In this document: one piece after another, positions 1 to 64,000 of the stretch
Numbering within the stretch: the stretch's first letter is position 1
Layout of the letters: each line of letters begins with the position of its first letter
From: Haloplanus sp. HW8-1
GTDB lineage: Archaea; Halobacteriota; Halobacteria; Halobacteriales; Haloferacaceae
Assembly (NCBI RefSeq): GCF_023703795.1
Contig: NZ_CP098518.1
Span: 2,976,001-3,040,000 of the forward strand
DNA: 64,000 nt
Direction of reading: 5' to 3'
Made by a program: the position numbers and the translations under genes
The notes under the pieces: model-generated
What the model was told of the DNA's origin: nothing
Seen by the model: the letters and a program-made list of their open reading frames with translations, nothing else
Database searches by the model: none

Positions 1-2116
1 CGTCTTCGGTTCGCAGGACGCTCACGCCGAAATCGACCGTGAGCGACGCCAGCGCCCCCCGGATGGCGTCCGGGTGGACGTTGCGCTCCTCGTAGAGTCC
101 CTCGCCTTCCAGCAGGACGACCGGGCGGGCGTAATGCCGCGAGAGGTCGCCCACCTGGTCGAAGAGGGAGCGGTCGCCGCCGGTGAGCGTATCGAGGAAG
201 TCCGCGACGGTCTTGCGCTCGACGGCCACGCGGTCCGAGACGACGTAGTCGCCGACCGCGAGTGTCTCCAGACGCGTCTCGACCCCCTCGCGGGTCGAGA
301 GGTCCCGCGCGATGGCCGAGTCGAGTTCCCGCTGGTCGACGACGACCTCCACGGCCTCGTCGTCGCCCTCGGCGGCCGCGACGACGCCCTCCGGCTCGTC
401 GTCGCCGGGTCGGTCGCCGCCCGCCTCGCCGTCGGCCCCACCATCGCCTTCGTCCGGCCCGAACGCGGCGAGCCCCGGCTGGGCCGCCGCGCCGCCGTCG
501 GCCTCCGCCGTCCCGTCCCCGTCGTCGAACGCGTCCAGCGCCGTCTGGTCGCCATCGAGTTCCTCGGCCATCTCGTCGGCGACCCCTTTCAACTTCGCGA
601 GTTCGTCCTCCATCTCCCGCTCGCGGCGCCGAGAGATCCAGAAGAAGGCCTCGTCGCGGGTGTCCTCGGCCATGAGGACGACCACTCGGCCCTCGTCCTG
701 GCGGCCGGTTCGCCCCTTCCGCTGGATCGACCGGATCGCAGTGGGAACGGGCTCGTAGAAGAGGACCAGATCGACCTCGGGCACGTCCAGACCCTCCTCG
801 GCGACCGAGGTGGAGACGAGCACCTCGAACTCGCCGGCCCGGAACGCATCGAGGGTTTCGCCTTGCTCTTTCTGGGTCATCCCGTCGGACCCGTCCTTGT
901 CGCCCTGGCCGACGAACCGTCGCACGTCGAAGCTCTCGGACAGGAAGTCGGTGAGCGCCTCGGCGGTGTCCCGTGATTCGGTGAAGACGATCACCCGCTC
1001 GCCGCCGCCGATGCCGAGCGTCCGGGCCAGCATCACCCGCGTCTGCCGGAACTTGGGGTGGAGGTCGTCGAAGGCCTCGGCCTTCCGCATCGCCTCCCGG
1101 ACCTTGGGCTCGGCGACCAGCCGCTGGCTCGCCTTCGAGGCGCCGGAGGCGCGCGCGGCGTTGCGCTGGCGCTCGAAGTAGCGCCGGAGCGACTCCACCG
1201 ACTGCGTCTCCGCGAGTTCGACGGCCCGCCGGAGCTTCATCACCTCGGCGTGGACGGACATCCCCTCGTACCCCTCGGACTGGTCGGCGTCGATCAACTC
1301 CTGTAGCTCGCCACGCATCCGGTTGAGGTCCCGCTGGGAGAGGTCCGGGCTCGTGGTGTTCGTGACGCCGAGTTCCTTCAGCGTCTCCAGTCGGTCGACG
1401 ATCACCTCGTTGATCGCGTCGCGAATCTCCAGCACTGCGTCGGGCAACGTCACCCGCTCCCACTCCACGTCGGTGTCGTGGGTGTACTCGTCGACGTCGG
1501 CGTCGTCCTCGGTCATCACCGCCACCTCGCGGAGGCCGAGGTTCTCACAGACCGTCATAATCGCCTCCTCGTCGCCGCCGGGCGAGGCACTCATCCCCGT
1601 CACCAACGGCGCCTCGGCGTCGGCGTGGTAGCGTTCGGCGATGTAGACGTAGGCGTAGTCGCCGGTCGCCCGGTGACACTCGTCGAAGGTGCAGTGGGTC
1701 ACGTCCGCAAGCGAGATGCGGCCGCCGATGAGGTCGTTCTCGACGACCTGCGGCGTCGCGATGACCACCCGGCTCTCCCCCCACAGGTCGGCCCGGTCCT
1801 CCGGGCGCACCTCCCCGGTGAAGACGGTGATCGCTTCGTCCGGGAGCGTGAGCGCGTCGCGGTAGAACGCCGCGTGCTGCTGGACCAGCGGCTTGGTCGG
1901 GGCGAGAAAGAGCGCGGTTCCCCCGACCTCGTGGAGTCGGTCGGCGGTCACGAGCAGGCTCACCGTCGTCTTGCCGAGCCCGGTCGGCAGACAGACCAGC
2001 GTGTGGTCCGCGGCGGCGGTGTCCGCGAGCCGTCGCTGGTACGCTCGCTGCTCGATGACCTCCGACGCGAGGAGGGGGTGCTCGACGTATTCGGCGTCGC
2101 CGTCGGTGGCCGCCAT
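1..2116 (-). CDS. hef: Hef-type helicase/nuclease (XPF family), 3' end outside window
   Basis: Archaeal Hef joins a superfamily 2 DNA helicase to an ERCC4/XPF nuclease and acts on stalled forks and branched DNA. About 705 residues are visible from the ATG at 2116. Seen: Walker A LPTGLGKTT at residues 43-51, a DECH box near residue 145, a helicase C domain with RKGRTGRQ, an acidic linker of about 80 residues, then the nuclease signature GDYVVSDRVAVERKTVADFL near 620-640 with the catalytic ERK and Asp. The C-terminal HhH region lies beyond base 1. No frameshift is visible. The fused helicase plus intact nuclease argues against a plain XPF or a plain helicase. Confidence 0.93.
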   Translation of the reverse strand, partial: MAATDGDAEYVEHPLLASEVIEQRAYQRRLADTAAADHTLVCLPTGLGKTTVSLLVTADRLHEVGGTALFLAPTKPLVQQHAAFYRDALTLPDEAITVFTGEVRPEDRADLWGESRVVIATPQVVENDLIGGRISLADVTHCTFDECHRATGDYAYVYIAERYHADAEAPLVTGMSASPGGDEEAIMTVCENLGLREVAVMTEDDADVDEYTHDTDVEWERVTLPDAVLEIRDAINEVIVDRLETLKELGVTNTTSPDLSQRDLNRMRGELQELIDADQSEGYEGMSVHAEVMKLRRAVELAETQSVESLRRYFERQRNAARASGASKASQRLVAEPKVREAMRKAEAFDDLHPKFRQTRVMLARTLGIGGGERVIVFTESRDTAEALTDFLSESFDVRRFVGQGDKDGSDGMTQKEQGETLDAFRAGEFEVLVSTSVAEEGLDVPEVDLVLFYEPVPTAIRSIQRKGRTGRQDEGRVVVLMAEDTRDEAFFWISRRREREMEDELAKLKGVADEMAEELDGDQTALDAFDDGDGTAEADGGAAAQPGLAAFGPDEGDGGADGEAGGDRPGDDEPEGVVAAAEGDDEAVEVVVDQRELDSAIARDLSTREGVETRLETLAVGDYVVSDRVAVERKTVADFLDTLTGGDRSLFDQVGDLSRHYARPVVLLEGEGLYEERNVHPDAIRGALASLTVDFGVSVLRTED

Positions 2117-2196
2117 CGTGTCGGCTTGGTCGTCACCGGGGTTAAGGGTTGGCGAAGCGCGGTGAAAGTGATATCGCGTCCCGCGACCGCTCGCAG

Positions 2197-2439
2197 TCAG
2201 ACGACTCGCTCGCCGTCGTCGTCGTACAGGCGGATGGCGTCGACCGGACAGGTTCGGGCGGCGAACTCCGCGTCGAGTTCCGCGTCGTCGGGCACCTCCC
2301 GGACGAACAGGTCCGCCTCCGTCTCCTCGGCGTCGACGAGGTCGGCCTTCCCCTCGTCGCGGTTCTCCTCGAACGCCGCCCACTCCTCGACGCACTGGAA
2401 CATCCCGATACAGGTGTCGCGGTCGAACTCGACGTGCAT
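2197..2439 (-). CDS. small single-cluster ferredoxin
   Basis: An 80-residue acidic protein with a ferredoxin-like cysteine pattern: CIGMFQC at residues 10-16 and a remote CPVDAI at 64-69. In the usual motif the fourth position of the first group is Cys or Asp. Here it is Met13, so only three Cys ligands are visible, which suggests a 3Fe-4S cluster or a non-protein fourth ligand. I chose the ATG at 2439 because a TATA-like CCTATG lies about 27 bases upstream; an in-frame ATG at 2466 would add nine basic residues. Likely a soluble electron carrier; its partner is not evident from the neighbours. Confidence 0.8.
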   Translation of the reverse strand: MHVEFDRDTCIGMFQCVEEWAAFEENRDEGKADLVDAEETEADLFVREVPDDAELDAEFAARTCPVDAIRLYDDDGERVV

Positions 2440-2494
2440 ACGACGCCGTAGACGGTTCGCGGGCATAGGTGTGGTGGGTCCGGCCGCCGATCGC

Positions 2495-3181
2495 TCAGTT
2501 GGTCGTCGACTTCGAATCGCCGCCGTTGGCCGGCGGTTCGACGCCCTCGACGACCTCCGCGACCGTGGTCTCCTTTTCGGTGTCGACGTGCCAGCGGTCG
2601 ACGCTGTCCTCGTAGGTGGTGAGACGGTCGCTCACCGCTTCCTTGAGTTCGTCGTCGTTGACGTTCACCTCGAAGATGAACTGGTCCTCGTCCCCACCGC
2701 GGGCCGTCTTCTGGACGTTCGCACTCACGAGTTCGTTGTCGAAGTAGTAGGGCGCAAGTTGGGTCATTACCTTGCGGTAGACGGTGTCCTCAACGGCGCG
2801 CAGCGCCTTTCGTCCCGCCGAGTCGGCGGCGCGTGCGACGTAGTTGATCGAGTCCTGCCAGTGTTCGACGGCGCTCTCGTTGTCCCCTTTTTCGGCGCGC
2901 TCGTAGGATTCGGAGAGCTTCTCGCCCGCCGTCCGGAGGTCCTCGTCCGGGTTCTTCCCGGCCTTCTCGCCTTCGCCCTCGCCGACGCTCGCCTGCTCGG
3001 CCGTCTTCTCGTTGACGTCCTCGCCGAGGCGTTCGTGGGACTTCGGACGCCACTCGTCCCACTCCTCGAACGCCTCGCCCTCGGCGCCGTTGTCGCGGAG
3101 CGCCCGCGTGATGCGCTCCCCGTGTTCGACGATATCGGCCCACGTTCCCCGGCATTTGAATCCGGACACGCTCTCTTCCAT
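2495..3181 (-). CDS. conserved haloarchaeal protein (DUF5828-like)
   Basis: 228 residues, acidic, with no signal peptide or membrane segment. The N-terminal half is charged and low in hydrophobicity. The middle (about 95-140) looks helical with regularly spaced Ala, Tyr and Trp. The C-terminal part has a beta-rich stretch (QFIFEVNVNDDE) and ends in a disordered tail. I associate it with a haloarchaeal domain of unknown function (DUF5828) from memory, not from a search. A TATA-like TTTTGTACG lies about 27 bases before the ATG, so it probably has its own promoter. No function is proposed. Confidence 0.75.
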   Translation of the reverse strand: MEESVSGFKCRGTWADIVEHGERITRALRDNGAEGEAFEEWDEWRPKSHERLGEDVNEKTAEQASVGEGEGEKAGKNPDEDLRTAGEKLSESYERAEKGDNESAVEHWQDSINYVARAADSAGRKALRAVEDTVYRKVMTQLAPYYFDNELVSANVQKTARGGDEDQFIFEVNVNDDELKEAVSDRLTTYEDSVDRWHVDTEKETTVAEVVEGVEPPANGGDSKSTTN

Positions 3182-3226
3182 CGCTTGTCAGGCCCACATG
3201 GTGTGGTCGTACAAAACCGTTCCGTG

Positions 3227-3445
3227 CTACCGCCCGTAGGTCAGACGGGTCGCGAACGCGTCGAGACGGCGTTTCACCCGTCCAAGCCACGCGGCCGGGG
3301 AGACGGCACGGAGTTGGCGTTCGTCGACCTCGATGCGGGCGTCGCCGAACGGGTCCCGTCCGTCCCCGCCGCCGTCCTCCGACGCCACGCTCACGACCGA
3401 ACTCATGGCACAACGGCCACAGGCCTCGGTGTCTTTGCCACCCAT
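3227..3445 (-). CDS. small CxxC protein, unknown function
   Basis: 72 residues. A CGRC pair lies at residues 9-12, followed by a Gly/Asp-rich linker and a basic amphipathic C-terminal helix (WLGRVKRRLDAFATRLTYGR). A single CxxC is not a full zinc site, so metal binding would need a partner or a dimer. The start was chosen at the ATG at 3445 because TTTAATCC sits about 30 bases upstream; the longer open frame above it is antisense to the cupin gene. The promoter region is shared with the divergent cupin gene. Confidence 0.55.
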   Translation of the reverse strand: MGGKDTEACGRCAMSSVVSVASEDGGGDGRDPFGDARIEVDERQLRAVSPAAWLGRVKRRLDAFATRLTYGR

Positions 3446-3532
3446 CGTGCCCCACAGTACGGCCACGATCGGATTAAACCTTGTCGTGCGGGCGACGACG
3501 GGCTTTTGCCCCCGCCGCGACAGTACCCGCTC

Positions 3533-3904
3533 ATGGGCTACCACGTCGTCGATTCCGACGAAGTCGACCCGGACCCCGACCGCCCCTGTACGCGCCGGTC
3601 GCTGTCCGATCCTGCCGGCCTCACGCGGATGGCGATCAACCGCTACACCGCCGACCCGGGTGAGGAACTCCCGCTGGCCTACCACTATCACGACGAGCAA
3701 GAGGAAGCCTTCTACGTTCTCTCGGGAACGCTCCACGTCGACACGCCCGAGGGAACGCTGGAAGCGGGACCGAACGCCCTGGTCACGATCGACCCGGGCA
3801 GCCCGCAGTTCGCGTACAACCCGGAGGATGCCGACGAGACGGTCGACGTCGTGGCCGTCGGCGCGCCGCCGGTCGACGGCGACGTCCACGCGTACGAGCC
3901 GTGA
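3533..3904 (+). CDS. cupin domain protein
   Basis: 123 residues forming one small cupin barrel. The first cupin motif is visible as YHYHDEQEEAFYVLSGTLHV (two His and Glu metal ligands); the second is degenerate (GSPQFAYNPED), with Gln/Phe in place of the usual His. It could bind a metal incompletely, or act as a sensor or isomerase; the substrate cannot be read from the sequence. CTTTTGCC lies about 27 bases before the ATG. Its stop overlaps the GTG of the next gene (GTGA), which implies translational coupling. Confidence 0.85.
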   Translation: MGYHVVDSDEVDPDPDRPCTRRSLSDPAGLTRMAINRYTADPGEELPLAYHYHDEQEEAFYVLSGTLHVDTPEGTLEAGPNALVTIDPGSPQFAYNPEDADETVDVVAVGAPPVDGDVHAYEP

Positions 3905-4545
3905 GCGACGACGACGCCGGCGTCCGAACCGGGACCGACGCCGACGCCAGCGGGACGGAGTCTCCCGACCCCACCGTCCCGGAGGACGTCCCCGAGTGGG
4001 ACGACGAGTACGTCGACCGGGTGAGCGACCGCCTGATGTTCAACTACGACCTCGAACGCGACTACCGTGTCGACGGCGAGGCGTTCGACCTCTACGGCCG
4101 CCTCGAAATCCACACCCAGAAGAAGTTCTTCCACCCCGCGATCACGTACGGCCACCACGCCTCCTTCGAACACCTGTTTCTCCGGCGGGCCGAGAGCGTC
4201 CGGGTGGCGGATCTGGAGCGGTTCGTCGCCCTCGCCGACGACCTCGCCGACCGCTGGATCGAGGCCGACGAGGAACATTACGCCACGGAGTTCACCTTCG
4301 TCGTCGCCGTCCCGGAGATCACCGACGACGTCCGCGAGTTCGTCGGCTCTTTCTCCGGACGGGAGATGCTGAAGTACGGCTACAACGGCTACTACGAGGC
4401 CCACCTCGCCGTCGTCGCCCCCGAGGCCGAGACGGTCGTGACGAGTCGGCGCGCCGACGTGGCCGACGCGCTCACCGTCTGGGAGCCGATCGAATCCTCC
4501 CGTCCGGGACCGATCGAACGCCTCAAGCGACGACTCCTGGGCTGA
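3901..4545 (+). CDS. conserved haloarchaeal protein coupled to the cupin gene
   Basis: 214 residues from a GTG that overlaps the cupin stop by four bases. The first 30 residues are acidic and disordered. The rest is a compact mixed domain with conserved-looking motifs (KKFFHPAITYGHHASFEHLF and MLKYGYNGYYEAHLAVV) and no membrane segment or signal. I do not recognise a named family. The His/Tyr-rich core and the tight coupling to the cupin suggest a shared pathway, but this is inference. It ends in a basic tail. Confidence 0.75.
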   Translation: MSDDDAGVRTGTDADASGTESPDPTVPEDVPEWDDEYVDRVSDRLMFNYDLERDYRVDGEAFDLYGRLEIHTQKKFFHPAITYGHHASFEHLFLRRAESVRVADLERFVALADDLADRWIEADEEHYATEFTFVVAVPEITDDVREFVGSFSGREMLKYGYNGYYEAHLAVVAPEAETVVTSRRADVADALTVWEPIESSRPGPIERLKRRLLG

Positions 4546-4620
4546 GTCGTCCCACGCTCGTCCGCGTTCCGCGCACGACCGACCGACGCCTAAACCCCAC
4601 GCGGGCGTACGGCACAGCCC

Positions 4621-5274
4621 GTGTACCGCACTGTTGTGCTCGTCGTCCTGGTCGCCGTCGCCGGCTGTGCCGGGGCGGGCGACGGCGCCGGGACGCCAAC
4701 CGAGACGCCGCCGATCCGGGCGACCGCCGCGCCGGCGACGCTCGCGCCCGCCGTCGCCGAGGCGACCGGATACGCCCGGCGACGCGCCGACGCGCCACCT
4801 CTGAATACGACGGTCACCGCCCGCATCGAGGGGGACGTGACGCTCCAGACCACCCGGAGGGTGCGGGCGAGGACCGCCCGTCGGGTGTACGTTCGGGAGA
4901 CGTCCGCCGGGCCGGCGGTCGTCGGACTCTACGCCGTTCCGGCGGTGAACCCCTTCGAGAACGCGGATCTGCGGAAGAACCCGGCCGCTGGTCTGTCGCC
5001 ACCGACGCTCGCGATCCGTGCCCAGACCGTCTACGCCGACGTGCGCGACGTGTCGCAGTCGGGCGAACGGTCGGTGGCGATGCTCGGTAACGGGACGACG
5101 CTGACAACGTACCGTGCGACGGCGACCGACGACGGGGGGTCGCGGGCGGTCGCCGTCGCCGTCGCGACGGTCGCTCACGGCGGCGACTACGTCACCATCG
5201 TCGTCGTGACGCCGGCGGGACGGACGGCACCGCTCGATCGGCTGTTCGGAGCGGTCCGCCATCGAAAAGGGTGA
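4621..5274 (+). CDS. haloarchaeal lipoprotein (DUF6517-like)
   Basis: 217 residues starting at GTG. The N-terminus is a short signal with a lipobox (VAGC at residues 13-16), then a Gly/Thr/Pro-rich linker, then an extracellular beta-rich domain. Probably lipid-anchored on the outer face of the membrane. The layout matches haloarchaeal DUF6517 lipoproteins as I remember them; the function is unknown. The gene follows a 75-base gap containing a CCTAAACC element about 27 bases upstream, so it seems to have its own leaderless promoter. The codon for Met1 is non-ATG, but the lipobox fixes the frame and start region. Confidence 0.75.
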   Translation: MYRTVVLVVLVAVAGCAGAGDGAGTPTETPPIRATAAPATLAPAVAEATGYARRRADAPPLNTTVTARIEGDVTLQTTRRVRARTARRVYVRETSAGPAVVGLYAVPAVNPFENADLRKNPAAGLSPPTLAIRAQTVYADVRDVSQSGERSVAMLGNGTTLTTYRATATDDGGSRAVAVAVATVAHGGDYVTIVVVTPAGRTAPLDRLFGAVRHRKG

Positions 5275-5286
5275 GCGGCGTCGGCG

Positions 5287-7107
5287 TCAGTCGTCGTCGC
5301 TCGGTTCGCCGCCGTCGGCGACCGCCGCGCCGGTCCCTCGGGCGTTCCGGATGTTGTTGATGCCCATGTAGGCCAGCGAGAGTGCCAGCCAGACCAGCAC
5401 CAGTGCGATCACGATCTGAATGCCGGCGGAGGCCATCTCGATGGTCGTCCCTCCGCCCGCCCAGTTACCCTGGATGAACTTCTGATACAGGTTCTGATAC
5501 AGCGCGAGATACAGCAGGGCGGTGGTCGTGATGACCAGCATGAACGCCATCGGCGCGCCGGTGGAGATGAGCTGCTTCTGGTCGTCCCAGTTGGCGAGCC
5601 AGACGGTCGCGACCAGCAGCGCGAGCGCCGCGAGCGTCTGGTTCGCGCCGCCGAAGAGCGGCCAGAGATCCGCCCACCGGCCGGAGGCGACGAGGATGTA
5701 CGCCGGAATCACCTGCAGGCTGGCGTTGACATAGCGGTTGGCCGCCACTTCCTGTACCTGCGTCTCCGGCGTCCCGACGAGTTCTTCGAGCATGTAGCGG
5801 CCGAGTCGAACCGCCGTGTCGGTGCTGGTGAGCAGGAAGCTCACGAGGACGAGCCCCATGAACGGCGCCGCGAGGGACTCCGGAATGCCGAACCCGATGT
5901 TGAGGATCAGGCCGCCGCCCGTGGCGAAGTTCGGGAGCGCGAGACCGATGCCGCCGCCCGTCGGCACCTCGGCGTACACCGCCACGGTGACGATGGCGAC
6001 GGTAGCGAGCAGTCCCTCGCCGAGCATCCCTCCGTAGCCGATGGTCCGGGCGTCCGTCTCCTTGTCCAACTGCTTGGCCGTCGTCCCGGAGGAGACCAGC
6101 GAGTGGAATCCACTGATCGTCCCACAGGCGATGGTGACGAAGAGCAAGGGGAACAGCGGCAAGGTCGTTTCGACGAGCGCGCCGCCCCAGAAGCCGGCGT
6201 ACGCGGGGACGTTGACGGTGAGCTGCTGGCCCGCGCCGGTGAGCGTCCCGACGATCACGGCCAAGAGCGTCCCGCCCACGCCGGCGTACAGCAGGCTCGA
6301 CGTGAGGAAGTCACGCGGTTGGAGCAACACCCAGACCGGCAGGACGCTGGCGACGAAGCCGTAGACGAGGATCACCGGAATCCACGTCGCGATGTTGACG
6401 CTACCCAGCACCGGCGGTAGCGGACTCCCCGACAGCAACACGATGGTCCCCGCGGGGTAGTCGCCCGGTACCAGCGCGAGGGGGTACTGCACGCCGACCC
6501 ACACGCCGGCGAAGACGGCGGCGACGAACGCCACCGTCCCCGGCAGGAACGGCAAGTCGAGCTGGTAGAGATACACCCCGAACACCAACGCCAGGGCGAT
6601 GTACACCAGCGACGCCGTCGCGGCCTGTGGGTAGGCGTTGAACACCAGCGCGATCACGAGACCGAACACCGCCACCACGAGGATGATCGTCAGGAACGCG
6701 AACCACAGGATCATGTCCTTGCCGCGCTCGCCGACGTACTCCCCGATGATGTAGCCGATCGACTTCCCCTCGTGGCGCATGCTGGCCGTCAGCGCCATGA
6801 AGTCGTGAACCGACCCGAACAGTGGGTTGCCGATGGCGACCCAGAGGAACGCCGGGACCCAGCCCCAGACCACCGTCGCGGTGATCGGGCCGACGATGGG
6901 TGCTCCACCCGCGATGCTCGAATAGTGATGCCCCAGCAGCACCGGTTTCTTCGACGGGACGTACTCCTGTCCGTCCCGATACTTGTGTGCCGGCGTCTCA
7001 CGCTCGTCGTCCAGGTCGACGAACTGCGAGAGGTATCGCGAGTACCCCAGATACGCCACCGTGAACGATACCAGCGTGAGCACCACCAGTGTGATAGCCT
7101 GTACCAT
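5287..7107 (-). CDS. cstA: CstA family carbon starvation transporter
   Basis: 606 residues with about 16 hydrophobic segments. CstA proteins are inner-membrane carriers linked to peptide or pyruvate uptake during carbon limitation. Family features visible: N-terminal helix and YLGYSRYLSQ, the block GHHYSSIAGGAPIVGP, HDFMALTASMRHEGKSIG, and GFHSLVSSGTTAKQL. The acidic C-terminal tail lies in the cytoplasm. Upstream are a strongly AT-rich promoter and inverted repeats (see regulatory entry), which suggests regulated expression. The substrate is not readable; pyruvate or peptides are the family possibilities. Confidence 0.93.
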   Translation of the reverse strand: MVQAITLVVLTLVSFTVAYLGYSRYLSQFVDLDDERETPAHKYRDGQEYVPSKKPVLLGHHYSSIAGGAPIVGPITATVVWGWVPAFLWVAIGNPLFGSVHDFMALTASMRHEGKSIGYIIGEYVGERGKDMILWFAFLTIILVVAVFGLVIALVFNAYPQAATASLVYIALALVFGVYLYQLDLPFLPGTVAFVAAVFAGVWVGVQYPLALVPGDYPAGTIVLLSGSPLPPVLGSVNIATWIPVILVYGFVASVLPVWVLLQPRDFLTSSLLYAGVGGTLLAVIVGTLTGAGQQLTVNVPAYAGFWGGALVETTLPLFPLLFVTIACGTISGFHSLVSSGTTAKQLDKETDARTIGYGGMLGEGLLATVAIVTVAVYAEVPTGGGIGLALPNFATGGGLILNIGFGIPESLAAPFMGLVLVSFLLTSTDTAVRLGRYMLEELVGTPETQVQEVAANRYVNASLQVIPAYILVASGRWADLWPLFGGANQTLAALALLVATVWLANWDDQKQLISTGAPMAFMLVITTTALLYLALYQNLYQKFIQGNWAGGGTTIEMASAGIQIVIALVLVWLALSLAYMGINNIRNARGTGAAVADGGEPSDDD

Positions 7108-7120
7108 GTGTGTGACCCAG

Positions 7121-7183
7121 CCTAATTTCAGGAAAAAATATTATTTAAACCTTGGGCATTTGCCCACGAAAGTTGCAATTTCG
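7121..7183 (-). promoter_or_regulatory. cstA promoter with two inverted repeats
   Basis: On the minus strand TTTAAATAATATTTTTTCC forms a strong TATA region about 30-40 bases before the cstA ATG. Immediately upstream lie TGGGCA-TT-TGCCCA (7153-7166, perfect arms) and CGAAA...TTTCG around TTGCAA (7167-7183). Position just upstream of the TATA suits an operator. The first repeat could instead end arsA transcription, whose stop is at 7233. Confidence 0.55.
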
Positions 7184-7232
7184 ACTGACTCGCTGGCGCG
7201 TACCGTCGGTCGTCGGCAGGCGCGGCGCCGTC

Positions 7233-8183
7233 TCACACCCCCACGTCGAGTTCGTCGGCAACCTCGGCGAGCAGCGACCCCTTCACCTCGCGGACGCGGG
7301 TTTCCACCTCCGCGACCACCGGCGGATCGAACGTCTCGCGGAGTTCCTCGAGGCGTTCACGCTCCGTCGCCACGCGGTCCCGAAGGTATCGTGCGCCGCG
7401 GCCGTTCTCGTCGTCGTCCGGTTCCGGCGTCAGTTTGTTCACTGCCAGCCCCCGAACCGTGAGGCCGTGGTCGGTGAGGCTGTCGACGGTCCGTCGACTC
7501 TCCTTGATCGACAGTTCGTCGGGGTTGACGACCAGAAAGAAGGCTGCCTCGTCGCGGAGGGTGCGTTTCGCGAACTCGAAGGTTTCCTTGCGCTCCTGGA
7601 GGCGGGCGATGATCGGGTCGCCGTCCATCATGCGTCGGGGCTCCTGATTGCCGATGGCCGCGCGTTCGTACAGTTTGACGCTTTTCTTTCGCTTGTGGAG
7701 CAGGCGATCGATCCACCCCTCCAGAAACTCCGGCAGCGAGAGGAGCCGAAGCGTTCCGCCCGTGGGCGACGTATCGAAGACGATCCGGTCGTATGGGTCG
7801 GCGTCGCGCATCACGTCGACGAAGCGATCGAACAACGCCGCCTCGTAGGCGCCCGGCGTCTGGTGGGCCATCTCGATCTGGCGGTCGATCTCGTTGACCA
7901 TCGCCGGGCTGACCTGGTCGCCCAGCGCCCGCTTCGTCTCCATCAGGTGTCGCTGGACTTCCTCGTCGGGATCGATCTCCATGACCGACAGCCCCTCGAT
8001 CCCCTCGACAGGTTGCGGCTCGTCGTCGAACGCTTGGTCGAACACGTCGGCGGTGCTGTGGGCGGGATCCGTCGAGACGACCAGCGTCTCCAGGCCCGCC
8101 CGGGCACACTTCCGTCCGTAGGCACTCGACATCGTGGTCTTGCCGACGCCGCCCTTGCCGCCGAAAAAGACGAACCGCTCCAT
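7233..8183 (-). CDS. ArsA/Get3-family ATPase
   Basis: 316 residues. The deviant Walker A is FGGKGGVGKTTMSS at residues 7-20; switch motifs DPAHST and DTSPTGGTLRLL follow. Family members are arsenite-pump ATPases or Get3/TRC40-like targeting factors for tail-anchored membrane proteins. No arsenite-binding Cys triad and no Get3 CxxC zinc motif are visible, and there is no arsB-like gene nearby, so neither role is proven. The long open frame upstream of Met1 is antisense to other genes; the ATG at 8183 shares its A with the TGA of the preceding small gene, showing tight coupling. Confidence 0.88.
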   Translation of the reverse strand: MERFVFFGGKGGVGKTTMSSAYGRKCARAGLETLVVSTDPAHSTADVFDQAFDDEPQPVEGIEGLSVMEIDPDEEVQRHLMETKRALGDQVSPAMVNEIDRQIEMAHQTPGAYEAALFDRFVDVMRDADPYDRIVFDTSPTGGTLRLLSLPEFLEGWIDRLLHKRKKSVKLYERAAIGNQEPRRMMDGDPIIARLQERKETFEFAKRTLRDEAAFFLVVNPDELSIKESRRTVDSLTDHGLTVRGLAVNKLTPEPDDDENGRGARYLRDRVATERERLEELRETFDPPVVAEVETRVREVKGSLLAEVADELDVGV

Positions 8184-8479
8184 CAGAAGTGGTACTGCTC
8201 GCCTTTGCGTTCGAGCAGCGATCCCCGGTTCCACATCCGGCGCTCCCACGCCTCGAACTCGTCTTCGAGATACGGAAGGAGTTCGGCCGTGTAGTACGAC
8301 ACGGGACTCGGGATGCCGAAGGCCTCGGGGAAACACGCGAGCATGAACGTGTCCTCCTGGTCCTCGGCTTCGTGTTCGATCTTCTCGTAGGCCGGGTGAC
8401 TCACCATGCCGTGATACAGTCCCCGGAGCCACTCCTCGGCCACCCGCCGGAAGTGGGCGATCCGTTCCGCGAGATTCAT
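8183..8479 (-). CDS. small conserved protein coupled to the ArsA ATPase
   Basis: 98 residues, predicted mostly helical, acidic, rich in aromatic residues (FMLACFPEAFGIPSPVSYYT and a Trp-containing C-terminal helix). No membrane segment. It lies directly before the ArsA-type ATPase and overlaps it by one base (TGATG), so the two are translated together. A partner or regulator of the ATPase is the simplest inference. I do not recognise a named family. The start ATG at 8479 has ACGTTTTTC about 30 bases upstream. Confidence 0.7.
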   Translation of the reverse strand: MNLAERIAHFRRVAEEWLRGLYHGMVSHPAYEKIEHEAEDQEDTFMLACFPEAFGIPSPVSYYTAELLPYLEDEFEAWERRMWNRGSLLERKGEQYHF

Positions 8480-8578
8480 GCCTTCGACTCCCGTCGGCGC
8501 GGAGAAAAACGTATCGTCGGTCGTCCGGCGCGGCCGCACGTCCGCGGGGTTAAGAGGCCGCCCCACCCACGGTTTCCC

Positions 8579-9802
8579 ATGCCACGGGACGCCATCCCCG
8601 TCACCATCCTGTGCGGGAGTCTCGGCGCCGGCAAGACGACGCTGCTCAACCACCTACTCCACGAAGCGGGCGACCGCGACGTCGCCGTCCTCATCAACGA
8701 CATGGGCGAGATCAACGTCGACGCCGATCTGGTGAGTCAGAACGCCGATCTGGCCGTCGAGGGGGGTGTGACCGAACTCTCGAACGGCTGTATCTGCTGT
8801 GAACTGCAGGACGACCTCGAAATCGCCGTCGTCCGTCTCGCGGCCGACCGCGATTTCGACCACCTCGTCGTCGAGGCCTCCGGCATCTCGGAACCGCGAC
8901 CCGTCGCCCGGCTCTTCGCGACGGGGTCGCGGGCCGCCGCCCGGTACGAGGTCGCCTCCATCGTCGCCGTCGTCGACGCCCGCCAGTTCCACGACGCGTT
9001 CGGCGACGCGGGCGCTGCGACCCGCCGAGGCGCGCCCGACGACGCGACCCGTCCGCTCTCCGATCTGCTCGTCGAGGACGTGGAAGCCGCGGACTTCGTC
9101 CTCCTGAACAAGACGGATCTGGTCACCGCGGCGGAACTCGACGCCGTCGAGGAGATGGTGCACGCCCTCCGTCCCGACGCCGAGATCCACCGGACGGAAC
9201 ACAGCCGCGTCGATCCGGAACGGCTCCTGCGGTCGCGCTACGACCCCGAGGCGGTCGAGCGAGCGGGCTGGAAGCGGGCGCTGGATGCGGACGGGAACGC
9301 GGGCGACGAGCCAGGACACGCTCACGACCACGACCACGCTCATCCCGAGACCGTCTACGGCGTCACCTCGTTCACCTACCGCCGCCGCCGCCCGTTTCAT
9401 CCCGAGCGGTTTCGCGCCACGCTCGCCGACCTTCCCGCCTCGGTGATCCGGGCCAAGGGGACCTGCTGGGTCGCCAGTGGCGCCGATCTGGCCTACTCGA
9501 TGCACCAGGCCGGCCCCTCCGTCCGCGTCGAGGCGACCGGCCCCTGGATCGCGAGCCTCCCCGAGTTCGAACGGGACGCCTACCGGCGAAACCATCCGGA
9601 CCTCGACTGGGACGACCGGTGGGGCGACCGTCGCGTCGAACTCGTGTTCATCGGCCGGGGGATGGACGAGGAGGACCTGATCGCGGCGCTCGACGACTGC
9701 CTGCTCACCGACGCGGAGCTATCGGACTCGTGGGACGCGTTCGAGAACGCCTTCCCGACCGAGGCCGACGAGGAGTGGGTGGTCGTGGAGCCGACGCCCT
9801 AG
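8579..9802 (+). CDS. CobW/COG0523 G3E GTPase, putative metal chaperone
   Basis: 407 residues. P-loop GSLGAGKTT at 13-21, metal-binding GCICCEL with CxCC at 71-74, NKTD guanine-specificity motif, a His/Asp-rich loop (GHAHDHDHAH) typical of zinc chaperones, and a C-terminal CobW domain from about residue 262. Family members insert or deliver Zn, Co or other metals in a GTP-dependent way. No cobalamin or zinc-transport gene lies adjacent, so the client is unknown. A TTAAGAG element about 27 bases upstream supports the ATG at 8579. Its TAG overlaps the convergent TAG of the next gene in CTAG. Confidence 0.92.
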   Translation: MPRDAIPVTILCGSLGAGKTTLLNHLLHEAGDRDVAVLINDMGEINVDADLVSQNADLAVEGGVTELSNGCICCELQDDLEIAVVRLAADRDFDHLVVEASGISEPRPVARLFATGSRAAARYEVASIVAVVDARQFHDAFGDAGAATRRGAPDDATRPLSDLLVEDVEAADFVLLNKTDLVTAAELDAVEEMVHALRPDAEIHRTEHSRVDPERLLRSRYDPEAVERAGWKRALDADGNAGDEPGHAHDHDHAHPETVYGVTSFTYRRRRPFHPERFRATLADLPASVIRAKGTCWVASGADLAYSMHQAGPSVRVEATGPWIASLPEFERDAYRRNHPDLDWDDRWGDRRVELVFIGRGMDEEDLIAALDDCLLTDAELSDSWDAFENAFPTEADEEWVVVEPTP

Positions 9803-10020
9803 CAGGCACACCCGGTCGATCCGGGCGACCGCTCGAACGTCATCGCCTCGCCACAGGCGGGGCAGGCCGGCGGTTCGTCGCCCTCGACGTCCAGATCGAG
9901 GCGCCGTTCCTCGCAGTCGTGACACCAGTACGCCCCCTTCGACTCCCCGCGCTCGTCGCCGCGGTTCGTCGACGAGGACGAGGCCTGCAGCGTCTCGGTG
10001 ATCGTGTCGATCAGTCCCAT
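9799..10020 (-). CDS. small zinc-ribbon protein
   Basis: 73 residues. An N-terminal helix and Ser-rich linker are followed by two knuckles, CHDC and CPAC, about 20 residues apart. This forms a classical four-Cys zinc ribbon, and the protein ends in GCAC. Such short ribbons are common and mostly uncharacterised in haloarchaea. Convergent with the CobW GTPase, sharing a CTAG stop overlap; a metal link between the two is only a positional guess. CTTTAGCC lies about 27 bases before the ATG. Confidence 0.75.
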   Translation of the reverse strand: MGLIDTITETLQASSSSTNRGDERGESKGAYWCHDCEERRLDLDVEGDEPPACPACGEAMTFERSPGSTGCAC

Positions 10021-10084
10021 AGTGAACGAATCACACGCGGACGGCTAAAGGCTCGCTCGGTTGTCCGCGGGCCGCGCACGGCCG

Positions 10085-10276
10085 TCACTCCTCCCCGCGT
10101 TCCGGGTTCCCGCCCCGCGGTTCCGGCACGGCGGACCGTTCCGACCGTGACGCCCACCGGGCGCCGAGGGCCGCCCCCGCGACGACGCCGCCGACGATGC
10201 CGACCGGTCCGAAGACGCCACCCAGCATCCCGAGGACGCCCGCGACCACGACGGTCACGAGGTCACGCCAGTCCAT
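10085..10276 (-). CDS. small membrane protein with glycine zipper
   Basis: 63 residues. One hydrophobic stretch or helical hairpin (residues 6-40) is full of Gly and Val in a GxxxG rhythm, followed by a charged polar tail of about 20 residues. Short DUF5518-like membrane proteins of haloarchaea look similar, but this is a resemblance only. ATG at 10276 has a CGTATAGG element about 27 bases upstream. No function proposed. Confidence 0.55.
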   Translation of the reverse strand: MDWRDLVTVVVAGVLGMLGGVFGPVGIVGGVVAGAALGARWASRSERSAVPEPRGGNPERGEE

Positions 10277-10318
10277 GGACGTACGTGGACGCCGGTCGTC
10301 CTATACGTGCCGTCTCCG

Positions 10319-10729
10319 TCACGTCGCCTCCGCGGCCAGACCGTCGAGCAGGCGTTCGAGTTCGCCCCGTCGCTTCCACGCCGCCACCCGGTCGGTCAGC
10401 GCCGGCACGGGGAGGCCCAGACTCACCGCCGACCGCGCGGTCACGCGCGACCCCTCGTCTTCCGCCTCGACCCGGAGTTCGGTCGTCATGGCGTCGAAGG
10501 GCCCCGCGTCGCCCGCCTGCGTGTAGTGGAGGCCGTCCGGTCGCGCCTCGAAGCGCAGCGTGAGTTCCAGCCCCCGGGCGCCCGCGGTGACGAGCGTTCC
10601 GTCCCCGTCCTCGCTCACGTCTCGAACCGTGAAGCTCCCCTCGCTCGCGACGACCGTCGTTGGCGTCAGCGCGCGCTCCACCGTCCGGGGCGGTGCTCGC
10701 ACGAATCGTGAGACTTCCACCTCGCGCAT
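10319..10729 (-). CDS. SRPBCC (START-like) domain protein
   Basis: 136 residues in one START-like fold: MREVEVSRFVRAPP at the N-terminus, several beta strands, and a long C-terminal helix ending in ELERLLDGLAAEAT. The family binds hydrophobic ligands in a deep cavity; the ligand is unknown here. I prefer the ATG at 10729, which gives the usual family N-terminus. A GTG at 10750 would add seven residues and overlap the upstream gene's stop by four bases, so it remains possible. Likely cotranscribed with the membrane protein at 10747-11067. Confidence 0.8.
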   Translation of the reverse strand: MREVEVSRFVRAPPRTVERALTPTTVVASEGSFTVRDVSEDGDGTLVTAGARGLELTLRFEARPDGLHYTQAGDAGPFDAMTTELRVEAEDEGSRVTARSAVSLGLPVPALTDRVAAWKRRGELERLLDGLAAEAT

Positions 10730-10746
10730 CGTTTCGGACACACGCG

Positions 10747-11067
10747 TCACCGCACCAAAAGCGGGAGGGACAGCGCGGCCAGCAGCGCCGCACCCACCAG
10801 AGCGGTGTAGAAGAGGCCGAGGAGGCGCTGTTCCGGGGGGATCTCGCCCCTGAGTTCCGGTCGCGCGGTGTAGACGAGGCGATGGTACGCCACCGCGACG
10901 GCCCCCACACAGGCGAGGGCCGGGACGCCGACCACCGCCGTCCCCTCCAGCCCCACCGCGAGACAGTAGACGGGGCCAAAGGAGAAGGCGACGAGGCCGC
11001 TCATCGCCGTCACGACGAGGAAGGGGACGGCGTCGACGGGAGTGCCCTCGCGGTTCCGGAGGCGCAT
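10747..11067 (-). CDS. multi-pass membrane protein, unknown function
   Basis: 106 residues with three predicted membrane segments (about 14-33, 42-62 and 85-104) separated by short loops; the N-terminus is basic and probably cytoplasmic. No family recognised. It precedes the SRPBCC gene with a possible four-base overlap. TTTTTGCC about 27 bases upstream of the ATG looks like the promoter for both genes. Confidence 0.65.
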   Translation of the reverse strand: MRLRNREGTPVDAVPFLVVTAMSGLVAFSFGPVYCLAVGLEGTAVVGVPALACVGAVAVAYHRLVYTARPELRGEIPPEQRLLGLFYTALVGAALLAALSLPLLVR

Positions 11068-11162
11068 ATCTCCTCCGTGGGACTCGGGGGCAAAAACTCG
11101 CGCGTCGGTCCCGTCACCGATCGACCCGACGGTTTAAGGTGTCGCCCCGGACACCTCGACGT

Positions 11163-11336
11163 ATGGCCGAGGGCGACCCCCGGGTGTTGTTCGTGATGAA
11201 CCTCGTGCTGTCGGGGCTCTTTGCCACCGTCGTGATCTGGGGACTGGATTTCATCGGCATCGTCGCGTTCACTCCGTGGAACGTCGCTTCCTTCGCGCTC
11301 CTCGTGATGGCCCTGACCTACGTCGTGACTCGGTGA
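11163..11336 (+). CDS. small two-helix membrane protein
   Basis: 57 residues: a short acidic start (MAEGDPR), two hydrophobic helices (about 8-29 and 34-54) and a basic end. The start is fixed by TTTAAGG about 27 bases upstream. Small double-spanning proteins like this are widespread in haloarchaea with no assigned role. It lies ahead of upp in the same direction, but upp has its own promoter. Confidence 0.6.
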
Positions 11337-11424
11337 CTCCCCATTCGGTGCGTGGATCGGGTGTAGGACGCCTGCCGCCGACGATGTCGCCACTTTAAGG
11401 TTCTCGACTCGCGGAGTAGCGTGT

Positions 11425-12102
11425 ATGACCATCGAAGACCGCGACGACGCCTACCTCATCACACACGCACTCGCGAAGGACACCCTCTCGAAGATCCGCG
11501 ACGCCGACACCGAACAGGTCGCCTTCCGCAAGGGGCTGGTAAAACTCGGCCGCATCTGTGGCTACGAGATCATCGACGGGGCGATGGAGACCGAGTACGT
11601 CTCCATCGAGACGCCGATGGCCGAGACGACCGGGGAGCGCGTGAAGGGCCTCGACGACGTGGTCATCATCAACGTCCTCCGGGCGGCCACGCCGTTCGTG
11701 GAGGGACTGCTCAAGGCCTTCCCCCGCGCCAAACAGGGTGTCATCAGCGCTGGCCGCGACGAGGAGGCCGGGATGAACGAGGACGGCGAGTTCCCGATCA
11801 CCGTCGACTACGTGAAACTCCCCGAGATCACGGAGGCAGACACCGTCATCGTCGCCGATCCGATGCTCGCCACCGGGTCGACGATGTCGGCCGTCCTCGA
11901 CTACGTCCTCGATGGGCAGGCGACGCCGGAGAACCTCTTTGTCCTCTCGGCGGTCAGCGCGCCGGCCGGCCTCCTCCGCGTCGCCGACGCCGTCCCCGAG
12001 GCGGATCTGCTGACCGTCGCCATCGACGACCACCTCGACGAGAACGGCTTCATCGTCCCCGGCCTCGGCGACGCCGGCGACCGCGCCTTCCGGACGACCT
12101 AA
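11425..12102 (+). CDS. upp: uracil phosphoribosyltransferase
   Basis: 225 residues. Converts uracil and PRPP to UMP in pyrimidine salvage. The PRPP-binding loop [17 protein letters not shown] lies at about 145-160 and the C-terminal uracil-binding part ends in [11 protein letters not shown], both characteristic of Upp. Length fits the archaeal family. CTTTAAGG lies about 27-33 bases before the ATG. The neighbours do not form a pyrimidine operon; pyrD sits 46 kb away in this window. Confidence 0.95.
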
Positions 12103-12204
12103 CCCCTTCGCTTCACGTCGAAAATCAACCGATTCCGTGCCGATCCGGGGTCGAGAAATCTCCACCGAAGCGGACCACCCCACCGCTCCGTAGTCCTCCG
12201 TAGC

Positions 12205-12810
12205 TCACCCGAGTTCGACCCGCCCACCGGTCGCGGAGCGCAGGCGGTCACGGAGCGCGTCGGCCGCTTCGACGGGCACGCGCACGTCGAAGCGCACGCG
12301 TTCCTCGTAGGCCGCCTCGAAGTCGACGCCCTCGCTCTCCAGAATCCCGCGAGCGGTGCCGGAGTCGTCGTAGTCGACGACGACCGTCATCCGTTCGTGG
12401 GGGCGTTCCTCGACCACGCCGGCGGCGTCGACGGCGTCGCTGACACCGCGGGCGTAGGCCCGCGCCAGTCCCCCGACGCCGAGGTTGACGCCGCCGTAGT
12501 AGCGGGTCACGACCGCGACGACGTTCCGCAGGTCGCGCTGGACGAGGACGTTCAGCGCGGGCTTGCCCGCCGACCCCGTGGGCTCCCCGTCGTCGCTCGA
12601 CCACTCCCGGAGCATGTCGCCCCCGTCGGCGGGCACGCGGTAGGCGGGCACGTTGTGGGTGGCGTCGGCGTACGCCGCCCGTACCTCGTCGACGAATGCC
12701 TCGGCCTCGTCGACCGATTCGGCGGGCGCGACGTGGCCGACGAACTCCGACCCTTTCACTTCGAATGCCGCCTGTGCGCGCGCCCCGACCGTGCGGTACG
12801 TCTCGGTCAT
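12205..12810 (-). CDS. IMPACT (YigZ/UPF0029) family protein
   Basis: 201 residues. The N-terminal IMPACT domain shows SEFVGHVAP, the strand-turn DDGEPTGSAGKP and the signature RYYGGVNLGVGGLARAY. The C-terminal domain is ferredoxin-like. Eukaryotic IMPACT regulates Gcn2; prokaryotic members have no firm role. Its ATG overlaps the stop of the ACT-domain gene by one base, so the pair is translationally coupled. Confidence 0.9.
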   Translation of the reverse strand: MTETYRTVGARAQAAFEVKGSEFVGHVAPAESVDEAEAFVDEVRAAYADATHNVPAYRVPADGGDMLREWSSDDGEPTGSAGKPALNVLVQRDLRNVVAVVTRYYGGVNLGVGGLARAYARGVSDAVDAAGVVEERPHERMTVVVDYDDSGTARGILESEGVDFEAAYEERVRFDVRVPVEAADALRDRLRSATGGRVELG

Positions 12811-13319
12811 CAGAACTCGACCCGGCGGACGTACGGCAACTCGCGGATCTCGACCAGCAGGTCTCCCGGGAGCGTCGCGTCGGTGATGACGTAGAGTTTG
12901 GCGTCGTCGACGAACTCCGGATCCTCGCTGATCACCTGCCGGATGGCGATACCACGGTCCGCGATGGCGGTGGTTACGTCGGCGACGATGCCCGGTTCCG
13001 TCTCGTCGTCGACCCAGACCGTCAGCACCGACAGATCGAGCACCGGTGCCAGATCCATCAGGCTGGGGATGGCCGTGATGTTCTGGAAGATGCGCCGGAG
13101 TTCGGGGTCGTCGAGGATGGCGTCGGTCGTCGAGTCCACGACCCGGCGGTCGACGCCGATCTCACGGGCGATCCCCGTGTTCGGGATCTCGATCCCGCCG
13201 GAGACGACGCGTCCCTCGTCGCTGACGGAGAATCCCCGTTCGAGCAGGAGACGGATCACCTCCTGTTGGCTCGGACTCCCCTCGAACTTCTCCATGATTC
13301 TGTCGAACTCGTCTGCCAT
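12810..13319 (-). CDS. ACT-domain regulatory protein
   Basis: 169 residues. The N-terminal 75 residues look like a winged helix (SQQEVIRLLLERGFSVSDEG and GIAREIGVDRRVVDSTTDAI). The C-terminal part is an ACT domain beginning near LSVLTVWVDDETEPGIVADV, which normally binds an amino acid. This suggests an amino-acid-responsive regulator; the ligand and targets are unknown. First gene of a two-gene unit with the IMPACT gene. Confidence 0.82.
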   Translation of the reverse strand: MADEFDRIMEKFEGSPSQQEVIRLLLERGFSVSDEGRVVSGGIEIPNTGIAREIGVDRRVVDSTTDAILDDPELRRIFQNITAIPSLMDLAPVLDLSVLTVWVDDETEPGIVADVTTAIADRGIAIRQVISEDPEFVDDAKLYVITDATLPGDLLVEIRELPYVRRVEF

Positions 13320-13543
13320 ATCGAAACTCCCCGTCAGGGGTTACTCTCCGAATCGGCGTGGACTCTGATGGGCGTTGTGGTCGCCTCCCACCGACGGGAG
13401 TCCACCGAAAGCGACCACGAGAGGGGTCGATGCGAACGGCGCGTCGTGACGGAGGACACGCCCCCGCCGATCGGGGCGCTCCTCTCTGCCGAATCCGGTA
13501 CGTGCCGCCGTGGGACGCCGATTCGAGGAATCAACGATGATAT

Positions 13544-13566
13544 TTTGGACGGTAATTTATCATAGT
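13544..13566 (+). promoter_or_regulatory. promoter of the membrane protein/transducer unit
   Basis: An AT-rich island (ATATTTTGG and GGTAATTTATCATAG) in an otherwise GC-rich stretch. The TATA-like TAATTTATCA lies about 40 bases before the ATG at 13600, leaving a 5' leader of some 15 bases. The rest of the gene-free stretch from 13320 holds no convincing ORF; I see nothing else in it. Confidence 0.5.
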
Positions 13567-13599
13567 TTCGGGCGAGCCTCACCGTGGGGTACATTACCA

Positions 13600-13926
13600 A
13601 TGACAGGTGTATTCGGCGTGTTCGGTGCACAATCGCTGGTCGTCTTGATCATCGCAGTCGTCGGGCTCGTTCCCGTCGGACTGTACTACCGGAAGATCCC
13701 GCCGTGGTTCGTCGTCGCGTACGGCTTCCTGTTCGTCGCGGCGTTCGCGACCAATTTCGAGAACGTGTTCCTGCCGACGGCGATGAACCTGATCGAGCAT
13801 TTCGTCGGGAATCTCGGAGCCGGAATCGCCTTTGCCGTCGCCGCGTACGCATACCGGCAGAAACGAATCGTCACCGGTGACGCGGACGCCACGGACACCG
13901 CGGACGACGCGGCGACGGGGGCCTGA
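13600..13926 (+). CDS. three-helix membrane protein paired with transducer
   Basis: 108 residues with three predicted membrane helices (about 10-28, 35-53 and 66-86), then basic AYRQKR and an acidic cytoplasmic tail. An in-frame ATG at 13537 would add 21 residues across the promoter, so I chose 13600. The chemotransducer gene follows after a three-base gap. The size and topology resemble the membrane part of that transducer, suggesting the two could assemble as a sensory complex. No family recognised. Confidence 0.7.
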   Translation: MTGVFGVFGAQSLVVLIIAVVGLVPVGLYYRKIPPWFVVAYGFLFVAAFATNFENVFLPTAMNLIEHFVGNLGAGIAFAVAAYAYRQKRIVTGDADATDTADDAATGA

Positions 13927-13929
13927 GCT

Positions 13930-15549
13930 ATGGTCGGTGAATCGATCATCCCGTACGCCGACGCGCTCGCGACGCTTGGATTCCTCGCCGCCGCCACCGT
14001 CGGTGCCCGAAACTTTCGGGACACCGAACTGGAACGGACGTTCTGGGCGAGTTTCGTGCTGGTCTCGGTCGCGGGTTCCCTCTGGATGGGACTCGTGACC
14101 GTCGAGTGGTTCGGCATCAGTGGCGAACTCATGGACACGCTCAACACGTCGCTGCAGGCCATCGTTCTCGGCGTGTTCTCGATCGGGTCCATCGGGACGT
14201 TGGCCGTCGTCGACGACCTCAAGGAATCGCAGGCGGAGACGGTCCGGCGCCGGGAGGAGGCGGAGCAAGCACGGACGGAAGCCGAAGACGCGCGTGCGGA
14301 GGCCGAACAGGCCCGCGTCGACGCCGAGGAGGCCCGCGAGGAGGCCGAACAGCTCAACACTCACCTCACGGAGAAGGCCGCGGCCTTCAGCACGACGATG
14401 AACCGCGCCGCCGCCGGCGACTTCACACAGCGGATGGACACCGAGAGCCGGACCGCCGCGATGACCGACATCGCGGAGGGGTTCAACGAGATGATGGCCG
14501 AACTCGAAACCACGCTGTCACGGGTCCGAACCTTCGCCGACGAGGTCGCGACCTCGAGCGACGAAGTGACGACGGGAGCGGCCGAGAGTCGGAAGGCGAG
14601 CGAGCAAGTCAGCGACTCGATACAGCGGATCTCCGCGGACGCCGAGACACAATCCGAGAACCTCAGACAGGTGGCCGACGAGATGCAGAGCCTCTCGGGA
14701 ACCGTCGAGGAGGTGGCGTCTTCGGCCGGCGAGGTCGCTAACTCGGCACAGGCGACGGCCGACCTCGGACGGGAGAGCAAGGAGGCGGCCGCCGAGGCCA
14801 TGGACGAGATGGCCGAAATCGAGGCTCGATCGGACGAGACAATCGAGGAGATGGAGCGTCTCGCGTCCGAGATCGACGAGATCGGCGAGATCGTGGACGT
14901 CATCACCGACATCGCGGAGCAGACGAACATGCTGGCGCTGAACGCCTCGATCGAGGCGGTCCGGGCCGGCGAGGCCGGCGAAGGGTTCGGCGTCGTCGCC
15001 GACGAGATCAAAGGGCTCGCCGGCGAGGTGTCGTCGGCGACCGAGGAGATCGAGGAGCTCATCGGCGAGATTCAGTCCTCGACAGACGATACGGTCGGGG
15101 ACATCCGCGAGATGGGTGAGCGCGTCTCCTCGGGATCGGCAACCATCGAGGTCGCCCTCGAATCCCTGGACGAGATCGCGGCCACCGCCGAGGAATCCAA
15201 CCGTGGAATCCAGGAGATCAGTACGGCCACGGACGACCAAGCGGCCTCCGCCGAGGAGGTCGCCGGCATGATCGACGAGGTGACCGACACGGCCGAGCAG
15301 GTCAGCGACGAATCCGAGAACGTCTCCGCGGCTGCCGAGGAACAGACCTCCTCGCTCACACAGGTCACACGGAACTCCCGGACACTCTCCGAACGAGCCG
15401 ACGACCTCCAAGAGACACTCTCTCAGTTCCGGATCGACGCCGCCGATGACGGTCTCGGTTCCGACGCCGAAGCCGGAACTGGCCCGGCGACCGCCGACGG
15501 CGGCCTCGACCCGTCGGGGCCGGACGGTCCGACGGCACCCGATCGGTAG
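13930..15549 (+). CDS. methyl-accepting chemotaxis transducer
   Basis: 539 residues. The N-terminus has three predicted membrane helices (about 11-25, 37-59 and 74-94) and no large extracellular domain. A heptad coiled coil (98-145) and a HAMP-like segment (about 150-195) follow, then the long signalling bundle. Its conserved tip [20 protein letters not shown] lies near residue 335 and binds CheA/CheW. Alternating Glu/Gln/Ala pairs look like methylation sites. The tail is acidic and Gly/Pro-rich. Lack of an external sensor domain suggests the input comes from the membrane, possibly through the upstream 108-residue protein, by analogy with rhodopsin-coupled Htr transducers. No opsin gene is present here. 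Confidence 0.9.
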
Positions 15550-15615
15550 CCCCTCCTTCCGAACGCCTACGCTGCCCCTCGTTTCTAGCCACTCCGTGAG
15601 CGATGAACTGATCGA

Positions 15616-15864
15616 CTACACCGGTTCGAGGGTCCGCCGCCGTTTGGGGCCGTCCCCGTCCCGGTCGGCCAGGACGACACGATTCGACCCCTCCAGTCGT
15701 CGCACCAGTCCCTCCTCGTTGAGGTAGCGGACGGTCGCCAGCACGGTCATCAGCGGGAGCCGAAGCCGGTCTGCGATCCGATCCGGCGTCGCGTCCCCGA
15801 CGCGTTGCAGGTACAACACGACGAGCTTCGAGGTGTCGCTGTCGAGGGTTTCGAACGCCTGCAT
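15616..15864 (-). CDS. winged-helix DNA-binding protein
   Basis: 82 residues. A compact winged helix (residues 3-60) with recognition region DRIADRLRLPLMTVLATVRY, then a wing ending in NRVVLADRDG and a basic tail. Probably a small transcription regulator. The longer open frame starts at a TTG that falls inside the TATA box, so I take the ATG at 15864, which is 27-35 bases downstream of GTTAATTATT. Target unknown; it lies convergent with the chemotransducer and downstream of hisB. Confidence 0.75.
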   Translation of the reverse strand: MQAFETLDSDTSKLVVLYLQRVGDATPDRIADRLRLPLMTVLATVRYLNEEGLVRRLEGSNRVVLADRDGDGPKRRRTLEPV

Positions 15865-15889
15865 ACGCGATCTCTCTTCCCCCGTCGAC

Positions 15890-15899
15890 AAATAATTAA
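15890..15899 (-). promoter_or_regulatory. TATA box of the winged-helix gene
   Basis: GTTAATTATT on the minus strand, centred about 30 bases before the ATG at 15864. It decides that start against the upstream TTG at 15891 and implies a leaderless transcript. Confidence 0.6.
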
Positions 15900-15951
15900 C
15901 GACGTACGTCGAAAGGGAGTACGACAGCGGTTGTATACGGTGGCGTGTGGC

Positions 15952-16536
15952 TCAGAGTTCGCCTTTCGTGCTCGGCGTGTCCGACCGCCGGTCGTCGATC
16001 CGGGTGGCGTCGTCGAGCGTCCGCGCGAGCGCCTTGAACAGCGCCTCCACCTCGTGGTGGGCGTTCTCCCCGTCCACCTCGACGTGGAGCGTCAGCCCCG
16101 CCTGCATCGCCAGCGACCGCGCGAAGTGCCGCGCCATGACGCTCGTGAACTCGCCGACCCGTTCCTCGGAGAACTCGCCCTCGAACCGGAAGAGCGGGCG
16201 GCCGCTCACGTCGACGACGACGCTCGCCACCGCCTCGTCGAGTGGCACCCGTCGGTCGGCGAACCGGCGGATCCCCCGCTTCTCGCCGAGCGCCTCCGCG
16301 AACGCGCCCCCGAGGACGAGGGCGACGTCCTCGACGGTGTGGTGGTCGTCGATCTCTAAGTCGCCGTCGCAGTCGACGGTGAGGTCGAACAGGCCGTGTT
16401 TGGCGAACGATTCGAGCATGTGATCGAAGAAGCCGACGCCGGTGTCGATCCGGGCGTCCCCGTCGCCGTCCACGTCGAGGGTCAGATCGATCGTCGTCTC
16501 CGCGGTTTCGCGGCTTCGGGCGGCCGTTCGGTCCAT
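15952..16536 (-). CDS. hisB: imidazoleglycerol-phosphate dehydratase
   Basis: 194 residues, the monofunctional archaeal form. Catalyses the sixth step of histidine synthesis, forming imidazole-acetol phosphate. The duplicated metal-binding motifs are visible: [14 protein letters not shown] and [14 protein letters not shown] in the first half, [17 protein letters not shown] in the second. CTTACG lies about 27 bases upstream. It follows hisA in the same direction after 110 bases. Confidence 0.95.
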
Positions 16537-16645
16537 GCTCGACCCTCTCGGGGCGCGCGTAAGTCGGTTTTGGGCGCCGACGAACGGCGTAACTGTTCAC
16601 CGGCCGTCGCCGACGACGGTCGGGACTGATCTACGGCGGTCCGTC

Positions 16646-17368
16646 TCAAACCTCCATCGCCGCTTCGAGGGTGAACGCTCCCTCGTAGAGAGCCGTCCCG
16701 ACGACGACCGCCGCGGCGCCCGCCTCCCGACACGCCCGCACGTCGTCGAGCGTCGCCACGCCGCCGCTGGCGATCACCGGAATGTCCACCGCGTCGGCGA
16801 GTCGTTCGATCCGTCCGGCGCGCACCCCGTCCAGGCGTCCCTCCACGTCCACGTCGGTGAACAGGAGGGCACCCGCACCCAGATCCGCGTACCGCGTCGC
16901 CGCTTCGACAGGGTCCAGTCCCGTCCCTTCGGTCCACCCCGAGACGACCACCTCGTCGTCCTTCGCGTCGAGGCTCACGACGACGCTTCCCGGGTGGGTT
17001 TCGCTGATCTCCGCGACGATCTTCGGCCGTTCGACCGCCGCAGTCCCGAGGATCACCCGGTCGACGCCCCGGTCGAGCAGGTTGGTCGCGTCCGCGACGG
17101 TACGGATGCCGCCACCTAGCTGGATCGGCACGTCGACCGCGTCGACCACCGCCTCGATCGCCGCGGCGTTCCCTCGCTCGCCCTCGAACGCGCCGTCGAG
17201 GTCGACGAGGTGGAGCGTCCGCGCCCCCGCATCCACCCACCGCCGTGCCGCATCCACGGGGTCGCCGTACCGCTTTTCGGTCCCACGCTCGCCCTGGACG
17301 AGCTGCACCACCTCGCCGTCCTGTACGTCGACCGCCGGGATCACCTCGAAGCCGGAGTCCTGTACCAT
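16646..17368 (-). CDS. hisA: ProFAR isomerase
   Basis: 240 residues in a TIM barrel. Isomerises ProFAR to PRFAR in histidine synthesis. Seen: IPAVDVQDGEVVQL with catalytic Asp near the N-terminus, IQLGGGIRT, the second catalytic Asp in FTDVDVEGRLDG, and phosphate-binding IASGGVATLDD and VVGTALYEG. The open frame continues upstream of Met1 only as antisense. ATG at 17368 has GATTTTACC about 27 bases before it. Close to hisB and 2.6 kb from hisI, so part of a loose his cluster. Confidence 0.95.
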   Translation of the reverse strand: MVQDSGFEVIPAVDVQDGEVVQLVQGERGTEKRYGDPVDAARRWVDAGARTLHLVDLDGAFEGERGNAAAIEAVVDAVDVPIQLGGGIRTVADATNLLDRGVDRVILGTAAVERPKIVAEISETHPGSVVVSLDAKDDEVVVSGWTEGTGLDPVEAATRYADLGAGALLFTDVDVEGRLDGVRAGRIERLADAVDIPVIASGGVATLDDVRACREAGAAAVVVGTALYEGAFTLEAAMEV

Positions 17369-17471
17369 GGCGGGGCGGAGGTGGCGGCGGGGTAAAATCG
17401 CCCCGGTCGGCGACGCGGACGTCCCCGGCGAGCGGAACGGATTTGTGCCCCGCGCGACGACGACTGCTCGA

Positions 17472-18848
17472 ATGCAACTGTTCGGTTCGAGCGGCACGCG
17501 TGGGGTGGTCGGCGAGGAGTTCACGCCCGAACTCGTCCGACGGGTGGCGGCCGCCGTGGCCACCGTCTGGGACGCCGACCGGATCGCCGTCGCCCGCGAC
17601 ACCCGCCTCTCGGGCGGCCCGCTCGCCGACGTGGCGGCGGGCACCCTGGCGGCCGCCGGCGCCGACGTGGATCGACTCGGCGTCCTTCCGACGCCCGGGG
17701 TCGCCTACTACTGTGCGACCGCGTCGGTTCCCGCCCTTCTTCTCACCGCCTCGCACAATCCGCCGGCGTACAACGGCATCAAGCTACTCGGCGCCGACGG
17801 CACGGAACTCTTCGTCGACGCCTACGAGCGCGTCGAGGCGGCGGTCGGCGACGACGCCCTCGCCGCGTGGGACGCCGTGGGCGACGCCCGGCAGGTCGAC
17901 GGCGTCGCCGACGAGTACCGGGCGGACCTGCTGGCCCACCTCGACCGCGAGGCCGTCGCGGCCGCCGACCTCACCGTCGCCGTCGACCCCGGCCACGGCG
18001 CCGGCTCGTCGATCTCACCCGACTTCCTCCGCGAACTCGGCTGTGCCGTCCGTACCGTCCACGCCGACCCCGACGGTCACTTCCCCGGCCGCGACCCCGA
18101 ACCCGTCGCCGAGAACCTGACCGACCTCCGACGTCTCGTTCGGACGACCGACGCCGACGTGGGGATCGCCCACGACGGCGACGCCGACCGCGCCATCTTC
18201 GTCGACGAGACGGGCGCCGTCGTCGACGGCGACACCTCGCTCGCGGCGCTCGCGGCCGCGGAACTCTCCCGGATCGACCGGACGGCGTCCGGCGACGTCG
18301 CGGTCGTCTCCGCCGTCAACGTCTCACAGCGACTTGTCGACGTCGTCGCCGACGCCGGCGCGGAACTCGACCTGACGCCCATCGGCTCGACACACCTCGT
18401 CACGCGTGTGCGCGACCGTCGACGGGCGGGCGATCGGGTCCCCATCGCCGGCGAGGGCAACGGCGGCATCTTCTTCCCGAGATACCGTCTCACCCGCGAC
18501 GGCATCTACGCTGCGGGGAAGTTCCTCGAGTTGCTCGCCGACGCGGACGCCACGGCGAGCGAGGTGGTCGCGCCCTTCACCGACTACCACTTGGTTCGCG
18601 AGAACCTGACTTACGACGACGACGCCGAGCGCGCGCGACTCCTCGACGCCGCCGAGACGTACGCCCACGAGGCCGACGTCGCCCTCGATACCACCGACGG
18701 CTACCGCCTCGATTACGGCGACGCGTGGGTGCTGGTCCGGCCGAGCGGCACCGAACCGAAGGTCCGGATCTACGCCGAGGCGCGCGACGCCGACCGGGCG
18801 TCGACGCTCGCGACCGACCTGCGTCGACGGCTCGACGCGGCGCGCTGA
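17472..18848 (+). CDS. glmM: phosphohexomutase (phosphoglucosamine/phosphomannomutase)
   Basis: 458 residues with all four alpha-D-phosphohexomutase signatures: active-site serine loop TASHNPPAYNGIK, metal loop DGDADR, sugar-binding GEGNGGIFFP, and phosphate-binding RPSGTEPKVRIY. It moves phosphate between C6 and C1 of glucosamine, glucose or mannose; the specificity cannot be fixed from sequence alone, so the symbol is provisional. GATTTGTG lies about 27 bases before the ATG. Divergent from hisA and convergent with the coiled-coil gene, with stops one base apart. Confidence 0.88.
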   Translation: MQLFGSSGTRGVVGEEFTPELVRRVAAAVATVWDADRIAVARDTRLSGGPLADVAAGTLAAAGADVDRLGVLPTPGVAYYCATASVPALLLTASHNPPAYNGIKLLGADGTELFVDAYERVEAAVGDDALAAWDAVGDARQVDGVADEYRADLLAHLDREAVAAADLTVAVDPGHGAGSSISPDFLRELGCAVRTVHADPDGHFPGRDPEPVAENLTDLRRLVRTTDADVGIAHDGDADRAIFVDETGAVVDGDTSLAALAAAELSRIDRTASGDVAVVSAVNVSQRLVDVVADAGAELDLTPIGSTHLVTRVRDRRRAGDRVPIAGEGNGGIFFPRYRLTRDGIYAAGKFLELLADADATASEVVAPFTDYHLVRENLTYDDDAERARLLDAAETYAHEADVALDTTDGYRLDYGDAWVLVRPSGTEPKVRIYAEARDADRASTLATDLRRRLDAAR

Positions 18849-19976
18849 TCACTCGGCCGTCGCCGTCAGCGCCGCCTCGATCCGCTCGCGTTCGTCGCGG
18901 GCGGCCGTCAGTTCCGCCTCGACGGCACCCCGCTCCAGCCGTTCTCGCTCCGCCTCGTCGAGTTCGTCCCGAGCGAGCGCCGTCTCCCGGAGGCGATCGT
19001 ACGCGACGTCGTCGGGCAGGTCACGGAGGCGACGCGCCGCCGCGACGGTCCCCTCGTCCGCGAAGCGCGCGACGACCGAGACGAGTTCCGACGCCCGATA
19101 CCGCAGGGTCTCGGCATCCGGCGGCGGCCACGACACGACGAGCGGGTCGGCGTCGAGGCGTTCGAGGTAGGTCCGGTGGGTGCCCACCCGGGTCCGCAGG
19201 GCCGCGGGGTCGTCGACGTAGTGTGAGAGCTTCGACGTCGAGTAGTCGGCGTACTCGAGCAGCGTCGGGATCGGCTCCTCGCCGGCGGGGCGGCTCTCGA
19301 CGTACTCCCGCAGGTCTGGCGGGACCTCGGGGAAGGCGGCGAGCGGGTAGGCCCGACTCGCCGCGACGACGCGGAACACCTCGCGGGCGCTCGCGTCTCG
19401 CCGGAACGCCGCCCAGGCCTCCCTGACCGCCTCGTCGTAGGCCTCGATCGGCTCGCGGAGGCGGTCGACCGGCGCGTCGAGGTCCGCCTCCCCCAGTCGT
19501 TGGAGCCGCTCGAGCGAGTCGATCCGCGCGTCGAGGTCCCGCAGCCGCCGGCGCGCGTCCCGGCGCGCCGCCTCGAAGGCCTCGCGCGCCGCCTCGCGGT
19601 CCGCCAGCAGGTCGACCAGATCCGCCGCCGGGCCGAGTTCCTCGCGGGCCCGATCGAAGTCGTCCTCGCCGAGGCGCCGCTGATCGAGCAGGTCGTTCGC
19701 CGCCTTGAAGGCGTCCCGCGCCGGCAGGTCGTCGTCGAGGCCCTCGGTCAGTTCGACGAACGACTCCTGGAACTCGACGAACGCGGCGAAGTCGCCGGTG
19801 CCGGTCGCCCGCCCCTCGTACCGGTCGAGCAGGTCGGTCGCCTCGCGGTAGGCCGCTCGCACCGCCTCCAGTCGCGCCTCGCCGCGGGCCTCGACGGCCG
19901 CGCGGGCGTCGGCCAGGTCCTCGCTGGCCGCCCGCAGTCTCGACGCGACGTCGGCCGATCCGTCGTTCCCGCTCAT
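18849..19976 (-). CDS. haloarchaeal coiled-coil protein (DUF7118-like)
   Basis: 375 residues, very rich in Ala, Arg, Asp and Glu with long heptad patterns over about 1-190 and again near the C-terminus. No membrane segment, Walker motif or cysteines. The middle (about 195-260) is less helical, with [16 protein letters not shown] and [19 protein letters not shown] link it to a haloarchaeal DUF (DUF7118) from memory only. Its ATG overlaps the hisI stop region by four bases, so it is probably translated after hisI, though a histidine role is not implied. Confidence 0.7.
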
Positions 19977-20341
19977 TCGTCGTCGTACACCGCGTCGGGA
20001 TCGAACACCCGCTCGCCGACCGTCTCGCCCTCGACGGTCCGGTAGAAACAGGAGCGGTGGCCGGTGTGGCAGGCGCCCCCCTCCTGGTCGACGAGATAGA
20101 GCAGCGTGTCGGCGTCACAGTCCACCCGCACCTCCTCGACGTGCTGGACGTTCCCGCTCGTGGCACCCTTCTCCCAGAGTTCGTCACGGCTCCGGGAGTA
20201 GTAGTGTGCTCGCCCCGTCTCGCGGGTGCGGTCGAGCGCCGAAGGCGAGACGTACGCCAGCATCAACACCTCGCCGGAGTCGGCGTCCTGTGCGACGGCG
20301 GGGACGAGGCCGTCGGCTCCGAAGTCCACGTCGACGGTCAT
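19973..20341 (-). CDS. hisI: phosphoribosyl-AMP cyclohydrolase
   Basis: 122 residues, single-domain archaeal HisI. Opens the adenine ring of PR-AMP, the third step of histidine synthesis. Signature residues: [18 protein letters not shown], then [11 protein letters not shown] with metal-binding Asp and Cys, and the zinc ligands in [14 protein letters not shown]. No fused HisE domain. ACCTATCGG about 27 bases upstream acts as promoter. Overlaps the following coiled-coil gene by four bases. Confidence 0.95.
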
Positions 20342-20381
20342 ATCCGACTCTGGGTGCCTTCCCCCGATAGGTCTTGTGTCA

Positions 20382-21377
20382 CTACACGGCGCCGACCGCG
20401 CGAAGCAGTCCGAAGAGGAGGTCCCCGTAGGTCAAGGCGAGACAGAGTCCGAGAAAGAGTGGGACGATGAAGGGAATCCCGGGGGAGATCCACACCGACT
20501 CGCGGGTCGTCACGACGTCGAGTCCTTCCCGGAGCGTCTCCGGGGTCGTCCCGTAGGCGCTCCCGTCGATTTCGGCGAGGAACCGCTCGGCGGCCCACGG
20601 ATCGTCGAACGACGCCTCTACGTCCGCGTCGGCCTCGTCGACGTCGGCCGGCGCCTCGCGGCGTTCGACGGCCGCCTCGTCGACAGCTCCATCGGTCGGT
20701 TCGTGTGTCTCGCCCACGCTCTCGGGGTCGCGGTAGGCTGCCGGGTTCGCCCGGAGTGCTGCGAGGCCGGTTCCCCGCCACCGCAGGTACATCCGCAGGG
20801 CGTCGAGATCGAGACCGCGCCGCGTGAACGAATCGGTCGTCTCGAACAGACGGCCGTGTTCGGCCGGCAGCGCGGAGACGTCGGTCCGCCGGCCGAGGAA
20901 CATGACGGGCGCCTCGTCGCCCCGGAGGCCGTTGCGGACGCCGAGGTAGACCGGATAGGCCATCCCGACGAGGACGGCGTTCGTCAAGATCGTCATCGAG
21001 AACACGCCGACGTTCGTGACCACCGCCGGATAGGCGCCCGTCGAGAGGTAAAAGACCGGATAGGTGGGAAAGAGCACGGCGAGGGTCATCAGCGCCTTGG
21101 CGTCGGCGCCGCCGAAGCCGCCGATCCACCAGAGCCCGTACCCGAGGGGGACGAGAACGAGGACGCTGATCCCCACCCGAACGACAAAGAGTCGGTCGTC
21201 GACGCCCGCGACCGGCAGATGGGCGAGTGCATCCCACACGAGCGTCAGCAGTCCGACGGCTGCGAGGGGATACCACAGGCGGTTCGGGAGCCGACGAGTA
21301 CGTACGTCGCGCCACGCCGCCCATCCCAGCGCCGGGACCGCGATCAACCGCAGCAGGTCCGTCGTCGCCGCGAGCAT
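20382..21377 (-). CDS. archaeal prepilin peptidase (A24)
   Basis: 331 residues with hydrophobic segments at both ends and a soluble insertion of about 120 residues (170-290). The aspartate protease pair is visible: the N-terminal [11 protein letters not shown] with Asp in the first loop and the second site [10 protein letters not shown] (GxGD-like, here GGAD). The family cuts class III signal peptides from pilins and archaellins, as PibD/FlaK do. Haloarchaeal members commonly carry an enlarged cytosolic loop. No pilin or archaellin genes lie in this window. Confidence 0.88.
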
Positions 21378-21476
21378 TATCGAACCCCGGCGCGGGGAGG
21401 AATTAGGGGTTCCGACTCGTCGGCGCTATCGCTCTCCGGTGTGGCCGAAAAAACGCGGATCGTGTCGGCGTCGCGC

Positions 21477-21866
21477 TCAGATGACGCGGTTCTGGAGGTA
21501 GTCGAGGTGTTTCGCGTTGTAGACGAGCTTCACCTCGTCGGCCGTCGGGCTGCCGATGCAGGTCAGCCGGACGTCCTTCTCCTCGACTTCCTCGTCCGAG
21601 AGGATCTGCTGCATGTCCATGTCGAGGTCACCCTCCATGACGATGGCCGCGCAGTTCGCGCAGGCGCCGGCACGGCACGAGAAGGGCCAGTCGTAGCCCT
21701 GTGCCTCGGCCGCTTCGAGGACGTACTCGCCCTCGTTGACGTCGAGTGAGCCGTAGTCCTCGTCGTCGAGCCCCGCGTCGGCGGCCTTCTCGAAGAGGTC
21801 GTCTTCGTCCATCTCCCAGCCGTGGTCGTCCAGCACTTCGTAATTGAGGTATTCTACCGTGGGCAT
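21477..21866 (-). CDS. fer: halophilic 2Fe-2S ferredoxin
   Basis: 129 residues, exactly the length of the well-known halobacterial plant-type ferredoxin, with the acidic halophilic insertion near the N-terminus. Cluster ligands: CRAGACANC plus the remote RLTCIG. It accepts electrons from pyruvate and 2-oxoglutarate ferredoxin oxidoreductases. The ATG at 21866 is preferred over a TTG at 21869; TCTAATG lies about 27 bases upstream, giving a leaderless transcript. The 150 bases between it and lpdA hold no convincing gene. Confidence 0.96.
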
Positions 21867-22016
21867 CAACTGAGTAGTTGCGCGGCCACCCCATTAGACT
21901 TTGCTGTTCGGCGAAGACTCGTCGGCGAACCCGTTCGTTTTCGCCGCCGTCAACGTTGTTTCACGAACTGATGACGCTCCGAGTATGTGAACGCTGAACG
22001 ATATGTGGCGCCGTGG

Positions 22017-23441
22017 CTACCGGTTCAGCGTGTGGATCGCCTGTCCGAGGGCGTTCTCGACGGCCTCCATCGTCGCCTCCGAGAGCGTCGGATGGGTGTG
22101 GATCGTCGCCGCTACGTCTTCCAGCCGGGCGCCCATCTCGATGGCCAGCGTCGGTTCGGCGATCAGTTCCGAGGCCTCGGGGCCGACGATCTGTGTCCCG
22201 AGCAGGAAGCCGTCTGCGCTCGCGACCACCCGGACGAAGCCCTCGGTCTCGCCGAGTGTCAGCGCCCGGCCGCTGGCGTTGAGGGGCATCTCGCCGGTCA
22301 CCGGGTCGTACCCCTCCTCGGCCGCCTCGTCGGCAGTCAGGCCGACTGTCGCGATCTCCGGATCGGTGAACACCGCCGCCGGTACCGCCGCCGCGTCGAA
22401 CGCCGCCGGCTCGCCCGCGATGGCCTCCGCGGCGACGATCCCTTCCGCCGACGCGGCGTGTGCGAGCATCGGCTCGCCCGCCACGTCGCCGACGGCGTAG
22501 ATGCCGTCCACGTCGGTCTCGCACCGCTCGTCGGTCTCGAAGAACCCGTCGTCGTTCGGGTCGAGTCCCGCGTTCTCGGCGTCGAGCGAGTCGGTCACCG
22601 GTTCGCGGCCGACCGCGACGAGCACCCGGTCGGCGCCGTAGGTCGACTCCTCGCCGTCCGCGTCCTCGGTGGTGACGACGACCCCGCCGTCGGCGGCGTC
22701 CCGCCACCCGCTTGCCCCCTCGCCGAAGTTGAACTCGATGCCGAGCGACTCGGCGCGCTTGCGCACCACGCGCGAGACGTCCTCCTCGTATCCCGGGAGG
22801 ACGTCGTCGAGCATCTCCACGACGGTCACGTCGCTTCCGAGTTTGGCAAACGACGTCGACAGCTCCATCCCGATGTAGCCCGCACCGACGACGACCAGCC
22901 GATCCGGCACCGTCTCGACCGAGAGCAGGCCGGCCGAATCCAGTACGGGATCGTCGGCGAAGTCGAAGCCCGGTAGCTGGATCGGTCGGCTCCCCGTCGA
23001 GACGATGCAGTGGTCGAACGCGACGGTTTCGGCGCCCTGCCCCTCGCCGCCGTGTTCGACGCGGACCGTCTCCTCGTCGACGAACTTCGCCGTCCCCTCG
23101 ATCAGGTTCACTCCGTTGGCCTTACAGAGTTTCTCGACGCCGCCCGTGAGGTGATCGACCACGCCGTCTTTCCACTCTCGCATCCCCGCCAGATCGACGA
23201 CGGGGTCGGCGTGGATGCCCATCTCCTCGGCCGTCGCCGCGTCGTGGGCGACGTCCGCGGCCGTGATGTACGCCTTCGAGGGGATACAGCCGCGGTTGAG
23301 ACAGACGCCGCCGTAGGCATCGCGTTCCACCAGCGTGACGTCCAGGTCGCGCTGTGCGGCGCGGATGGCGGCGACGTAGCCGCCCGGTCCCGCGCCGATG
23401 ACCAGTACCTCGGTTCCGGTAGTCACATCTCCAACGACCAT
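22017..23441 (-). CDS. lpdA: dihydrolipoyl dehydrogenase (E3)
   Basis: 474 residues. FAD-binding GAGPGGYVAAIRAAQ at 16-30, redox-active CLNRGC with Cys47 and Cys52, NAD-binding GAGYIGMELSTSFAKLG, second FAD motif YAVGDV, and the C-terminal dimer interface with HTHPTLSEATMEA containing the active-site His-Glu pair. It reoxidises dihydrolipoyl groups on the E2 and GcvH proteins. Here it sits beside the glycine-cleavage and glyA genes rather than with its E1/E2 genes at 35-39 kb, so it probably serves both complexes. Confidence 0.96.
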   Translation of the reverse strand: MVVGDVTTGTEVLVIGAGPGGYVAAIRAAQRDLDVTLVERDAYGGVCLNRGCIPSKAYITAADVAHDAATAEEMGIHADPVVDLAGMREWKDGVVDHLTGGVEKLCKANGVNLIEGTAKFVDEETVRVEHGGEGQGAETVAFDHCIVSTGSRPIQLPGFDFADDPVLDSAGLLSVETVPDRLVVVGAGYIGMELSTSFAKLGSDVTVVEMLDDVLPGYEEDVSRVVRKRAESLGIEFNFGEGASGWRDAADGGVVVTTEDADGEESTYGADRVLVAVGREPVTDSLDAENAGLDPNDDGFFETDERCETDVDGIYAVGDVAGEPMLAHAASAEGIVAAEAIAGEPAAFDAAAVPAAVFTDPEIATVGLTADEAAEEGYDPVTGEMPLNASGRALTLGETEGFVRVVASADGFLLGTQIVGPEASELIAEPTLAIEMGARLEDVAATIHTHPTLSEATMEAVENALGQAIHTLNR

Positions 23442-23467
23442 CGTTGGTGAAACTCCGGGCGCCCCCG

Positions 23468-23476
23468 CATATAAAG
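23468..23476 (-). promoter_or_regulatory. lpdA TATA box
   Basis: CTTTATATG on the minus strand, 27-35 bases before the lpdA ATG; the strongest TATA match in this part of the window, so lpdA has its own promoter rather than relying on glyA readthrough. Confidence 0.6.
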
Positions 23477-23501
23477 CCCGGCGGGGTGCGACGGCGGACT
23501 A

Positions 23502-24761
23502 TCACCGCGACTCGTACACCGGAAATTCGGTACAGAGGCGGTCGACTTCGGCGCGTACCTCGCTCGCCACGTCCGCGTCGTCGGGGGCGTTCAGCCGGTC
23601 GACGATCAGTTCGCCGACCGTCTCCATCGCCTCGGCGTCGAAACCACGGGTGGTGAGCGCGGGCGTGCCGATACGGATTCCGCTGGTGACGAAGGGTGAA
23701 CGGGTCTCGCCCGGCACCGTGTTCTTGTTGACCGTGATGCCGACGTCGTCGAGGGCGTCCTCGGCCGCCTCGCCCGTGAGGTCCGGATGGGAGTCCCGGA
23801 GGTCGAGGAGGAGGAGATGCTTGTCGGTCCCGCCGGAGACGGGCGTGACGCCGGCGTCCAGAAACACGTCGGCGAGCGTCTTCGCGTTCTCCACGACCCG
23901 CTCGGCGTAGTCGGTAAACGAGGGGTCGAGCGCCTCGCCGAACCCCACCGCCTTCCCCGCGATGTTGTGCATCAGGGGGCCGCCCTGCCCGCCGGGGAAG
24001 ATGGCCTTGTCTACCGCCTCCGCGTGCGCTTCGGTCGTCATGATCATGCCGCCGCGGCCGGCACGGATCGTCTTGTGCGTACTCCCGGTGACGAAGTCGG
24101 CGTCGCCGACGGGGGTGACGTGGACGCCGGCCGCCACCAGGCCCGTCACGTGGGCGATGTCCGCGAGGTGGTCGGCCCCGACCTCGTCGGCGATGGCCGA
24201 GAGGCGCTCGAAGTCGAACTCGCGGGGGTACGCCGAGGAGCCGCTGACGATCATGTCGGGATCGAACTCGGCGGCCTGGTCGGCGACGGCGTCGTAGTCG
24301 ATATACCCCGTCTCGGGGTCGACGCCGTACTGTTCGACGTCGTAGAGTTGGCCGGAGAAGTTGACGTGGTGGCCGTGGCTCAGGTGGCCGCCGTGGTTCA
24401 GGTCGAGCGAGAGGATGCGGTCGCCAGGTTCGAGGGCGGCGAAGTAGACGCCCATGTTCGCCTGCGTCCCGCTGTGGGGCTGGACGTTGACGTGGTCGGC
24501 GCCGAAGAGTTCCGTCGCACGCTCGATGGCGAGGGTCTCGACCGTGTCCATATGCTGGCACCCGCCGTAGTACCGCTCCCCGGGGTAGCCCTCCGCGTAC
24601 TTGTTCGTCATCACGCTCCCCTGGGCCTCCATCACCGCCTCGGAGACGTGGTTCTCCGAGGCGATCATCTCGAGGTTGTTCTCCTGTCTGCGCTCCTCGC
24701 CGGCGATGGCGTCGGCGACCGCCGGATCGGTCTCCCGAAGGGGTGAGGCGTTCGGTGGCAC
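23502..24761 (-). CDS. glyA: serine hydroxymethyltransferase
   Basis: 419 residues. Interconverts serine and glycine with tetrahydrofolate or a haloarchaeal folate. Seen: MIASENHVSEAV near the N-terminus, NVQPHSGTQAN, the PLP-lysine region TGSTHKTIRAGRGG, and GIRIGTPALTTRGF near the C-terminus. The open frame extends 17 residues further, but a GTTAAGTAG box lies 25-33 bases before the GTG at 24761, so I take that GTG. Neighbouring gcvPB and gcvPA make this a glycine/one-carbon block. Confidence 0.95.
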   Translation of the reverse strand: MPPNASPLRETDPAVADAIAGEERRQENNLEMIASENHVSEAVMEAQGSVMTNKYAEGYPGERYYGGCQHMDTVETLAIERATELFGADHVNVQPHSGTQANMGVYFAALEPGDRILSLDLNHGGHLSHGHHVNFSGQLYDVEQYGVDPETGYIDYDAVADQAAEFDPDMIVSGSSAYPREFDFERLSAIADEVGADHLADIAHVTGLVAAGVHVTPVGDADFVTGSTHKTIRAGRGGMIMTTEAHAEAVDKAIFPGGQGGPLMHNIAGKAVGFGEALDPSFTDYAERVVENAKTLADVFLDAGVTPVSGGTDKHLLLLDLRDSHPDLTGEAAEDALDDVGITVNKNTVPGETRSPFVTSGIRIGTPALTTRGFDAEAMETVGELIVDRLNAPDDADVASEVRAEVDRLCTEFPVYESR

Positions 24762-24785
24762 GGTTCGACCCAGGACCAACACCCA

Positions 24786-24794
24786 GTTAAGTAG
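24786..24794 (-). promoter_or_regulatory. glyA TATA box deciding a GTG start
   Basis: CTACTTAAC on the minus strand, 25-33 bases before the GTG at 24761. It lies inside the upstream extension of the open frame and argues against any earlier start. Confidence 0.5.
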
Positions 24795-24845
24795 CGGGGT
24801 CAGGTGGGACACCCACTCATTGACGGGGGCGCCCCTCCCGACCGA

Positions 24846-26324
24846 CTACAGGTCCTGCCACGACAGCCGCGGGGTCCGTGCGGCCGCCGCCTGGTCGATC
24901 CGCCGTGCGGTCGTCTCGGTCGGCGTCTCGGCCAACCGCTCCGGATCCATCGCCGCGACGGCGTCGAACGCCGCCGCGAGGTCGTCGAGTCGCCGCTTCG
25001 ACTCGGTCTCCGTCGGCTCCGTCATCAGCGCCTCGTCGACGATCTCGGGCCACTTCGTCGTCGGCGGGTGGACGCCGTGATCCAGCATCGCCTTCGCCAC
25101 GTCCGCGGCGTCCTCGTCCGCGCTCGCCACGAACTCGTGGTGGAAGGGGCCGTAGGGCACCTCGTACTCGATGCGCGAGGCGAGGTAGTTGGCGTTCAAC
25201 ACGGCCGTCTCGCTCACCCGCTCCAGTCCCTCGTCGCCGTGCCGGAGGATGTACGCGTAGGCCTTCACCAGCACCAGCCAGTTGCCCACGAACTCGTGGA
25301 CGCGCCCGATGCTGTGTTCCGGTTCGTAGGTCTCGTAGTCGCCGTCGGCTTCGCGGACCTGTGGGGTGGGGAGGTAGGGCGCGAGGGCAGCCCCGACGCC
25401 GATCGGGCCCTGTCCCGGTCCACCCCCGCCGTGCGGCGTCGCGAACGTCTTGTGCAGGTTGAAGTGCATGATGTCGAAGCCCATGTCGCCGGGACGGGCC
25501 TTGCCGAGCAGGGAGTTGAGGTTCGCGCCGTCGTAGTAGAGCAGGCCACCCGCCTCGTGGACGATCTCGGCGATCTCCTCGATGGACCGCTCGAACAGAC
25601 CGAGCGTGTTGGGGTTGGTGAGCATCAGGAGCGCGGTGTCGTCGCCGGCGGCCGCCTCCAGCGCCTCGACCTCGACCCGACCGTCCTCGTCGGACGGCAG
25701 TTCCACCACGTCGTAGCCGGCCATCGCCGCGCTGGCGAAGTTGGTGCCGTGGGCCGACTCGGGGACGATTACCTCGTTTCGCGATCCCTCGCCGTGGGCC
25801 TCGTGGTAGGCTTTCGCCACCTGGATGCCCGTGAACTCGCCGGCGGCACCGGCCGGCGGCTGGAGGGTCACCGCGTCCATCCCGCCGATGGCTCCGAGCG
25901 TCTCCTGCAGTTCGTACAGCAGGTGCAGGATGCCCTGTTTGTCGTCGTCGTCTCGGAGGGGGTGGACACGGTTGCCCGGGTGAGCCGCCACGTCCTCGGT
26001 GAACGCGGGGTTGTACTTCATCGTACACGAGCCCAGCGGGATGGGGCCGGAGTCGATGCCGTAGTTCATCTGCGAGAGCCGGGTGTAGTGGCGCGTCACC
26101 TCCGGTTCGGCGAGGTCCGGAAGCTCCAGTTCGTCACGCGTCAGGTCGTCCGGCAGCGACGACGTCACCGAGACGGTTTCGGTGCCCTTCTCGCTCGACA
26201 GCGGCTCGTACCGGTCGCCGGCGTACCACCGCGCCTGCTGGTGGGGGGCCTCCCGCCCCGTTGCCGCCGACGTCCCTTCGTCGGACGATCCGTCGTCCGC
26301 TCGCTCGTGACGCTCTTGGCTCAT
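24846..26324 (-). CDS. gcvPB: glycine dehydrogenase (decarboxylating) subunit 2
   Basis: 492 residues. The C-terminal half of the two-subunit archaeal P-protein, carrying the PLP lysine in [16 protein letters not shown]. Other family marks: [19 protein letters not shown] and [17 protein letters not shown]. With subunit 1 it decarboxylates glycine and loads aminomethyl onto lipoyl-GcvH. The ATG overlaps the gcvPA stop by four bases. The first 60 residues are acidic and probably disordered. Confidence 0.96.
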
Positions 26325-27646
26325 GCGCCACCTCCGTAGCCGTCGAGGGCGTCGATCAGATCGTCCACCCGGTCGCGGTTGGTGTCGGTCACACAGACCG
26401 CGAGTCGCTCCTCGCCGCCGTCCTCGACGGTCCGGAGCGCGATGCCCGCGTGCCGGCAGTGATCGACCACGTCGGCCGGGGCGTCCGTCTCGACCAGCGC
26501 CTCGCGGAAGTGGTGGCCGTCGTAGACGGGCGCCTCGAAGCCGTCGAGGGCGTCGATCCGCTCGCAGGCATCGGCGATGCCGGTCACGCACTCCTCGGCC
26601 AGGTCGACGAGGCCGTCGGGGCCGAGCCACGTTGCGTGGATGGCCGCCCGGAGCGCCAGCCACGCCTGATTGGTGCAGATGTTCGAGGTGGCCCGCTCCC
26701 GACGGATGTGCTGTTCGCGGGTCTGCAGGGTCAGCGTGTACGCCCGGTTGTCCGCGCCGTCCTCGCCCGCGCCGACGAGGCGGCCGGGCACCTGCCGAAG
26801 GAACTCCTCGCGGCAGGCAAAGAGGCCGAGCCCCATCCCGTAGGTCGTCGGCAGCCCTAGCACGCTCGCGTCGCCGACCACCACGTCCGCGCCGTACGCC
26901 GCCGGGGGCTCCAACACCGACAGCGCGACGGCGTCCGACCCGACACAGAACAGCGCGTCGTGGTCCTCGGCTAGGTCACCGACCGCGTCGAGTTCCGTTT
27001 CGAGGACCCCCCGCGCGTTCGGCGTCGCCGCGTACACCATCGAGGTGGTCCCGTCGATCCGGTCGGCGAGGCCGTCCACGTCGACCGTTCCACCGCTCGT
27101 CGGATAGGTGTCGACGGCGATGTCGGGGCCGTCGGTGTAGTTGTCGAGCACCGACCGGACCCGGTCAGGCAGGTCGTCCGGGACGAGCACCCGGTCGCCG
27201 TCCGTCGCCCGTACTCGGTCCGCGAGCAGGGCCGCCTCGCCGAGGGCCGTCGCACGGTCGTACATCGAACAGTTGGCGACGCCCAGCCCCGTCAGTTCGA
27301 CGACGAGCGACTGGAACTCGAAGAGCGCCTGGAGAAAGCCCTGCGCGATTTCGGGCTGGTACTGCGTGTAACTCGTCAGGAACTCCCCGCGGAGTGAGAG
27401 CTGATCGACCACCGAGGGCACGTAGTGGTCGTAGTGGCCGCCGCCGAGAAACTCGGTGAGGTCGGCCGACTCGTCGAGGATATCCCCGACGGCTGCCCGC
27501 GTCTCTCGCTCCGAGTGTGCCTCGATCCCGTAGTCGTCGTCGAACCGGACCGAATCGGGGATGTCGAACAGATCGTCGGGGTCCGCTACCCCGACGGCGT
27601 CCAGCATCTCCGACCGTTCCGCCTCGGAGTGCGTCACGTACGGCAT
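26321..27646 (-). CDS. gcvPA: glycine dehydrogenase (decarboxylating) subunit 1
   Basis: 441 residues, the non-catalytic-lysine half of the split P-protein. Seen: [51 protein letters not shown], and [20 protein letters not shown] near residue 305. Forms the active heterotetramer with GcvPB. It heads the unit; the glycine-cleavage partners gcvT and gcvH are not in this window and must lie elsewhere. Confidence 0.96.
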
Positions 27647-27671
27647 GTTATTCGTCCTCGGGACGCTCGAC

Positions 27672-27680
27672 GTATATATT
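27672..27680 (-). promoter_or_regulatory. gcvPA TATA box
   Basis: AATATATAC on the minus strand, 26-34 bases before the gcvPA ATG; a strong promoter element for the gcvPA-gcvPB unit. Confidence 0.6.
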
Positions 27681-27709
27681 CGGCGTTGTGCCCCGCCCTC
27701 TCCGGTCGA

Positions 27710-28906
27710 TCATGTGGGCCCTCCCGCCGTTTCGAACGCCCCGTCGAACGCGCGTTCGAGGATCCCCGCCAGGTCGTCGGCGTCGGTCGTCCGGGGGTTG
27801 CCCGTGAGGCTCCCGTCCCGTGTCGCCTGCTCCGCGAGCCGGGGGATCGCCTCTCGCTCGGCCGCCGTCTCGGCGAGCGTCTCCGGGATGCGGACGTCGG
27901 CCGCCAGATGCCGCACCGCCCGCCCCGCCTTCGTCGCCTCGGTGCGCGCCGGCTTCGACGGATCCACGTCCTCGCCGAGAGCCGACGCCACCCTCACCAG
28001 TTTCTCCGGAACCTGCGGACGGTTGTACTCCATCACGTACGGCAGGAGGATAGCGTTCGCGAGGCCGTGGGGCACGCCGAAGGCGCCGCCGATCTGATGA
28101 GAGAGGGCGTGGACGGCGCCGAGTCCCGCCCCGTTGAAGGCCATGCCTGCCTGCGAACTCGCCCGTGCCATCTTCGACAGTGCCTCTCGGTCGCCGCCCC
28201 GGTACTCTACGGCGCGTGGCAGGTGCTCGCCCACCGTCTCCACCGCGTCGAGTGCGAGCGCCGAGGTGCCGCTCTGGGCCTTGATCGAGACGTACGCCTC
28301 GATGGCGTGGGTCAACACGTCCATGCCGGTCGCGGCCTTCACCGGTGCCGGCGCGCTCGCGGTCAGTTCTGGGTCGATCAGCGCCAGATCCGCGAGTAGC
28401 TTCACGTCCCCGATCTCCTCTTTGATCGAGGTCTCCGAATCCTTCACGATGGTCCAGTGACCGACCTCGCTCCCGGTTCCCGCGGTCGTGGGTACGAACA
28501 CTGTCGGCGGCGTCGGGTTCGGCACGTTGCCGCTCCCCTCGAACTCCAGGATGTGGCCGTCGTTGGTGGCGAGGATGCTCGCCGCCTTCGCGGTGTCGAT
28601 GGAGGACCCCCCGCCCACGCCGAGCATCAGATCGGCGTCGGCCGCGTCGTAGGCCGCCGCCGCCTCATGGACCACCGTGTCCGTCGGATCGGGCTGGACG
28701 CCGTCGTAGACGTCGTAGTCACGCCCCGACGCCGTGACGGTGTCGAGCACTGGGTCGAGGACCCCCGCGGCACGGACTCCCTCGTCCGTGACGATCAGGG
28801 GGTGCTCGGCGTCGAACTCGTCGAGATACGTTCCGATCTCCGCCGTGGCGCCCCACCCGAAGAGTATCCGGTTCGGGACGTTCCACATCTGTATGTCGTC
28901 TATCAT
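27710..28906 (-). CDS. iron-containing alcohol dehydrogenase
   Basis: 398 residues, group III alcohol dehydrogenase fold. NAD(P)-binding region VGGGSSIDTAK, the segment FVPTTAGTGSEV, the metal-binding helix with Asp and His in MDVLTHAIEAYVS, and the second His site HALSHQIGGAFGVPHG. It oxidises or reduces small alcohols and aldehydes; the substrate is not readable. It is transcribed in the same direction as the M81 peptidase and the broken aldehyde dehydrogenase upstream, which suggests one catabolic route. TATA-like elements lie in the 146-base gap before it. Confidence 0.92.
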   Translation of the reverse strand: MIDDIQMWNVPNRILFGWGATAEIGTYLDEFDAEHPLIVTDEGVRAAGVLDPVLDTVTASGRDYDVYDGVQPDPTDTVVHEAAAAYDAADADLMLGVGGGSSIDTAKAASILATNDGHILEFEGSGNVPNPTPPTVFVPTTAGTGSEVGHWTIVKDSETSIKEEIGDVKLLADLALIDPELTASAPAPVKAATGMDVLTHAIEAYVSIKAQSGTSALALDAVETVGEHLPRAVEYRGGDREALSKMARASSQAGMAFNGAGLGAVHALSHQIGGAFGVPHGLANAILLPYVMEYNRPQVPEKLVRVASALGEDVDPSKPARTEATKAGRAVRHLAADVRIPETLAETAAEREAIPRLAEQATRDGSLTGNPRTTDADDLAGILERAFDGAFETAGGPT

Positions 28907-29052
28907 GATCTACCGAGGCCTGTGTCGTCGGTCTCCGTCCCGAGGCTGCGTGTCTCGCGACCGGGCGGTGACCGTGGTGTATGTGATATGTTCCCGCTCC
29001 TACGCATGTCTGTTGTGTCCCACATCGCCGGGCAGTTAAATCGCCGTCCCGG

Positions 29053-30525
29053 CTACACGCCGTCGTCCAGCGGATAGATGGGTCGTGGCACGTGTTCGTA
29101 CTCGAACGCCGAGAGGTCCGGACGACACAGTCCCGGGGTCGCCACCTCGCTGATCGCCCCGACCAGGGGATCGAACCCCGCGCGGTAGTGGACCGTGCTC
29201 TTGAGGACGAGTATCCGCGCTTCCTCCGGTGTGATCCCTTGACTCCGGAACGCCTCCGGGTCGTACGGCTGTTGCCGGTGAGAGCAGACGAGGACGTCGA
29301 TCCAGTCGACTTCGATGCGTGCCGTCCGCCCGAACGACACCTGCAGGCCGGTCGACATCGGCCCCCGGTTGCGGTAGGTCCCGTCCGAGAGCAGGCGCAC
29401 GCGCCCGGTCACGTCGAGAGGGTCGCCGTTCTCCCCGCTTCGACCGCCCAGCGACACCGACACCTCCTCGCCGACGCCCGCCGCGACCGCCGCGTCGACG
29501 GCCGCGGGATCGTATATCGTCGCCACCGCCGCGTCCTCGACGCCTGCCTCCAGCAACGCCGCGAGGAGGACCGTACCGTCCTGTGCGCTGCCGCCGCCCG
29601 GGTTGTCCGAGATATCCGCCAGCAACAGAGGGTCGTCGGCGTCCCAGTCCGCCGCTTCCGCGGCCGCAGCCGCGACGCTCGTGTAGTCGCGGTCGAACGT
29701 CCCTCGACGCTCGTACGCCTCGTCGGCGAGCGCACGGCAGGTTTCCCGCGTGTCCTCGGCGTGGCTCCGGTCCGCGACGCCAACCACCGAGACGCCGGCG
29801 TGGTCCACGTCGGCGTGGGCGAACCCGCCGAAGACGGAGACGTCCGGCACTGCCTCGTCCTCGGCGTCGGCCGCCGCCACGAGCAACGACCGCATGGGTT
29901 CCTCCGCGGTCCGCAGTGCCGGCAGGGGCGGGAGGAGCGGCGCCCGTTCGCCCACCACCTCGGGATCGAGGTCGCCGGCGAGCGTCGCCGCCATCGCCCG
30001 CGCTGCCGTCTCGCCCGTCCCCCCGATGTCGACGTGAGGGTAGGTGTCGTAGCCGAAGAGGCCGTCGGCGTGTCTGATCATCCGGTCCGAGACGTTGGCG
30101 TGGAGGTCGAGCGACGCCATCACGGGCACATCCGCACCCACGGCACGTCGGACGCGTTCGAGGATATATCCGTCCCCGTCCGGCGCCGCTTCGGTGACCA
30201 TTGCACCGTGGAGTGCGAGGAGGACGCCGTCCGGATCCGTCGTCTCGATACCTGCCAGCACCGCCTCCAGTAGCGTCTCGCGAGCGTCCGCGGTGACCCG
30301 TCCCCCCGGCGTCGCGTCCGCGGCGACGGTCGGCACCACGTCCCAGTCCGCCTCGTCGGCGACCCGGAGGAATCCACCGATGGCGGTGTTCGTTCCCGCA
30401 AGGTCCTCGACGACCGCGTCGCCGTAGTGGAGCGAGGCGTCCGCGAACGCCGTCATCCCTGTCGGGAGCGACGAGAACGTGTTCGTCTCGTGTTCGATCT
30501 GTCCGAGCAGGACCGTGTGGCTCAC
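29053..30525 (-). CDS. M81 family metallopeptidase (MlrC-like)
   Basis: 490 residues, full length for the family. N-terminal QIEHETNTFSSLPTG with the zinc-type HETN, DGVLLALHGAMV, DLHANVS, FGYDTYPHVD, and the C-terminal MlrC domain with DISDNPGGGSAQDGT. The namesake opens linear microcystin peptides; archaeal members have unknown substrates, probably amide or peptide-like compounds. Starts at GTG overlapping the aldehyde dehydrogenase TGA (GTGA), so it was coupled to that gene. Confidence 0.9.
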   Translation of the reverse strand: MSHTVLLGQIEHETNTFSSLPTGMTAFADASLHYGDAVVEDLAGTNTAIGGFLRVADEADWDVVPTVAADATPGGRVTADARETLLEAVLAGIETTDPDGVLLALHGAMVTEAAPDGDGYILERVRRAVGADVPVMASLDLHANVSDRMIRHADGLFGYDTYPHVDIGGTGETAARAMAATLAGDLDPEVVGERAPLLPPLPALRTAEEPMRSLLVAAADAEDEAVPDVSVFGGFAHADVDHAGVSVVGVADRSHAEDTRETCRALADEAYERRGTFDRDYTSVAAAAAEAADWDADDPLLLADISDNPGGGSAQDGTVLLAALLEAGVEDAAVATIYDPAAVDAAVAAGVGEEVSVSLGGRSGENGDPLDVTGRVRLLSDGTYRNRGPMSTGLQVSFGRTARIEVDWIDVLVCSHRQQPYDPEAFRSQGITPEEARILVLKSTVHYRAGFDPLVGAISEVATPGLCRPDLSAFEYEHVPRPIYPLDDGV

Positions 30526-31977
30526 AGGTAGGGGTCCTCCATCCCCTCGTGTTCGACCACGACGCTATCGACGGTCGTGAACGCCTCGATCCCCTCCAGG
30601 CCGCCTTCGCGCCCGATTCCGCTCTCCTTGTTGCCGCCCCAGGGACTCTGGGGCATCGACACGGGGAAGGTGTTGATCGCCACGAGGCCGTGATCGAGGC
30701 GGTCCGCGACCCGCGTGGCGTCCATCGACGCCGACCACACCGCCGCCGCGAGGCCGAACGGCGAGTCGTTGGCCACTGCGATCGCCTCCTCGGTCGAGGA
30801 TACCGTCACGACACTCAACACCGGGCCGATAGATCTCCTCGCGCGCGACGGTCATGTCGGGTGTCACGTCGTCGAAGACGGTCGGCTCGACGAAGTGGCC
30901 GTCCACGAGCGCCGGATCGTCGGGCGTTCCGCCGCCGGTCAGGAGCGTCGCGCCCTCCGCCACCGCCGAGTCGACGTACTCCTCGATCTCCGCTCTCGTG
31001 TCCGCCGAGATGACCGGTCCCATGTCGGTGTCGGGGTCGGTCCCCGGCCCCAGTGTGATCCGCTCGGTCTTCTCGACGATCCGCGAAACCAGTTCGTCGT
31101 GGACGTCCTCGTGAACCAGACACCGCGAGGTGGCGACGCAGTTCTGGCCGGCGTTCGAGAACACCCCGGCCACGACGCCCCGGGCGGCGTTCTCCACGTC
31201 GGCGTCGTCGAGGACGATGGCGGGCGCCTTCCCGCCCAGTTCCACGTCCACGGGCGTGACGTTCTCGGCGGCGGCTTCGAGGACGCCCTTGCCGACGCCC
31301 GTCGACCCGGTGAACGTGATGGCGTCTACGTCTCCGTCCCCGGCGAGCGCTGCGCCGACCTCGCTTCCCGGTCCCGGGACGACGTTGACGACGCCGTCAG
31401 GCGTCGCCTCGGCCATCACTTCGCCGACCCACATCGTCGACAGTGGCGCCAGACTCGGCGGCTTGATCACCAGCGTGTTGCCCGTCGCCAGCGCGCTCGC
31501 GAACCCGCGGGTGCCGAGCAAGAGCGGATAGTTCCACGGGACGACGTGGGCCGTGACGCCGTAGGGACGCCGCCGGGTGTAGTTGAGACGGGTCGGCGCC
31601 GTCGGGATGGTGTCCCCGCGCACCTTGTCGACCGCGCCCGCGTAGAAGCGATACTGGGCGATCGCCTCCGCCACCTCGCCCTCGGCAGTGGGGAGGGGTT
31701 TGCCCGCCTCCGCCGCCAGCAGACGGGCGAGCGCGTCGGACACCGATTCCAGCCGGTCGGCGACCGCCCGGAGCACCGCTTCGCGGTCACCGGGTTCCGT
31801 CCGTTCCCACGCCGTCGTCGCCGTGCCGGCCGCATCGACGGCCGCCCGCGCGTCGGCCGCGCCGCCGCGTGCCACCGTGCCGACCGTCCCGCCCGTGGCC
31901 GGATTCTCGACGGACAGTGTCGCTGTAGTCTCCCGTCGATCCCCGTCGACCAGCAGGTCGTACTCGTGACTGTCCAT
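30522..31977 (-). pseudogene. aldehyde dehydrogenase with a one-base frameshift
   Basis: The two parts together read as a full-length ALDH of about 482 residues. First part: PWNYPLLLGTRGFASAL, FTGSTGVGKGV, catalytic Glu in VELGGKAP, catalytic Cys in NAGQNCVATS. After REEIY the frame changes at one extra base near 30828 (CGG where the family has GGC for Gly-Pro), and the second part continues VLSVVTVSSTEEAIAVAND to the C-terminal PWGGNKESGIGREGG. The 5' frame alone runs on with a wrong tail of about 70 residues. Both catalytic residues precede the break, but the lost C-terminal segment forms part of the fold, so the enzyme is probably inactive unless this is a read error or recoding. Confidence 0.85.
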
Positions 31978-32000
31978 GCGGCGAATCCCCCGTTACTGGG

Positions 32001-32083
32001 CCTAAGCGTTGTCCACCGGATGTGTGGTCGTTTATACGTGGCTCCACGAGCGGCGACTCGCCGCTGCGGTCGCCAACTTAATC
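32001..32083. promoter_or_regulatory. divergent promoters with a perfect inverted repeat
   Basis: Between the aldehyde dehydrogenase and the ligase genes. Minus strand: CGCTTAGG 25-30 bases before the ATG at 31977, and a stronger CGTATAAACG at 32029-32038. Plus strand: ACTTAATC at 32076-32083, about 30 bases before the ATG at 32110. Between them AGCGGCGA-C-TCGCCGCT (32049-32065) is a perfect 8-base-arm inverted repeat, well placed as an operator for both genes. Confidence 0.5.
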
Positions 32084-32109
32084 GGTCGTAAGTCACCGGG
32101 TGAACCGCT

Positions 32110-33303
32110 ATGCGTCGGGAGCGTCCTCGGTATCGTATCACAATGACTTCCGACGAGTACGAACGGGTTCGACTGATCTGGACGGACCTGAACGGCGTCG
32201 CTCGCGGCATCTCCCTGCCCGCCGGCGAGTTCGAGACGGCCGTCGAGGAGGGGGTCGGCTTCGCCAACGGCGTCGCGGAACTGACCCTCGAACCGGGGCT
32301 GCTCGACGATCCACGATACGGTGCCAAGGCGGGCGACATGCTGGCCCGTGCCGACCCCGACTCGCTCCGCGAGGTGGCTTGGGCCGACGACACCGCCGCC
32401 GTCTTCACCGACCTCACGAACGTCGACGGGACGCCCTTCGACCTCTGTTCGCGCGGGGCGCTGCGGCGTGTGATCGAGGACCTGCGGACCGAGAGGTTCG
32501 CCCCGCTGGTCGGCGTCGAGGCCGAATTCTCCACGCTCGTCCCCGACGGCGACGGGGGATGGGAGCCCTCAAACACCCGGTGTTCTTACGATATGGACGC
32601 GCTGGATATGGCCGCGGACGTCACTCGGGAGTGGGAGACGGCGATGGAGGCGGCCGGCGCGTCGGTACTCGGCGTCCACCAGGAGTCTCAGCCGGGACAG
32701 TTCGAGGTGAACGTCGAGTACGACGACGCCCTCACGACGGCGGACACCCTCGTGTTCTTCCGGCACGCCGCGAAGGCCATCGCCCGCGACCGGGAGATGA
32801 AAGCCTCGTTCATGCCCCGTCCGTACTCGGGCGAGGACGCAAACGGCCTCCACTTCCATCTCAGCCTCTGGGATACGGCGCTGGAGACGAACCTGTTTGC
32901 CAGCGACACGGGCGACCTGCAGTTCCCGGCCGGCAAACATCCAGACGACGAGTCCGGACTCTCCGAGACCGCCCGTCATTTCATCGGCGGTCTGCTCGAT
33001 CACATGCAGGCCCTGACGACCATCTGCGCGCCGACGGTCAACTCCTACCGACGACTCCTGCCCGGCATCTGGGCCCCCGTCAACGTCGCCTGGGGCCCGG
33101 ACAACCGCTCGACAGTGTTACGGGTTCCGCCGGAACTCGGACCGGCGACCCGGATCGAACACCGGGTCCCCGACTCGGCGTGTAACCCGTATCTCGGCCT
33201 CGCGGCGACGCTCGCGGCCGGTCTCGACGGGATTCGTCGGGAGACCGACCCCGGCGAGCCGACGCTCGCGAACGCCTACGAGGAGAACCACGCCGCGTCG
33301 TAG
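32110..33303 (+). CDS. glutamine-synthetase-like ligase, C-terminally truncated
   Basis: 397 residues, against about 440-450 usual for type I/PuuA-like relatives. N-terminal beta-grasp (RLIWTDLNGVARGISLPAG) and most of the catalytic barrel are present: GVEAEFSTLV, HQESQPGQFEVNVEY, NGLHFHLSLWD, NSYRRLLPGIWAP, RIEHRVPDSACNPYL. The protein stops at YEENHAAS, just where the family continues with its final helical segment of about 50 residues. Relatives gamma-glutamylate amines, polyamines or ammonia; nearby ALDH and PotD-like genes favour an amine. Start: ATG at 32110 suits the TATA box; ATG at 32143 gives a more usual N-terminus. Confidence 0.85.
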   Translation: MRRERPRYRITMTSDEYERVRLIWTDLNGVARGISLPAGEFETAVEEGVGFANGVAELTLEPGLLDDPRYGAKAGDMLARADPDSLREVAWADDTAAVFTDLTNVDGTPFDLCSRGALRRVIEDLRTERFAPLVGVEAEFSTLVPDGDGGWEPSNTRCSYDMDALDMAADVTREWETAMEAAGASVLGVHQESQPGQFEVNVEYDDALTTADTLVFFRHAAKAIARDREMKASFMPRPYSGEDANGLHFHLSLWDTALETNLFASDTGDLQFPAGKHPDDESGLSETARHFIGGLLDHMQALTTICAPTVNSYRRLLPGIWAPVNVAWGPDNRSTVLRVPPELGPATRIEHRVPDSACNPYLGLAATLAAGLDGIRRETDPGEPTLANAYEENHAAS

Positions 33304-33926
33304 CTACTGTAGGCGTCCGCCGCCACCTCGTCCGTGTTCACGACGAAGGAGGCCCATCCGAACCGCTGGGGGGCGCCGTACATCGTCCCGTCGACGTCGA
33401 AGGTGTAGTCGTCCTCGTTGACGAAGGCGTACTTGTACCCGTTCTGCTTCTTGAACAGGTCGATGTACTGGTCGAAAGTGTACGGCTTCCAGCTCTCGTA
33501 GTCGATGGGGCGGATCAGCCCCGCCTCGACCAGACGTGGAATCCACGCCATGTCGAGGGTGGCCTGGTGGAACTGCTCCCACTCGCCGGACTCGAGCCGG
33601 TTGAACGCCTTCGGGTTCGACGTGAACAGGTCCAGTTGGGTCTGGCAGTCGAACTGCTCACGGAACGGATCTTGGACGTTCGACGCGTCGTACCCCGTCC
33701 ACGTCAGGTGGTTGACGGTCTCACCAGTCTCGTCGCTCTCGTCGGGTTCGTACAGTGCCCCGTCCGACTCGGCCGGGACCGTCGCGAGCTCCTTTGTCCG
33801 CCAGCTGTTCCCCTCGCTACCGCCACCGCCGCCGCCACCGAGACAGCCGGCTGCGCCGGCCATCGCCGCGCCGGCGGTCGCTGCCCGGAGATATCGTCGC
33901 CGAGTGAGTTCGTGATCTCGTGCCAT
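33276..33926 (-). pseudogene. PotD-like binding lipoprotein, C-terminal half missing
   Basis: 216 residues remain of a family usually near 380-400. The N-terminus has a Tat motif (TRRRYLRAATAG) and a lipobox (GAAGCLGG), then the first lobe of a spermidine/putrescine-type binding protein: TWTGYDASNVQDPF, AWIPRLVEAGLIRPID, MYGAPQRFGWASFVVNTDEV. It runs to SYDAAW and then, within a few codons, enters sequence antisense to the ligase gene's end and stops. The second lobe and any permease or ATPase genes are absent. ATG at 33926 is chosen because the Tat signal starts there. Confidence 0.8.
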
Positions 33927-34044
33927 ACTGGGTTCGTGTTGGGTCGTGGACGGGTGCGATGCGCCGTTTGCGTTCATCTCCGCCCACGTCACGGTACAGA
34001 CTGCATGGGTGTCACACATCACCATTGCGCCGGCTACGTACGGT

Positions 34045-34099
34045 TGTTTATGTACTGCCCCGGAAAGAGCATATGTTTGTGCTATCCCAAAAATTTTTG
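34045..34099 (-). promoter_or_regulatory. promoter-like region and AT palindrome before the PotD-like gene
   Basis: The 260-base gap between the PotD-like gene and ilvA has no convincing ORF. On the minus strand TACATAAAC (34045-34055) is TATA-like but leaves a leader of about 95 bases before the ATG at 33926, which is unusual here. Upstream, CAAAAATTTTTG (34088-34099) is a perfect 12-base palindrome in an AT-rich spot, possibly an operator or the end of ilvA transcription. Confidence 0.35.
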
Positions 34100-34186
34100 A
34101 ATGTTCGTCACTCCTCCGGCGCCCCCGATGGACGTGTCGTGCCGATTTCGCCCTCGTCCACAGTGATCGTCCGCTCCGAGGCCGCC

Positions 34187-35410
34187 TCAGTTCACGCGTT
34201 CGACCTCGTAGCCGGCGTCCTCGATTGCGCCCATCACGTTCGTGGCGTGGCTCTCGCCGCTCGTGACCACCTGGAAGACGAGGTAGGCGTCCCCGACTTC
34301 GAGGTCGCCGACCGCCCGATCGTGACGCACCGTTCGGATGTTCGCCCCCCTGTCGCCGATGATGCTCGAAATCCGGCCCATCTCGCCGGGCTGGTCGCGG
34401 ATGCGGATCTGTAGGCGGAGCAGTTGACTGCGGTCGGTCAGGGCGTGGGTCAACACCGTCTGGAGCATCGACATGTCGATGTTGCCGCCACAGAGCAGGG
34501 GGACGACCGTCTCGCCCGCGACGTCCACCTCGTCGCTCAACAGCGCCGCGACCGACGCCGCGCCCGCCCCCTCGATCAGTTGCTTCGCGCGCTCCAGTAC
34601 GATGAGGATACTCCGTGCGATTTCGTCGTCGCTCACCGTCACGACCTCGTCGACGTGTGACTCGATCAGGCCGAGCGTCAACTCCGAGACGCTCCCCGTG
34701 GCGATGCCGTCCGCGATGGTTTTGGGTGCCTCCTCGTCGATCGGCACCCCCTTCTGGAGGCTGTCCGGCACCGTTGCCGCTAGATCCGCCTGGACGCCGA
34801 CCACCCGCACGTCCTCGTCGAGCGCGGACAGTGCCGTGCTGATGCCGCCGATCAGGCCCCCGCCCCCGATGGGGACGATGACGGTGTCCACGTCCGGAAC
34901 CTGCTCGTGGATCTCCAGCCCCAACGTCCCCTGTCCGGCGACGATGGCGGGGTCGTCGTACGCGTGGACGAACAGGTGTCCCGGTTCCTCGGCCAACGAC
35001 TGCGCGTACGACATCGCCTCGCCGAAGTTCGCGCCGTGGAGTTCCACCGTCGCGCCGTAGCTTCGCGTCGCGTCCACCTTCGCCTGGGGCGCGTTCTCCG
35101 GCATGACGATGGTCGATTCGAGGCCGACCGTTGTCGCCGCCAGCGCGACCCCCTGGGCGTGGTTGCCTGCGCTCGCTGCGACGACGTGGTCGTCGTTGCC
35201 CCGTTCGGCCTCCCCTTTCAGTTTGTTGTACGCGCCTCGCGTCTTGAACGATCCCGTCCGCTGGAGATGTTCCATCTTCAGGTGCACGTCCGCGCCGGAC
35301 ATCTCGGAGAGCGAGCGGTTCGTCTCGACCGGCGTCCGTCTGACGATGTCGGGGTCGTCGAACCGCTCCTGGGCGGCCTCGATATCCGCGAAGGTGACCG
35401 TATCAGTCAT
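34187..35410 (-). CDS. ilvA: threonine ammonia-lyase
   Basis: 407 residues. PLP domain with Schiff-base lysine in TGSFKTRGAYNK, SAGNHAQGVA, the phosphate loop GGGGLIGG, and LLCGGNIDMSML. One C-terminal ACT-like domain (about 330-407) fits the catabolic or CimA-linked archaeal forms. Converts threonine to 2-oxobutyrate and ammonia. TTTATGG about 27 bases before the ATG at 35410 favours it over the ATG at 35437, which falls in the TATA box. It lies 42 bases after the E2 gene in the same direction, and 2-oxobutyrate is a plausible substrate for that complex. Confidence 0.92.
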   Translation of the reverse strand: MTDTVTFADIEAAQERFDDPDIVRRTPVETNRSLSEMSGADVHLKMEHLQRTGSFKTRGAYNKLKGEAERGNDDHVVAASAGNHAQGVALAATTVGLESTIVMPENAPQAKVDATRSYGATVELHGANFGEAMSYAQSLAEEPGHLFVHAYDDPAIVAGQGTLGLEIHEQVPDVDTVIVPIGGGGLIGGISTALSALDEDVRVVGVQADLAATVPDSLQKGVPIDEEAPKTIADGIATGSVSELTLGLIESHVDEVVTVSDDEIARSILIVLERAKQLIEGAGAASVAALLSDEVDVAGETVVPLLCGGNIDMSMLQTVLTHALTDRSQLLRLQIRIRDQPGEMGRISSIIGDRGANIRTVRHDRAVGDLEVGDAYLVFQVVTSGESHATNVMGAIEDAGYEVERVN

Positions 35411-35452
35411 ACGTTGACCCTCGCGCACGGAGTCCATAAAGGACGGCCCTGA

Positions 35453-36964
35453 TCACTCAACCAGAAGTCGTGCCGGACTCGCGAGCAGTTCCATCACCCG
35501 GTTGGTGAACCGCGCTGCGACCGCCCCGTCGACGACGCGATGATCTACCGACAGCGACAACGGCAGGGTGTGCCGAGCGACCACGTCGCCGTCGACGACG
35601 CGGGGCCGTTCCTCGATCCGTCCGAGCGCGAGGATCGCCACCTCGGGATAGTTGACGATCGGCGTCGCGTACTCGCCACCGATCACTCCGACGTTCGTGA
35701 CGGTGAACGTCCCCCCCTGCATCTCCTCGCGGGTGATGCTTCGGTCGCGCGCCCGGGCCGCCTTCCGTGCCGTCTCGTCGGCGAGGTCGAGAATCCCTTT
35801 CTCGTCGACGTCCTCGATCACCGGCACCATGAGGCCCGCGTCCGTCGCCGTCGCCACGCCGAGGTGGTAGTCGTCGTGACAGACGATCTCCTCGGCGTCC
35901 TCGTCGAGTTCGGCGTTGACCTGCGGGAAGTCCGCGAGCGCCCGAGCGACCGCTCGCAACACGAACGGGAGATAGGTGAGGTCGACGCCCGCCTCGGCGG
36001 CGTACGGTTCGAGATCGGCCTTCGTCTCGACCAGCGCCGTCACGTCGACCTCGTCCGTGTGCGTGACGTGTGGCGCCGTGTACTTCGAGCGCTCCATCCG
36101 CTCGCCGATGGCGCGACGAACCCCGCGGTAGGGGAGCCGATCGCCCGGGTGGGGGCCGTCGGCAGTCGCCGCTGCGGGCTCCCGTCCCGTCTCGGTCCCG
36201 CCGTCCCGGTCGTCCGCCGCCTCCCGTCCTCGCTCCGCGAACTCCCTGACCGCACCAGGCGTGACGAACGGCACGCCGTCACGGGCCCGATCTGTCGGCA
36301 CCGCGTCGAGGTCGACGCCGAGTTCGTCGGCGAGACGGCGGGTGGCCGGCGCCGCGAGGGTCCGTTCCCGCTCCGCCTCCCCGCCCGCGCGGTCGACCGC
36401 CGCCTCCCGACGATCCTCCCGGTCGCTCCCGTCGGTCGCCTCGGCCGACGTCTCCGTCGCGGCCGTCGCCGCGGCGTCGACCGACCGGGGGGTCGGCGGT
36501 TCGTCGGCCGCCTCCGCGGCCGCGCGAACGTCGGCGGCGGTGAGGCGGCCGCCCGGTCCCGACCCCTCGACGCGCCCGGGGTCGACGCCGAGTTCGCGCG
36601 CCAGTCGGCGGACGCTCGGGGGCGCGAAGACGCGGCCGTGGCCGGCGGTCGTGTCGGTCCCGGACTCCGCGGTGGCTGTCCCCTCCCGCTCGCTTCGTTC
36701 TCCATCGCTTTCCCCTCGCTCGCCGTCCACCTCGATCGAGACGATGACCGTCCCCACCGGAACCATCTCCCCTTCCGTGACGTGGCGTTCGGTCACCGTC
36801 CCTGCGTACGGCGACGGGAGATCGACGACCGCCTTGTCCGTCTCCACCTCGGCAAGTGGTTGGTCCTCGGCGATCCGCTCGCCCGGTTCGACTAGCCACC
36901 GGACGAGTTCGCCCTCGGCGACCCCTTCGCCCACGTCCGGAAGAGCGAACGTCTCGACGGTCAT
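35453..36964 (-). CDS. 2-oxoacid dehydrogenase E2 acyltransferase
   Basis: 503 residues. Lipoyl domain (1-78) with the modified lysine in ETDKAVVDLP (Lys44). Two peripheral-subunit-binding-like segments follow: APPSVRRLARELGVD near 113 and APATRRLADELGVDLDAV near 210, joined by acidic/Ala-rich linkers. The catalytic domain (about 275-503) ends with LSVDHRVVDGAVAARF, containing the HxxxD catalytic pair. It transfers acyl groups from lipoate to CoA. Overlaps the E1beta stop by four bases (ATGA). Tandem binding segments are unusual against the bacterial one-segment form. Confidence 0.94.
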   Translation of the reverse strand: MTVETFALPDVGEGVAEGELVRWLVEPGERIAEDQPLAEVETDKAVVDLPSPYAGTVTERHVTEGEMVPVGTVIVSIEVDGERGESDGERSEREGTATAESGTDTTAGHGRVFAPPSVRRLARELGVDPGRVEGSGPGGRLTAADVRAAAEAADEPPTPRSVDAAATAATETSAEATDGSDREDRREAAVDRAGGEAERERTLAAPATRRLADELGVDLDAVPTDRARDGVPFVTPGAVREFAERGREAADDRDGGTETGREPAAATADGPHPGDRLPYRGVRRAIGERMERSKYTAPHVTHTDEVDVTALVETKADLEPYAAEAGVDLTYLPFVLRAVARALADFPQVNAELDEDAEEIVCHDDYHLGVATATDAGLMVPVIEDVDEKGILDLADETARKAARARDRSITREEMQGGTFTVTNVGVIGGEYATPIVNYPEVAILALGRIEERPRVVDGDVVARHTLPLSLSVDHRVVDGAVAARFTNRVMELLASPARLLVE

Positions 36965-37953
36965 GGGAACTCGACGGCCTCCCTGATCCCCTCCTCGATG
37001 CGCGTCGACGAGGGGAGGTAGTAGTCCTCGAGGGCATACAGCGGGACGGGCGTGTCGAATCCGGCGATCCGTTTCACCGGTGCCTCCTGGTAGAGCAGCG
37101 CCTCCTCCTGAAGGATGGCCGTAATCTCGCCGCCCAGACCACCGGTCTTCGGGGCCTCGTGGACCACCGCCGCCCGTCCCGTCTTTTCGAAGGACTCGAC
37201 GATGGTCTCCCGGTCGAGCGGCGAGAGCGTCCGCAGGTCGATCACCTCGCAGTCGATTCCCTCGTCGGCGAGGGTCTCGGCGGCCTCCACCGTCGGCCGG
37301 GTCATCGCGCCCCACGTGTAGACGGACACGTCGCTGCCCTCCCGGCGCACGGCCGCCTCGCCAAGCGGGACCGTGTGATCGCCCGCCGGTACGTCCTCGC
37401 GGAACGCACGGTAGATGAGTTTGGGTTCGAGGAAGATCACGGGGTCGGGGTCGCGGATGGCCGACGCGAGCAGTCCCTTGGTGTCGGCCGGCGTCGACGG
37501 GATCACGACTTTCAGCCCCGGTTCGTGGACGAAGAAGGCCTCCTTCGACTCCGAGTGGTGTTCCGGCGCGCGGATGCCGCCACCGTATGGCGCCCGGACG
37601 ACCAGCGGGCAGGTGAACCGCCCGCGACTCCGGTTGCGGAGCCTGGCTGCGTGGCTGACGATCTGGTCGAACGCCGGGTAGATGAAGCCCATGAACTGGA
37701 TCTCGGGGACCGGTCGGAGGCCGTACGCCGCCATGCCGATCGAGGTGCCGATGATACCCGACTCCGCCAGCGGCGTGTCGATCACGCGGTCCTTTCCGAA
37801 CTCCTCGTAGAGGCCCTCGGTCGCCCGGAAGACGCCGCCGTTCTTCCCGACGTCCTCCCCGAGGACGATCACGTCCTCGTCGCGGTGCATCTCGATCTCC
37901 AGACCGTCCCGTACCGCCTGTACCAGGGTCAAGTTCCGTGTGTCCGTGCTCAT
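36961..37953 (-). CDS. 2-oxoacid dehydrogenase E1 beta subunit
   Basis: 330 residues, full length. Transketolase-like pyrimidine-binding domain with LGEDVGKNGGVFRAT and DTPLAESGIIGTSIGMA, then the conserved APYGGGIRAPEHHSES loop and the C-terminal domain with TGRAAVVHEAPKTGGLGGEI. Forms the thiamine diphosphate site with E1alpha. Begins one base after the E1alpha stop and overlaps E2, so the three genes are one operon. Substrate (pyruvate, branched-chain or 2-oxobutyrate) is not determined. Confidence 0.95.
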   Translation of the reverse strand: MSTDTRNLTLVQAVRDGLEIEMHRDEDVIVLGEDVGKNGGVFRATEGLYEEFGKDRVIDTPLAESGIIGTSIGMAAYGLRPVPEIQFMGFIYPAFDQIVSHAARLRNRSRGRFTCPLVVRAPYGGGIRAPEHHSESKEAFFVHEPGLKVVIPSTPADTKGLLASAIRDPDPVIFLEPKLIYRAFREDVPAGDHTVPLGEAAVRREGSDVSVYTWGAMTRPTVEAAETLADEGIDCEVIDLRTLSPLDRETIVESFEKTGRAAVVHEAPKTGGLGGEITAILQEEALLYQEAPVKRIAGFDTPVPLYALEDYYLPSSTRIEEGIREAVEFP

Positions 37954-37954
37954 A

Positions 37955-39130
37955 TCAATCCCTCAGGAAGGCGTCGTCGCCGTATCGGTCGCGCAGTCGA
38001 CGCATCGTCGCCCGCTGCCGGTCCAGTTCCGCCGTCCGGACGGCGTACACGTCGTCGAACAGCGTCTCCGGGTCGGGGCGTGCGGTGGCTTCGGCCCGCT
38101 CGATGGCGGCGGCCACCTGTGCCCGTACATCCGCCTCGATTTCGTCGATCCGGTCGTCGTCGAGGCGCCCCGTCTCGCGCAGGAAGCGTTCGAGGCGGGG
38201 GATGGGGTCTCGCTTCCGCCACGCCGCAACCTCCGACTCGTCGCGGTAGACGGTCGGGTCGTCGGCGGTGGTGTGGGCGCCGAAGCGATACTGCACCGCC
38301 TCGATCAGGGTCGGCCGCGGCCGCTCGTCCGGATCGCGGGCCTTCTCGACCGCCGCCCGCATCACCCGATAGGTCGCCAGCGGATCCATCCCGTCGACCT
38401 GCACGCCGTCGATGCCGTAGGCGGCCGCCTTCCCCGCCAGCGTCGGACTCGCGGTCTGGCGCTCGCGCGGCACCGAGATGGCCCACCCGTTGTTGTTGCA
38501 GACGAACACCGCCGGCACGTCGAAGACGCCAGCCATGTTCAGTCCCTCGTGGAAATCCCCTTCGCTCGTGGCGCCGTCGCCGAAGTACGCACAGGCGACC
38601 GCGTCACCGGCCTGCGGCCGGTTTCCCGAGACACCCCCGTCCTCGCCGCCGCAGCCACCGAGTTTCGACGCCATCGCCAACCCCGTCGTGTGGGGGATCT
38701 GGGTCGCGATGGGTACCGCGGCCGGGAAGACGTTCGCGTCCGCCCCCCACCCGCCGGCTCCGTGACCCATCCAGTACAGCAGGATCTCCGAGAGCGACAG
38801 TCCGTGGACGTGGACCGCGGCGTGTTCGCGGTAACTGGGGACGATCCAGTCCTCGTCGTCGAGCACGACGGCACTGCCGACCTGAGCGGCCTCCTGGCCC
38901 GCCATCGGGGGGTAGGTCCCCATCCGTCCCTGTCGCTGGAGGGTCACCGCCCGCTCGTCGAAGTGGCGGGCGAGGCGCATGTGTCGGTAGATCTCGACCA
39001 GTTCCGCGTCGCTCATGTCGGGTGGGGTGCCGACGAGTGCTCCCGACTCGTCCAGCACCCGGACGCGGTCGTCGGGGGCGCGATCGAAGAGGGCGTCGTG
39101 ACCTCCCTCTCCCCCGGTCACGGTCGACAC
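37955..39130 (-). CDS. 2-oxoacid dehydrogenase E1 alpha subunit
   Basis: 391 residues from a GTG. Thiamine diphosphate motif GDGATSEGDFHEGLNMAGV...NNN spans the centre; the conserved YREHAAVHVHGLS loop and the phosphorylation-loop-like RFGAHTTADDPTVYR are present. An insertion with CGGEDGG sits before the cofactor motif. The GTG is used because the nearer ATG at 39138 is out of frame and the promoter lies about 30-40 bases upstream. Heads the E1alpha-E1beta-E2 operon. Confidence 0.93.
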   Translation of the reverse strand: MSTVTGGEGGHDALFDRAPDDRVRVLDESGALVGTPPDMSDAELVEIYRHMRLARHFDERAVTLQRQGRMGTYPPMAGQEAAQVGSAVVLDDEDWIVPSYREHAAVHVHGLSLSEILLYWMGHGAGGWGADANVFPAAVPIATQIPHTTGLAMASKLGGCGGEDGGVSGNRPQAGDAVACAYFGDGATSEGDFHEGLNMAGVFDVPAVFVCNNNGWAISVPRERQTASPTLAGKAAAYGIDGVQVDGMDPLATYRVMRAAVEKARDPDERPRPTLIEAVQYRFGAHTTADDPTVYRDESEVAAWRKRDPIPRLERFLRETGRLDDDRIDEIEADVRAQVAAAIERAEATARPDPETLFDDVYAVRTAELDRQRATMRRLRDRYGDDAFLRD

Positions 39131-39160
39131 GACCCCATGTTCGGATCCTCGCGCCCCCGC

Positions 39161-39175
39161 GTCTTATCGTTTCGG
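39161..39175 (-). promoter_or_regulatory. promoter of the 2-oxoacid dehydrogenase operon
   Basis: CCGAAACGATAAGAC on the minus strand: a BRE-like CGAAAC followed by a TATA-like GATAAGA, about 31-38 bases before the E1alpha GTG. Confidence 0.55.
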
Positions 39176-39203
39176 TGTACCGCCCCCGTGTCTCGCCCCC
39201 CGA

Positions 39204-40133
39204 TCAGGTGGCGGCGTGTGCTTCGCGGCGCGCCTCGTCGACGCTCCGCCCGTCACGGAGGACGGCGTCGACGAACAGTTCGCCCGCCCGATAGGACGAG
39301 CGGACCATCGGTCCGCTCGCACAGTAGAGGAAGCCGAGTTCCTCCTCCGCGACCCGCCGCCACGTCTCGAAGGCGTCGGGGTGGACGTACTCGTAGACGT
39401 CGAGGTGCGAGCGGGAGGGCTGGAGATACTGCCCCAAGGTCACCACGTCGACGCCCGCTTCCCGGCAGTCCGCCAGCGCCCGGTAGACCTCGTGATCGTA
39501 CTCGCCGAGGCCGAGCATCAGACTCGTCTTGGTGTACACGTCGGCGGTGTCTCCGGCGCGTTCGAGCACCGACAGCGACTGTTCGTACCCCGCCCGGCGG
39601 TCCCGAACCGGCCACTGCAGGCGCTCGACCGTCTCGACGTTGTGTGCGATCACGTCCGGCCCCGCGTCGACGATTCGGTCCACCAGGGCAGGGTCGCCCC
39701 GGAAGTCCGGGATCAGGACTTCGACGAGGATGCCGGGGTCGCGCTCCTTGATCGCCTCGATGGTGCGTGCGAAATGTCCCGCGCCCTGATCCGGCAGGTC
39801 GTCGCGGTCCACGCTCGTCAGGACGACGTAGTCCAGGCCGATCTCGGCGACGGCGTCGGCGACCTTCGACGGCTCCTCGGGATCGAGTGCCTCCATCCCG
39901 CCGGTCTCCACGTCACAGAAGTTACAGCCCCGCGAACACCGGTCGCCCATCAGCATGAACGTGGCCGTGCCGGGGCCGTTGCGGCCGCTCCAGCATTCGC
40001 CCAGGTTCGGGCAGTTCGCCTCCTCGCAGACGGTGTGGAGGTCCCGGTCCCGGAGCGTCTCCTTGATCTCCGTGAACCGCTGGCCCGACGGTGGCCGGTG
40101 TTTCAGCCAGTCGGGCTTGCGCCTACGTTCCAT
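39204..40133 (-). CDS. lipA: lipoyl synthase
   Basis: 309 residues, radical SAM. Inserts two sulfurs into octanoyl groups on E2 or GcvH. The auxiliary cluster motif CEEANCPNLGEC and the radical SAM motif CSRGCNFC are both intact, and the C-terminal RSSYRAGE motif is present. Directly upstream of the E1alpha gene, matching its role in making the E2 cofactor. GTTTTTACC lies about 25 bases before the ATG. No lipoyl transferase gene lies in the window. Confidence 0.96.
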   Translation of the reverse strand: MERRRKPDWLKHRPPSGQRFTEIKETLRDRDLHTVCEEANCPNLGECWSGRNGPGTATFMLMGDRCSRGCNFCDVETGGMEALDPEEPSKVADAVAEIGLDYVVLTSVDRDDLPDQGAGHFARTIEAIKERDPGILVEVLIPDFRGDPALVDRIVDAGPDVIAHNVETVERLQWPVRDRRAGYEQSLSVLERAGDTADVYTKTSLMLGLGEYDHEVYRALADCREAGVDVVTLGQYLQPSRSHLDVYEYVHPDAFETWRRVAEEELGFLYCASGPMVRSSYRAGELFVDAVLRDGRSVDEARREAHAAT

Positions 40134-40239
40134 ATCCCACCTTTCGGACTGCCTGGTAAAAACGTGTGGGCTTCCCCGGGTCGGTTCCCGTCGTCCCGAC
40201 CGATACGTCTATGCCGGTGGTTCGTGAATCGCCGGCAAC

Positions 40240-41682
40240 ATGGGCGATCGGCGGGCGACAATCGTCCGGGGATCCATCCCGCGAACCCTCGTCGGCCTCG
40301 CCGTCCCGCTGGTCGCCCAGAACGTCGTCCGGGTCGCCCAGCAGGTGATCGACACGTTCTGGCTCGGCCGCCTCGGCGAGACGGCCGTCGCCGCCGTCGG
40401 CCTCACCATCCCCGTGCTCGGTCTCCTCTTTGCCCTCCTCGTGACGCCCTTCGTCGGCACGCAGATCCTCGTCTCCCAGCGGACCGGCGCCGGAAACGAC
40501 GCCGGCGCCCGCCGGACCGTCGTCCACGGGGTCGTCCTCGCGCTCGCCGTCGGCGCCGGTGTCGGCGGTGCCGTCGCCCTCCTCGCTCGTCCCGTCGTGA
40601 CGCTCGTCGGCGCCGGCCCCGACGTGGCGCCGTCGGCCGCCCTCTATCTCGGCACCGTCGCCCTCGGGCTCCCGGTGGCGGGCGCGAGCGACGCCCTCGA
40701 AGCCGGCTTCGTCGGCCGCGGCGACTCCCGTGCCTCCCTGTTGATCAACGTCGCCACCGTCGCCGTCAACGTCGCCCTCGATCCGCTGTTGATCTTCGGC
40801 GCCGGGCCGATCCCCGGCATGGGGGTTCGTGGCGCCGCGCTGGCGACGGTCGCCGGCTACGTCGGCGGCCTCCTCGTCGCGTCCGTCCTCGCGTTCTCTC
40901 CCCGGTTGGGGCTCGCGCGTCGCCATCTCTCGCTCTCCCGGCGTGACGTCCGTGCCCTCCTCTCGGTCGGCGCGCCGATCACGGGCCGGCGGGTGGTCAG
41001 CCAGAGCGTTCGCGTCCTCCTGATCGGCGTCGTCGCCGCCGCCGGCGGCGCCGCCGGACTCGCCGCCTACACCGTCGGTGCCCGGGTCGCCAGCGTGGCC
41101 GTCCTCCCCTCGCGGGGGCTCGGTCAGGCCGCCCAGAGCGTCGTCGGGCAGAACGTGGGCGCCGAGCGCCCCGACCGGGCCGGTCGGGCCGCCCGCGTCG
41201 GCGTCGGCATCGCCGCCGCCGCCCTCGCCGCCCTCGGTGCCGTTCAGTGGGCCGTCCCCGGTCCCCTCGCCCGCCTGTTCGTCCCGGATCTCGCCGGCCA
41301 GGGCTTCGCCTTCACCGTCCAGTACCTCCGCGTCCTCGCCTACGGCTATCCCGCCATCGGCGCCGTCGACCTCCTGCTCGCGGCGTTCAACGGCGCCGGT
41401 CACACCCGGACGAGTTTCGTCGCCGACCTGCTGAAATACTGGGCCGTCCGCCTGCCGGTCGCGGTGCTCGCCCTGCCCGCGACGGCCTCGGTATCGCTGC
41501 TCGGCGTCGCCGTCGCGCCCGGCCTCGGCCTGGGGATGCCCGCCGTCTTCTGGGCGGTCACGGGATCGAACGTCGTCGCGGCCGTCGGCGTCGGCGCCTA
41601 CTACATCCGCGCGCGCCGTCGTGGGTTGTTCGCCGACGCGGTGGTTGAGGCGGCGGACGCCGCAACCGCCGGGACGGACTGA
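40240..41682 (+). CDS. MATE family efflux transporter
   Basis: 480 residues with 12 predicted membrane helices in two repeats. Family cues: N-terminal helix with PLVAQNVVRVAQQVIDTFWLG, the GVRGAALATVAGYVGG loop, QAAQSVVGQNVGAERPDRA in the second half. Probably exports cationic or lipophilic compounds by Na+ or H+ exchange. Divergent from lipA; CGTCTATGC about 27 bases before the ATG. The protein is extremely Ala/Val/Gly-rich, in line with the local GC. Confidence 0.9.
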   Translation: MGDRRATIVRGSIPRTLVGLAVPLVAQNVVRVAQQVIDTFWLGRLGETAVAAVGLTIPVLGLLFALLVTPFVGTQILVSQRTGAGNDAGARRTVVHGVVLALAVGAGVGGAVALLARPVVTLVGAGPDVAPSAALYLGTVALGLPVAGASDALEAGFVGRGDSRASLLINVATVAVNVALDPLLIFGAGPIPGMGVRGAALATVAGYVGGLLVASVLAFSPRLGLARRHLSLSRRDVRALLSVGAPITGRRVVSQSVRVLLIGVVAAAGGAAGLAAYTVGARVASVAVLPSRGLGQAAQSVVGQNVGAERPDRAGRAARVGVGIAAAALAALGAVQWAVPGPLARLFVPDLAGQGFAFTVQYLRVLAYGYPAIGAVDLLLAAFNGAGHTRTSFVADLLKYWAVRLPVAVLALPATASVSLLGVAVAPGLGLGMPAVFWAVTGSNVVAAVGVGAYYIRARRRGLFADAVVEAADAATAGTD

Positions 41683-41742
41683 ATCCGGGTCGGCCCGGCC
41701 GCGACGGAAACGCCTTTGCCTACACGGCCCCCCGACCCGCAT

Positions 41743-41796
41743 ATGATCCCTTGCCGCCTCCCGACACACGGGCCACGGGAGGTGCCGACCGCGTGA
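41743..41796 (+). other. possible upstream ORF coupled to the helicase gene
   Basis: A 17-residue ATG ORF whose TGA (41794-41796) overlaps the GTG start (41793) of the helicase in GTGA. A CCTTTGCC element about 27 bases before its ATG puts the likely transcript start at this ATG. It may let ribosomes load at the leaderless 5' end and then reinitiate, or it may be chance. Confidence 0.35.
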
Positions 41797-44147
41797 AGGT
41801 CGCCGACGCCGTCCCGGAGTTCGCCGACGCCTTCGACTTCGAGGAGTTCAACGCGATGCAACGGGAGGCGCTGCCCGTCCTCGTCGACAGCGACCACAAC
41901 GTCGTCGCGTCGGCACCGACGGCGAGCGGCAAGACCGCGCTCGCGGAACTCGCGATCTGCAAGACGCTGAGCGAGGGGGGGACCGCGCTCTTTATCGCCC
42001 CCATGCGCGCGCTGACCAACGAGAAGGAAAGCGAGTGGGAACGCTTCGAGGAGATGGGATATTCGGTGTACGTCGTCACGGGCGAACGCGACCTGAACCC
42101 GCGGCGGGCCCGCCACGCCGACGTACTGGTGATGACCCCCGAGAAGGTCGACTCGGCCACCCGCAAACACGACTCGCGGCGCTACGACTTCGTGACCGAC
42201 GTGGACTGTGTCGTCATCGACGAGGTCCACCTGCTCGACTCCGAGCGCCGCGGGGGCGTCCTCGAAGTGACCGTCTCCCGCCTGCGGCGGCTCTGTGACC
42301 CCCGGTTCGTCGCGCTCTCGGCGACGATGCCGAACGTCGGCGACGTGGCCGACTGGCTCGACGCCCCGCCGGAGGCCACCTTCGCCTTCGGCGACGACTA
42401 TCGCCCCGTCGAACTTCGGACCGACGTCGAGACCTACACCCACGGCGAGAACAGTTTCGCCGACAAGTACCGCCGGCTCTACCGGGCGCTCGACTTGGCC
42501 GAACCACACGTCCGCGAGGACGGCCAGGCGCTCGTGTTCGTCGCCTCGCGACAGGACGCCGTCAGCGCCGCCGCCAAGACCCGCGACGAACTCGCCGAAC
42601 GCGACGTCCCCATCGGCGCCCGCGGCGACTACGACTTCCACCAGGCGGCGAAGGAACTGGGAGACGACCGCCTCCGGAAGGGCGTCCTCGACGGTGTCGC
42701 CTTCCACCACGCGGGGCTCTCGAAGGACGACCGCGACCGCATCGAGGACTGGTTCCGCGAGGGAAAGATCGCGATCCTCTTTTCGACCTCCACCCTCGCC
42801 TGGGGAGTCAACCTCCCGGCGCGCTGTGTGATCGTCCGCGACACCAAATACCACGACCCGCTGGAGGGCGAGGTGGATATCAGTCCGCTCGACCTGCTCC
42901 AGATGCTCGGCCGCGCCGGCCGCCCCGGCTACGACGACGTCGGCTACGGGTGGGTGGTCTGTGACCGTTCCGACGCCGACCGCTACCGCCGGCTCCTCCG
43001 GGAGGGGACCGAGATCGAGTCCCACCTCGCGGCGGACCTCGACGCCCACCTCAACGCCGAAATCGCGATGGACACGTTGAACGACCTCGACGACGTGCTC
43101 TCGTGGCTGGAGACCACCTACTACTACGTCCGGGCGGCGTCGAAGCCCGCGGCCTACGACTTCGACGGCCTCCGCGACCGGGTGCGCGAGACGCTCGAAT
43201 CGCTGGTCGACCGCGGCTTCGTCGAGATGGCCACGGACCTCGCGGTCGAGTCGACGCCCCTCGGCCGCCTCGCCTCGAAGTACTACCTCCGGCTCTCCAC
43301 GGCGGAGGCGTTCCACGATCTGGCCGAGCGCGATCGGATCGACGCCGACGCCGTCCTCGAAACCGTCGCCGCCGCCGCGGAGTTCGACTCCGTCTCCGCC
43401 CGGCAGTCGGAGGCCGAGGCGGTCGCGGCCGTCCTCGGGAGCGAGGCCACCGCTGCCGACTCGGACCACCTCGACGACGGCGGCCGCAAGGTCCTCGCCA
43501 TCCTCCGGGCGAGTCGGAGCGATTCGGTGCCCGCCGACCTCCGGAGCGACGCGTGGATCATCCGCCGGAACGCGCTCCGACTGCTCGCGGCGCTGGGGGA
43601 GTTCCTCGATCGCTTCTCCGGCCCCCAGGCCGCCAACCTCGTCCGGCGCCTGGAGGCCCGGATCGAACACGGCGTCAGCCGCGATGCCGTCTCGCTCACT
43701 GCCGTCGACGGCGTCGGCGCGGGCCGGGCGAGCAAACTCGCGACCGGCGGCCTCTCGCGTCCCGCCGACCTGGTCGCCGCGGGTGTGGACGAACTCGAAC
43801 GTGCGGGCCTCTCGGCCGGCGTCGCCGAGCGGATCGTCGAGGCTGCCGCCGACCTCCCGGACGTCTCGGTGTCGTGGGACGACGTGCCCGACGGCGTCGC
43901 CGCCGGCGAGAGCGAGATGTGCGAGGTGCGGGTGCGAAACGGGGGTGGCGGCGCCCGTGTCGGCGTCCGCGTCACCGTCAACGGCGTCGAGATGCACGCG
44001 AAGACGACCTACCTCTCGGACGTGACGACGGTCCCCGTGGGCGTGTTCGGCGCCGACGCGGACACGCTCGACTTCCGGGTCGAAGTGACCTTCCCGGAGC
44101 TACCGGTTCGACCGGCGGCGTTCGAGCGGACGGTTCGGGTGGAGTAG
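41793..44147 (+). CDS. Ski2/Hel308-like superfamily 2 helicase
   Basis: 784 residues. Walker A APTASGKTALAE, then PMRALTNEKESEWERF, DEVHLLDSERRG (DEVH box), SATMPN, FHHAGLSKDDRDRIEDWF and the motif VI region QMLGRAGRPGYDD. The C-terminal third has a winged-helix/Sec63-like ratchet and a helix-hairpin-helix region (VDGVGAGRASKLATGG), and ends with a beta-sandwich-like domain (EMCEVRVRNGGGGARVGVRV) resembling Brr2/Sec63 FN3. Probably unwinds DNA or RNA in repair or processing. Start chosen at GTG 41793, which gives the family N-terminus MKVADAVPEF; a TTG at 41751 is less likely. Confidence 0.9.
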   Translation: MKVADAVPEFADAFDFEEFNAMQREALPVLVDSDHNVVASAPTASGKTALAELAICKTLSEGGTALFIAPMRALTNEKESEWERFEEMGYSVYVVTGERDLNPRRARHADVLVMTPEKVDSATRKHDSRRYDFVTDVDCVVIDEVHLLDSERRGGVLEVTVSRLRRLCDPRFVALSATMPNVGDVADWLDAPPEATFAFGDDYRPVELRTDVETYTHGENSFADKYRRLYRALDLAEPHVREDGQALVFVASRQDAVSAAAKTRDELAERDVPIGARGDYDFHQAAKELGDDRLRKGVLDGVAFHHAGLSKDDRDRIEDWFREGKIAILFSTSTLAWGVNLPARCVIVRDTKYHDPLEGEVDISPLDLLQMLGRAGRPGYDDVGYGWVVCDRSDADRYRRLLREGTEIESHLAADLDAHLNAEIAMDTLNDLDDVLSWLETTYYYVRAASKPAAYDFDGLRDRVRETLESLVDRGFVEMATDLAVESTPLGRLASKYYLRLSTAEAFHDLAERDRIDADAVLETVAAAAEFDSVSARQSEAEAVAAVLGSEATAADSDHLDDGGRKVLAILRASRSDSVPADLRSDAWIIRRNALRLLAALGEFLDRFSGPQAANLVRRLEARIEHGVSRDAVSLTAVDGVGAGRASKLATGGLSRPADLVAAGVDELERAGLSAGVAERIVEAAADLPDVSVSWDDVPDGVAAGESEMCEVRVRNGGGGARVGVRVTVNGVEMHAKTTYLSDVTTVPVGVFGADADTLDFRVEVTFPELPVRPAAFERTVRVE

Positions 44148-44199
44148 TCGTCGAGTCGGCCGTTCGTAGCTGAGCGGACAGTGCGAGCGGTGTGAGATC

Positions 44200-46776
44200 T
44201 CACTCGGCCTTCGGCAACTCGACGACGAACGCCGCCCCGCCGTCGTCGCTGTCTTCGACGCCGATCTCGCCCCCGTAGTTCTCGACGAGTGTGTCGACCA
44301 GATACAGACCGATTCCGGTTCCTTGACTGTCGAGTCCCTTCTCGCCCTTGCCGAAGATCTGCGCTCGCTGGTTCCCGGGGATGCCCGGCCCGTTGTCCGC
44401 GACACGGACGGTGACGGCGTCGCCGTGATCGCTCACTGAGACCGTCACTTTTGGCGTCTCCGCGTCGTTGTGCTGGATCGCGTTTTTCAGGAGGTTCCTG
44501 AAGACGGAGTTCAGCATGTCGTTGGCCTCGACTGTGACCCGTGGAACGGTCGTCTCGGTTCCGATGTCGGCTTCGGGGTATATCGACTGGACCTCGGCGA
44601 GTTCGCTTCGGAGTGTGGTTCGGAGATCGGCGTGTTCCAGGTCTTGGTCGGTCGAGAGCATCACGTCGGCCATCTCCCGGGCCACGTTCGTGAGTTCGAC
44701 CGCGTGATCGGCCCGTTCGAGTACCGTCTCGAGGTGATCGTCCATCTCCGCCTCGTCACCGTCGTCGGCGAGCATCCTCGTGTAGGCGGTTACCATTTGG
44801 AGGTCGTTGCGGATGTCGTGGCGGAGCACTCGATTGAGGACTTCGAGGTTGTCACGTTGCTCCTCTAACCGACGTTCGTACTCCTTGCGCTCGGAAATGT
44901 CACGTACTAGCCCGAGAAACGTCGGCTCGCCCTCGTACTCGAACCGACTGAGTTTCACCTCGGCGGGGAACGTCGTGTTGTCGACGCGCTGGTGGGTCCA
45001 CTCGAAGAATGCTTCGCCCTCCTCGAAGGCCGTTTCGACGTGTTCCAGTGCGGCTTTCTCGGACTCCCTTCCGTCTGGCTGCTGGGGTGGGGAGAGATCC
45101 CAAGGTGTGTACTCGGCGAACGACTCGACCGAATCGGCGCCGAACAACTCCAGTGTCTGCTCGTTGCAGTCGAAGAACCCGTCGCGGTTCAGCAACATGA
45201 GCGCGTCGCGGGTGCCTTCGAAGAGGCTGCGATACTTCTGCTCTCGTTCCCGGAGTTTCTGCTCGCGCTCTTTGCGGTCGGTGATCTCGCGAGCCACGGC
45301 GATGAACTTCCGGACGTCGCCGTCGTCGTCGGTGATCGGTGCGACCGTCTGATCGAGGACGATCCGCTCGCCGTCCCTCCCCTCGTCGACCATCTCCGCT
45401 TCCCACCGCTCGCCCGAGCGTATCGTCTCCCAGAACTCCTCGTAGAACTCGTCGTCGTACGTCCCGGAGTTGAGGATGTGCGGCGTGTCTCCGACGGCCG
45501 CGTCCTCGCTGTAGCCCGTGATCGCTTCGAAGGCCGGATTGACGTACTCGATGGTTCCCTCGTCGTCTGTGATGTAGATGGCGTGGGCGCTCCGCTCGAC
45601 GGCCGCTTTGAACTGTCGTAACTCGACTTCCCGGCGCTTGTGGTCCGTGACGTCGACGAGGTAGCCGAGCAGTTGGTCGGGATCACTTCCGCTTTCGACC
45701 GCTCTGGTGTACTCTTTCACCCACCGAACGTCGCCCGACGCCGTGATCACCCGATACGGGTCTAAGGTGATGCTTTCGACCCCCTCGGCGTCGAGTTCGC
45801 TCGCTTCCTCGGCGACCCGTTTCCGGTCTTCCCCGTGGATGAGGTCGGCGTACTCTATCTCTCTGGACCGGAGTTCGTCGGGTGTGTATCCGAGCTTCTC
45901 CTCGACGTTCTCCGAGACGTACTCGATCGGCCAGCCTTCGGTGTCTTCCCATTTGAAGACGATCGTCGGTCCCTCTTTGAACATGTCACGCTCCTGCTTC
46001 AGAGCCAGTTCGGCCCGCTTCCGATCGTCGATGTCTTGGTGGATGCCCACCGCCCGCACCGGCTCCCCGTCCTCGTCGCGCTCCACGACCTTCCCCATCG
46101 TCCGTACCCACTTCCAGGTCCCCGACTTCGTCTTCAGCCGGTGGTCGCACCGATAGTAGGGCGTCCGCTCAGCGACGTGTTCCGCCAACGCCTCGTCGTG
46201 CCGTTTCCTGTCCGCCGGATGTACTACTCGCTCCCATCCACGCATTCGATCGCCCATCTCGGCTTGCGTGTAGCCGAGCATCTCCGTCAGTAGTTCGTCG
46301 CGTGATACTTCGTCGGTTCGCATATCCCAGTCCCAGATGCCCAGGTTTGCCCCCTCCAGCGCCAGTTCCATGCGCTGTTTCGTCGTGACGAGGTCCGCCT
46401 TGCGTTCCTTGCGTTCGGTGATGTCGCGGCCGTTCACGATGATGCCACTGGTCGCGTCGCCGCCGCCCCGACTCCGCACGGTTGCCTCGAGCCAACACCA
46501 CGACCCGTCGGCTCGCCGGACCCGGAGTTCGACCGTCCGTGGTTCGTCAGGAGCGGTTCGCATCGTCTCCAGCACAGTCGCGACGGTCTCCCGGTCGTCC
46601 GGATGCGTGTATTCGATCCCGTCGTTACCGACCACCGCCGCTGGATCGTATCCGAGTACCCGTTCCACCGCGCGGTTCACGTACGTTACCGTGCCATCGG
46701 TATCGACGACGGCGATGATGTCTCTCGACTCCTCGACGAGCCTTCGGTACCGCCCGGATTCCCCCACCTCTGTCAT
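44200..46776 (-). CDS. multi-PAS sensor histidine kinase, soluble
   Basis: 858 residues with no membrane helix. Five PAS domains in tandem (about 8-125, 130-255, 260-385, 390-515 and 520-640), each ending in the usual DITxRK-type PAC boundary. The kinase core follows: H-box LRHDIRNDLQMV, N-box NSVFRNLLKNAIQHND, G1 VADNGPGIPG, G2 GTGIGLYLV. Cytoplasmic; it may sense redox, oxygen or small molecules, but no cofactor-binding residue could be assigned. No response-regulator gene is adjacent, common for haloarchaeal kinases. Confidence 0.93.
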   Translation of the reverse strand: MTEVGESGRYRRLVEESRDIIAVVDTDGTVTYVNRAVERVLGYDPAAVVGNDGIEYTHPDDRETVATVLETMRTAPDEPRTVELRVRRADGSWCWLEATVRSRGGGDATSGIIVNGRDITERKERKADLVTTKQRMELALEGANLGIWDWDMRTDEVSRDELLTEMLGYTQAEMGDRMRGWERVVHPADRKRHDEALAEHVAERTPYYRCDHRLKTKSGTWKWVRTMGKVVERDEDGEPVRAVGIHQDIDDRKRAELALKQERDMFKEGPTIVFKWEDTEGWPIEYVSENVEEKLGYTPDELRSREIEYADLIHGEDRKRVAEEASELDAEGVESITLDPYRVITASGDVRWVKEYTRAVESGSDPDQLLGYLVDVTDHKRREVELRQFKAAVERSAHAIYITDDEGTIEYVNPAFEAITGYSEDAAVGDTPHILNSGTYDDEFYEEFWETIRSGERWEAEMVDEGRDGERIVLDQTVAPITDDDGDVRKFIAVAREITDRKEREQKLREREQKYRSLFEGTRDALMLLNRDGFFDCNEQTLELFGADSVESFAEYTPWDLSPPQQPDGRESEKAALEHVETAFEEGEAFFEWTHQRVDNTTFPAEVKLSRFEYEGEPTFLGLVRDISERKEYERRLEEQRDNLEVLNRVLRHDIRNDLQMVTAYTRMLADDGDEAEMDDHLETVLERADHAVELTNVAREMADVMLSTDQDLEHADLRTTLRSELAEVQSIYPEADIGTETTVPRVTVEANDMLNSVFRNLLKNAIQHNDAETPKVTVSVSDHGDAVTVRVADNGPGIPGNQRAQIFGKGEKGLDSQGTGIGLYLVDTLVENYGGEIGVEDSDDGGAAFVVELPKAE

Positions 46777-46800
46777 CAGTTCGGCCTACGGAGTTCGACC

Positions 46801-46809
46801 GTATATTAC
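46801..46809 (-). promoter_or_regulatory. TATA box of the PAS kinase gene
   Basis: GTAATATAC on the minus strand, 25-33 bases before the ATG at 46776; a strong box implying a leaderless transcript. Confidence 0.6.
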
Positions 46810-46870
46810 ATGGGGTTGTCATCCACGCACATTTCTACGCCGTCAGCCCGGCCACGCCGCGTTTCAGAGC

Positions 46871-47509
46871 CTACGTGGGGGCGCCGAGTTCCGCCAAGAC
46901 GGCCCGCAACGCCTCGGGATCGGCCGCGGCGTAGTCGGCAAGCGCCGACGCCTCAGGATCGCCACCGTAGGCCACCGTCGGTATGCCCGCTCGCGTCGCC
47001 GCCCGGACGCCGTTCGGGGAGTCCTCGACGGCCACGCAGTTCGCTGTGTCGACGCCGATCCGGTCGGCGGCCGCGAGGTAGACGTCCGGTTCCGGTTTCC
47101 CCGACCCGTCGACGTCCTCGGTACTCACCGTCGCATCCACATCGAGGTCGAACCGGTCGACGACCTGGGCGATCCACGCGGGCGGGCTAGAGGAGACGAC
47201 GGCGACCCGCACGCCGCGGTCCCGGAGCGCGGCCAGCAGGTCTCGGAACCCCGGCATGAGGTCGGCGGACGCGTAGAGGTCCGCGGCGGCGGATTCGTAG
47301 AGACCCAGAAACGTCTCCCGGTCCACGGCCATCTCGTACCGCTCGGCGAGGTAGTCGTAGGTCTCGCGGTAGTTGACGCCGCGGATCTCGGCCTGATCGG
47401 GAGTCCCCTCGGCCACCGCCGTGGGCAGGATCACGTCCCGCTCTCGGGCGCGCCAGAACTCCTCGGTGTCGACGATCACCCCGTCCATGTCGAACAGCAC
47501 GGCGTCCAT
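46871..47509 (-). CDS. HAD superfamily phosphatase (beta-phosphoglucomutase/PGP-like)
   Basis: 212 residues. HAD motif I FDMDGVIVDTE at 6-16, motif II VVSSSP, motif III Lys in SGKPEPDVY, and motif IV VEDSPNGVRAA. A helical cap lies between motifs I and II (about 17-85). Likely a small-molecule phosphatase or phosphomutase; the substrate is not readable. The longer open frame upstream is rejected because MDAVLFDMDG is the standard start. Divergent from the NucS-like gene. Confidence 0.88.
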   Translation of the reverse strand: MDAVLFDMDGVIVDTEEFWRARERDVILPTAVAEGTPDQAEIRGVNYRETYDYLAERYEMAVDRETFLGLYESAAADLYASADLMPGFRDLLAALRDRGVRVAVVSSSPPAWIAQVVDRFDLDVDATVSTEDVDGSGKPEPDVYLAAADRIGVDTANCVAVEDSPNGVRAATRAGIPTVAYGGDPEASALADYAAADPEALRAVLAELGAPT

Positions 47510-47583
47510 ACCGAGCGACCGCGCGCCATCGGTGAAAGCCCTTCGTCCGAGGGTTTTCACCCGGTGCCGCGGCCACCGCCCCC

Positions 47584-48312
47584 GTGACCGACGCCATCCG
47601 CGCTTTCGCCGGCGACTGCACCGTCGAGACCGACGACCGAACCCACCGCGGTCGCGTCCTCGTCCTCGTCAAACCCGACCGCACCGTCCTCGTCCACGAC
47701 GCCGACGGCTACCAGCCGGTGGCGTGGCTCACCCGTGCCGACGCGGTCACCGTCGAAACCGACGGGCCGGGGTTCGGCCTCACCGCCCGCCTCGACGACC
47801 GCACGTTGCGGGTGACCGCCGACCGGATCCGGAAGTCGGTCTACAAGGTCACCGAGGCGGGGGTACCGGTGGGCACCAGCCCCGACACCGGCGGCCCGCT
47901 GGTTCGGACGGGCGGGGCGGTCGTCGACGTGGCCGACGACGTCCGGTACCCGCTGGTCGCGGGCGCGACCGTCCTCGATGCCGCGTGTCCGGACTGTGGC
48001 CTGCCGCGCATGCGCGTCGAGCGGGGTGCCGCGGTCGAGGTGTGCATCGACCGCGACTGTGACCCCCTCGACGACGCCGTCCGCGACCGGTTCGACCGGG
48101 CCTGGACCTGCCCGGACTGCGGGTCGGATCTGCGGATCATCCGCCGCAACGGCCGTCTGCTCGCGGGCTGTGACGCCTACCCCGACTGCGAGACGGCCTT
48201 TACCGTCCCGTCCGGCGTCGTCGTCGAGGACTGCCCCTGTGGCCTGCCGGTCTTCGAGACGGCGACCGGGCGGCGGTGTCTGGACGGCACCTGCGACCGG
48301 TGGTCGGGGTGA
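47584..48312 (+). CDS. NucS-N-domain protein with three zinc ribbons
   Basis: 242 residues from a GTG. Residues 1-120 resemble the N-terminal DNA-binding domain of NucS/EndoMS (VLVKPDRTVLVHDADGYQPV). The NucS nuclease domain is missing; instead three topoisomerase-type ribbons follow: CPDC...CIDRDC, CPDC...CDAYPDC and CPC...CLDGTC. Probably binds single-stranded or branched DNA, or RNA. It lies 43 bases before endA in the same direction. No catalytic residues are visible. Confidence 0.75.
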   Translation: MTDAIRAFAGDCTVETDDRTHRGRVLVLVKPDRTVLVHDADGYQPVAWLTRADAVTVETDGPGFGLTARLDDRTLRVTADRIRKSVYKVTEAGVPVGTSPDTGGPLVRTGGAVVDVADDVRYPLVAGATVLDAACPDCGLPRMRVERGAAVEVCIDRDCDPLDDAVRDRFDRAWTCPDCGSDLRIIRRNGRLLAGCDAYPDCETAFTVPSGVVVEDCPCGLPVFETATGRRCLDGTCDRWSG

Positions 48313-48355
48313 CGGCACCGCAGACCCTTTACCCGCGCCCCGCCCCCATCCGGGT

Positions 48356-49396
48356 ATGCAGGGGACCTTCGAGGACGGCGTCGTCCGCGTCGGGGGCGAC
48401 GCCAGACAGCGCTTCTACGACGCCCGCGGCTACGGGCGGCCGCTCTCCGGTAACCGGATCGAACTCGCCCCCGTCGAGGCCGCTCACCTCCTCTTTCGGG
48501 GCGACCTGGGCGCCGTCGTCGCCGGCGACGAGCGGCTCGATTTCCGATCCTTCCTCGTCGCGACCGACACCGCCCTCACCTTCGTCGTGTACAAGGACCT
48601 GCGCGACCGGGGATTCTATCTCTCACCCGCTCGCGGGGGATGGGTCGACGACCCCGGGGGCGCGGACTTCGTGGTCTACCCACGGGGGAGTGGCCCCGAG
48701 GACGACGCCGTCGCACACCGGCTTCGGGTCGCCGGCGAACGCGAGACCATCCCCGCGGCGACCCTCGGCGACGTCACTCTCGCCGTCGTCGACGAGGAGG
48801 GCGAACTCACGTATCTGGAGACGGGCCGTCCGGACGCGGCGGGCGGGGCGGACGGCTCGGGCGAGCGGTACGACCCGCCGGACGGCCTCGACGCCGCCCT
48901 CCTCGCCGACCGGGCGGTGGTGTGGGCGCCGCCGGACGCCCTCCACGACCGCGGCTTCTACGGCCAGCGCCTCCACGGGCGAAACGCCGAGACCGGCCCC
49001 CTCCAACTGTCGCTGGTCGAGGCGGCCTACCTCGCCCGACGCGGCGCCCTCGACCTCGCCGAACCCCGCGTCGTCGAACGGGGTCGGGCCGTCGAGGGCG
49101 AGCGGTTCGACCGCCGACTTCGCACCTACGCGGCGCTCCGGGCGGCCGGGAGCGTCCCCAAAAGCGGGTTCAAGTTCGGTGCCGACTTCCGTACCTACGA
49201 CACCTTCACCACGGTCTCGGAGATGGACCACTCCGCGCGCCTGATCCGCGTCGTCGCGCCCGACCACACCTTCCTCCCCCGCGACCTCTCGCTCGACGTC
49301 CGCCTCGCCGGCGGGGTCCGGAAACGAATGGTTTTTGCGCTGACCGACGTGAACGAGGGGATAGACTGGCTCTCGGTCGCCCGACTCACGCCCTAA
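48356..49396 (+). CDS. endA: tRNA-splicing endonuclease
   Basis: 346 residues, the two-repeat homodimeric form. N-terminal repeat (1-170) is degenerate; the C-terminal repeat has the catalytic triad region: Tyr in GADFRTYDTF, His in DHSARLIRVV and Lys in VRKRMVFAL. Cuts bulge-helix-bulge sites in intron-containing tRNAs and in precursor rRNA. CCTTTAC lies about 27 bases before the ATG. trpS follows after one base; haloarchaeal tRNA-Trp carries an intron, which makes the pairing meaningful. Confidence 0.93.
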   Translation: MQGTFEDGVVRVGGDARQRFYDARGYGRPLSGNRIELAPVEAAHLLFRGDLGAVVAGDERLDFRSFLVATDTALTFVVYKDLRDRGFYLSPARGGWVDDPGGADFVVYPRGSGPEDDAVAHRLRVAGERETIPAATLGDVTLAVVDEEGELTYLETGRPDAAGGADGSGERYDPPDGLDAALLADRAVVWAPPDALHDRGFYGQRLHGRNAETGPLQLSLVEAAYLARRGALDLAEPRVVERGRAVEGERFDRRLRTYAALRAAGSVPKSGFKFGADFRTYDTFTTVSEMDHSARLIRVVAPDHTFLPRDLSLDVRLAGGVRKRMVFALTDVNEGIDWLSVARLTP

Positions 49397-49397
49397 C

Positions 49398-51011
49398 ATG
49401 ACACGAGACACTGCGGACGACGCCGACGGAGTCGACGGCGAGGACCGACGGTCCTCGGTCGAGACGACCCCCGCCACCGACGGGGGGAAGGACACCGCCA
49501 GCGGCGCGGACGACGTGGCGCTCGACCCCTGGGGCTCCTCGACCGTCTCCGACTACCGCAAACTGTTCGACGAGTTCGGTATCGAGGCCTTCGACGAGGT
49601 GCTAAGCGAGGTCCCCGAACCCCACTACCTGATGCGTCGGGGCGTCATCTTCGGGCACCGCGACTACCGTTCCGTCGCCCGCGCGCTCCGGGCGGGCGAG
49701 GACGCCGCCGTCCTCTCGGGCTTCATGCCCACGGGCGACCCCCACATCGGCCACAAACTCGTCTTCGACGAGATCATCTGGCACCAGGAGCGCGGCGCCG
49801 ACGCCTACGGCCTGATCGCCGACCTCGAAGCCCACAGCGCCCGCGGCCTCTCGTGGGACGAGATCGACGACCACGCCCGCGACTACCTGCTCTCCCTGCT
49901 CGCCCTTGGCTTCGATCCCGAGGACGGCGAACTCTACCGGCAGTCCACGAATCGGGAGGTGCAGGATCTGGCCTTCGAACTCGGCTCGAACGCCCGCTTC
50001 GCCGAGTTCGAGGGGATCTACGGCTTCGACGGCGAAACCTCCGTCTCACACATGCAGTCGGTCGTCACCCAGATGGCCGACATCCTCTACCCCCAACTGG
50101 AGGAGCCGAAGCCGACGGTCATCCCCGTCGGCCCGGATCAGGATCCGCACATGCGCCTCGCGCGGGACGTGGCCGCCCGGATGCGCTACTTCAAGGTGAC
50201 CGAGGCGTACGCCTCCTTCGAGGCCGAGGCCGCCGAGCGTGACCACCTCGCGGCCGCCTACGCCGCCCTCGAAGACGACCGGGAGGTCGTCCGCTGTGCG
50301 GACGCGGCCGACTGGCTGGACGCGGAGATGACGCCCGACGCCGTCCGCGACGCGGCGATCGAGAAGCTCCGGTCCGCGGGGAAGGAGCCGCTCCGCCCCC
50401 GCGTGCGCTTCCTCGACCGCAACGCCACCGACGAGGCCTTCGACGCCCTGATCGAGGCGGTGCCGGGCGAGAAGCGCCGCTACGACGAACACGTCGACGC
50501 CTTCGAGATGGACCGCGAGGCGGCCGAGGAACTCGCCCGCGAGGTGGAGGTCGACAACGGCGGCTACGGCTTCCGTCCCCCGTCGTCGATCTATCACCGG
50601 TTCATGACCGGGCTGACCGGCGGGAAGATGTCCTCCTCCGTCCCTGCCTCCCACATCTCCCTGCTCGACGACCCCGAGGACGGCTACGACAAGGTGAGGG
50701 CGGCGACGACGGGCGGCCGCGAGACGGCGGCGAAACAGCGCGAACTCGGCGGCGAGGCAGATGAGTGTCCCGTCTACGAGCTGTACGCCTACCTGCTGGC
50801 GGGCGACGACGACGAGTTCGCCACCGAAGTGTACGAGGAGTGTGTCGGCGGCGAACGCCTCTGTGGCGGCTGTAAGGAGCAGGCCGCCGAACTCATGCGG
50901 GAGTTCCTCGAAGACCACCAGGAGAAACGCGCGGAGATGGAGGCCGTCCTTGACGATCTGGACCTCGACCTCGACTCGGAGCGCCGGGGCGTCGCCGGCG
51001 ACGAACACTGA
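49398..51011 (+). CDS. trpS: tryptophanyl-tRNA synthetase
   Basis: 537 residues, longer than bacterial TrpS but usual for archaea. An acidic disordered N-terminus of about 45 residues precedes the class I core. HIGH motif in PTGDPHIGHK (116-119) and KMSKS variant GGKMSSS near 411-417. VIPVGPDQDPHMRLARD lies in the active-site region. Near the C-terminus ERLCGGCKEQA resembles a zinc site. Translated just after endA, followed by a hairpin terminator. Confidence 0.95.
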   Translation: MTRDTADDADGVDGEDRRSSVETTPATDGGKDTASGADDVALDPWGSSTVSDYRKLFDEFGIEAFDEVLSEVPEPHYLMRRGVIFGHRDYRSVARALRAGEDAAVLSGFMPTGDPHIGHKLVFDEIIWHQERGADAYGLIADLEAHSARGLSWDEIDDHARDYLLSLLALGFDPEDGELYRQSTNREVQDLAFELGSNARFAEFEGIYGFDGETSVSHMQSVVTQMADILYPQLEEPKPTVIPVGPDQDPHMRLARDVAARMRYFKVTEAYASFEAEAAERDHLAAAYAALEDDREVVRCADAADWLDAEMTPDAVRDAAIEKLRSAGKEPLRPRVRFLDRNATDEAFDALIEAVPGEKRRYDEHVDAFEMDREAAEELAREVEVDNGGYGFRPPSSIYHRFMTGLTGGKMSSSVPASHISLLDDPEDGYDKVRAATTGGRETAAKQRELGGEADECPVYELYAYLLAGDDDEFATEVYEECVGGERLCGGCKEQAAELMREFLEDHQEKRAEMEAVLDDLDLDLDSERRGVAGDEH

Positions 51012-51037
51012 CGGCATTCGGCCGTCAGAACGCTTTT
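51008..51037 (+). terminator. hairpin after trpS, overlapping its stop
   Basis: CTGACGGC-ATTCG-GCCGTCAG, a perfect 8-bp stem with a 5-base loop starting in the trpS stop codon, followed by AACGCTTTTG with a short T-run. It fits a terminator of the endA-trpS unit. The CTTTTG also lies about 27 bases before the leader ORF ATG and could serve as its TATA element. Confidence 0.55.
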
Positions 51038-51062
51038 GCCTCGCGGCGCGTTTCGAACGGGT

Positions 51063-51143
51063 ATGGCGACCGAACCCGCCCCGCCCGCCCCGCTCGTCCG
51101 CGAAGCGACCGCGCTCGGGTTCGGCTTCTTCTTCGAGGCCTGA
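51063..51143 (+). CDS. candidate phenylalanine-rich leader peptide of pheST
   Basis: A 26-residue ATG ORF, 115 bases before pheS, ending in GFGFFFEA: four Phe, all TTC codons, among its last eight residues, and no other Phe. The start lies about 27 bases after CTTTTG, the usual leaderless spacing here. After the stop come small hairpins (51146-51158 and 51161-51175, the latter TCCGCC-CGC-GGTGGA), but no clear U-run. The content suits a peptide that senses charged tRNA-Phe and controls pheST. No archaeal mechanism is assumed; a chance ORF remains possible. Confidence 0.55.
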   Translation: MATEPAPPAPLVREATALGFGFFFEA

Positions 51144-51257
51144 AACCACGGTCGGTGGACTCCGCCCGCGGTGGACGGACGAAACCGGGCCGCTCGGTGG
51201 GCCACGCTTCGGAACCCCTAACTGACCGGCTCGGATGCACCTGAACAAGAACGACGC

Positions 51258-52772
51258 ATGCAACTCCCGGAATCACAGGTCGCGGTGTTGGAAGCCGCGA
51301 GCGCGACGGAGCAACGGACGATCGAACAGGTGAGCGAGGAGACGGGGCTCGACCCGGCGACGGTGACGGGTGCGGCCTTCGACCTCGACGATGCGGGGCT
51401 GATCGCCGTCTCGACCGACGAGACGGTGTCGCACGCCGTCACCGAGGAGGGCGCGACCTACGCCGAGGCGGGGCTGCCAGAGGTGCGACTCTACCGCGCC
51501 GCCCTCGCGGCCGGCGCCGACGAGGAGCCCGTCTCGATGGGGACGGTCATCGGGATGGCCGACCTCGGCGACGCCATCGACATCGCGCTGGCGAACTACG
51601 CGCGCAAGGGCTACGGCGAGGTCGAGTCGGGAGAGATCACCGCCGATCCCGACCGGGACCCGGACGCCGATCCCGAGGCCGCTGCCCTGAACGTCCTCGC
51701 CGAGGGCGACGACGATCCGGAGACGCACGCAGATGCGGACGCCCTCGACCAACTCGTGCGTCGCGGCCTCGTCGAGCGAAGCGAGCGGACCGTCCGCTCG
51801 ATCACGCTCACGGACGCGGGCGTCACCGCGCTGATGGAGGGCGTCGAGGTCGCGGAGACGGTCGACCGCCTCACCCCCGAGATGCTCGCCTCCGGCGAGT
51901 GGCGGGACGTGGCGTTTGCGGACTACAACGTCGAGGCCGACGCGCCCGAGACCCGCGGCGGCACGGTCCACATCCTGCGTCAGACCGCCGAGCGCGTGAA
52001 GGACACGCTCGTCGGCATGGGCTTTCGGGAGATGGACGGCCCCCACGCCGACGCGGAGTTCTGGATCAACGACTGCCTGTTCATGCCCCAGGACCACCCG
52101 GCCCGCACCCACTGGGACCAGTTCGCGCTGGACGTGCCGCCGATGGAAGAGATTCCCGAGGACCTCATCGAACGCGTCCGTTCGGCCCACCTGGAGGGCG
52201 TCGGCGAGGACGGGCAGGGCTACCACTCCCCGTGGACCGAGGCGGTCGCCCGCGAGGTCGACCTCCGGGGGCACACGACGTCGCTGTCGATGCGCTACCT
52301 GTCGGGTCACGAGATCGGCGACCTCGACCCGCCCGAACGCTTCTTCAGCGTCGAGAAGGTGTACCGCAACGACACGCTCGATCCGACGCACCTGCTGGAG
52401 TTCTTCCAGATCGAGGGCTGGGTGATGGCCGAGGATCTCTCGGTGCGTGACCTGATGGGCACCTTCGAGGAGTTCTACCGGCAGTTCGGCATCACCGACC
52501 TGCAGTTCAAGCCCCACTACAACCCCTACACCGAACCGAGCTTCGAACTGTTCGGCGAGCATCCCGAGACGGGCGAGTTGATCGAGATCGGCAACAGCGG
52601 GATGTTCCGCGAGGAGGTCCTCCGACCGCTCGGCGTCGACTGCGACGTGATGGCCTGGGGGCTCGCCCTGGAGCGACTGCTCATGCTCATGTACGGCTTC
52701 GACGACATCCGCGACGTCCACGGGACGCTCTGTGATCTGGACCTCCTGCGGAACACGGAGGTGCTGCACTGA
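51258..52772 (+). CDS. pheS: phenylalanyl-tRNA synthetase alpha subunit
   Basis: 504 residues, archaeal type. The N-terminal region has winged-helix DNA-binding-like repeats (QRTIEQVSEETGLDPATV); the class II catalytic domain from about 225 has FWINDCLFMPQDHPAR (motif 1 region), EKVYRNDTLDPTHLLEFFQ (motif 2) and MAWGLALERLLMLMYG (motif 3). Forms the alpha2beta2 enzyme with PheT. CCTAACTG about 35 bases upstream may be a promoter separate from the leader ORF. The stop overlaps pheT (TGATG). Confidence 0.96.
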   Translation: MQLPESQVAVLEAASATEQRTIEQVSEETGLDPATVTGAAFDLDDAGLIAVSTDETVSHAVTEEGATYAEAGLPEVRLYRAALAAGADEEPVSMGTVIGMADLGDAIDIALANYARKGYGEVESGEITADPDRDPDADPEAAALNVLAEGDDDPETHADADALDQLVRRGLVERSERTVRSITLTDAGVTALMEGVEVAETVDRLTPEMLASGEWRDVAFADYNVEADAPETRGGTVHILRQTAERVKDTLVGMGFREMDGPHADAEFWINDCLFMPQDHPARTHWDQFALDVPPMEEIPEDLIERVRSAHLEGVGEDGQGYHSPWTEAVAREVDLRGHTTSLSMRYLSGHEIGDLDPPERFFSVEKVYRNDTLDPTHLLEFFQIEGWVMAEDLSVRDLMGTFEEFYRQFGITDLQFKPHYNPYTEPSFELFGEHPETGELIEIGNSGMFREEVLRPLGVDCDVMAWGLALERLLMLMYGFDDIRDVHGTLCDLDLLRNTEVLH

Positions 52773-54499
52773 TGCCCGTCGTCGACGTCGACCCCGACGA
52801 ACTCCGCCGGCTGACGGGCCACGAGGGGAAGGACGACGGCGAGTTGATCGACGACCTGTTCGCCCTCGGCTTGGAGTACGAGGGCGAGACCGAGGACGGC
52901 GAGTTGCAACTGGAGTTCGGCCCCGACCGCCTGGATCGCCTGTCCGTCGAGGGGATCGCCCGGTCGCTTCGCTACCAGTACGGCGACGACCGCGGCGTCT
53001 ACGTGCCGAACACGAACGATCCGGACTGGACGATCGTCGTCGACGAGTCGGTGCCCGACGAGCGGCCGTACGTCACCGGCGCCGTCGTTCGGGGCGTCGA
53101 CCTCGACGACGACGCCCTCGACTCACTGATCCAGTTACAGGAGAAACTCCACGCGACGATGGGGCGCAAACGCGCCAAGGGCGCCATCGGTATCCACGAC
53201 CTGACGATGCTGAAGGGCGCGTCGTACCGCGAGGAGGGCGAGAGCCGGAACTCGATCACCTACCGCGGCGTCGACCCCGAGGGCGACCGGTTCGTCCCCC
53301 TCGATTCCGACCGCGAGATGACGCCCGCGGACGTGCTCGTGGACCACCCGACCGGCGAGACCTACGCCCCCATCGTCGAGGAGTACGACCGCTATCCCGC
53401 CATCTACGACGAGATCGGGCTGTTCTCGTTCCCGCCGGTCATCAACGGCTGTCGGACCGAGGTGTCGACCGACTCGCGCGAACTGTTCGTCGAACTCACT
53501 GGCACCGACCAGTGGACCATCGACCGGATGTGCAACGTGATCTGCTATGCCCTCGATGCCCGCGGCGCCACCATCGAGGCGGTCGACGTCGAGTACGCGG
53601 ACGGTCGGCTCCGTCGACCCGACTTCGAGGCGGAGCGAAAGACCGTCGCCCACGAGCGCATCGAGGGGATGCTCGGAATCTCCCTCGATGTCGAGGAGGC
53701 GGTCGACCTGTTCGAGCGGTCGGGGCTGGACGCCGAACCGAACGGCGACGATGGAGCGGTCGGCGGCGTCACTTACGAGGTGTCGATCCCGCCGTACCGC
53801 ACCGACGTACTCCATCCGCTCGATCTGATCGACGACGTGGGGCGGGCCTACGGCTTCAACGACCTCGACCCTAGCTATCCGGACGTGGCGACCGTCGGCG
53901 GCCGCCACGAGCGATCGACGCTCGAAGCGGCGGCCCGGACGACGCTCGTCGGCCTCGGGTTCGAGGACCTGCTCAACTTCCATATGATCTCCGAGGGGGA
54001 GAACTACGAGCGAATGGGGATCTCCCCGGGCACCGACGTCGTCGGCGGCGCGTCCCCGGTGACCATCACCGAACCGTACAGCGAGGACTACACCATGCTC
54101 CGGACGTGGGCGCTCCCCTCGCTGCTGATGGTCCTCGAGAACAACACGCACCGGGCGTACCCCCAGGACCTCGCGGAGATCGGATTGGCGGCGGGTGCGG
54201 ACGACGACGAGAACACCGGCGTCGCGGAACACCGGACGGTCGCGGGCGTCCTCGCGCGCCACGACGCCACCTACGAGGACGCCAAATCGCGGCTCGCCGC
54301 CCTGTGTCGGGACTTCGATGTGGACCTCGAAACGCCCGCGACGGACCACCCGACGTTCATCGACGGCCGCGCGGCCGACGTCGTGATCGACGGCGAGTCC
54401 GTCGGCGTGATCGGGGAGGTGCATCCCCGGGTGCTGGTCGATCACGACCTCGAACTGCCCGTGGCGGCCTTCGAGTTCCGACTGGATGCGCTGGCGTAG
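52772..54499 (+). CDS. pheT: phenylalanyl-tRNA synthetase beta subunit
   Basis: 575 residues, archaeal length. B3/B4 region with AIGIHDLTMLKGASYREEG and PPVINGCRTEVS, B5 domain near 280-360 with VSIPPYRTDVLHPLDLIDDV, and the catalytic-like B6-B7 domain with EIGLAAGADDD and GVIGEVHPRVLVDHDLELPV. Its final 38 bases and stop are repeated 150 bases downstream (see repeat entry). Starts on the A of the pheS stop. Confidence 0.96.
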   Translation: MPVVDVDPDELRRLTGHEGKDDGELIDDLFALGLEYEGETEDGELQLEFGPDRLDRLSVEGIARSLRYQYGDDRGVYVPNTNDPDWTIVVDESVPDERPYVTGAVVRGVDLDDDALDSLIQLQEKLHATMGRKRAKGAIGIHDLTMLKGASYREEGESRNSITYRGVDPEGDRFVPLDSDREMTPADVLVDHPTGETYAPIVEEYDRYPAIYDEIGLFSFPPVINGCRTEVSTDSRELFVELTGTDQWTIDRMCNVICYALDARGATIEAVDVEYADGRLRRPDFEAERKTVAHERIEGMLGISLDVEEAVDLFERSGLDAEPNGDDGAVGGVTYEVSIPPYRTDVLHPLDLIDDVGRAYGFNDLDPSYPDVATVGGRHERSTLEAAARTTLVGLGFEDLLNFHMISEGENYERMGISPGTDVVGGASPVTITEPYSEDYTMLRTWALPSLLMVLENNTHRAYPQDLAEIGLAAGADDDENTGVAEHRTVAGVLARHDATYEDAKSRLAALCRDFDVDLETPATDHPTFIDGRAADVVIDGESVGVIGEVHPRVLVDHDLELPVAAFEFRLDALA

Positions 54500-54660
54500 T
54501 CGGCGTCGCTTTCGAGCGGGCGCGAGCGCGACCGTCGGGAGCGCGCAGCGCTTTTTGGTCCAGCTTTTGCCGAGGGCTGGCGTCACCAGCCCGCAGCGCA
54601 AAAGGTGGGGTGTGCGGCCTTCGAGTTCCGACGGACGCGCTGGCGTAGTCGGCGTCGCCG
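54461..54660 (+). repeat. direct repeat of the pheT 3' end flanking a hairpin element
   Basis: Copy A 54461-54510 is the pheT tail and stop; copy B 54612-54660 repeats it nearly exactly (two one-base gaps and about two substitutions over 48 bases). Between them lie about 100 bases holding a GC-rich segment and the nested inverted repeat at 54564-54604. The pattern suggests a duplication around, or an insertion with, a small repetitive element. No ORF of note lies inside. Confidence 0.7.
54564..54604. repeat. nested inverted repeat (REP-like hairpin)
   Basis: Outer arms CTTTTGC (54564-54570) and GCAAAAG (54598-54604) enclose inner arms GGCTGG (54575-54580) and CCAGCC (54586-54591) with loop CGTCA. 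It could act as the pheST terminator on transcription or be a dispersed repeat; similar motifs elsewhere in the genome cannot be checked here. Confidence 0.6.
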
Positions 54661-54667
54661 CTCCGCG

Positions 54668-55068
54668 TCAGTAGGTCTCGATATCGACGCCGAACCGCTC
54701 GAAATCCGCCACGTTCCGTGTGAGAACCGGCTCAGCGACGATCTCCGCGGTCGCTCCGATGATCACGTCCCCGTCGGCGACGGCGTCCCCCTCGTTCGCT
54801 AGCTCGCCCGACAGGCGGCCGGCCTTCCGCATCACTGCGGTGTCGGCGGGATGAATCGGCTTCGAGGCCAAGACGTTCTCGACCGTCTCGCGCTCCGTCT
54901 CCGACTGCTTCGAGCGTGCAACCCGTGCTGTAACTCGAACAGCGTCATCGCCGAGACGCGTTGCTGAACGAGGTTCGCCTCCAGTTCCCGTGCTTTCTCC
55001 ACGGCTCCGCCGTCACCGTCCATCAAGTCGATCAGAAACGACGTGTCGAGGAGCACGCTATGGCCCAC
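54668..55068 (-). pseudogene. vapC: VapC-family PIN toxin, frameshifted
   Basis: Reads as one PIN domain of about 133 residues if a base is restored near 54913-54918. First part: MGHSVLLDTSFLIDLMDG with the first catalytic Asp and FELQHGLHA with the Glu. Second part in the next frame: SKQSETERETVENVLASKP, ADGDVIIGATA with Asp, and LTRNVADFERFG with the last acidic site. As written, translation leaves the frame after LHAR and stops 24 residues later, so the RNase would be inactive. Starts inside the vapB gene (11-base overlap). Confidence 0.8.
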
Positions 55069-55300
55069 GCAGTCGGTCGGCGACCCCTTCTAACTCCTCG
55101 TGGCGTCGCGCTCGGCGCTCGTCGACGGCTCCCCGGAGTGCGTCGGCCTCGTCGTCGTCGAGGATTCCGGCGAGGTCCAGCAGCGACCGCTCGCCGGCCA
55201 GCCTGAGGACGACCTCCGAGAACGTCTCGTCGTCGCGTTTGTGCGCGGCGAGACGTTCGTAGGCGTCTTCGGAGAGACGGATGCTCTTCGACATGTGCAT
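55058..55300 (-). CDS. vapB: VapB-family antitoxin
   Basis: 80 residues (78 if the second ATG at 55294 is used). N-terminal ribbon-type DNA-binding start MSKSIRLSEDAYERLAAHK, then ETFSEVVLRLAGERS, a hinge and an acidic helical tail that would wrap the toxin. Intact although its toxin is frameshifted. CTTTTGCAACG lies about 27 bases upstream, and a perfect palindrome covers the start codon, so autoregulation is likely. Confidence 0.78.
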   Translation of the reverse strand: MHMSKSIRLSEDAYERLAAHKRDDETFSEVVLRLAGERSLLDLAGILDDDEADALRGAVDERRARRHEELEGVADRLRGP

Positions 55301-55314
55301 ACGGTTGTATGCAC
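55295..55314. promoter_or_regulatory. palindromic operator at the vapB start
   Basis: GTGCATAC-GGTT-GTATGCAC, perfect 8-base arms with a 4-base spacer, lying between the vapB TATA element and its second ATG and containing the first ATG. Placement is typical of a site where antitoxin represses its own gene. Confidence 0.6.
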
Positions 55315-55442
55315 GTTGCAAAAGCGCTTTTCCCGGCCGGCGTCCTCCCCGACTCGCCCGTCCGGTATACGAACTAATCGTCCGGCTTGCGACCCCAACC
55401 GAGGCGTTTAACACCGGCCGCTCCGGTAGCCCCACGCGAGCA

Positions 55443-58043
55443 ATGCCGAGCGGAGAATACGACCCGGAGACGGTCGAACGACAGTGGCAGGAGCGGTGGG
55501 TCGAGGAGGACCTCTACGCCTACGGGGACGGCGCGGTAGATCCGGATACCGTCTTCTCCATCGACTCGCCGCCGCCGACGGTGTCGGGCAGCCTCCACTG
55601 GGGGCACGTCTACGGGTTCACCCTGCAGGACTTCGTCGCCCGGTACAACCGGATGCAGGGGGGAGACGTGTTCTTCCCGTTCGGCTACGACGACAACGGC
55701 ATCGCCTCCGAGCGACTCACGGAGGACGAACTCGACGTCCAACACCAGGAGTACGACCGCGACGTGTTTCAGGAGATGTGCCGCGGGGTCTGTGCGAAAT
55801 ACGAGGCGGACTTCACCGAGAAGATGCAGGCGCTCGGCATCTCCATCGACTGGGACGAAACCTACCGGACCATCGAACCGCGGGTCCAGCGCATCTCGCA
55901 ACTCTCCTTCATCGACCTCTACGAGCAGGGCCGTGAGTACCGCCAGCGCGCGCCCGCCATCTGGTGTCCCGACTGTGAGACCGCCATCTCGCAGGTGGAG
56001 ATGGAGGACTCAGAGCAGGATTCGCACTTCCACGACATCGCCTTCGAGGTGGTGGGGAGCGACGACACCTTCACCATCTCGACGACGCGGCCGGAACTCC
56101 TGCCGGCCTGCGTGGCCGTGTTCGTCCATCCCGACGACGACGAGAACGCCTCTCTCGTGGGCGAAGAGGCCGAGATTCCCCTCTTCGGCCAGACCGTCCC
56201 CATCATCGAGGACGAACGCGTCGACATGGAGACCGGGTCGGGTATCGTGATGTGCTGTACCTTCGGCGACCAGACCGACATCGAGTGGTACCAGGCCCAC
56301 GACCTGCCGCTTCGCATCGCCATCGACGAGTCGGGGACGATGACCGACGTGGCCGACGAGTACGAGGGGCTGTCGGCCGACGAGGCCCGCGAGGCCATCG
56401 TCGCCGACCTCGACGACGCCGAGGCGCTTCTGGACCGTCGGCCCATCACCCACGTGGTCAACGTCCACGAGCGGTGTGACACGGAAGTCGAGTTCCTGGT
56501 GACCGAGCAGTGGTACGTCAAACTCCTCGACAAGACCGAGGAGTATCTGGAGGCGGGCCGGTCGATGGAGTGGTTCCCCGACAAGATGTTCACGCGGTAC
56601 AAAAACTGGATCGAGGGACTCCAGTGGGACTGGGCCATCTCCCGACAGCGCTCGTCGGGCATCCCGTTCCCGGTCTGGTACTGTGGCGACTGCGATACGG
56701 AGATCATCGCCGACCGCGAGCAGTTGCCGGTCGACCCCCTCTCGGACGACCCGCCCGTGGACCACTGCCCGGAGTGTGACCACGACGAACTCGTTCCCGA
56801 GGACGACGTCTTCGACACCTGGGCCACCTCGTCGCTGACGCCGCTGATCAACGCTGGCTGGGACTGGAACCCGGAGACCGAGGAGATGGAGATCCAGCGC
56901 CCGGAGCTCTACCGGATGAACATGCGCCCGCAGGGCCACGACATCATCTCCTTCTGGCTGTTCCACACCGTCGTGAAGTGTTACGAGCACACCGGCGAGG
57001 TCCCATTCGAGAGCGTGATGATCAACGGGATGGTGCTCGACGAGAACCGCGTGAAGATGTCGAAATCCCTGGGGAACATCGTCTCGCCGGACGAAGTGCT
57101 GGCGGAGTACCCCGTCGACGCCGCGCGCTACTGGGCCGCCGGCAGCGCCGTCGGCGACGACCTCCCCTACAAAGAGAAGGGGCTGCGGGCGGGCGAACGC
57201 CTGCTGCGCAAACTATGGAACGCGTCGAAGCTCGTCGACGATCTGACGCCCGAGAAGCGCCCCCCACGGCCGGATCTCCGCGAGATCGACCGCTGGATGC
57301 TCGCGGAACTCGACGACCGGATCGAGACGGTCACCGGCCACTTCGAGCGCCGTGAGTTCTCGAAGGCACGCGACAGCCTCCGTTCCTTTTTCTGGCATAC
57401 GTTCTGTGACGACTACCTCGAAATCGCCAAACAGCGCCTCCGAGACGGCGACGATCGCTCCGCCGCCTACACGCTCCAGACCGCCCACCGGCGGTTCTGC
57501 AAGCTGTTCGCGCCCATCCTCGCACACGTCACCGAGGAACTCTGGCGGGACATGTACAGCGGTGGGAGCGTCCACACGACCGACTGGCCCGAGCCACTCG
57601 GCGTCGAGGCGGACCTCGCGGCCGGCGAGCGGGCGATGGCGGTCGTCGGCGCCCTCCGGAAGTACAAGACCGACCACGAACTGTCGATGAACGCCGACCT
57701 AGACGCGGTGCGGGTGTACGGCGACGTCGCGGCCTTCGCCGAGGACATCGAGCGCGTGATGCACGTCGGCGACCTGGAATCGGTCGACGAGGAACCGCCG
57801 GTCGAGTCCGTGGTGACGGGCGTCGACCTCGACTACTCGCTCGTCGGCCCCGAGTACGGTGGGCGGGTGTCGGCCATCGAAGACGCCATCGCGAACGGAG
57901 CCTACGAGGTCGTCGGCGATCATCTCCACGTCGCCGACGTCGAACTCGACCCCGAGATGTTCGAACTGGAGGAAGAACGACGCTACGCTGGCGAGGGGGA
58001 GATGATCGAGGCGGGCGAGACGGTCGTCATCGTCCGGAACTAA
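55443..58043 (+). CDS. valS: valyl-tRNA synthetase
   Basis: 866 residues, class I. The HIGH motif appears as HWGH in TVSGSLHWGHVYGF (52-55) and KMSKS is exact in NRVKMSKSLGNIV near 540. The editing domain (about 190-340) has TISTTRPELLPACVAV and the catalytic-site GSGIVMCCTFGDQTD; the zinc-like CPDC/CGDC/CPEC groups are present. The anticodon-binding helical domain follows. GTTTAAC lies about 33 bases before the ATG; in-frame codons before it belong to the vapB promoter region and are not coding. Confidence 0.96.
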   Translation: MPSGEYDPETVERQWQERWVEEDLYAYGDGAVDPDTVFSIDSPPPTVSGSLHWGHVYGFTLQDFVARYNRMQGGDVFFPFGYDDNGIASERLTEDELDVQHQEYDRDVFQEMCRGVCAKYEADFTEKMQALGISIDWDETYRTIEPRVQRISQLSFIDLYEQGREYRQRAPAIWCPDCETAISQVEMEDSEQDSHFHDIAFEVVGSDDTFTISTTRPELLPACVAVFVHPDDDENASLVGEEAEIPLFGQTVPIIEDERVDMETGSGIVMCCTFGDQTDIEWYQAHDLPLRIAIDESGTMTDVADEYEGLSADEAREAIVADLDDAEALLDRRPITHVVNVHERCDTEVEFLVTEQWYVKLLDKTEEYLEAGRSMEWFPDKMFTRYKNWIEGLQWDWAISRQRSSGIPFPVWYCGDCDTEIIADREQLPVDPLSDDPPVDHCPECDHDELVPEDDVFDTWATSSLTPLINAGWDWNPETEEMEIQRPELYRMNMRPQGHDIISFWLFHTVVKCYEHTGEVPFESVMINGMVLDENRVKMSKSLGNIVSPDEVLAEYPVDAARYWAAGSAVGDDLPYKEKGLRAGERLLRKLWNASKLVDDLTPEKRPPRPDLREIDRWMLAELDDRIETVTGHFERREFSKARDSLRSFFWHTFCDDYLEIAKQRLRDGDDRSAAYTLQTAHRRFCKLFAPILAHVTEELWRDMYSGGSVHTTDWPEPLGVEADLAAGERAMAVVGALRKYKTDHELSMNADLDAVRVYGDVAAFAEDIERVMHVGDLESVDEEPPVESVVTGVDLDYSLVGPEYGGRVSAIEDAIANGAYEVVGDHLHVADVELDPEMFELEEERRYAGEGEMIEAGETVVIVRN

Positions 58044-58065
58044 CCCTGGAGCCCGCTCAGTCTCT

Positions 58066-58083
58066 CACACGACGTGTCGTGTG
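58066..58083. repeat. perfect palindrome after valS
   Basis: CACACGAC-GT-GTCGTGTG, 18 bases, about 22 bases after the valS stop. It may terminate valS or be a protein-binding site; it also overlaps the start of the stress-protein remnant. Confidence 0.45.
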
Positions 58084-58224
58084 ACTCGGCGTCTACTCGT
58101 TCCGTTCGACGACTCGGACCCCGTTGGAGCAACGCCCGGTTCCGCCTGGCCGACCTGTCTCGAGGACCGAATCACGCTCCTGTACGTCGTCGCCAACAGC
58201 GACGACACCGTCGCCAGTGGGTGA
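58081..58224 (+). pseudogene. universal stress protein N-terminal remnant
   Basis: A 47-codon frame from GTG begins VTRRLLVPFDDSDP and later reads RITLLYVVANSDD, matching the first two strands of a UspA domain, but the helix between them is degraded and the frame stops at 58224. The usual ~140-residue domain and its ATP-binding GSxG motif are missing. Probably a deleted or decayed gene. The rest of 58044-58289 shows nothing else. Confidence 0.5.
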
Positions 58225-58289
58225 GAAAACCGACCGACCAGTACCCGCAGTGGGCGCGAGTACGGCGTCGGTCTAGACACGGTCGTCGT

Positions 58290-59348
58290 CTACTCGACGT
58301 CGACGCCGACCGCCTCGGCGACGGAGTCGAAGCCGTCCCGCTCCAGCAGTTCGAGTAGCCCGCGGTTGATGTCGCGGGCGAGCCCCGGTCCCTCGTACAC
58401 CAGCCCGGTGTACAGTTGGACGACGCTCGCCCCGGCACGGATCTTCCGGTAGGCGCCCCTCGCGTCGGTGATCCCGCCGACGCCGACGATCGGCACGTCG
58501 GTTCGCTCGGCGATGAAGCGGATCGTCCCCGTCGCCCGCTCCTCGATGGGTTTGCCCGAGAGCCCGCCCCGCTCGGCCCGGTTCGGATGCCGCAGGTCGG
58601 GCGGGCGCTCGACGGTCGTGTTGGTCGCGATGACACCCGACAGATCTAGGTCGTCGACGACGGCGAGTGCCTCGTCGATGGCCGGGGCGGCCAGGTCGGG
58701 AGAGAGTTTCACCAACAACGGCTCCGCGCCCGCGTCGACGAGTCCCCCGAGGATGCGTTCGAGCGACTCGCGGTGTTGCAGATCACGCAGCCCCGGTGTG
58801 TTCGGACTGGAGACGTTGACGACGAAGTAGTCGCCGGCGTCGGCGACACGCTCGTAGGTGTACCGGTAGTCGTCCGCCGCCTCGTCGAGCGGCGTCGTCT
58901 TCGACTTCCCGATGTTCACCCCGACCGGGGCCTCGGGGAGAGCCGCCTCGTCGAGTCTGGCGCCGATCCGGTCGGCGCCCTCGTTGTTGAAGCCCATGCG
59001 GTTGATCAACGCGCCGTCCTCGGGGAGTCGGAAGAGCCGCGGCCGGGGGTTCCCGGACTGGCGCTCGGCGGTGACGCCACCCACCTCGACGTGGCCGAAC
59101 CCGAGCGCCGTCAGGATCGACGGGAGTTCGGCGTTCTTGTCGAAGCCGGCGGCGACGCCGACGGGACTGTCGAAGGTGAGGCCGAACGCCTCCGTCTCCA
59201 GTCGGTCGTCGTCGACGACATAGCGGTCACGAAGTCGGTCCTCGATTGTCGTCCCCTGGACGGTCCGGAGCAGTCGGTGCGTGGCGCGGTGGGCCGTCTC
59301 GGCCGGTAGGGCGAACAGCAACGGTTTGCACAGGTCGTAGCCCTTCAT
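58290..59348 (-). CDS. pyrD: dihydroorotate dehydrogenase (class 2)
   Basis: 352 residues. Class 2 marks: N-terminal helical quinone-tunnel segment (KPLLFALPAETAHRATHRLL), GVAAGFDKNAE, RLFRLPEDGALINRMGFNNEG, catalytic Ser in VNVSSPNTPGLRDLQ, and FMN-phosphate site GVGGITDARGAYRKI. Oxidises dihydroorotate to orotate with quinone at the membrane. The start ATG at 59348 is chosen over upstream antisense extension. It follows the AbrB-like gene with a 47-base gap. Confidence 0.95.
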   Translation of the reverse strand: MKGYDLCKPLLFALPAETAHRATHRLLRTVQGTTIEDRLRDRYVVDDDRLETEAFGLTFDSPVGVAAGFDKNAELPSILTALGFGHVEVGGVTAERQSGNPRPRLFRLPEDGALINRMGFNNEGADRIGARLDEAALPEAPVGVNIGKSKTTPLDEAADDYRYTYERVADAGDYFVVNVSSPNTPGLRDLQHRESLERILGGLVDAGAEPLLVKLSPDLAAPAIDEALAVVDDLDLSGVIATNTTVERPPDLRHPNRAERGGLSGKPIEERATGTIRFIAERTDVPIVGVGGITDARGAYRKIRAGASVVQLYTGLVYEGPGLARDINRGLLELLERDGFDSVAEAVGVDVE

Positions 59349-59395
59349 GGCCGTCTTGCCCGCTCGCTGCCGGGATCGCGAACGATCATCGGTGC

Positions 59396-59593
59396 TCAGA
59401 AGTCGTGTTCGACGTCGTCCGGATCGGCTTTCTGGATGATGATCTTCCCGTCGCGCACGCGGACGAACACCTCGTCGCCGATGTCCATCCCCGCCACGGC
59501 GAGTTCGTCTTCGTGCAGGTTGACGTGGACGTTGTGGTATTCGCCGTTTTCGTCCTTGGCGCCGCTTGGACTGAGCTTCTTTTTCCGGACCAT
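59396..59593 (-). CDS. small AbrB/SpoVT-like protein
   Basis: 65 residues. A swapped-hairpin-like beta protein: basic start MVRKKKLSPSG, HNVHVNLHEDELAVAGMDIG and VFVRVRDGKIIIQKADPDD, a rhythm typical of AbrB/MazE DNA-binding folds. Possibly a small transcription regulator. ACTTATGTG lies about 33 bases before the ATG. Likely transcribed ahead of pyrD. Confidence 0.65.
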   Translation of the reverse strand: MVRKKKLSPSGAKDENGEYHNVHVNLHEDELAVAGMDIGDEVFVRVRDGKIIIQKADPDDVEHDF

Positions 59594-59734
59594 CGGGGCT
59601 GTCTAGCCCCCTTTCGCCACAGGACACACATAAGTGTTGTCTACTCCAGGGTCCGTGGATCGAACGTCGCCGACACACCCCGCTTCCCGCCAGGATTTAT
59701 ACGTGTTTTTCCCCGACGAGCCCTCGCTTTGCCG

Positions 59735-59776
59735 ATATATTTATGTTGTGGCATGTGCTCGATTCCCATAGAGGTG
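59735..59776 (+). promoter_or_regulatory. MC1 promoter and ribosome-binding site
   Basis: ATATATTTATG (59735-59745) is a very strong TATA box, with a predicted transcript start near 59768. GAGGTG (59771-59776) lies 7 bases before the ATG at 59784. A Shine-Dalgarno match is unusual in this window, where most starts look leaderless, and suggests strong expression. Confidence 0.6.
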
Positions 59777-59783
59777 CAAAATC

Positions 59784-60095
59784 ATGGTACGAGAGGACGG
59801 TAAGCGGAACTTCGTGATGCGTGAGGACGGCGAGGAGGACAGCGTGTTCTCGGGGAACATGCCCCGACAGGCCGCACTGAAGGCGGCACGGCGACTTTCC
59901 CCAGCGGAGTCGGAGGACGACGCCGAAGCCGACCCTACGGAGATCCGTCTTCGGGAGAAAGGGACCGACAAGGTCCACATCTTCGACGCGTGGGCGTGGG
60001 AGCAGGAGGCACCGGGCGACAAACCCGACTGGATGGGCGACCGTATCACGAAGGGCAACGTCTCGAAGAAGGGAATCGAACACCTCGACGAGTGA
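59784..60095 (+). CDS. MC1 family chromosomal protein
   Basis: 103 residues, one MC1 domain. Seen: GKRNFVMREDGEEDSVFSGN, MPRQAALKAARRL, EIRLREKGTDKVHIFDAWAW and WMGDRITKGNVSKKGIEHLD. MC1 bends DNA and compacts archaeal chromatin. It has an acidic halophilic surface loop (SEDDAEADP). Strong promoter and SD suit an abundant protein. The gene sits directly upstream of the rRNA operon in the same direction. Confidence 0.95.
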   Translation: MVREDGKRNFVMREDGEEDSVFSGNMPRQAALKAARRLSPAESEDDAEADPTEIRLREKGTDKVHIFDAWAWEQEAPGDKPDWMGDRITKGNVSKKGIEHLDE

Positions 60096-60131
60096 CGAGT
60101 GGGGGGCGTCGCGGTGCCCCACCGACCAGTG

Positions 60132-60149
60132 CCGACAGGGCTTTGTCGG
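60132..60149 (+). terminator. small hairpin after MC1
   Basis: CCGACA-GGGCTT-TGTCGG, a 6-bp stem 36 bases after the MC1 stop, without a U-run; weak evidence for termination. A 14-base palindrome CGCTCGTACGAGCG lies at 60185-60198. The remaining stretch to the rRNA promoters shows nothing else. Confidence 0.35.
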
Positions 60150-60319
60150 TCCGCCGATCACCTCCGTGCGCGCGGCCGCTCCCCGGTGGGACCGCTCGTA
60201 CGAGCGAGGGATGACCGACCGGCCTCCAGCCGCGCAATATCCGTCACCGCGGACACCGTCCTCTCGCTTATCACCGGAGCGTGACGCACACCCGTGGAAA
60301 CGAGTGACGATGCGCGGTC

Positions 60320-60366
60320 ATTTCGACGGCCTTATTTATACCACCGTCCTCCGCAGTAGTACGCGC
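60320..60366 (+). promoter_or_regulatory. rRNA operon promoter P1
   Basis: TTTCGACGGCCTTATTTATA: a BRE-like TTCGAC followed by the TATA element TTATTTATA (60332-60340), with an expected transcript start near 60363-60366. The arrangement resembles the TTCGA-type halobacterial rrn promoters known from Halobacterium. Confidence 0.7.
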
Positions 60367-60435
60367 GTCGTCGGCCCCGATCCGTCGACCGGACACGATC
60401 CGGACGACTCACGATCGACGGCCGGCGGCGGAACG

Positions 60436-60480
60436 CTTCCGACGCCCTTAAGTGTATAAGGGGGCTCGGTGGTAATGCGA
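60436..60480 (+). promoter_or_regulatory. rRNA operon promoter P2 and leader hairpin
   Basis: TTCCGACGCCCTTAAGTGTA repeats the P1 layout (TATA TTAAGTGTA at 60448-60456) about 116 bases downstream, with start expected near TAATGCGA at 60473-60480. It is followed by a hairpin GAGGGC-GACGGT-GCCCTC at 60486-60503 in the leader. Confidence 0.65.
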
Positions 60481-60644
60481 AGGGCGAGGGCGACGGTGCC
60501 CTCGGCCTCCCCGGACCGGTCACGCCGACCGGGGTGATTCCACGCCCGATCAACGGGCTTATGTGGGTTGCCCTCCTCGGTTCAGGTCCGGACGAAACAT
60601 GAGGATCCCACCCCTGCGGTCCGCCGTAAGCCGGGATCTGATGT

Positions 60645-60702
60645 GAGCCTTGGTGGTTCGGTGTCACCCGGTCGGCGCGGTGACTCGAACCACGGACCTC
60701 AG
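60645..60702 (+). other. 5' arm of the 16S processing stem
   Basis: This leader segment matches the reverse complement of 62291-62347 over most of its length (for example TGGTGGTTC against GAACCACCA, and GAGCC against GGCTC), so the two can pair and enclose 16S. Such stems carry the bulge-helix-bulge site cut by EndA. The segment can also fold locally (GTGGTTCG with CGAACCAC). Confidence 0.65.
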
Positions 60703-60778
60703 TGGTCTATACGACGCGGAGACTGTCTCTCAGAGAGAGACAATCTCCCCGCCACCCCTCACTCGCAAGAGTGAGCCC

Positions 60779-62248
<1,470 letters not shown>

Positions 62249-62290
62249 ACTGACCGGGACCTCCTTCACGGGAGGCCCACCACACGGCCA

Positions 62291-62347
62291 CTGCCGTCCA
62301 CGGTTCGCCCACCGCACCGATCGGGCACCGTAGAACCACCACGGCTC
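62291..62347 (+). other. 3' arm of the 16S processing stem
   Basis: Pairs with the leader segment 60645-60702. It lies in the spacer between 16S and tRNA-Ala (62249-62384), which otherwise holds no gene. Confidence 0.65.
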
Positions 62348-62384
62348 ACACCACTACGCCAACGCTTCCGCCCTGTGGTGGAAG

Positions 62385-62456
62385 CGGGCCCATAGCTCAG
62401 CGGTAGAGTGCCTCCTTTGCAAGGAGGATGCCCTGGGTTCGAATCCCAGTGGGTCC
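62385..62456 (+). tRNA. tRNA-Ala (TGC anticodon)
   Basis: 72 bases fold as a cloverleaf: acceptor GGGCCCA with TGGGTCC (one G-T pair), D arm GCTC...GAGT, anticodon stem CCTCC/GGAGG with loop TTTGCAA (TGC at 62417-62419), T arm CTGGG-TTCGAAT-CCCAG, discriminator A, no encoded CCA. tRNA-Ala in the 16S-23S spacer is the usual haloarchaeal order. Confidence 0.98.
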
Positions 62457-62669
62457 ATGCCAACCCACCCGCGCCGAATCGCACGCCTTAAGTGCGAGAC
62501 GGCGTTGGGTTGGGTTACGCAAGACCGATGCACCAGCCCGCGAAAGCGCGGCTGGGAAGGGTCGAACGCGCTCGCATCCACGAGAGCGTAATGAGACCGT
62601 GTGTACGTGCGATCCAGGCGTCCACTGGACCCGACAGTCAAACCGGGTCACTAGTGTGACAACGATCAA
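62457..62669 (+). other. tRNA-Ala to 23S spacer
   Basis: No ORF or second tRNA is visible. It contains several hairpin-forming stretches, including GCCCGCGAAAGCGCGGCTGGG and a 5' strand expected to pair with sequence beyond 23S in the processing stem, which cannot be checked because the 3' partner is outside the window. Confidence 0.5.
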
Positions 62670-64000
62670 TCTGGCTACTGTGCCAGCTGGTGAATGGCTC
62701 GGCTCGAGAGCCGATGACGGACGTGCCAAGCTGCGATAAGCCTCAGGGACCTGCATGGAAGGAAAGAACTGAGGATCTCCGAATGGGAATCCCCTCGCAA
62801 TTGCCTCGCGCAATGGGGAACGCTCCGAATTGAAACATCTCAGTAGGAGCAGGAACAGAACGCAAACCGCGATCCCGTTAGTAACCGCGAGTGAACGCGG
62901 GCCAGTCCAAACCGAATCTCTCACGAGACATGTGGTGTCGACTGACGATCACCGTCCGACCCGTCCCGAGAAGTCTCCTGAAACGGAGCGCGATACAGGG
63001 TGACAGCCCCGTATCGGGACACAGTACGACGCGAGTCAGTTCAAGAGTAGCGGGGATTGGATATTCCTCGTGAACGTCCCGGGCATCAACCGGGAAGACT
63101 AAACACTCCTCGAGACCGATAGCGAACAAGTAGCGTGAGCGAACGCTGAAAAGTATCCCGAGAAGGGAACTGCAATAGAGCCTGAACTCAGTTGGCGATC
63201 GAGCGACGGGGCATACAAGGTCCTTCGATAAACGACCGTGGGGCGACCCACCAGTAGGACTCGAAGGAAGCCGATGTTCCGTCGTGCGTTTTGAAAAACG
63301 AACCAGGGAGTGCACTTGCTTGGCGAGCCTAACTCGACCATCGAGGAAGGCACAGGGAAACCGATACGGCCGCAGTCTTAGGACCAGGGCCACCGTGTTC
63401 AAGCGCGGGGAGTCAAGTGGGTGCGACCCGAAACCGGGTGATCTACGCGTGGGCAGGGTGAAGCGTACCGAAAGGCACGTGGAGGCCCGTTAGGGGTGGT
63501 GTCCTACAATACCCTCCCGTGACCTATGCGTAGGGGTGAAAGGCCCATCGAACCCGGCAACAGCTGGTTCCAGCCGAAACATGTCGAAGCATGACCTCTG
63601 CTGAGGTAGTCCGCGAGGTAGAGCGACCGATTGGATGACCCGCCTCCGAGAGGAGTCGGCCATCCTGTCGAACTCCGAACTTGCGGACGCCACAGACGCA
63701 GGGAGTCCGGTGTGCGGGGTAAGCCTGTGCACCGTAAGGGAGACAACCCAGCGGTAGGTTAAGGTCCCCAAGTGTGGATTAAGTGCGATCGAAGGTGGTC
63801 CCGAGCCCTAGACAGCCGGGAGGTGAGCTTAGAAGCAGCTACCCTCTAAGAAAAGCGTAACAGCTTACCGGCCGAGGTTCGGGGCGCCCAAAATGATCGG
63901 GGCTCAAATCCACCACCGAGACCTACCCGTGTCCGTCACAGGACAATCGCGTAGGCTGGCACTCCGCTCGGGCGGAAGTACGGGAGAGATTTCGTATGGA
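62670..64000 (+). rRNA. rrl: 23S ribosomal RNA, 3' part outside window
   Basis: Begins near CTGGCTACTGTGCCAGCTGG, the archaeal 23S 5' region, and runs to the window end (about 1330 of roughly 2900 bases). Recognisable stretches include AGTAGCGTGAGCGAACGCTG near 63130 and CCGATAGCGAACAAGTAGCG. The exact 5' base is uncertain by several positions. Confidence 0.95.

Follow-up and report, generated by a model that had tools for sequence, protein, structure and literature searches.

A conserved phenylalanine-codon leader ahead of haloarchaeal pheST looks like an attenuator-type sensor of tRNA charging

The window, a stretch of 64,000 nt from Haloplanus sp. HW8-1 (contig NZ_CP098518.1), carries on its plus strand the genes for both subunits of phenylalanine--tRNA ligase, namely pheS for the alpha subunit (51258–52772; NCBIfam NF003210, TIGR00468) and pheT for the beta subunit (52772–54499; NCBIfam TIGR00471). 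The nearest named relative of this pheS is that of Haloplanus ruber (80%), and genomes of the same genus reach 82–89%. Upstream, trpS ends at position 51011. Between trpS and pheS lies an ORF of 26 codons and a TGA, MATEPAPPAPLVREATALGFGFFFEA (51063–51143, plus strand; TGA at 51141–51143), whose frame is conserved and whose stop codon is separated from pheS by 114 nt. Four TTC codons for Phe occur among its last eight sense codons (GFGFFFEA) and none elsewhere; these are the putative sensor codons F20, F22, F23 and F24 (51120–51122 and 51126–51134, plus strand). A BRE/TATA-like promoter core for a leaderless leader mRNA, AACGCTTTT (promoter P1; 51029–51037, plus strand), is located at −34 to −26 from the ATG. 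On the other side of pheST, a VapBC-like toxin-antitoxin pair was recognized by eye on the minus strand between pheT and a valS-like gene (54668–55435), with the PIN-like frame seemingly divided between two reading frames.

A sequence-only reading of this DNA had singled out the ORF with its terminal Phe run and its leaderless spacing from a TATA-like element, and had held that a lack of conservation in relatives would refute its proposed role as a Phe leader. We surveyed 130 haloarchaeal pheS loci, comprising those of 80 named genomes and others retrieved by genome searches. A clear leader precedes pheS in 110 of them, a weaker one in 7 (including the Halorubrum version, DAFGPFFE) and none in 13. 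The clear leaders have about 23–29 codons and the form M-x-[ST]-[ED]-[PS]-...-GFGFFFxx, and they are found in Haloferacaceae as well as in Halobacterium-like, Haloarcula-like and Natrialbaceae-like genomes. No Phe leader was found at 20 pheS loci of other Halobacteriota lineages, one of which has a MTFFFIMNLL frame far upstream. In some 90–95% of 105 leaders the promoter box, AACGYTTTT, lies at a single fixed distance from the ATG, the same as in the window, which is the spacing of a leaderless start. Of 292 genomes of Halobacteria, 122 contain the exact DNA pattern for GFGFFF, compared with about a dozen matches in all for the reversed control, and the genomic sites examined are mostly upstream of pheS; the off-target matches retrieved away from pheS proved to be pieces of unrelated frames. 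The ORF is thus not a chance frame: its Phe run and its promoter spacing have been kept through the Halobacteria. At three loci (L061, L111 and L008) the pheS homology begins at non-start codons, with an in-frame ATG two codons upstream, which is probably ordinary N-terminal variation.

The leader appears to be read as codons and not conserved as a protein. Phe is almost limited to the final nine residues (98 of 105 leaders have no earlier Phe) and variants retain at least three Phe codons. Leader length differs by whole codons; the distance from the CCGAAYCC block to the GFG block is mostly 41 to 62 nt, a spread of about 20 nt, yet 80 of 85 leaders keep a single frame, with distances congruent to 2 modulo 3. 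In the middle of the ORF, by contrast with this constancy of frame, codon differences among relatives are 244 nonsynonymous against 77 synonymous. A frame that is kept around an unconstrained peptide middle is the pattern predicted for a leader peptide. Third-position bias, looked for as a sign of translation, is absent from the leader ORFs, as would be expected of a leader, and the peptide matches no NCBIfam family.

The two conserved ends of the ORF pair with each other. Region A, CCGAACCCG (51070–51078, plus strand), lies in codons 3–6 and forms the 5′ arm of a helix with region B, CGGGTTCGG (51116–51124, plus strand), which consists of the Gly-Phe-Gly codons and contains the first Phe codon. 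Across leaders, the 'MxxEP' start contributes codons 3–6, which read CCGAACCC or CCGAAUCCC, and their partners in the Gly-Phe-Gly codons read GGGUUCGG or GGGAUUCGG. The A:B helix is 8–11 bp long in nearly all leaders, whereas shuffled B sequences mostly give 4–6 bp. In 65 sequences, 96.9% of the A:B cells are paired, and the covariation count has 92.6% of cells paired and 130 changed on both sides, compared with 39.6 in shuffles, figures that were obtained in the best-fitting register, which somewhat favours A:B, and from related sequences that are not independent. In Halopenitus and Halorussus aquaticus a U-A pair replaces the C-G pair of other leaders, and in Haloplanus ruber the compensation alters the peptide itself, from Glu to Asp and from the first Phe to Val (CCGACCCCG/CGGGGTCGG). 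Codon choice points in the same direction: all 66 leaders use GGG or GGA for the first Gly (background 30%; the usual Gly codon is GGC), so that the synonymous choice follows A:B pairing, and the conserved N-terminal Glu-Pro/Ser is likewise explained by the pairing of region A. These data bear on the idea of a functional microprotein as the product of the ORF, which the conservation of an N-terminal MxxEP/S and a C-terminal GFGFFF would favour. Both motifs are RNA-pairing segments that change in compensatory fashion and, together with the unconstrained middle and the lack of a family match, this makes a microprotein highly improbable.

Apart from the Phe run, no stretch is U-rich; within that run, five or six consecutive U occur in 31 of 70 leaders and TTT is strongly enriched among the codons (25% versus 5.7%). 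The enrichment could reflect a U-tract function; the leader itself might contain a site of termination or pausing, or the codons might be slow ones. It could be argued that A:B and the U-rich Phe codons form an intrinsic terminator within the leader, which translation over region A would prevent from acting; such a device would sense translation in general and not Phe, and the Phe codons would be mainly a by-product of the U-tract. Most leaders do have 6–8 U in the 11 nt that start within 1 nt of B, and some variants with fewer Phe codons retain long U-runs. However, the leader of the window, like others, carries only UUC, giving runs of 2; Halopenitus retains four Phe codons despite a broken U-tract (GFEFGF); and the Trp leaders described below have no U-tract after B, but their UGG codons are cognate to TrpRS. 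We therefore regard an in-leader terminator as unlikely.

Downstream of the stop codon the RNA can form a second element, C:D (51149–51191, plus strand), composed of an outer stem (stem P1), an internal loop UGGAC/CGAAA (51156–51160 and 51180–51184) and an inner hairpin (P2). The sequence-only reading had described small hairpins after the ORF; what follows the ORF is one conserved element, and the other helix, A:B, lies within the ORF itself. The layout across loci is an outer stem near the stop codon, a 5+5 internal loop (YGGAN/NGAAA) and a variable inner hairpin. The loop core, GGA and GAA, is invariant across an alignment whose members were located mainly via this loop motif. Double changes occur in 10 of the 11 pairs, 92.1% of the cells are paired, and the covariation score is 0.655 compared with 0.207 in shuffles. 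The C:D element of the window scores 42.3 bits with covariance model R1, some of its stem pairs being non-standard. In this genome, as in every one of several congeners, the model gives a single strong copy, at the pheS leader; it matches 61 of the 80 named loci, every time directly 3′ of the leader position, and has no match at pheS where the leader is missing (13 loci). The C:D loop was compared by eye with the kink-turn, the T-box and other known motifs, and Rfam returned no match; tested against the covariance models of T-box riboswitches and other leader families in Rfam, 50900–51400 gave only one chance hit below threshold. A natural deletion variant occurs in two small-genome relatives (L120 and L121), where the leader is only 35–37 nt from pheS and the C:D hairpin is missing.

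As the earlier reading had remarked, there is no U-run after the ORF: between the leader stop and pheS, T-runs are at most 3 nt long in all 71 distinct loci. No terminator-like site was found there, and a search for a downstream sequence competing for A or B gave no partner better than shuffled sequence. A textbook arrangement of mutually exclusive terminator and antiterminator folds is consequently not supported; factor-dependent termination of the archaeal kind between leader and pheS is possible.

The possible second promoter that had been placed around 51215 corresponds to an element that is indeed conserved, CGGAACnnnTAACTG (= CGGAACCCCTAACTG; 51210–51224, plus strand), and is probably a second core promoter of pheS. 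Its sequence conservation exceeds what is usual for a haloarchaeal promoter. Since the element lies 24–31 nt from pheS and is retained even in loci that have no leader, pheST might be transcribed mainly from here, with the leader RNA as a separate short transcript or as one that interferes by its passage. Published transcript starts argue otherwise. According to Table 2 of a dRNA-seq study of Haloferax volcanii (PMC4983044), the 5′-UTR of HVO_2948 (pheS) contains a 26-aa uORF, and the TSS lies upstream of this uORF with no additional TSS given at pheS, so that transcription from a downstream promoter only, which had been named as a refuting outcome, is not what is reported. In addition, no CGGAACnnnTAACTG-like element was seen in L120 or L121, and their short gap, without this element or C:D, suggests that pheS can be transcribed from the leader promoter. 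A downstream promoter would also leave the cognate codons unexplained. Taken together, we consider this alternative quite unlikely.

The same table of PMC4983044 lists a 23-aa uORF ahead of the tryptophan--tRNA ligase gene HVO_A0127, where again no further TSS is given for the ligase gene itself. Since uORFs at HVO_2948 and HVO_A0127 appear together, we examined TrpRS genes. In other haloarchaea, ORFs of 22–30 codons with WRW-type Trp codons precede trpS, for example MVSTSRATCWRWRSTWEVDSIAV, MASTSTDRWRWCWQAPEVDSLAAVTRRA and MQSAPTCWRWRAPGADSLAFAA; they stand ahead of two kinds of trpS, one of plasmid type and one orthologous to the trpS in the window. The window's own trpS, which follows an endA-like gene, has no Trp leader ahead of it. 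In the Trp leaders a block directly behind the start codon forms a helix with one that follows the Trp codons (GUCCACUUCC/GGAAGUGGAC, GUCCGCUCCC/GGGAGCGGAC and CCGCUUCCG/CGGAAGCGG), and double changes occur in 5 of 12 pairs of this helix. The Trp-leader pattern lies within such an ORF in 26 of 28 matched genomes, and the gene that follows resembles trpS by its N-terminal sequence. With Trp/TrpRS beside Phe/PheRS, codons match the gene twice on one shared plan, which strengthens the cognate-codon logic. Trp leaders with the 5′ helix were noted before the two kinds of trpS at many loci (L164, L165, L171–L180, L184–L188, L250, L253–L255, L257, L260, L268, L270–L293, L295 and L296). A conserved CUCNCUCCGCUUUYUCG-like tail occurs downstream of them; it could serve as a terminator of the U-rich kind or as one more partner for pairing. 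The table also includes HVO_A0165, with a 23-aa uORF of 2640 Da ahead of an SNF-family transporter gene (PMC4983044, Table 2); one Trp leader, MVSTSHANCWRWHASREVDSIAV, has a mass of 2643, and the HVO_A0165 uORF may be the Trp leader of a Trp transporter.

The proposal that haloarchaeal pheST senses Phe-tRNA charging through translation of the leader is supported by the conservation of the ORF, by the H. volcanii TSS and by the Trp leaders, and we think it likely that a ribosome-mediated leader-peptide sensor of this kind controls pheST. RNA polymerase would start at or beside the leader ATG, and a ribosome would load onto the leaderless 5′ end. A:B would form only when the ribosome covers neither A nor B; free of ribosomes, it could pause the polymerase until translation begins and later shut the leader start site. 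Because A:B involves nucleotides 8–16 of a leaderless mRNA, it would also hamper loading at the start codon. When Phe-tRNA is scarce, the ribosome would stall at the Phe codons over B, keeping A:B open and leaving C:D free to form. When Phe-tRNA is plentiful, the ribosome would reach the stop codon, mask the 5′ side of C:D and depart, after which A:B could close. The distances are consistent with such a scheme: the stop codon is mostly 6–11 nt, and the last Phe codon mostly 15–20 nt, ahead of the C:D loop, so that a terminating ribosome would mask the 5′ arm of C:D and a Phe-stalled one would do so less. This geometry fits a switch operated by ribosome position, with footprints estimated from the general size of the ribosome. 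We infer that stalling is the signal and, by the usual logic, that starvation should increase PheRS; the output might be premature termination, the stability of the mRNA or the translation of pheS, and we favour an effect on transcription.

In bacteria, pheST, pheA and trp are controlled by ribosome-mediated attenuators with the leader peptides pheM, pheL and trpL. The haloarchaeal leader resembles these in being a short ORF rich in cognate codons, as judged from its frame, Phe codons and spacing, ahead of the genes of the cognate synthetase or pathway, and in having conserved, covarying hairpins that overlap the ORF and lie 3′ of it. It differs in its leaderless start and archaeal promoter, in the placement of the 5′ arm in codons 3–6 and in the post-stop hairpin with a conserved internal loop. 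Its mode of action would be that of a bacterial leader-peptide attenuator, yet it departs from that family in two structural respects, having neither a U-run terminator nor a competing pairing that could be found. T-box riboswitches likewise control aminoacyl-tRNA synthetase genes by tRNA charging, but they bind the tRNA directly, involve no peptide and gave no Rfam match here. The uORF of HVO_2948 has the same length and place as the leader of the window and is almost certainly the same element; PMC4983044 lists it as a small-protein uORF, an entry that makes no mention of a Phe run, RNA structure, conservation or attenuation. That coupled attenuation is hardly described in archaea, as the sequence-only reading had it, agrees with a statement in PMC8448881 that none was known as of 2021. 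Our full-text searches of the open-access literature returned nothing on archaeal leader-peptide attenuation, and earlier work may exist. We lean towards the broader view that tRNA charging in haloarchaea is read by a class of cognate-codon leader peptides (Phe/PheRS, Trp/TrpRS and perhaps more) by way of a helix between the first codons and the sensor codons of a leaderless mRNA, and that this would be the first ribosome-mediated attenuation in Archaea, operating without a classical terminator. If so, a second domain of life would couple leader translation to synthetase gene expression, and would do so on leaderless mRNA with an RNA polymerase and ribosomes of eukaryote-like type; this can be tested directly, since the leader is conserved and covaries in a class that includes genetic model species (Haloferax volcanii, Halobacterium). 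Set beside its bacterial counterparts, the pheST leader appears to be the first sensor of tRNA charging in Archaea that follows the bacterial attenuator pattern.
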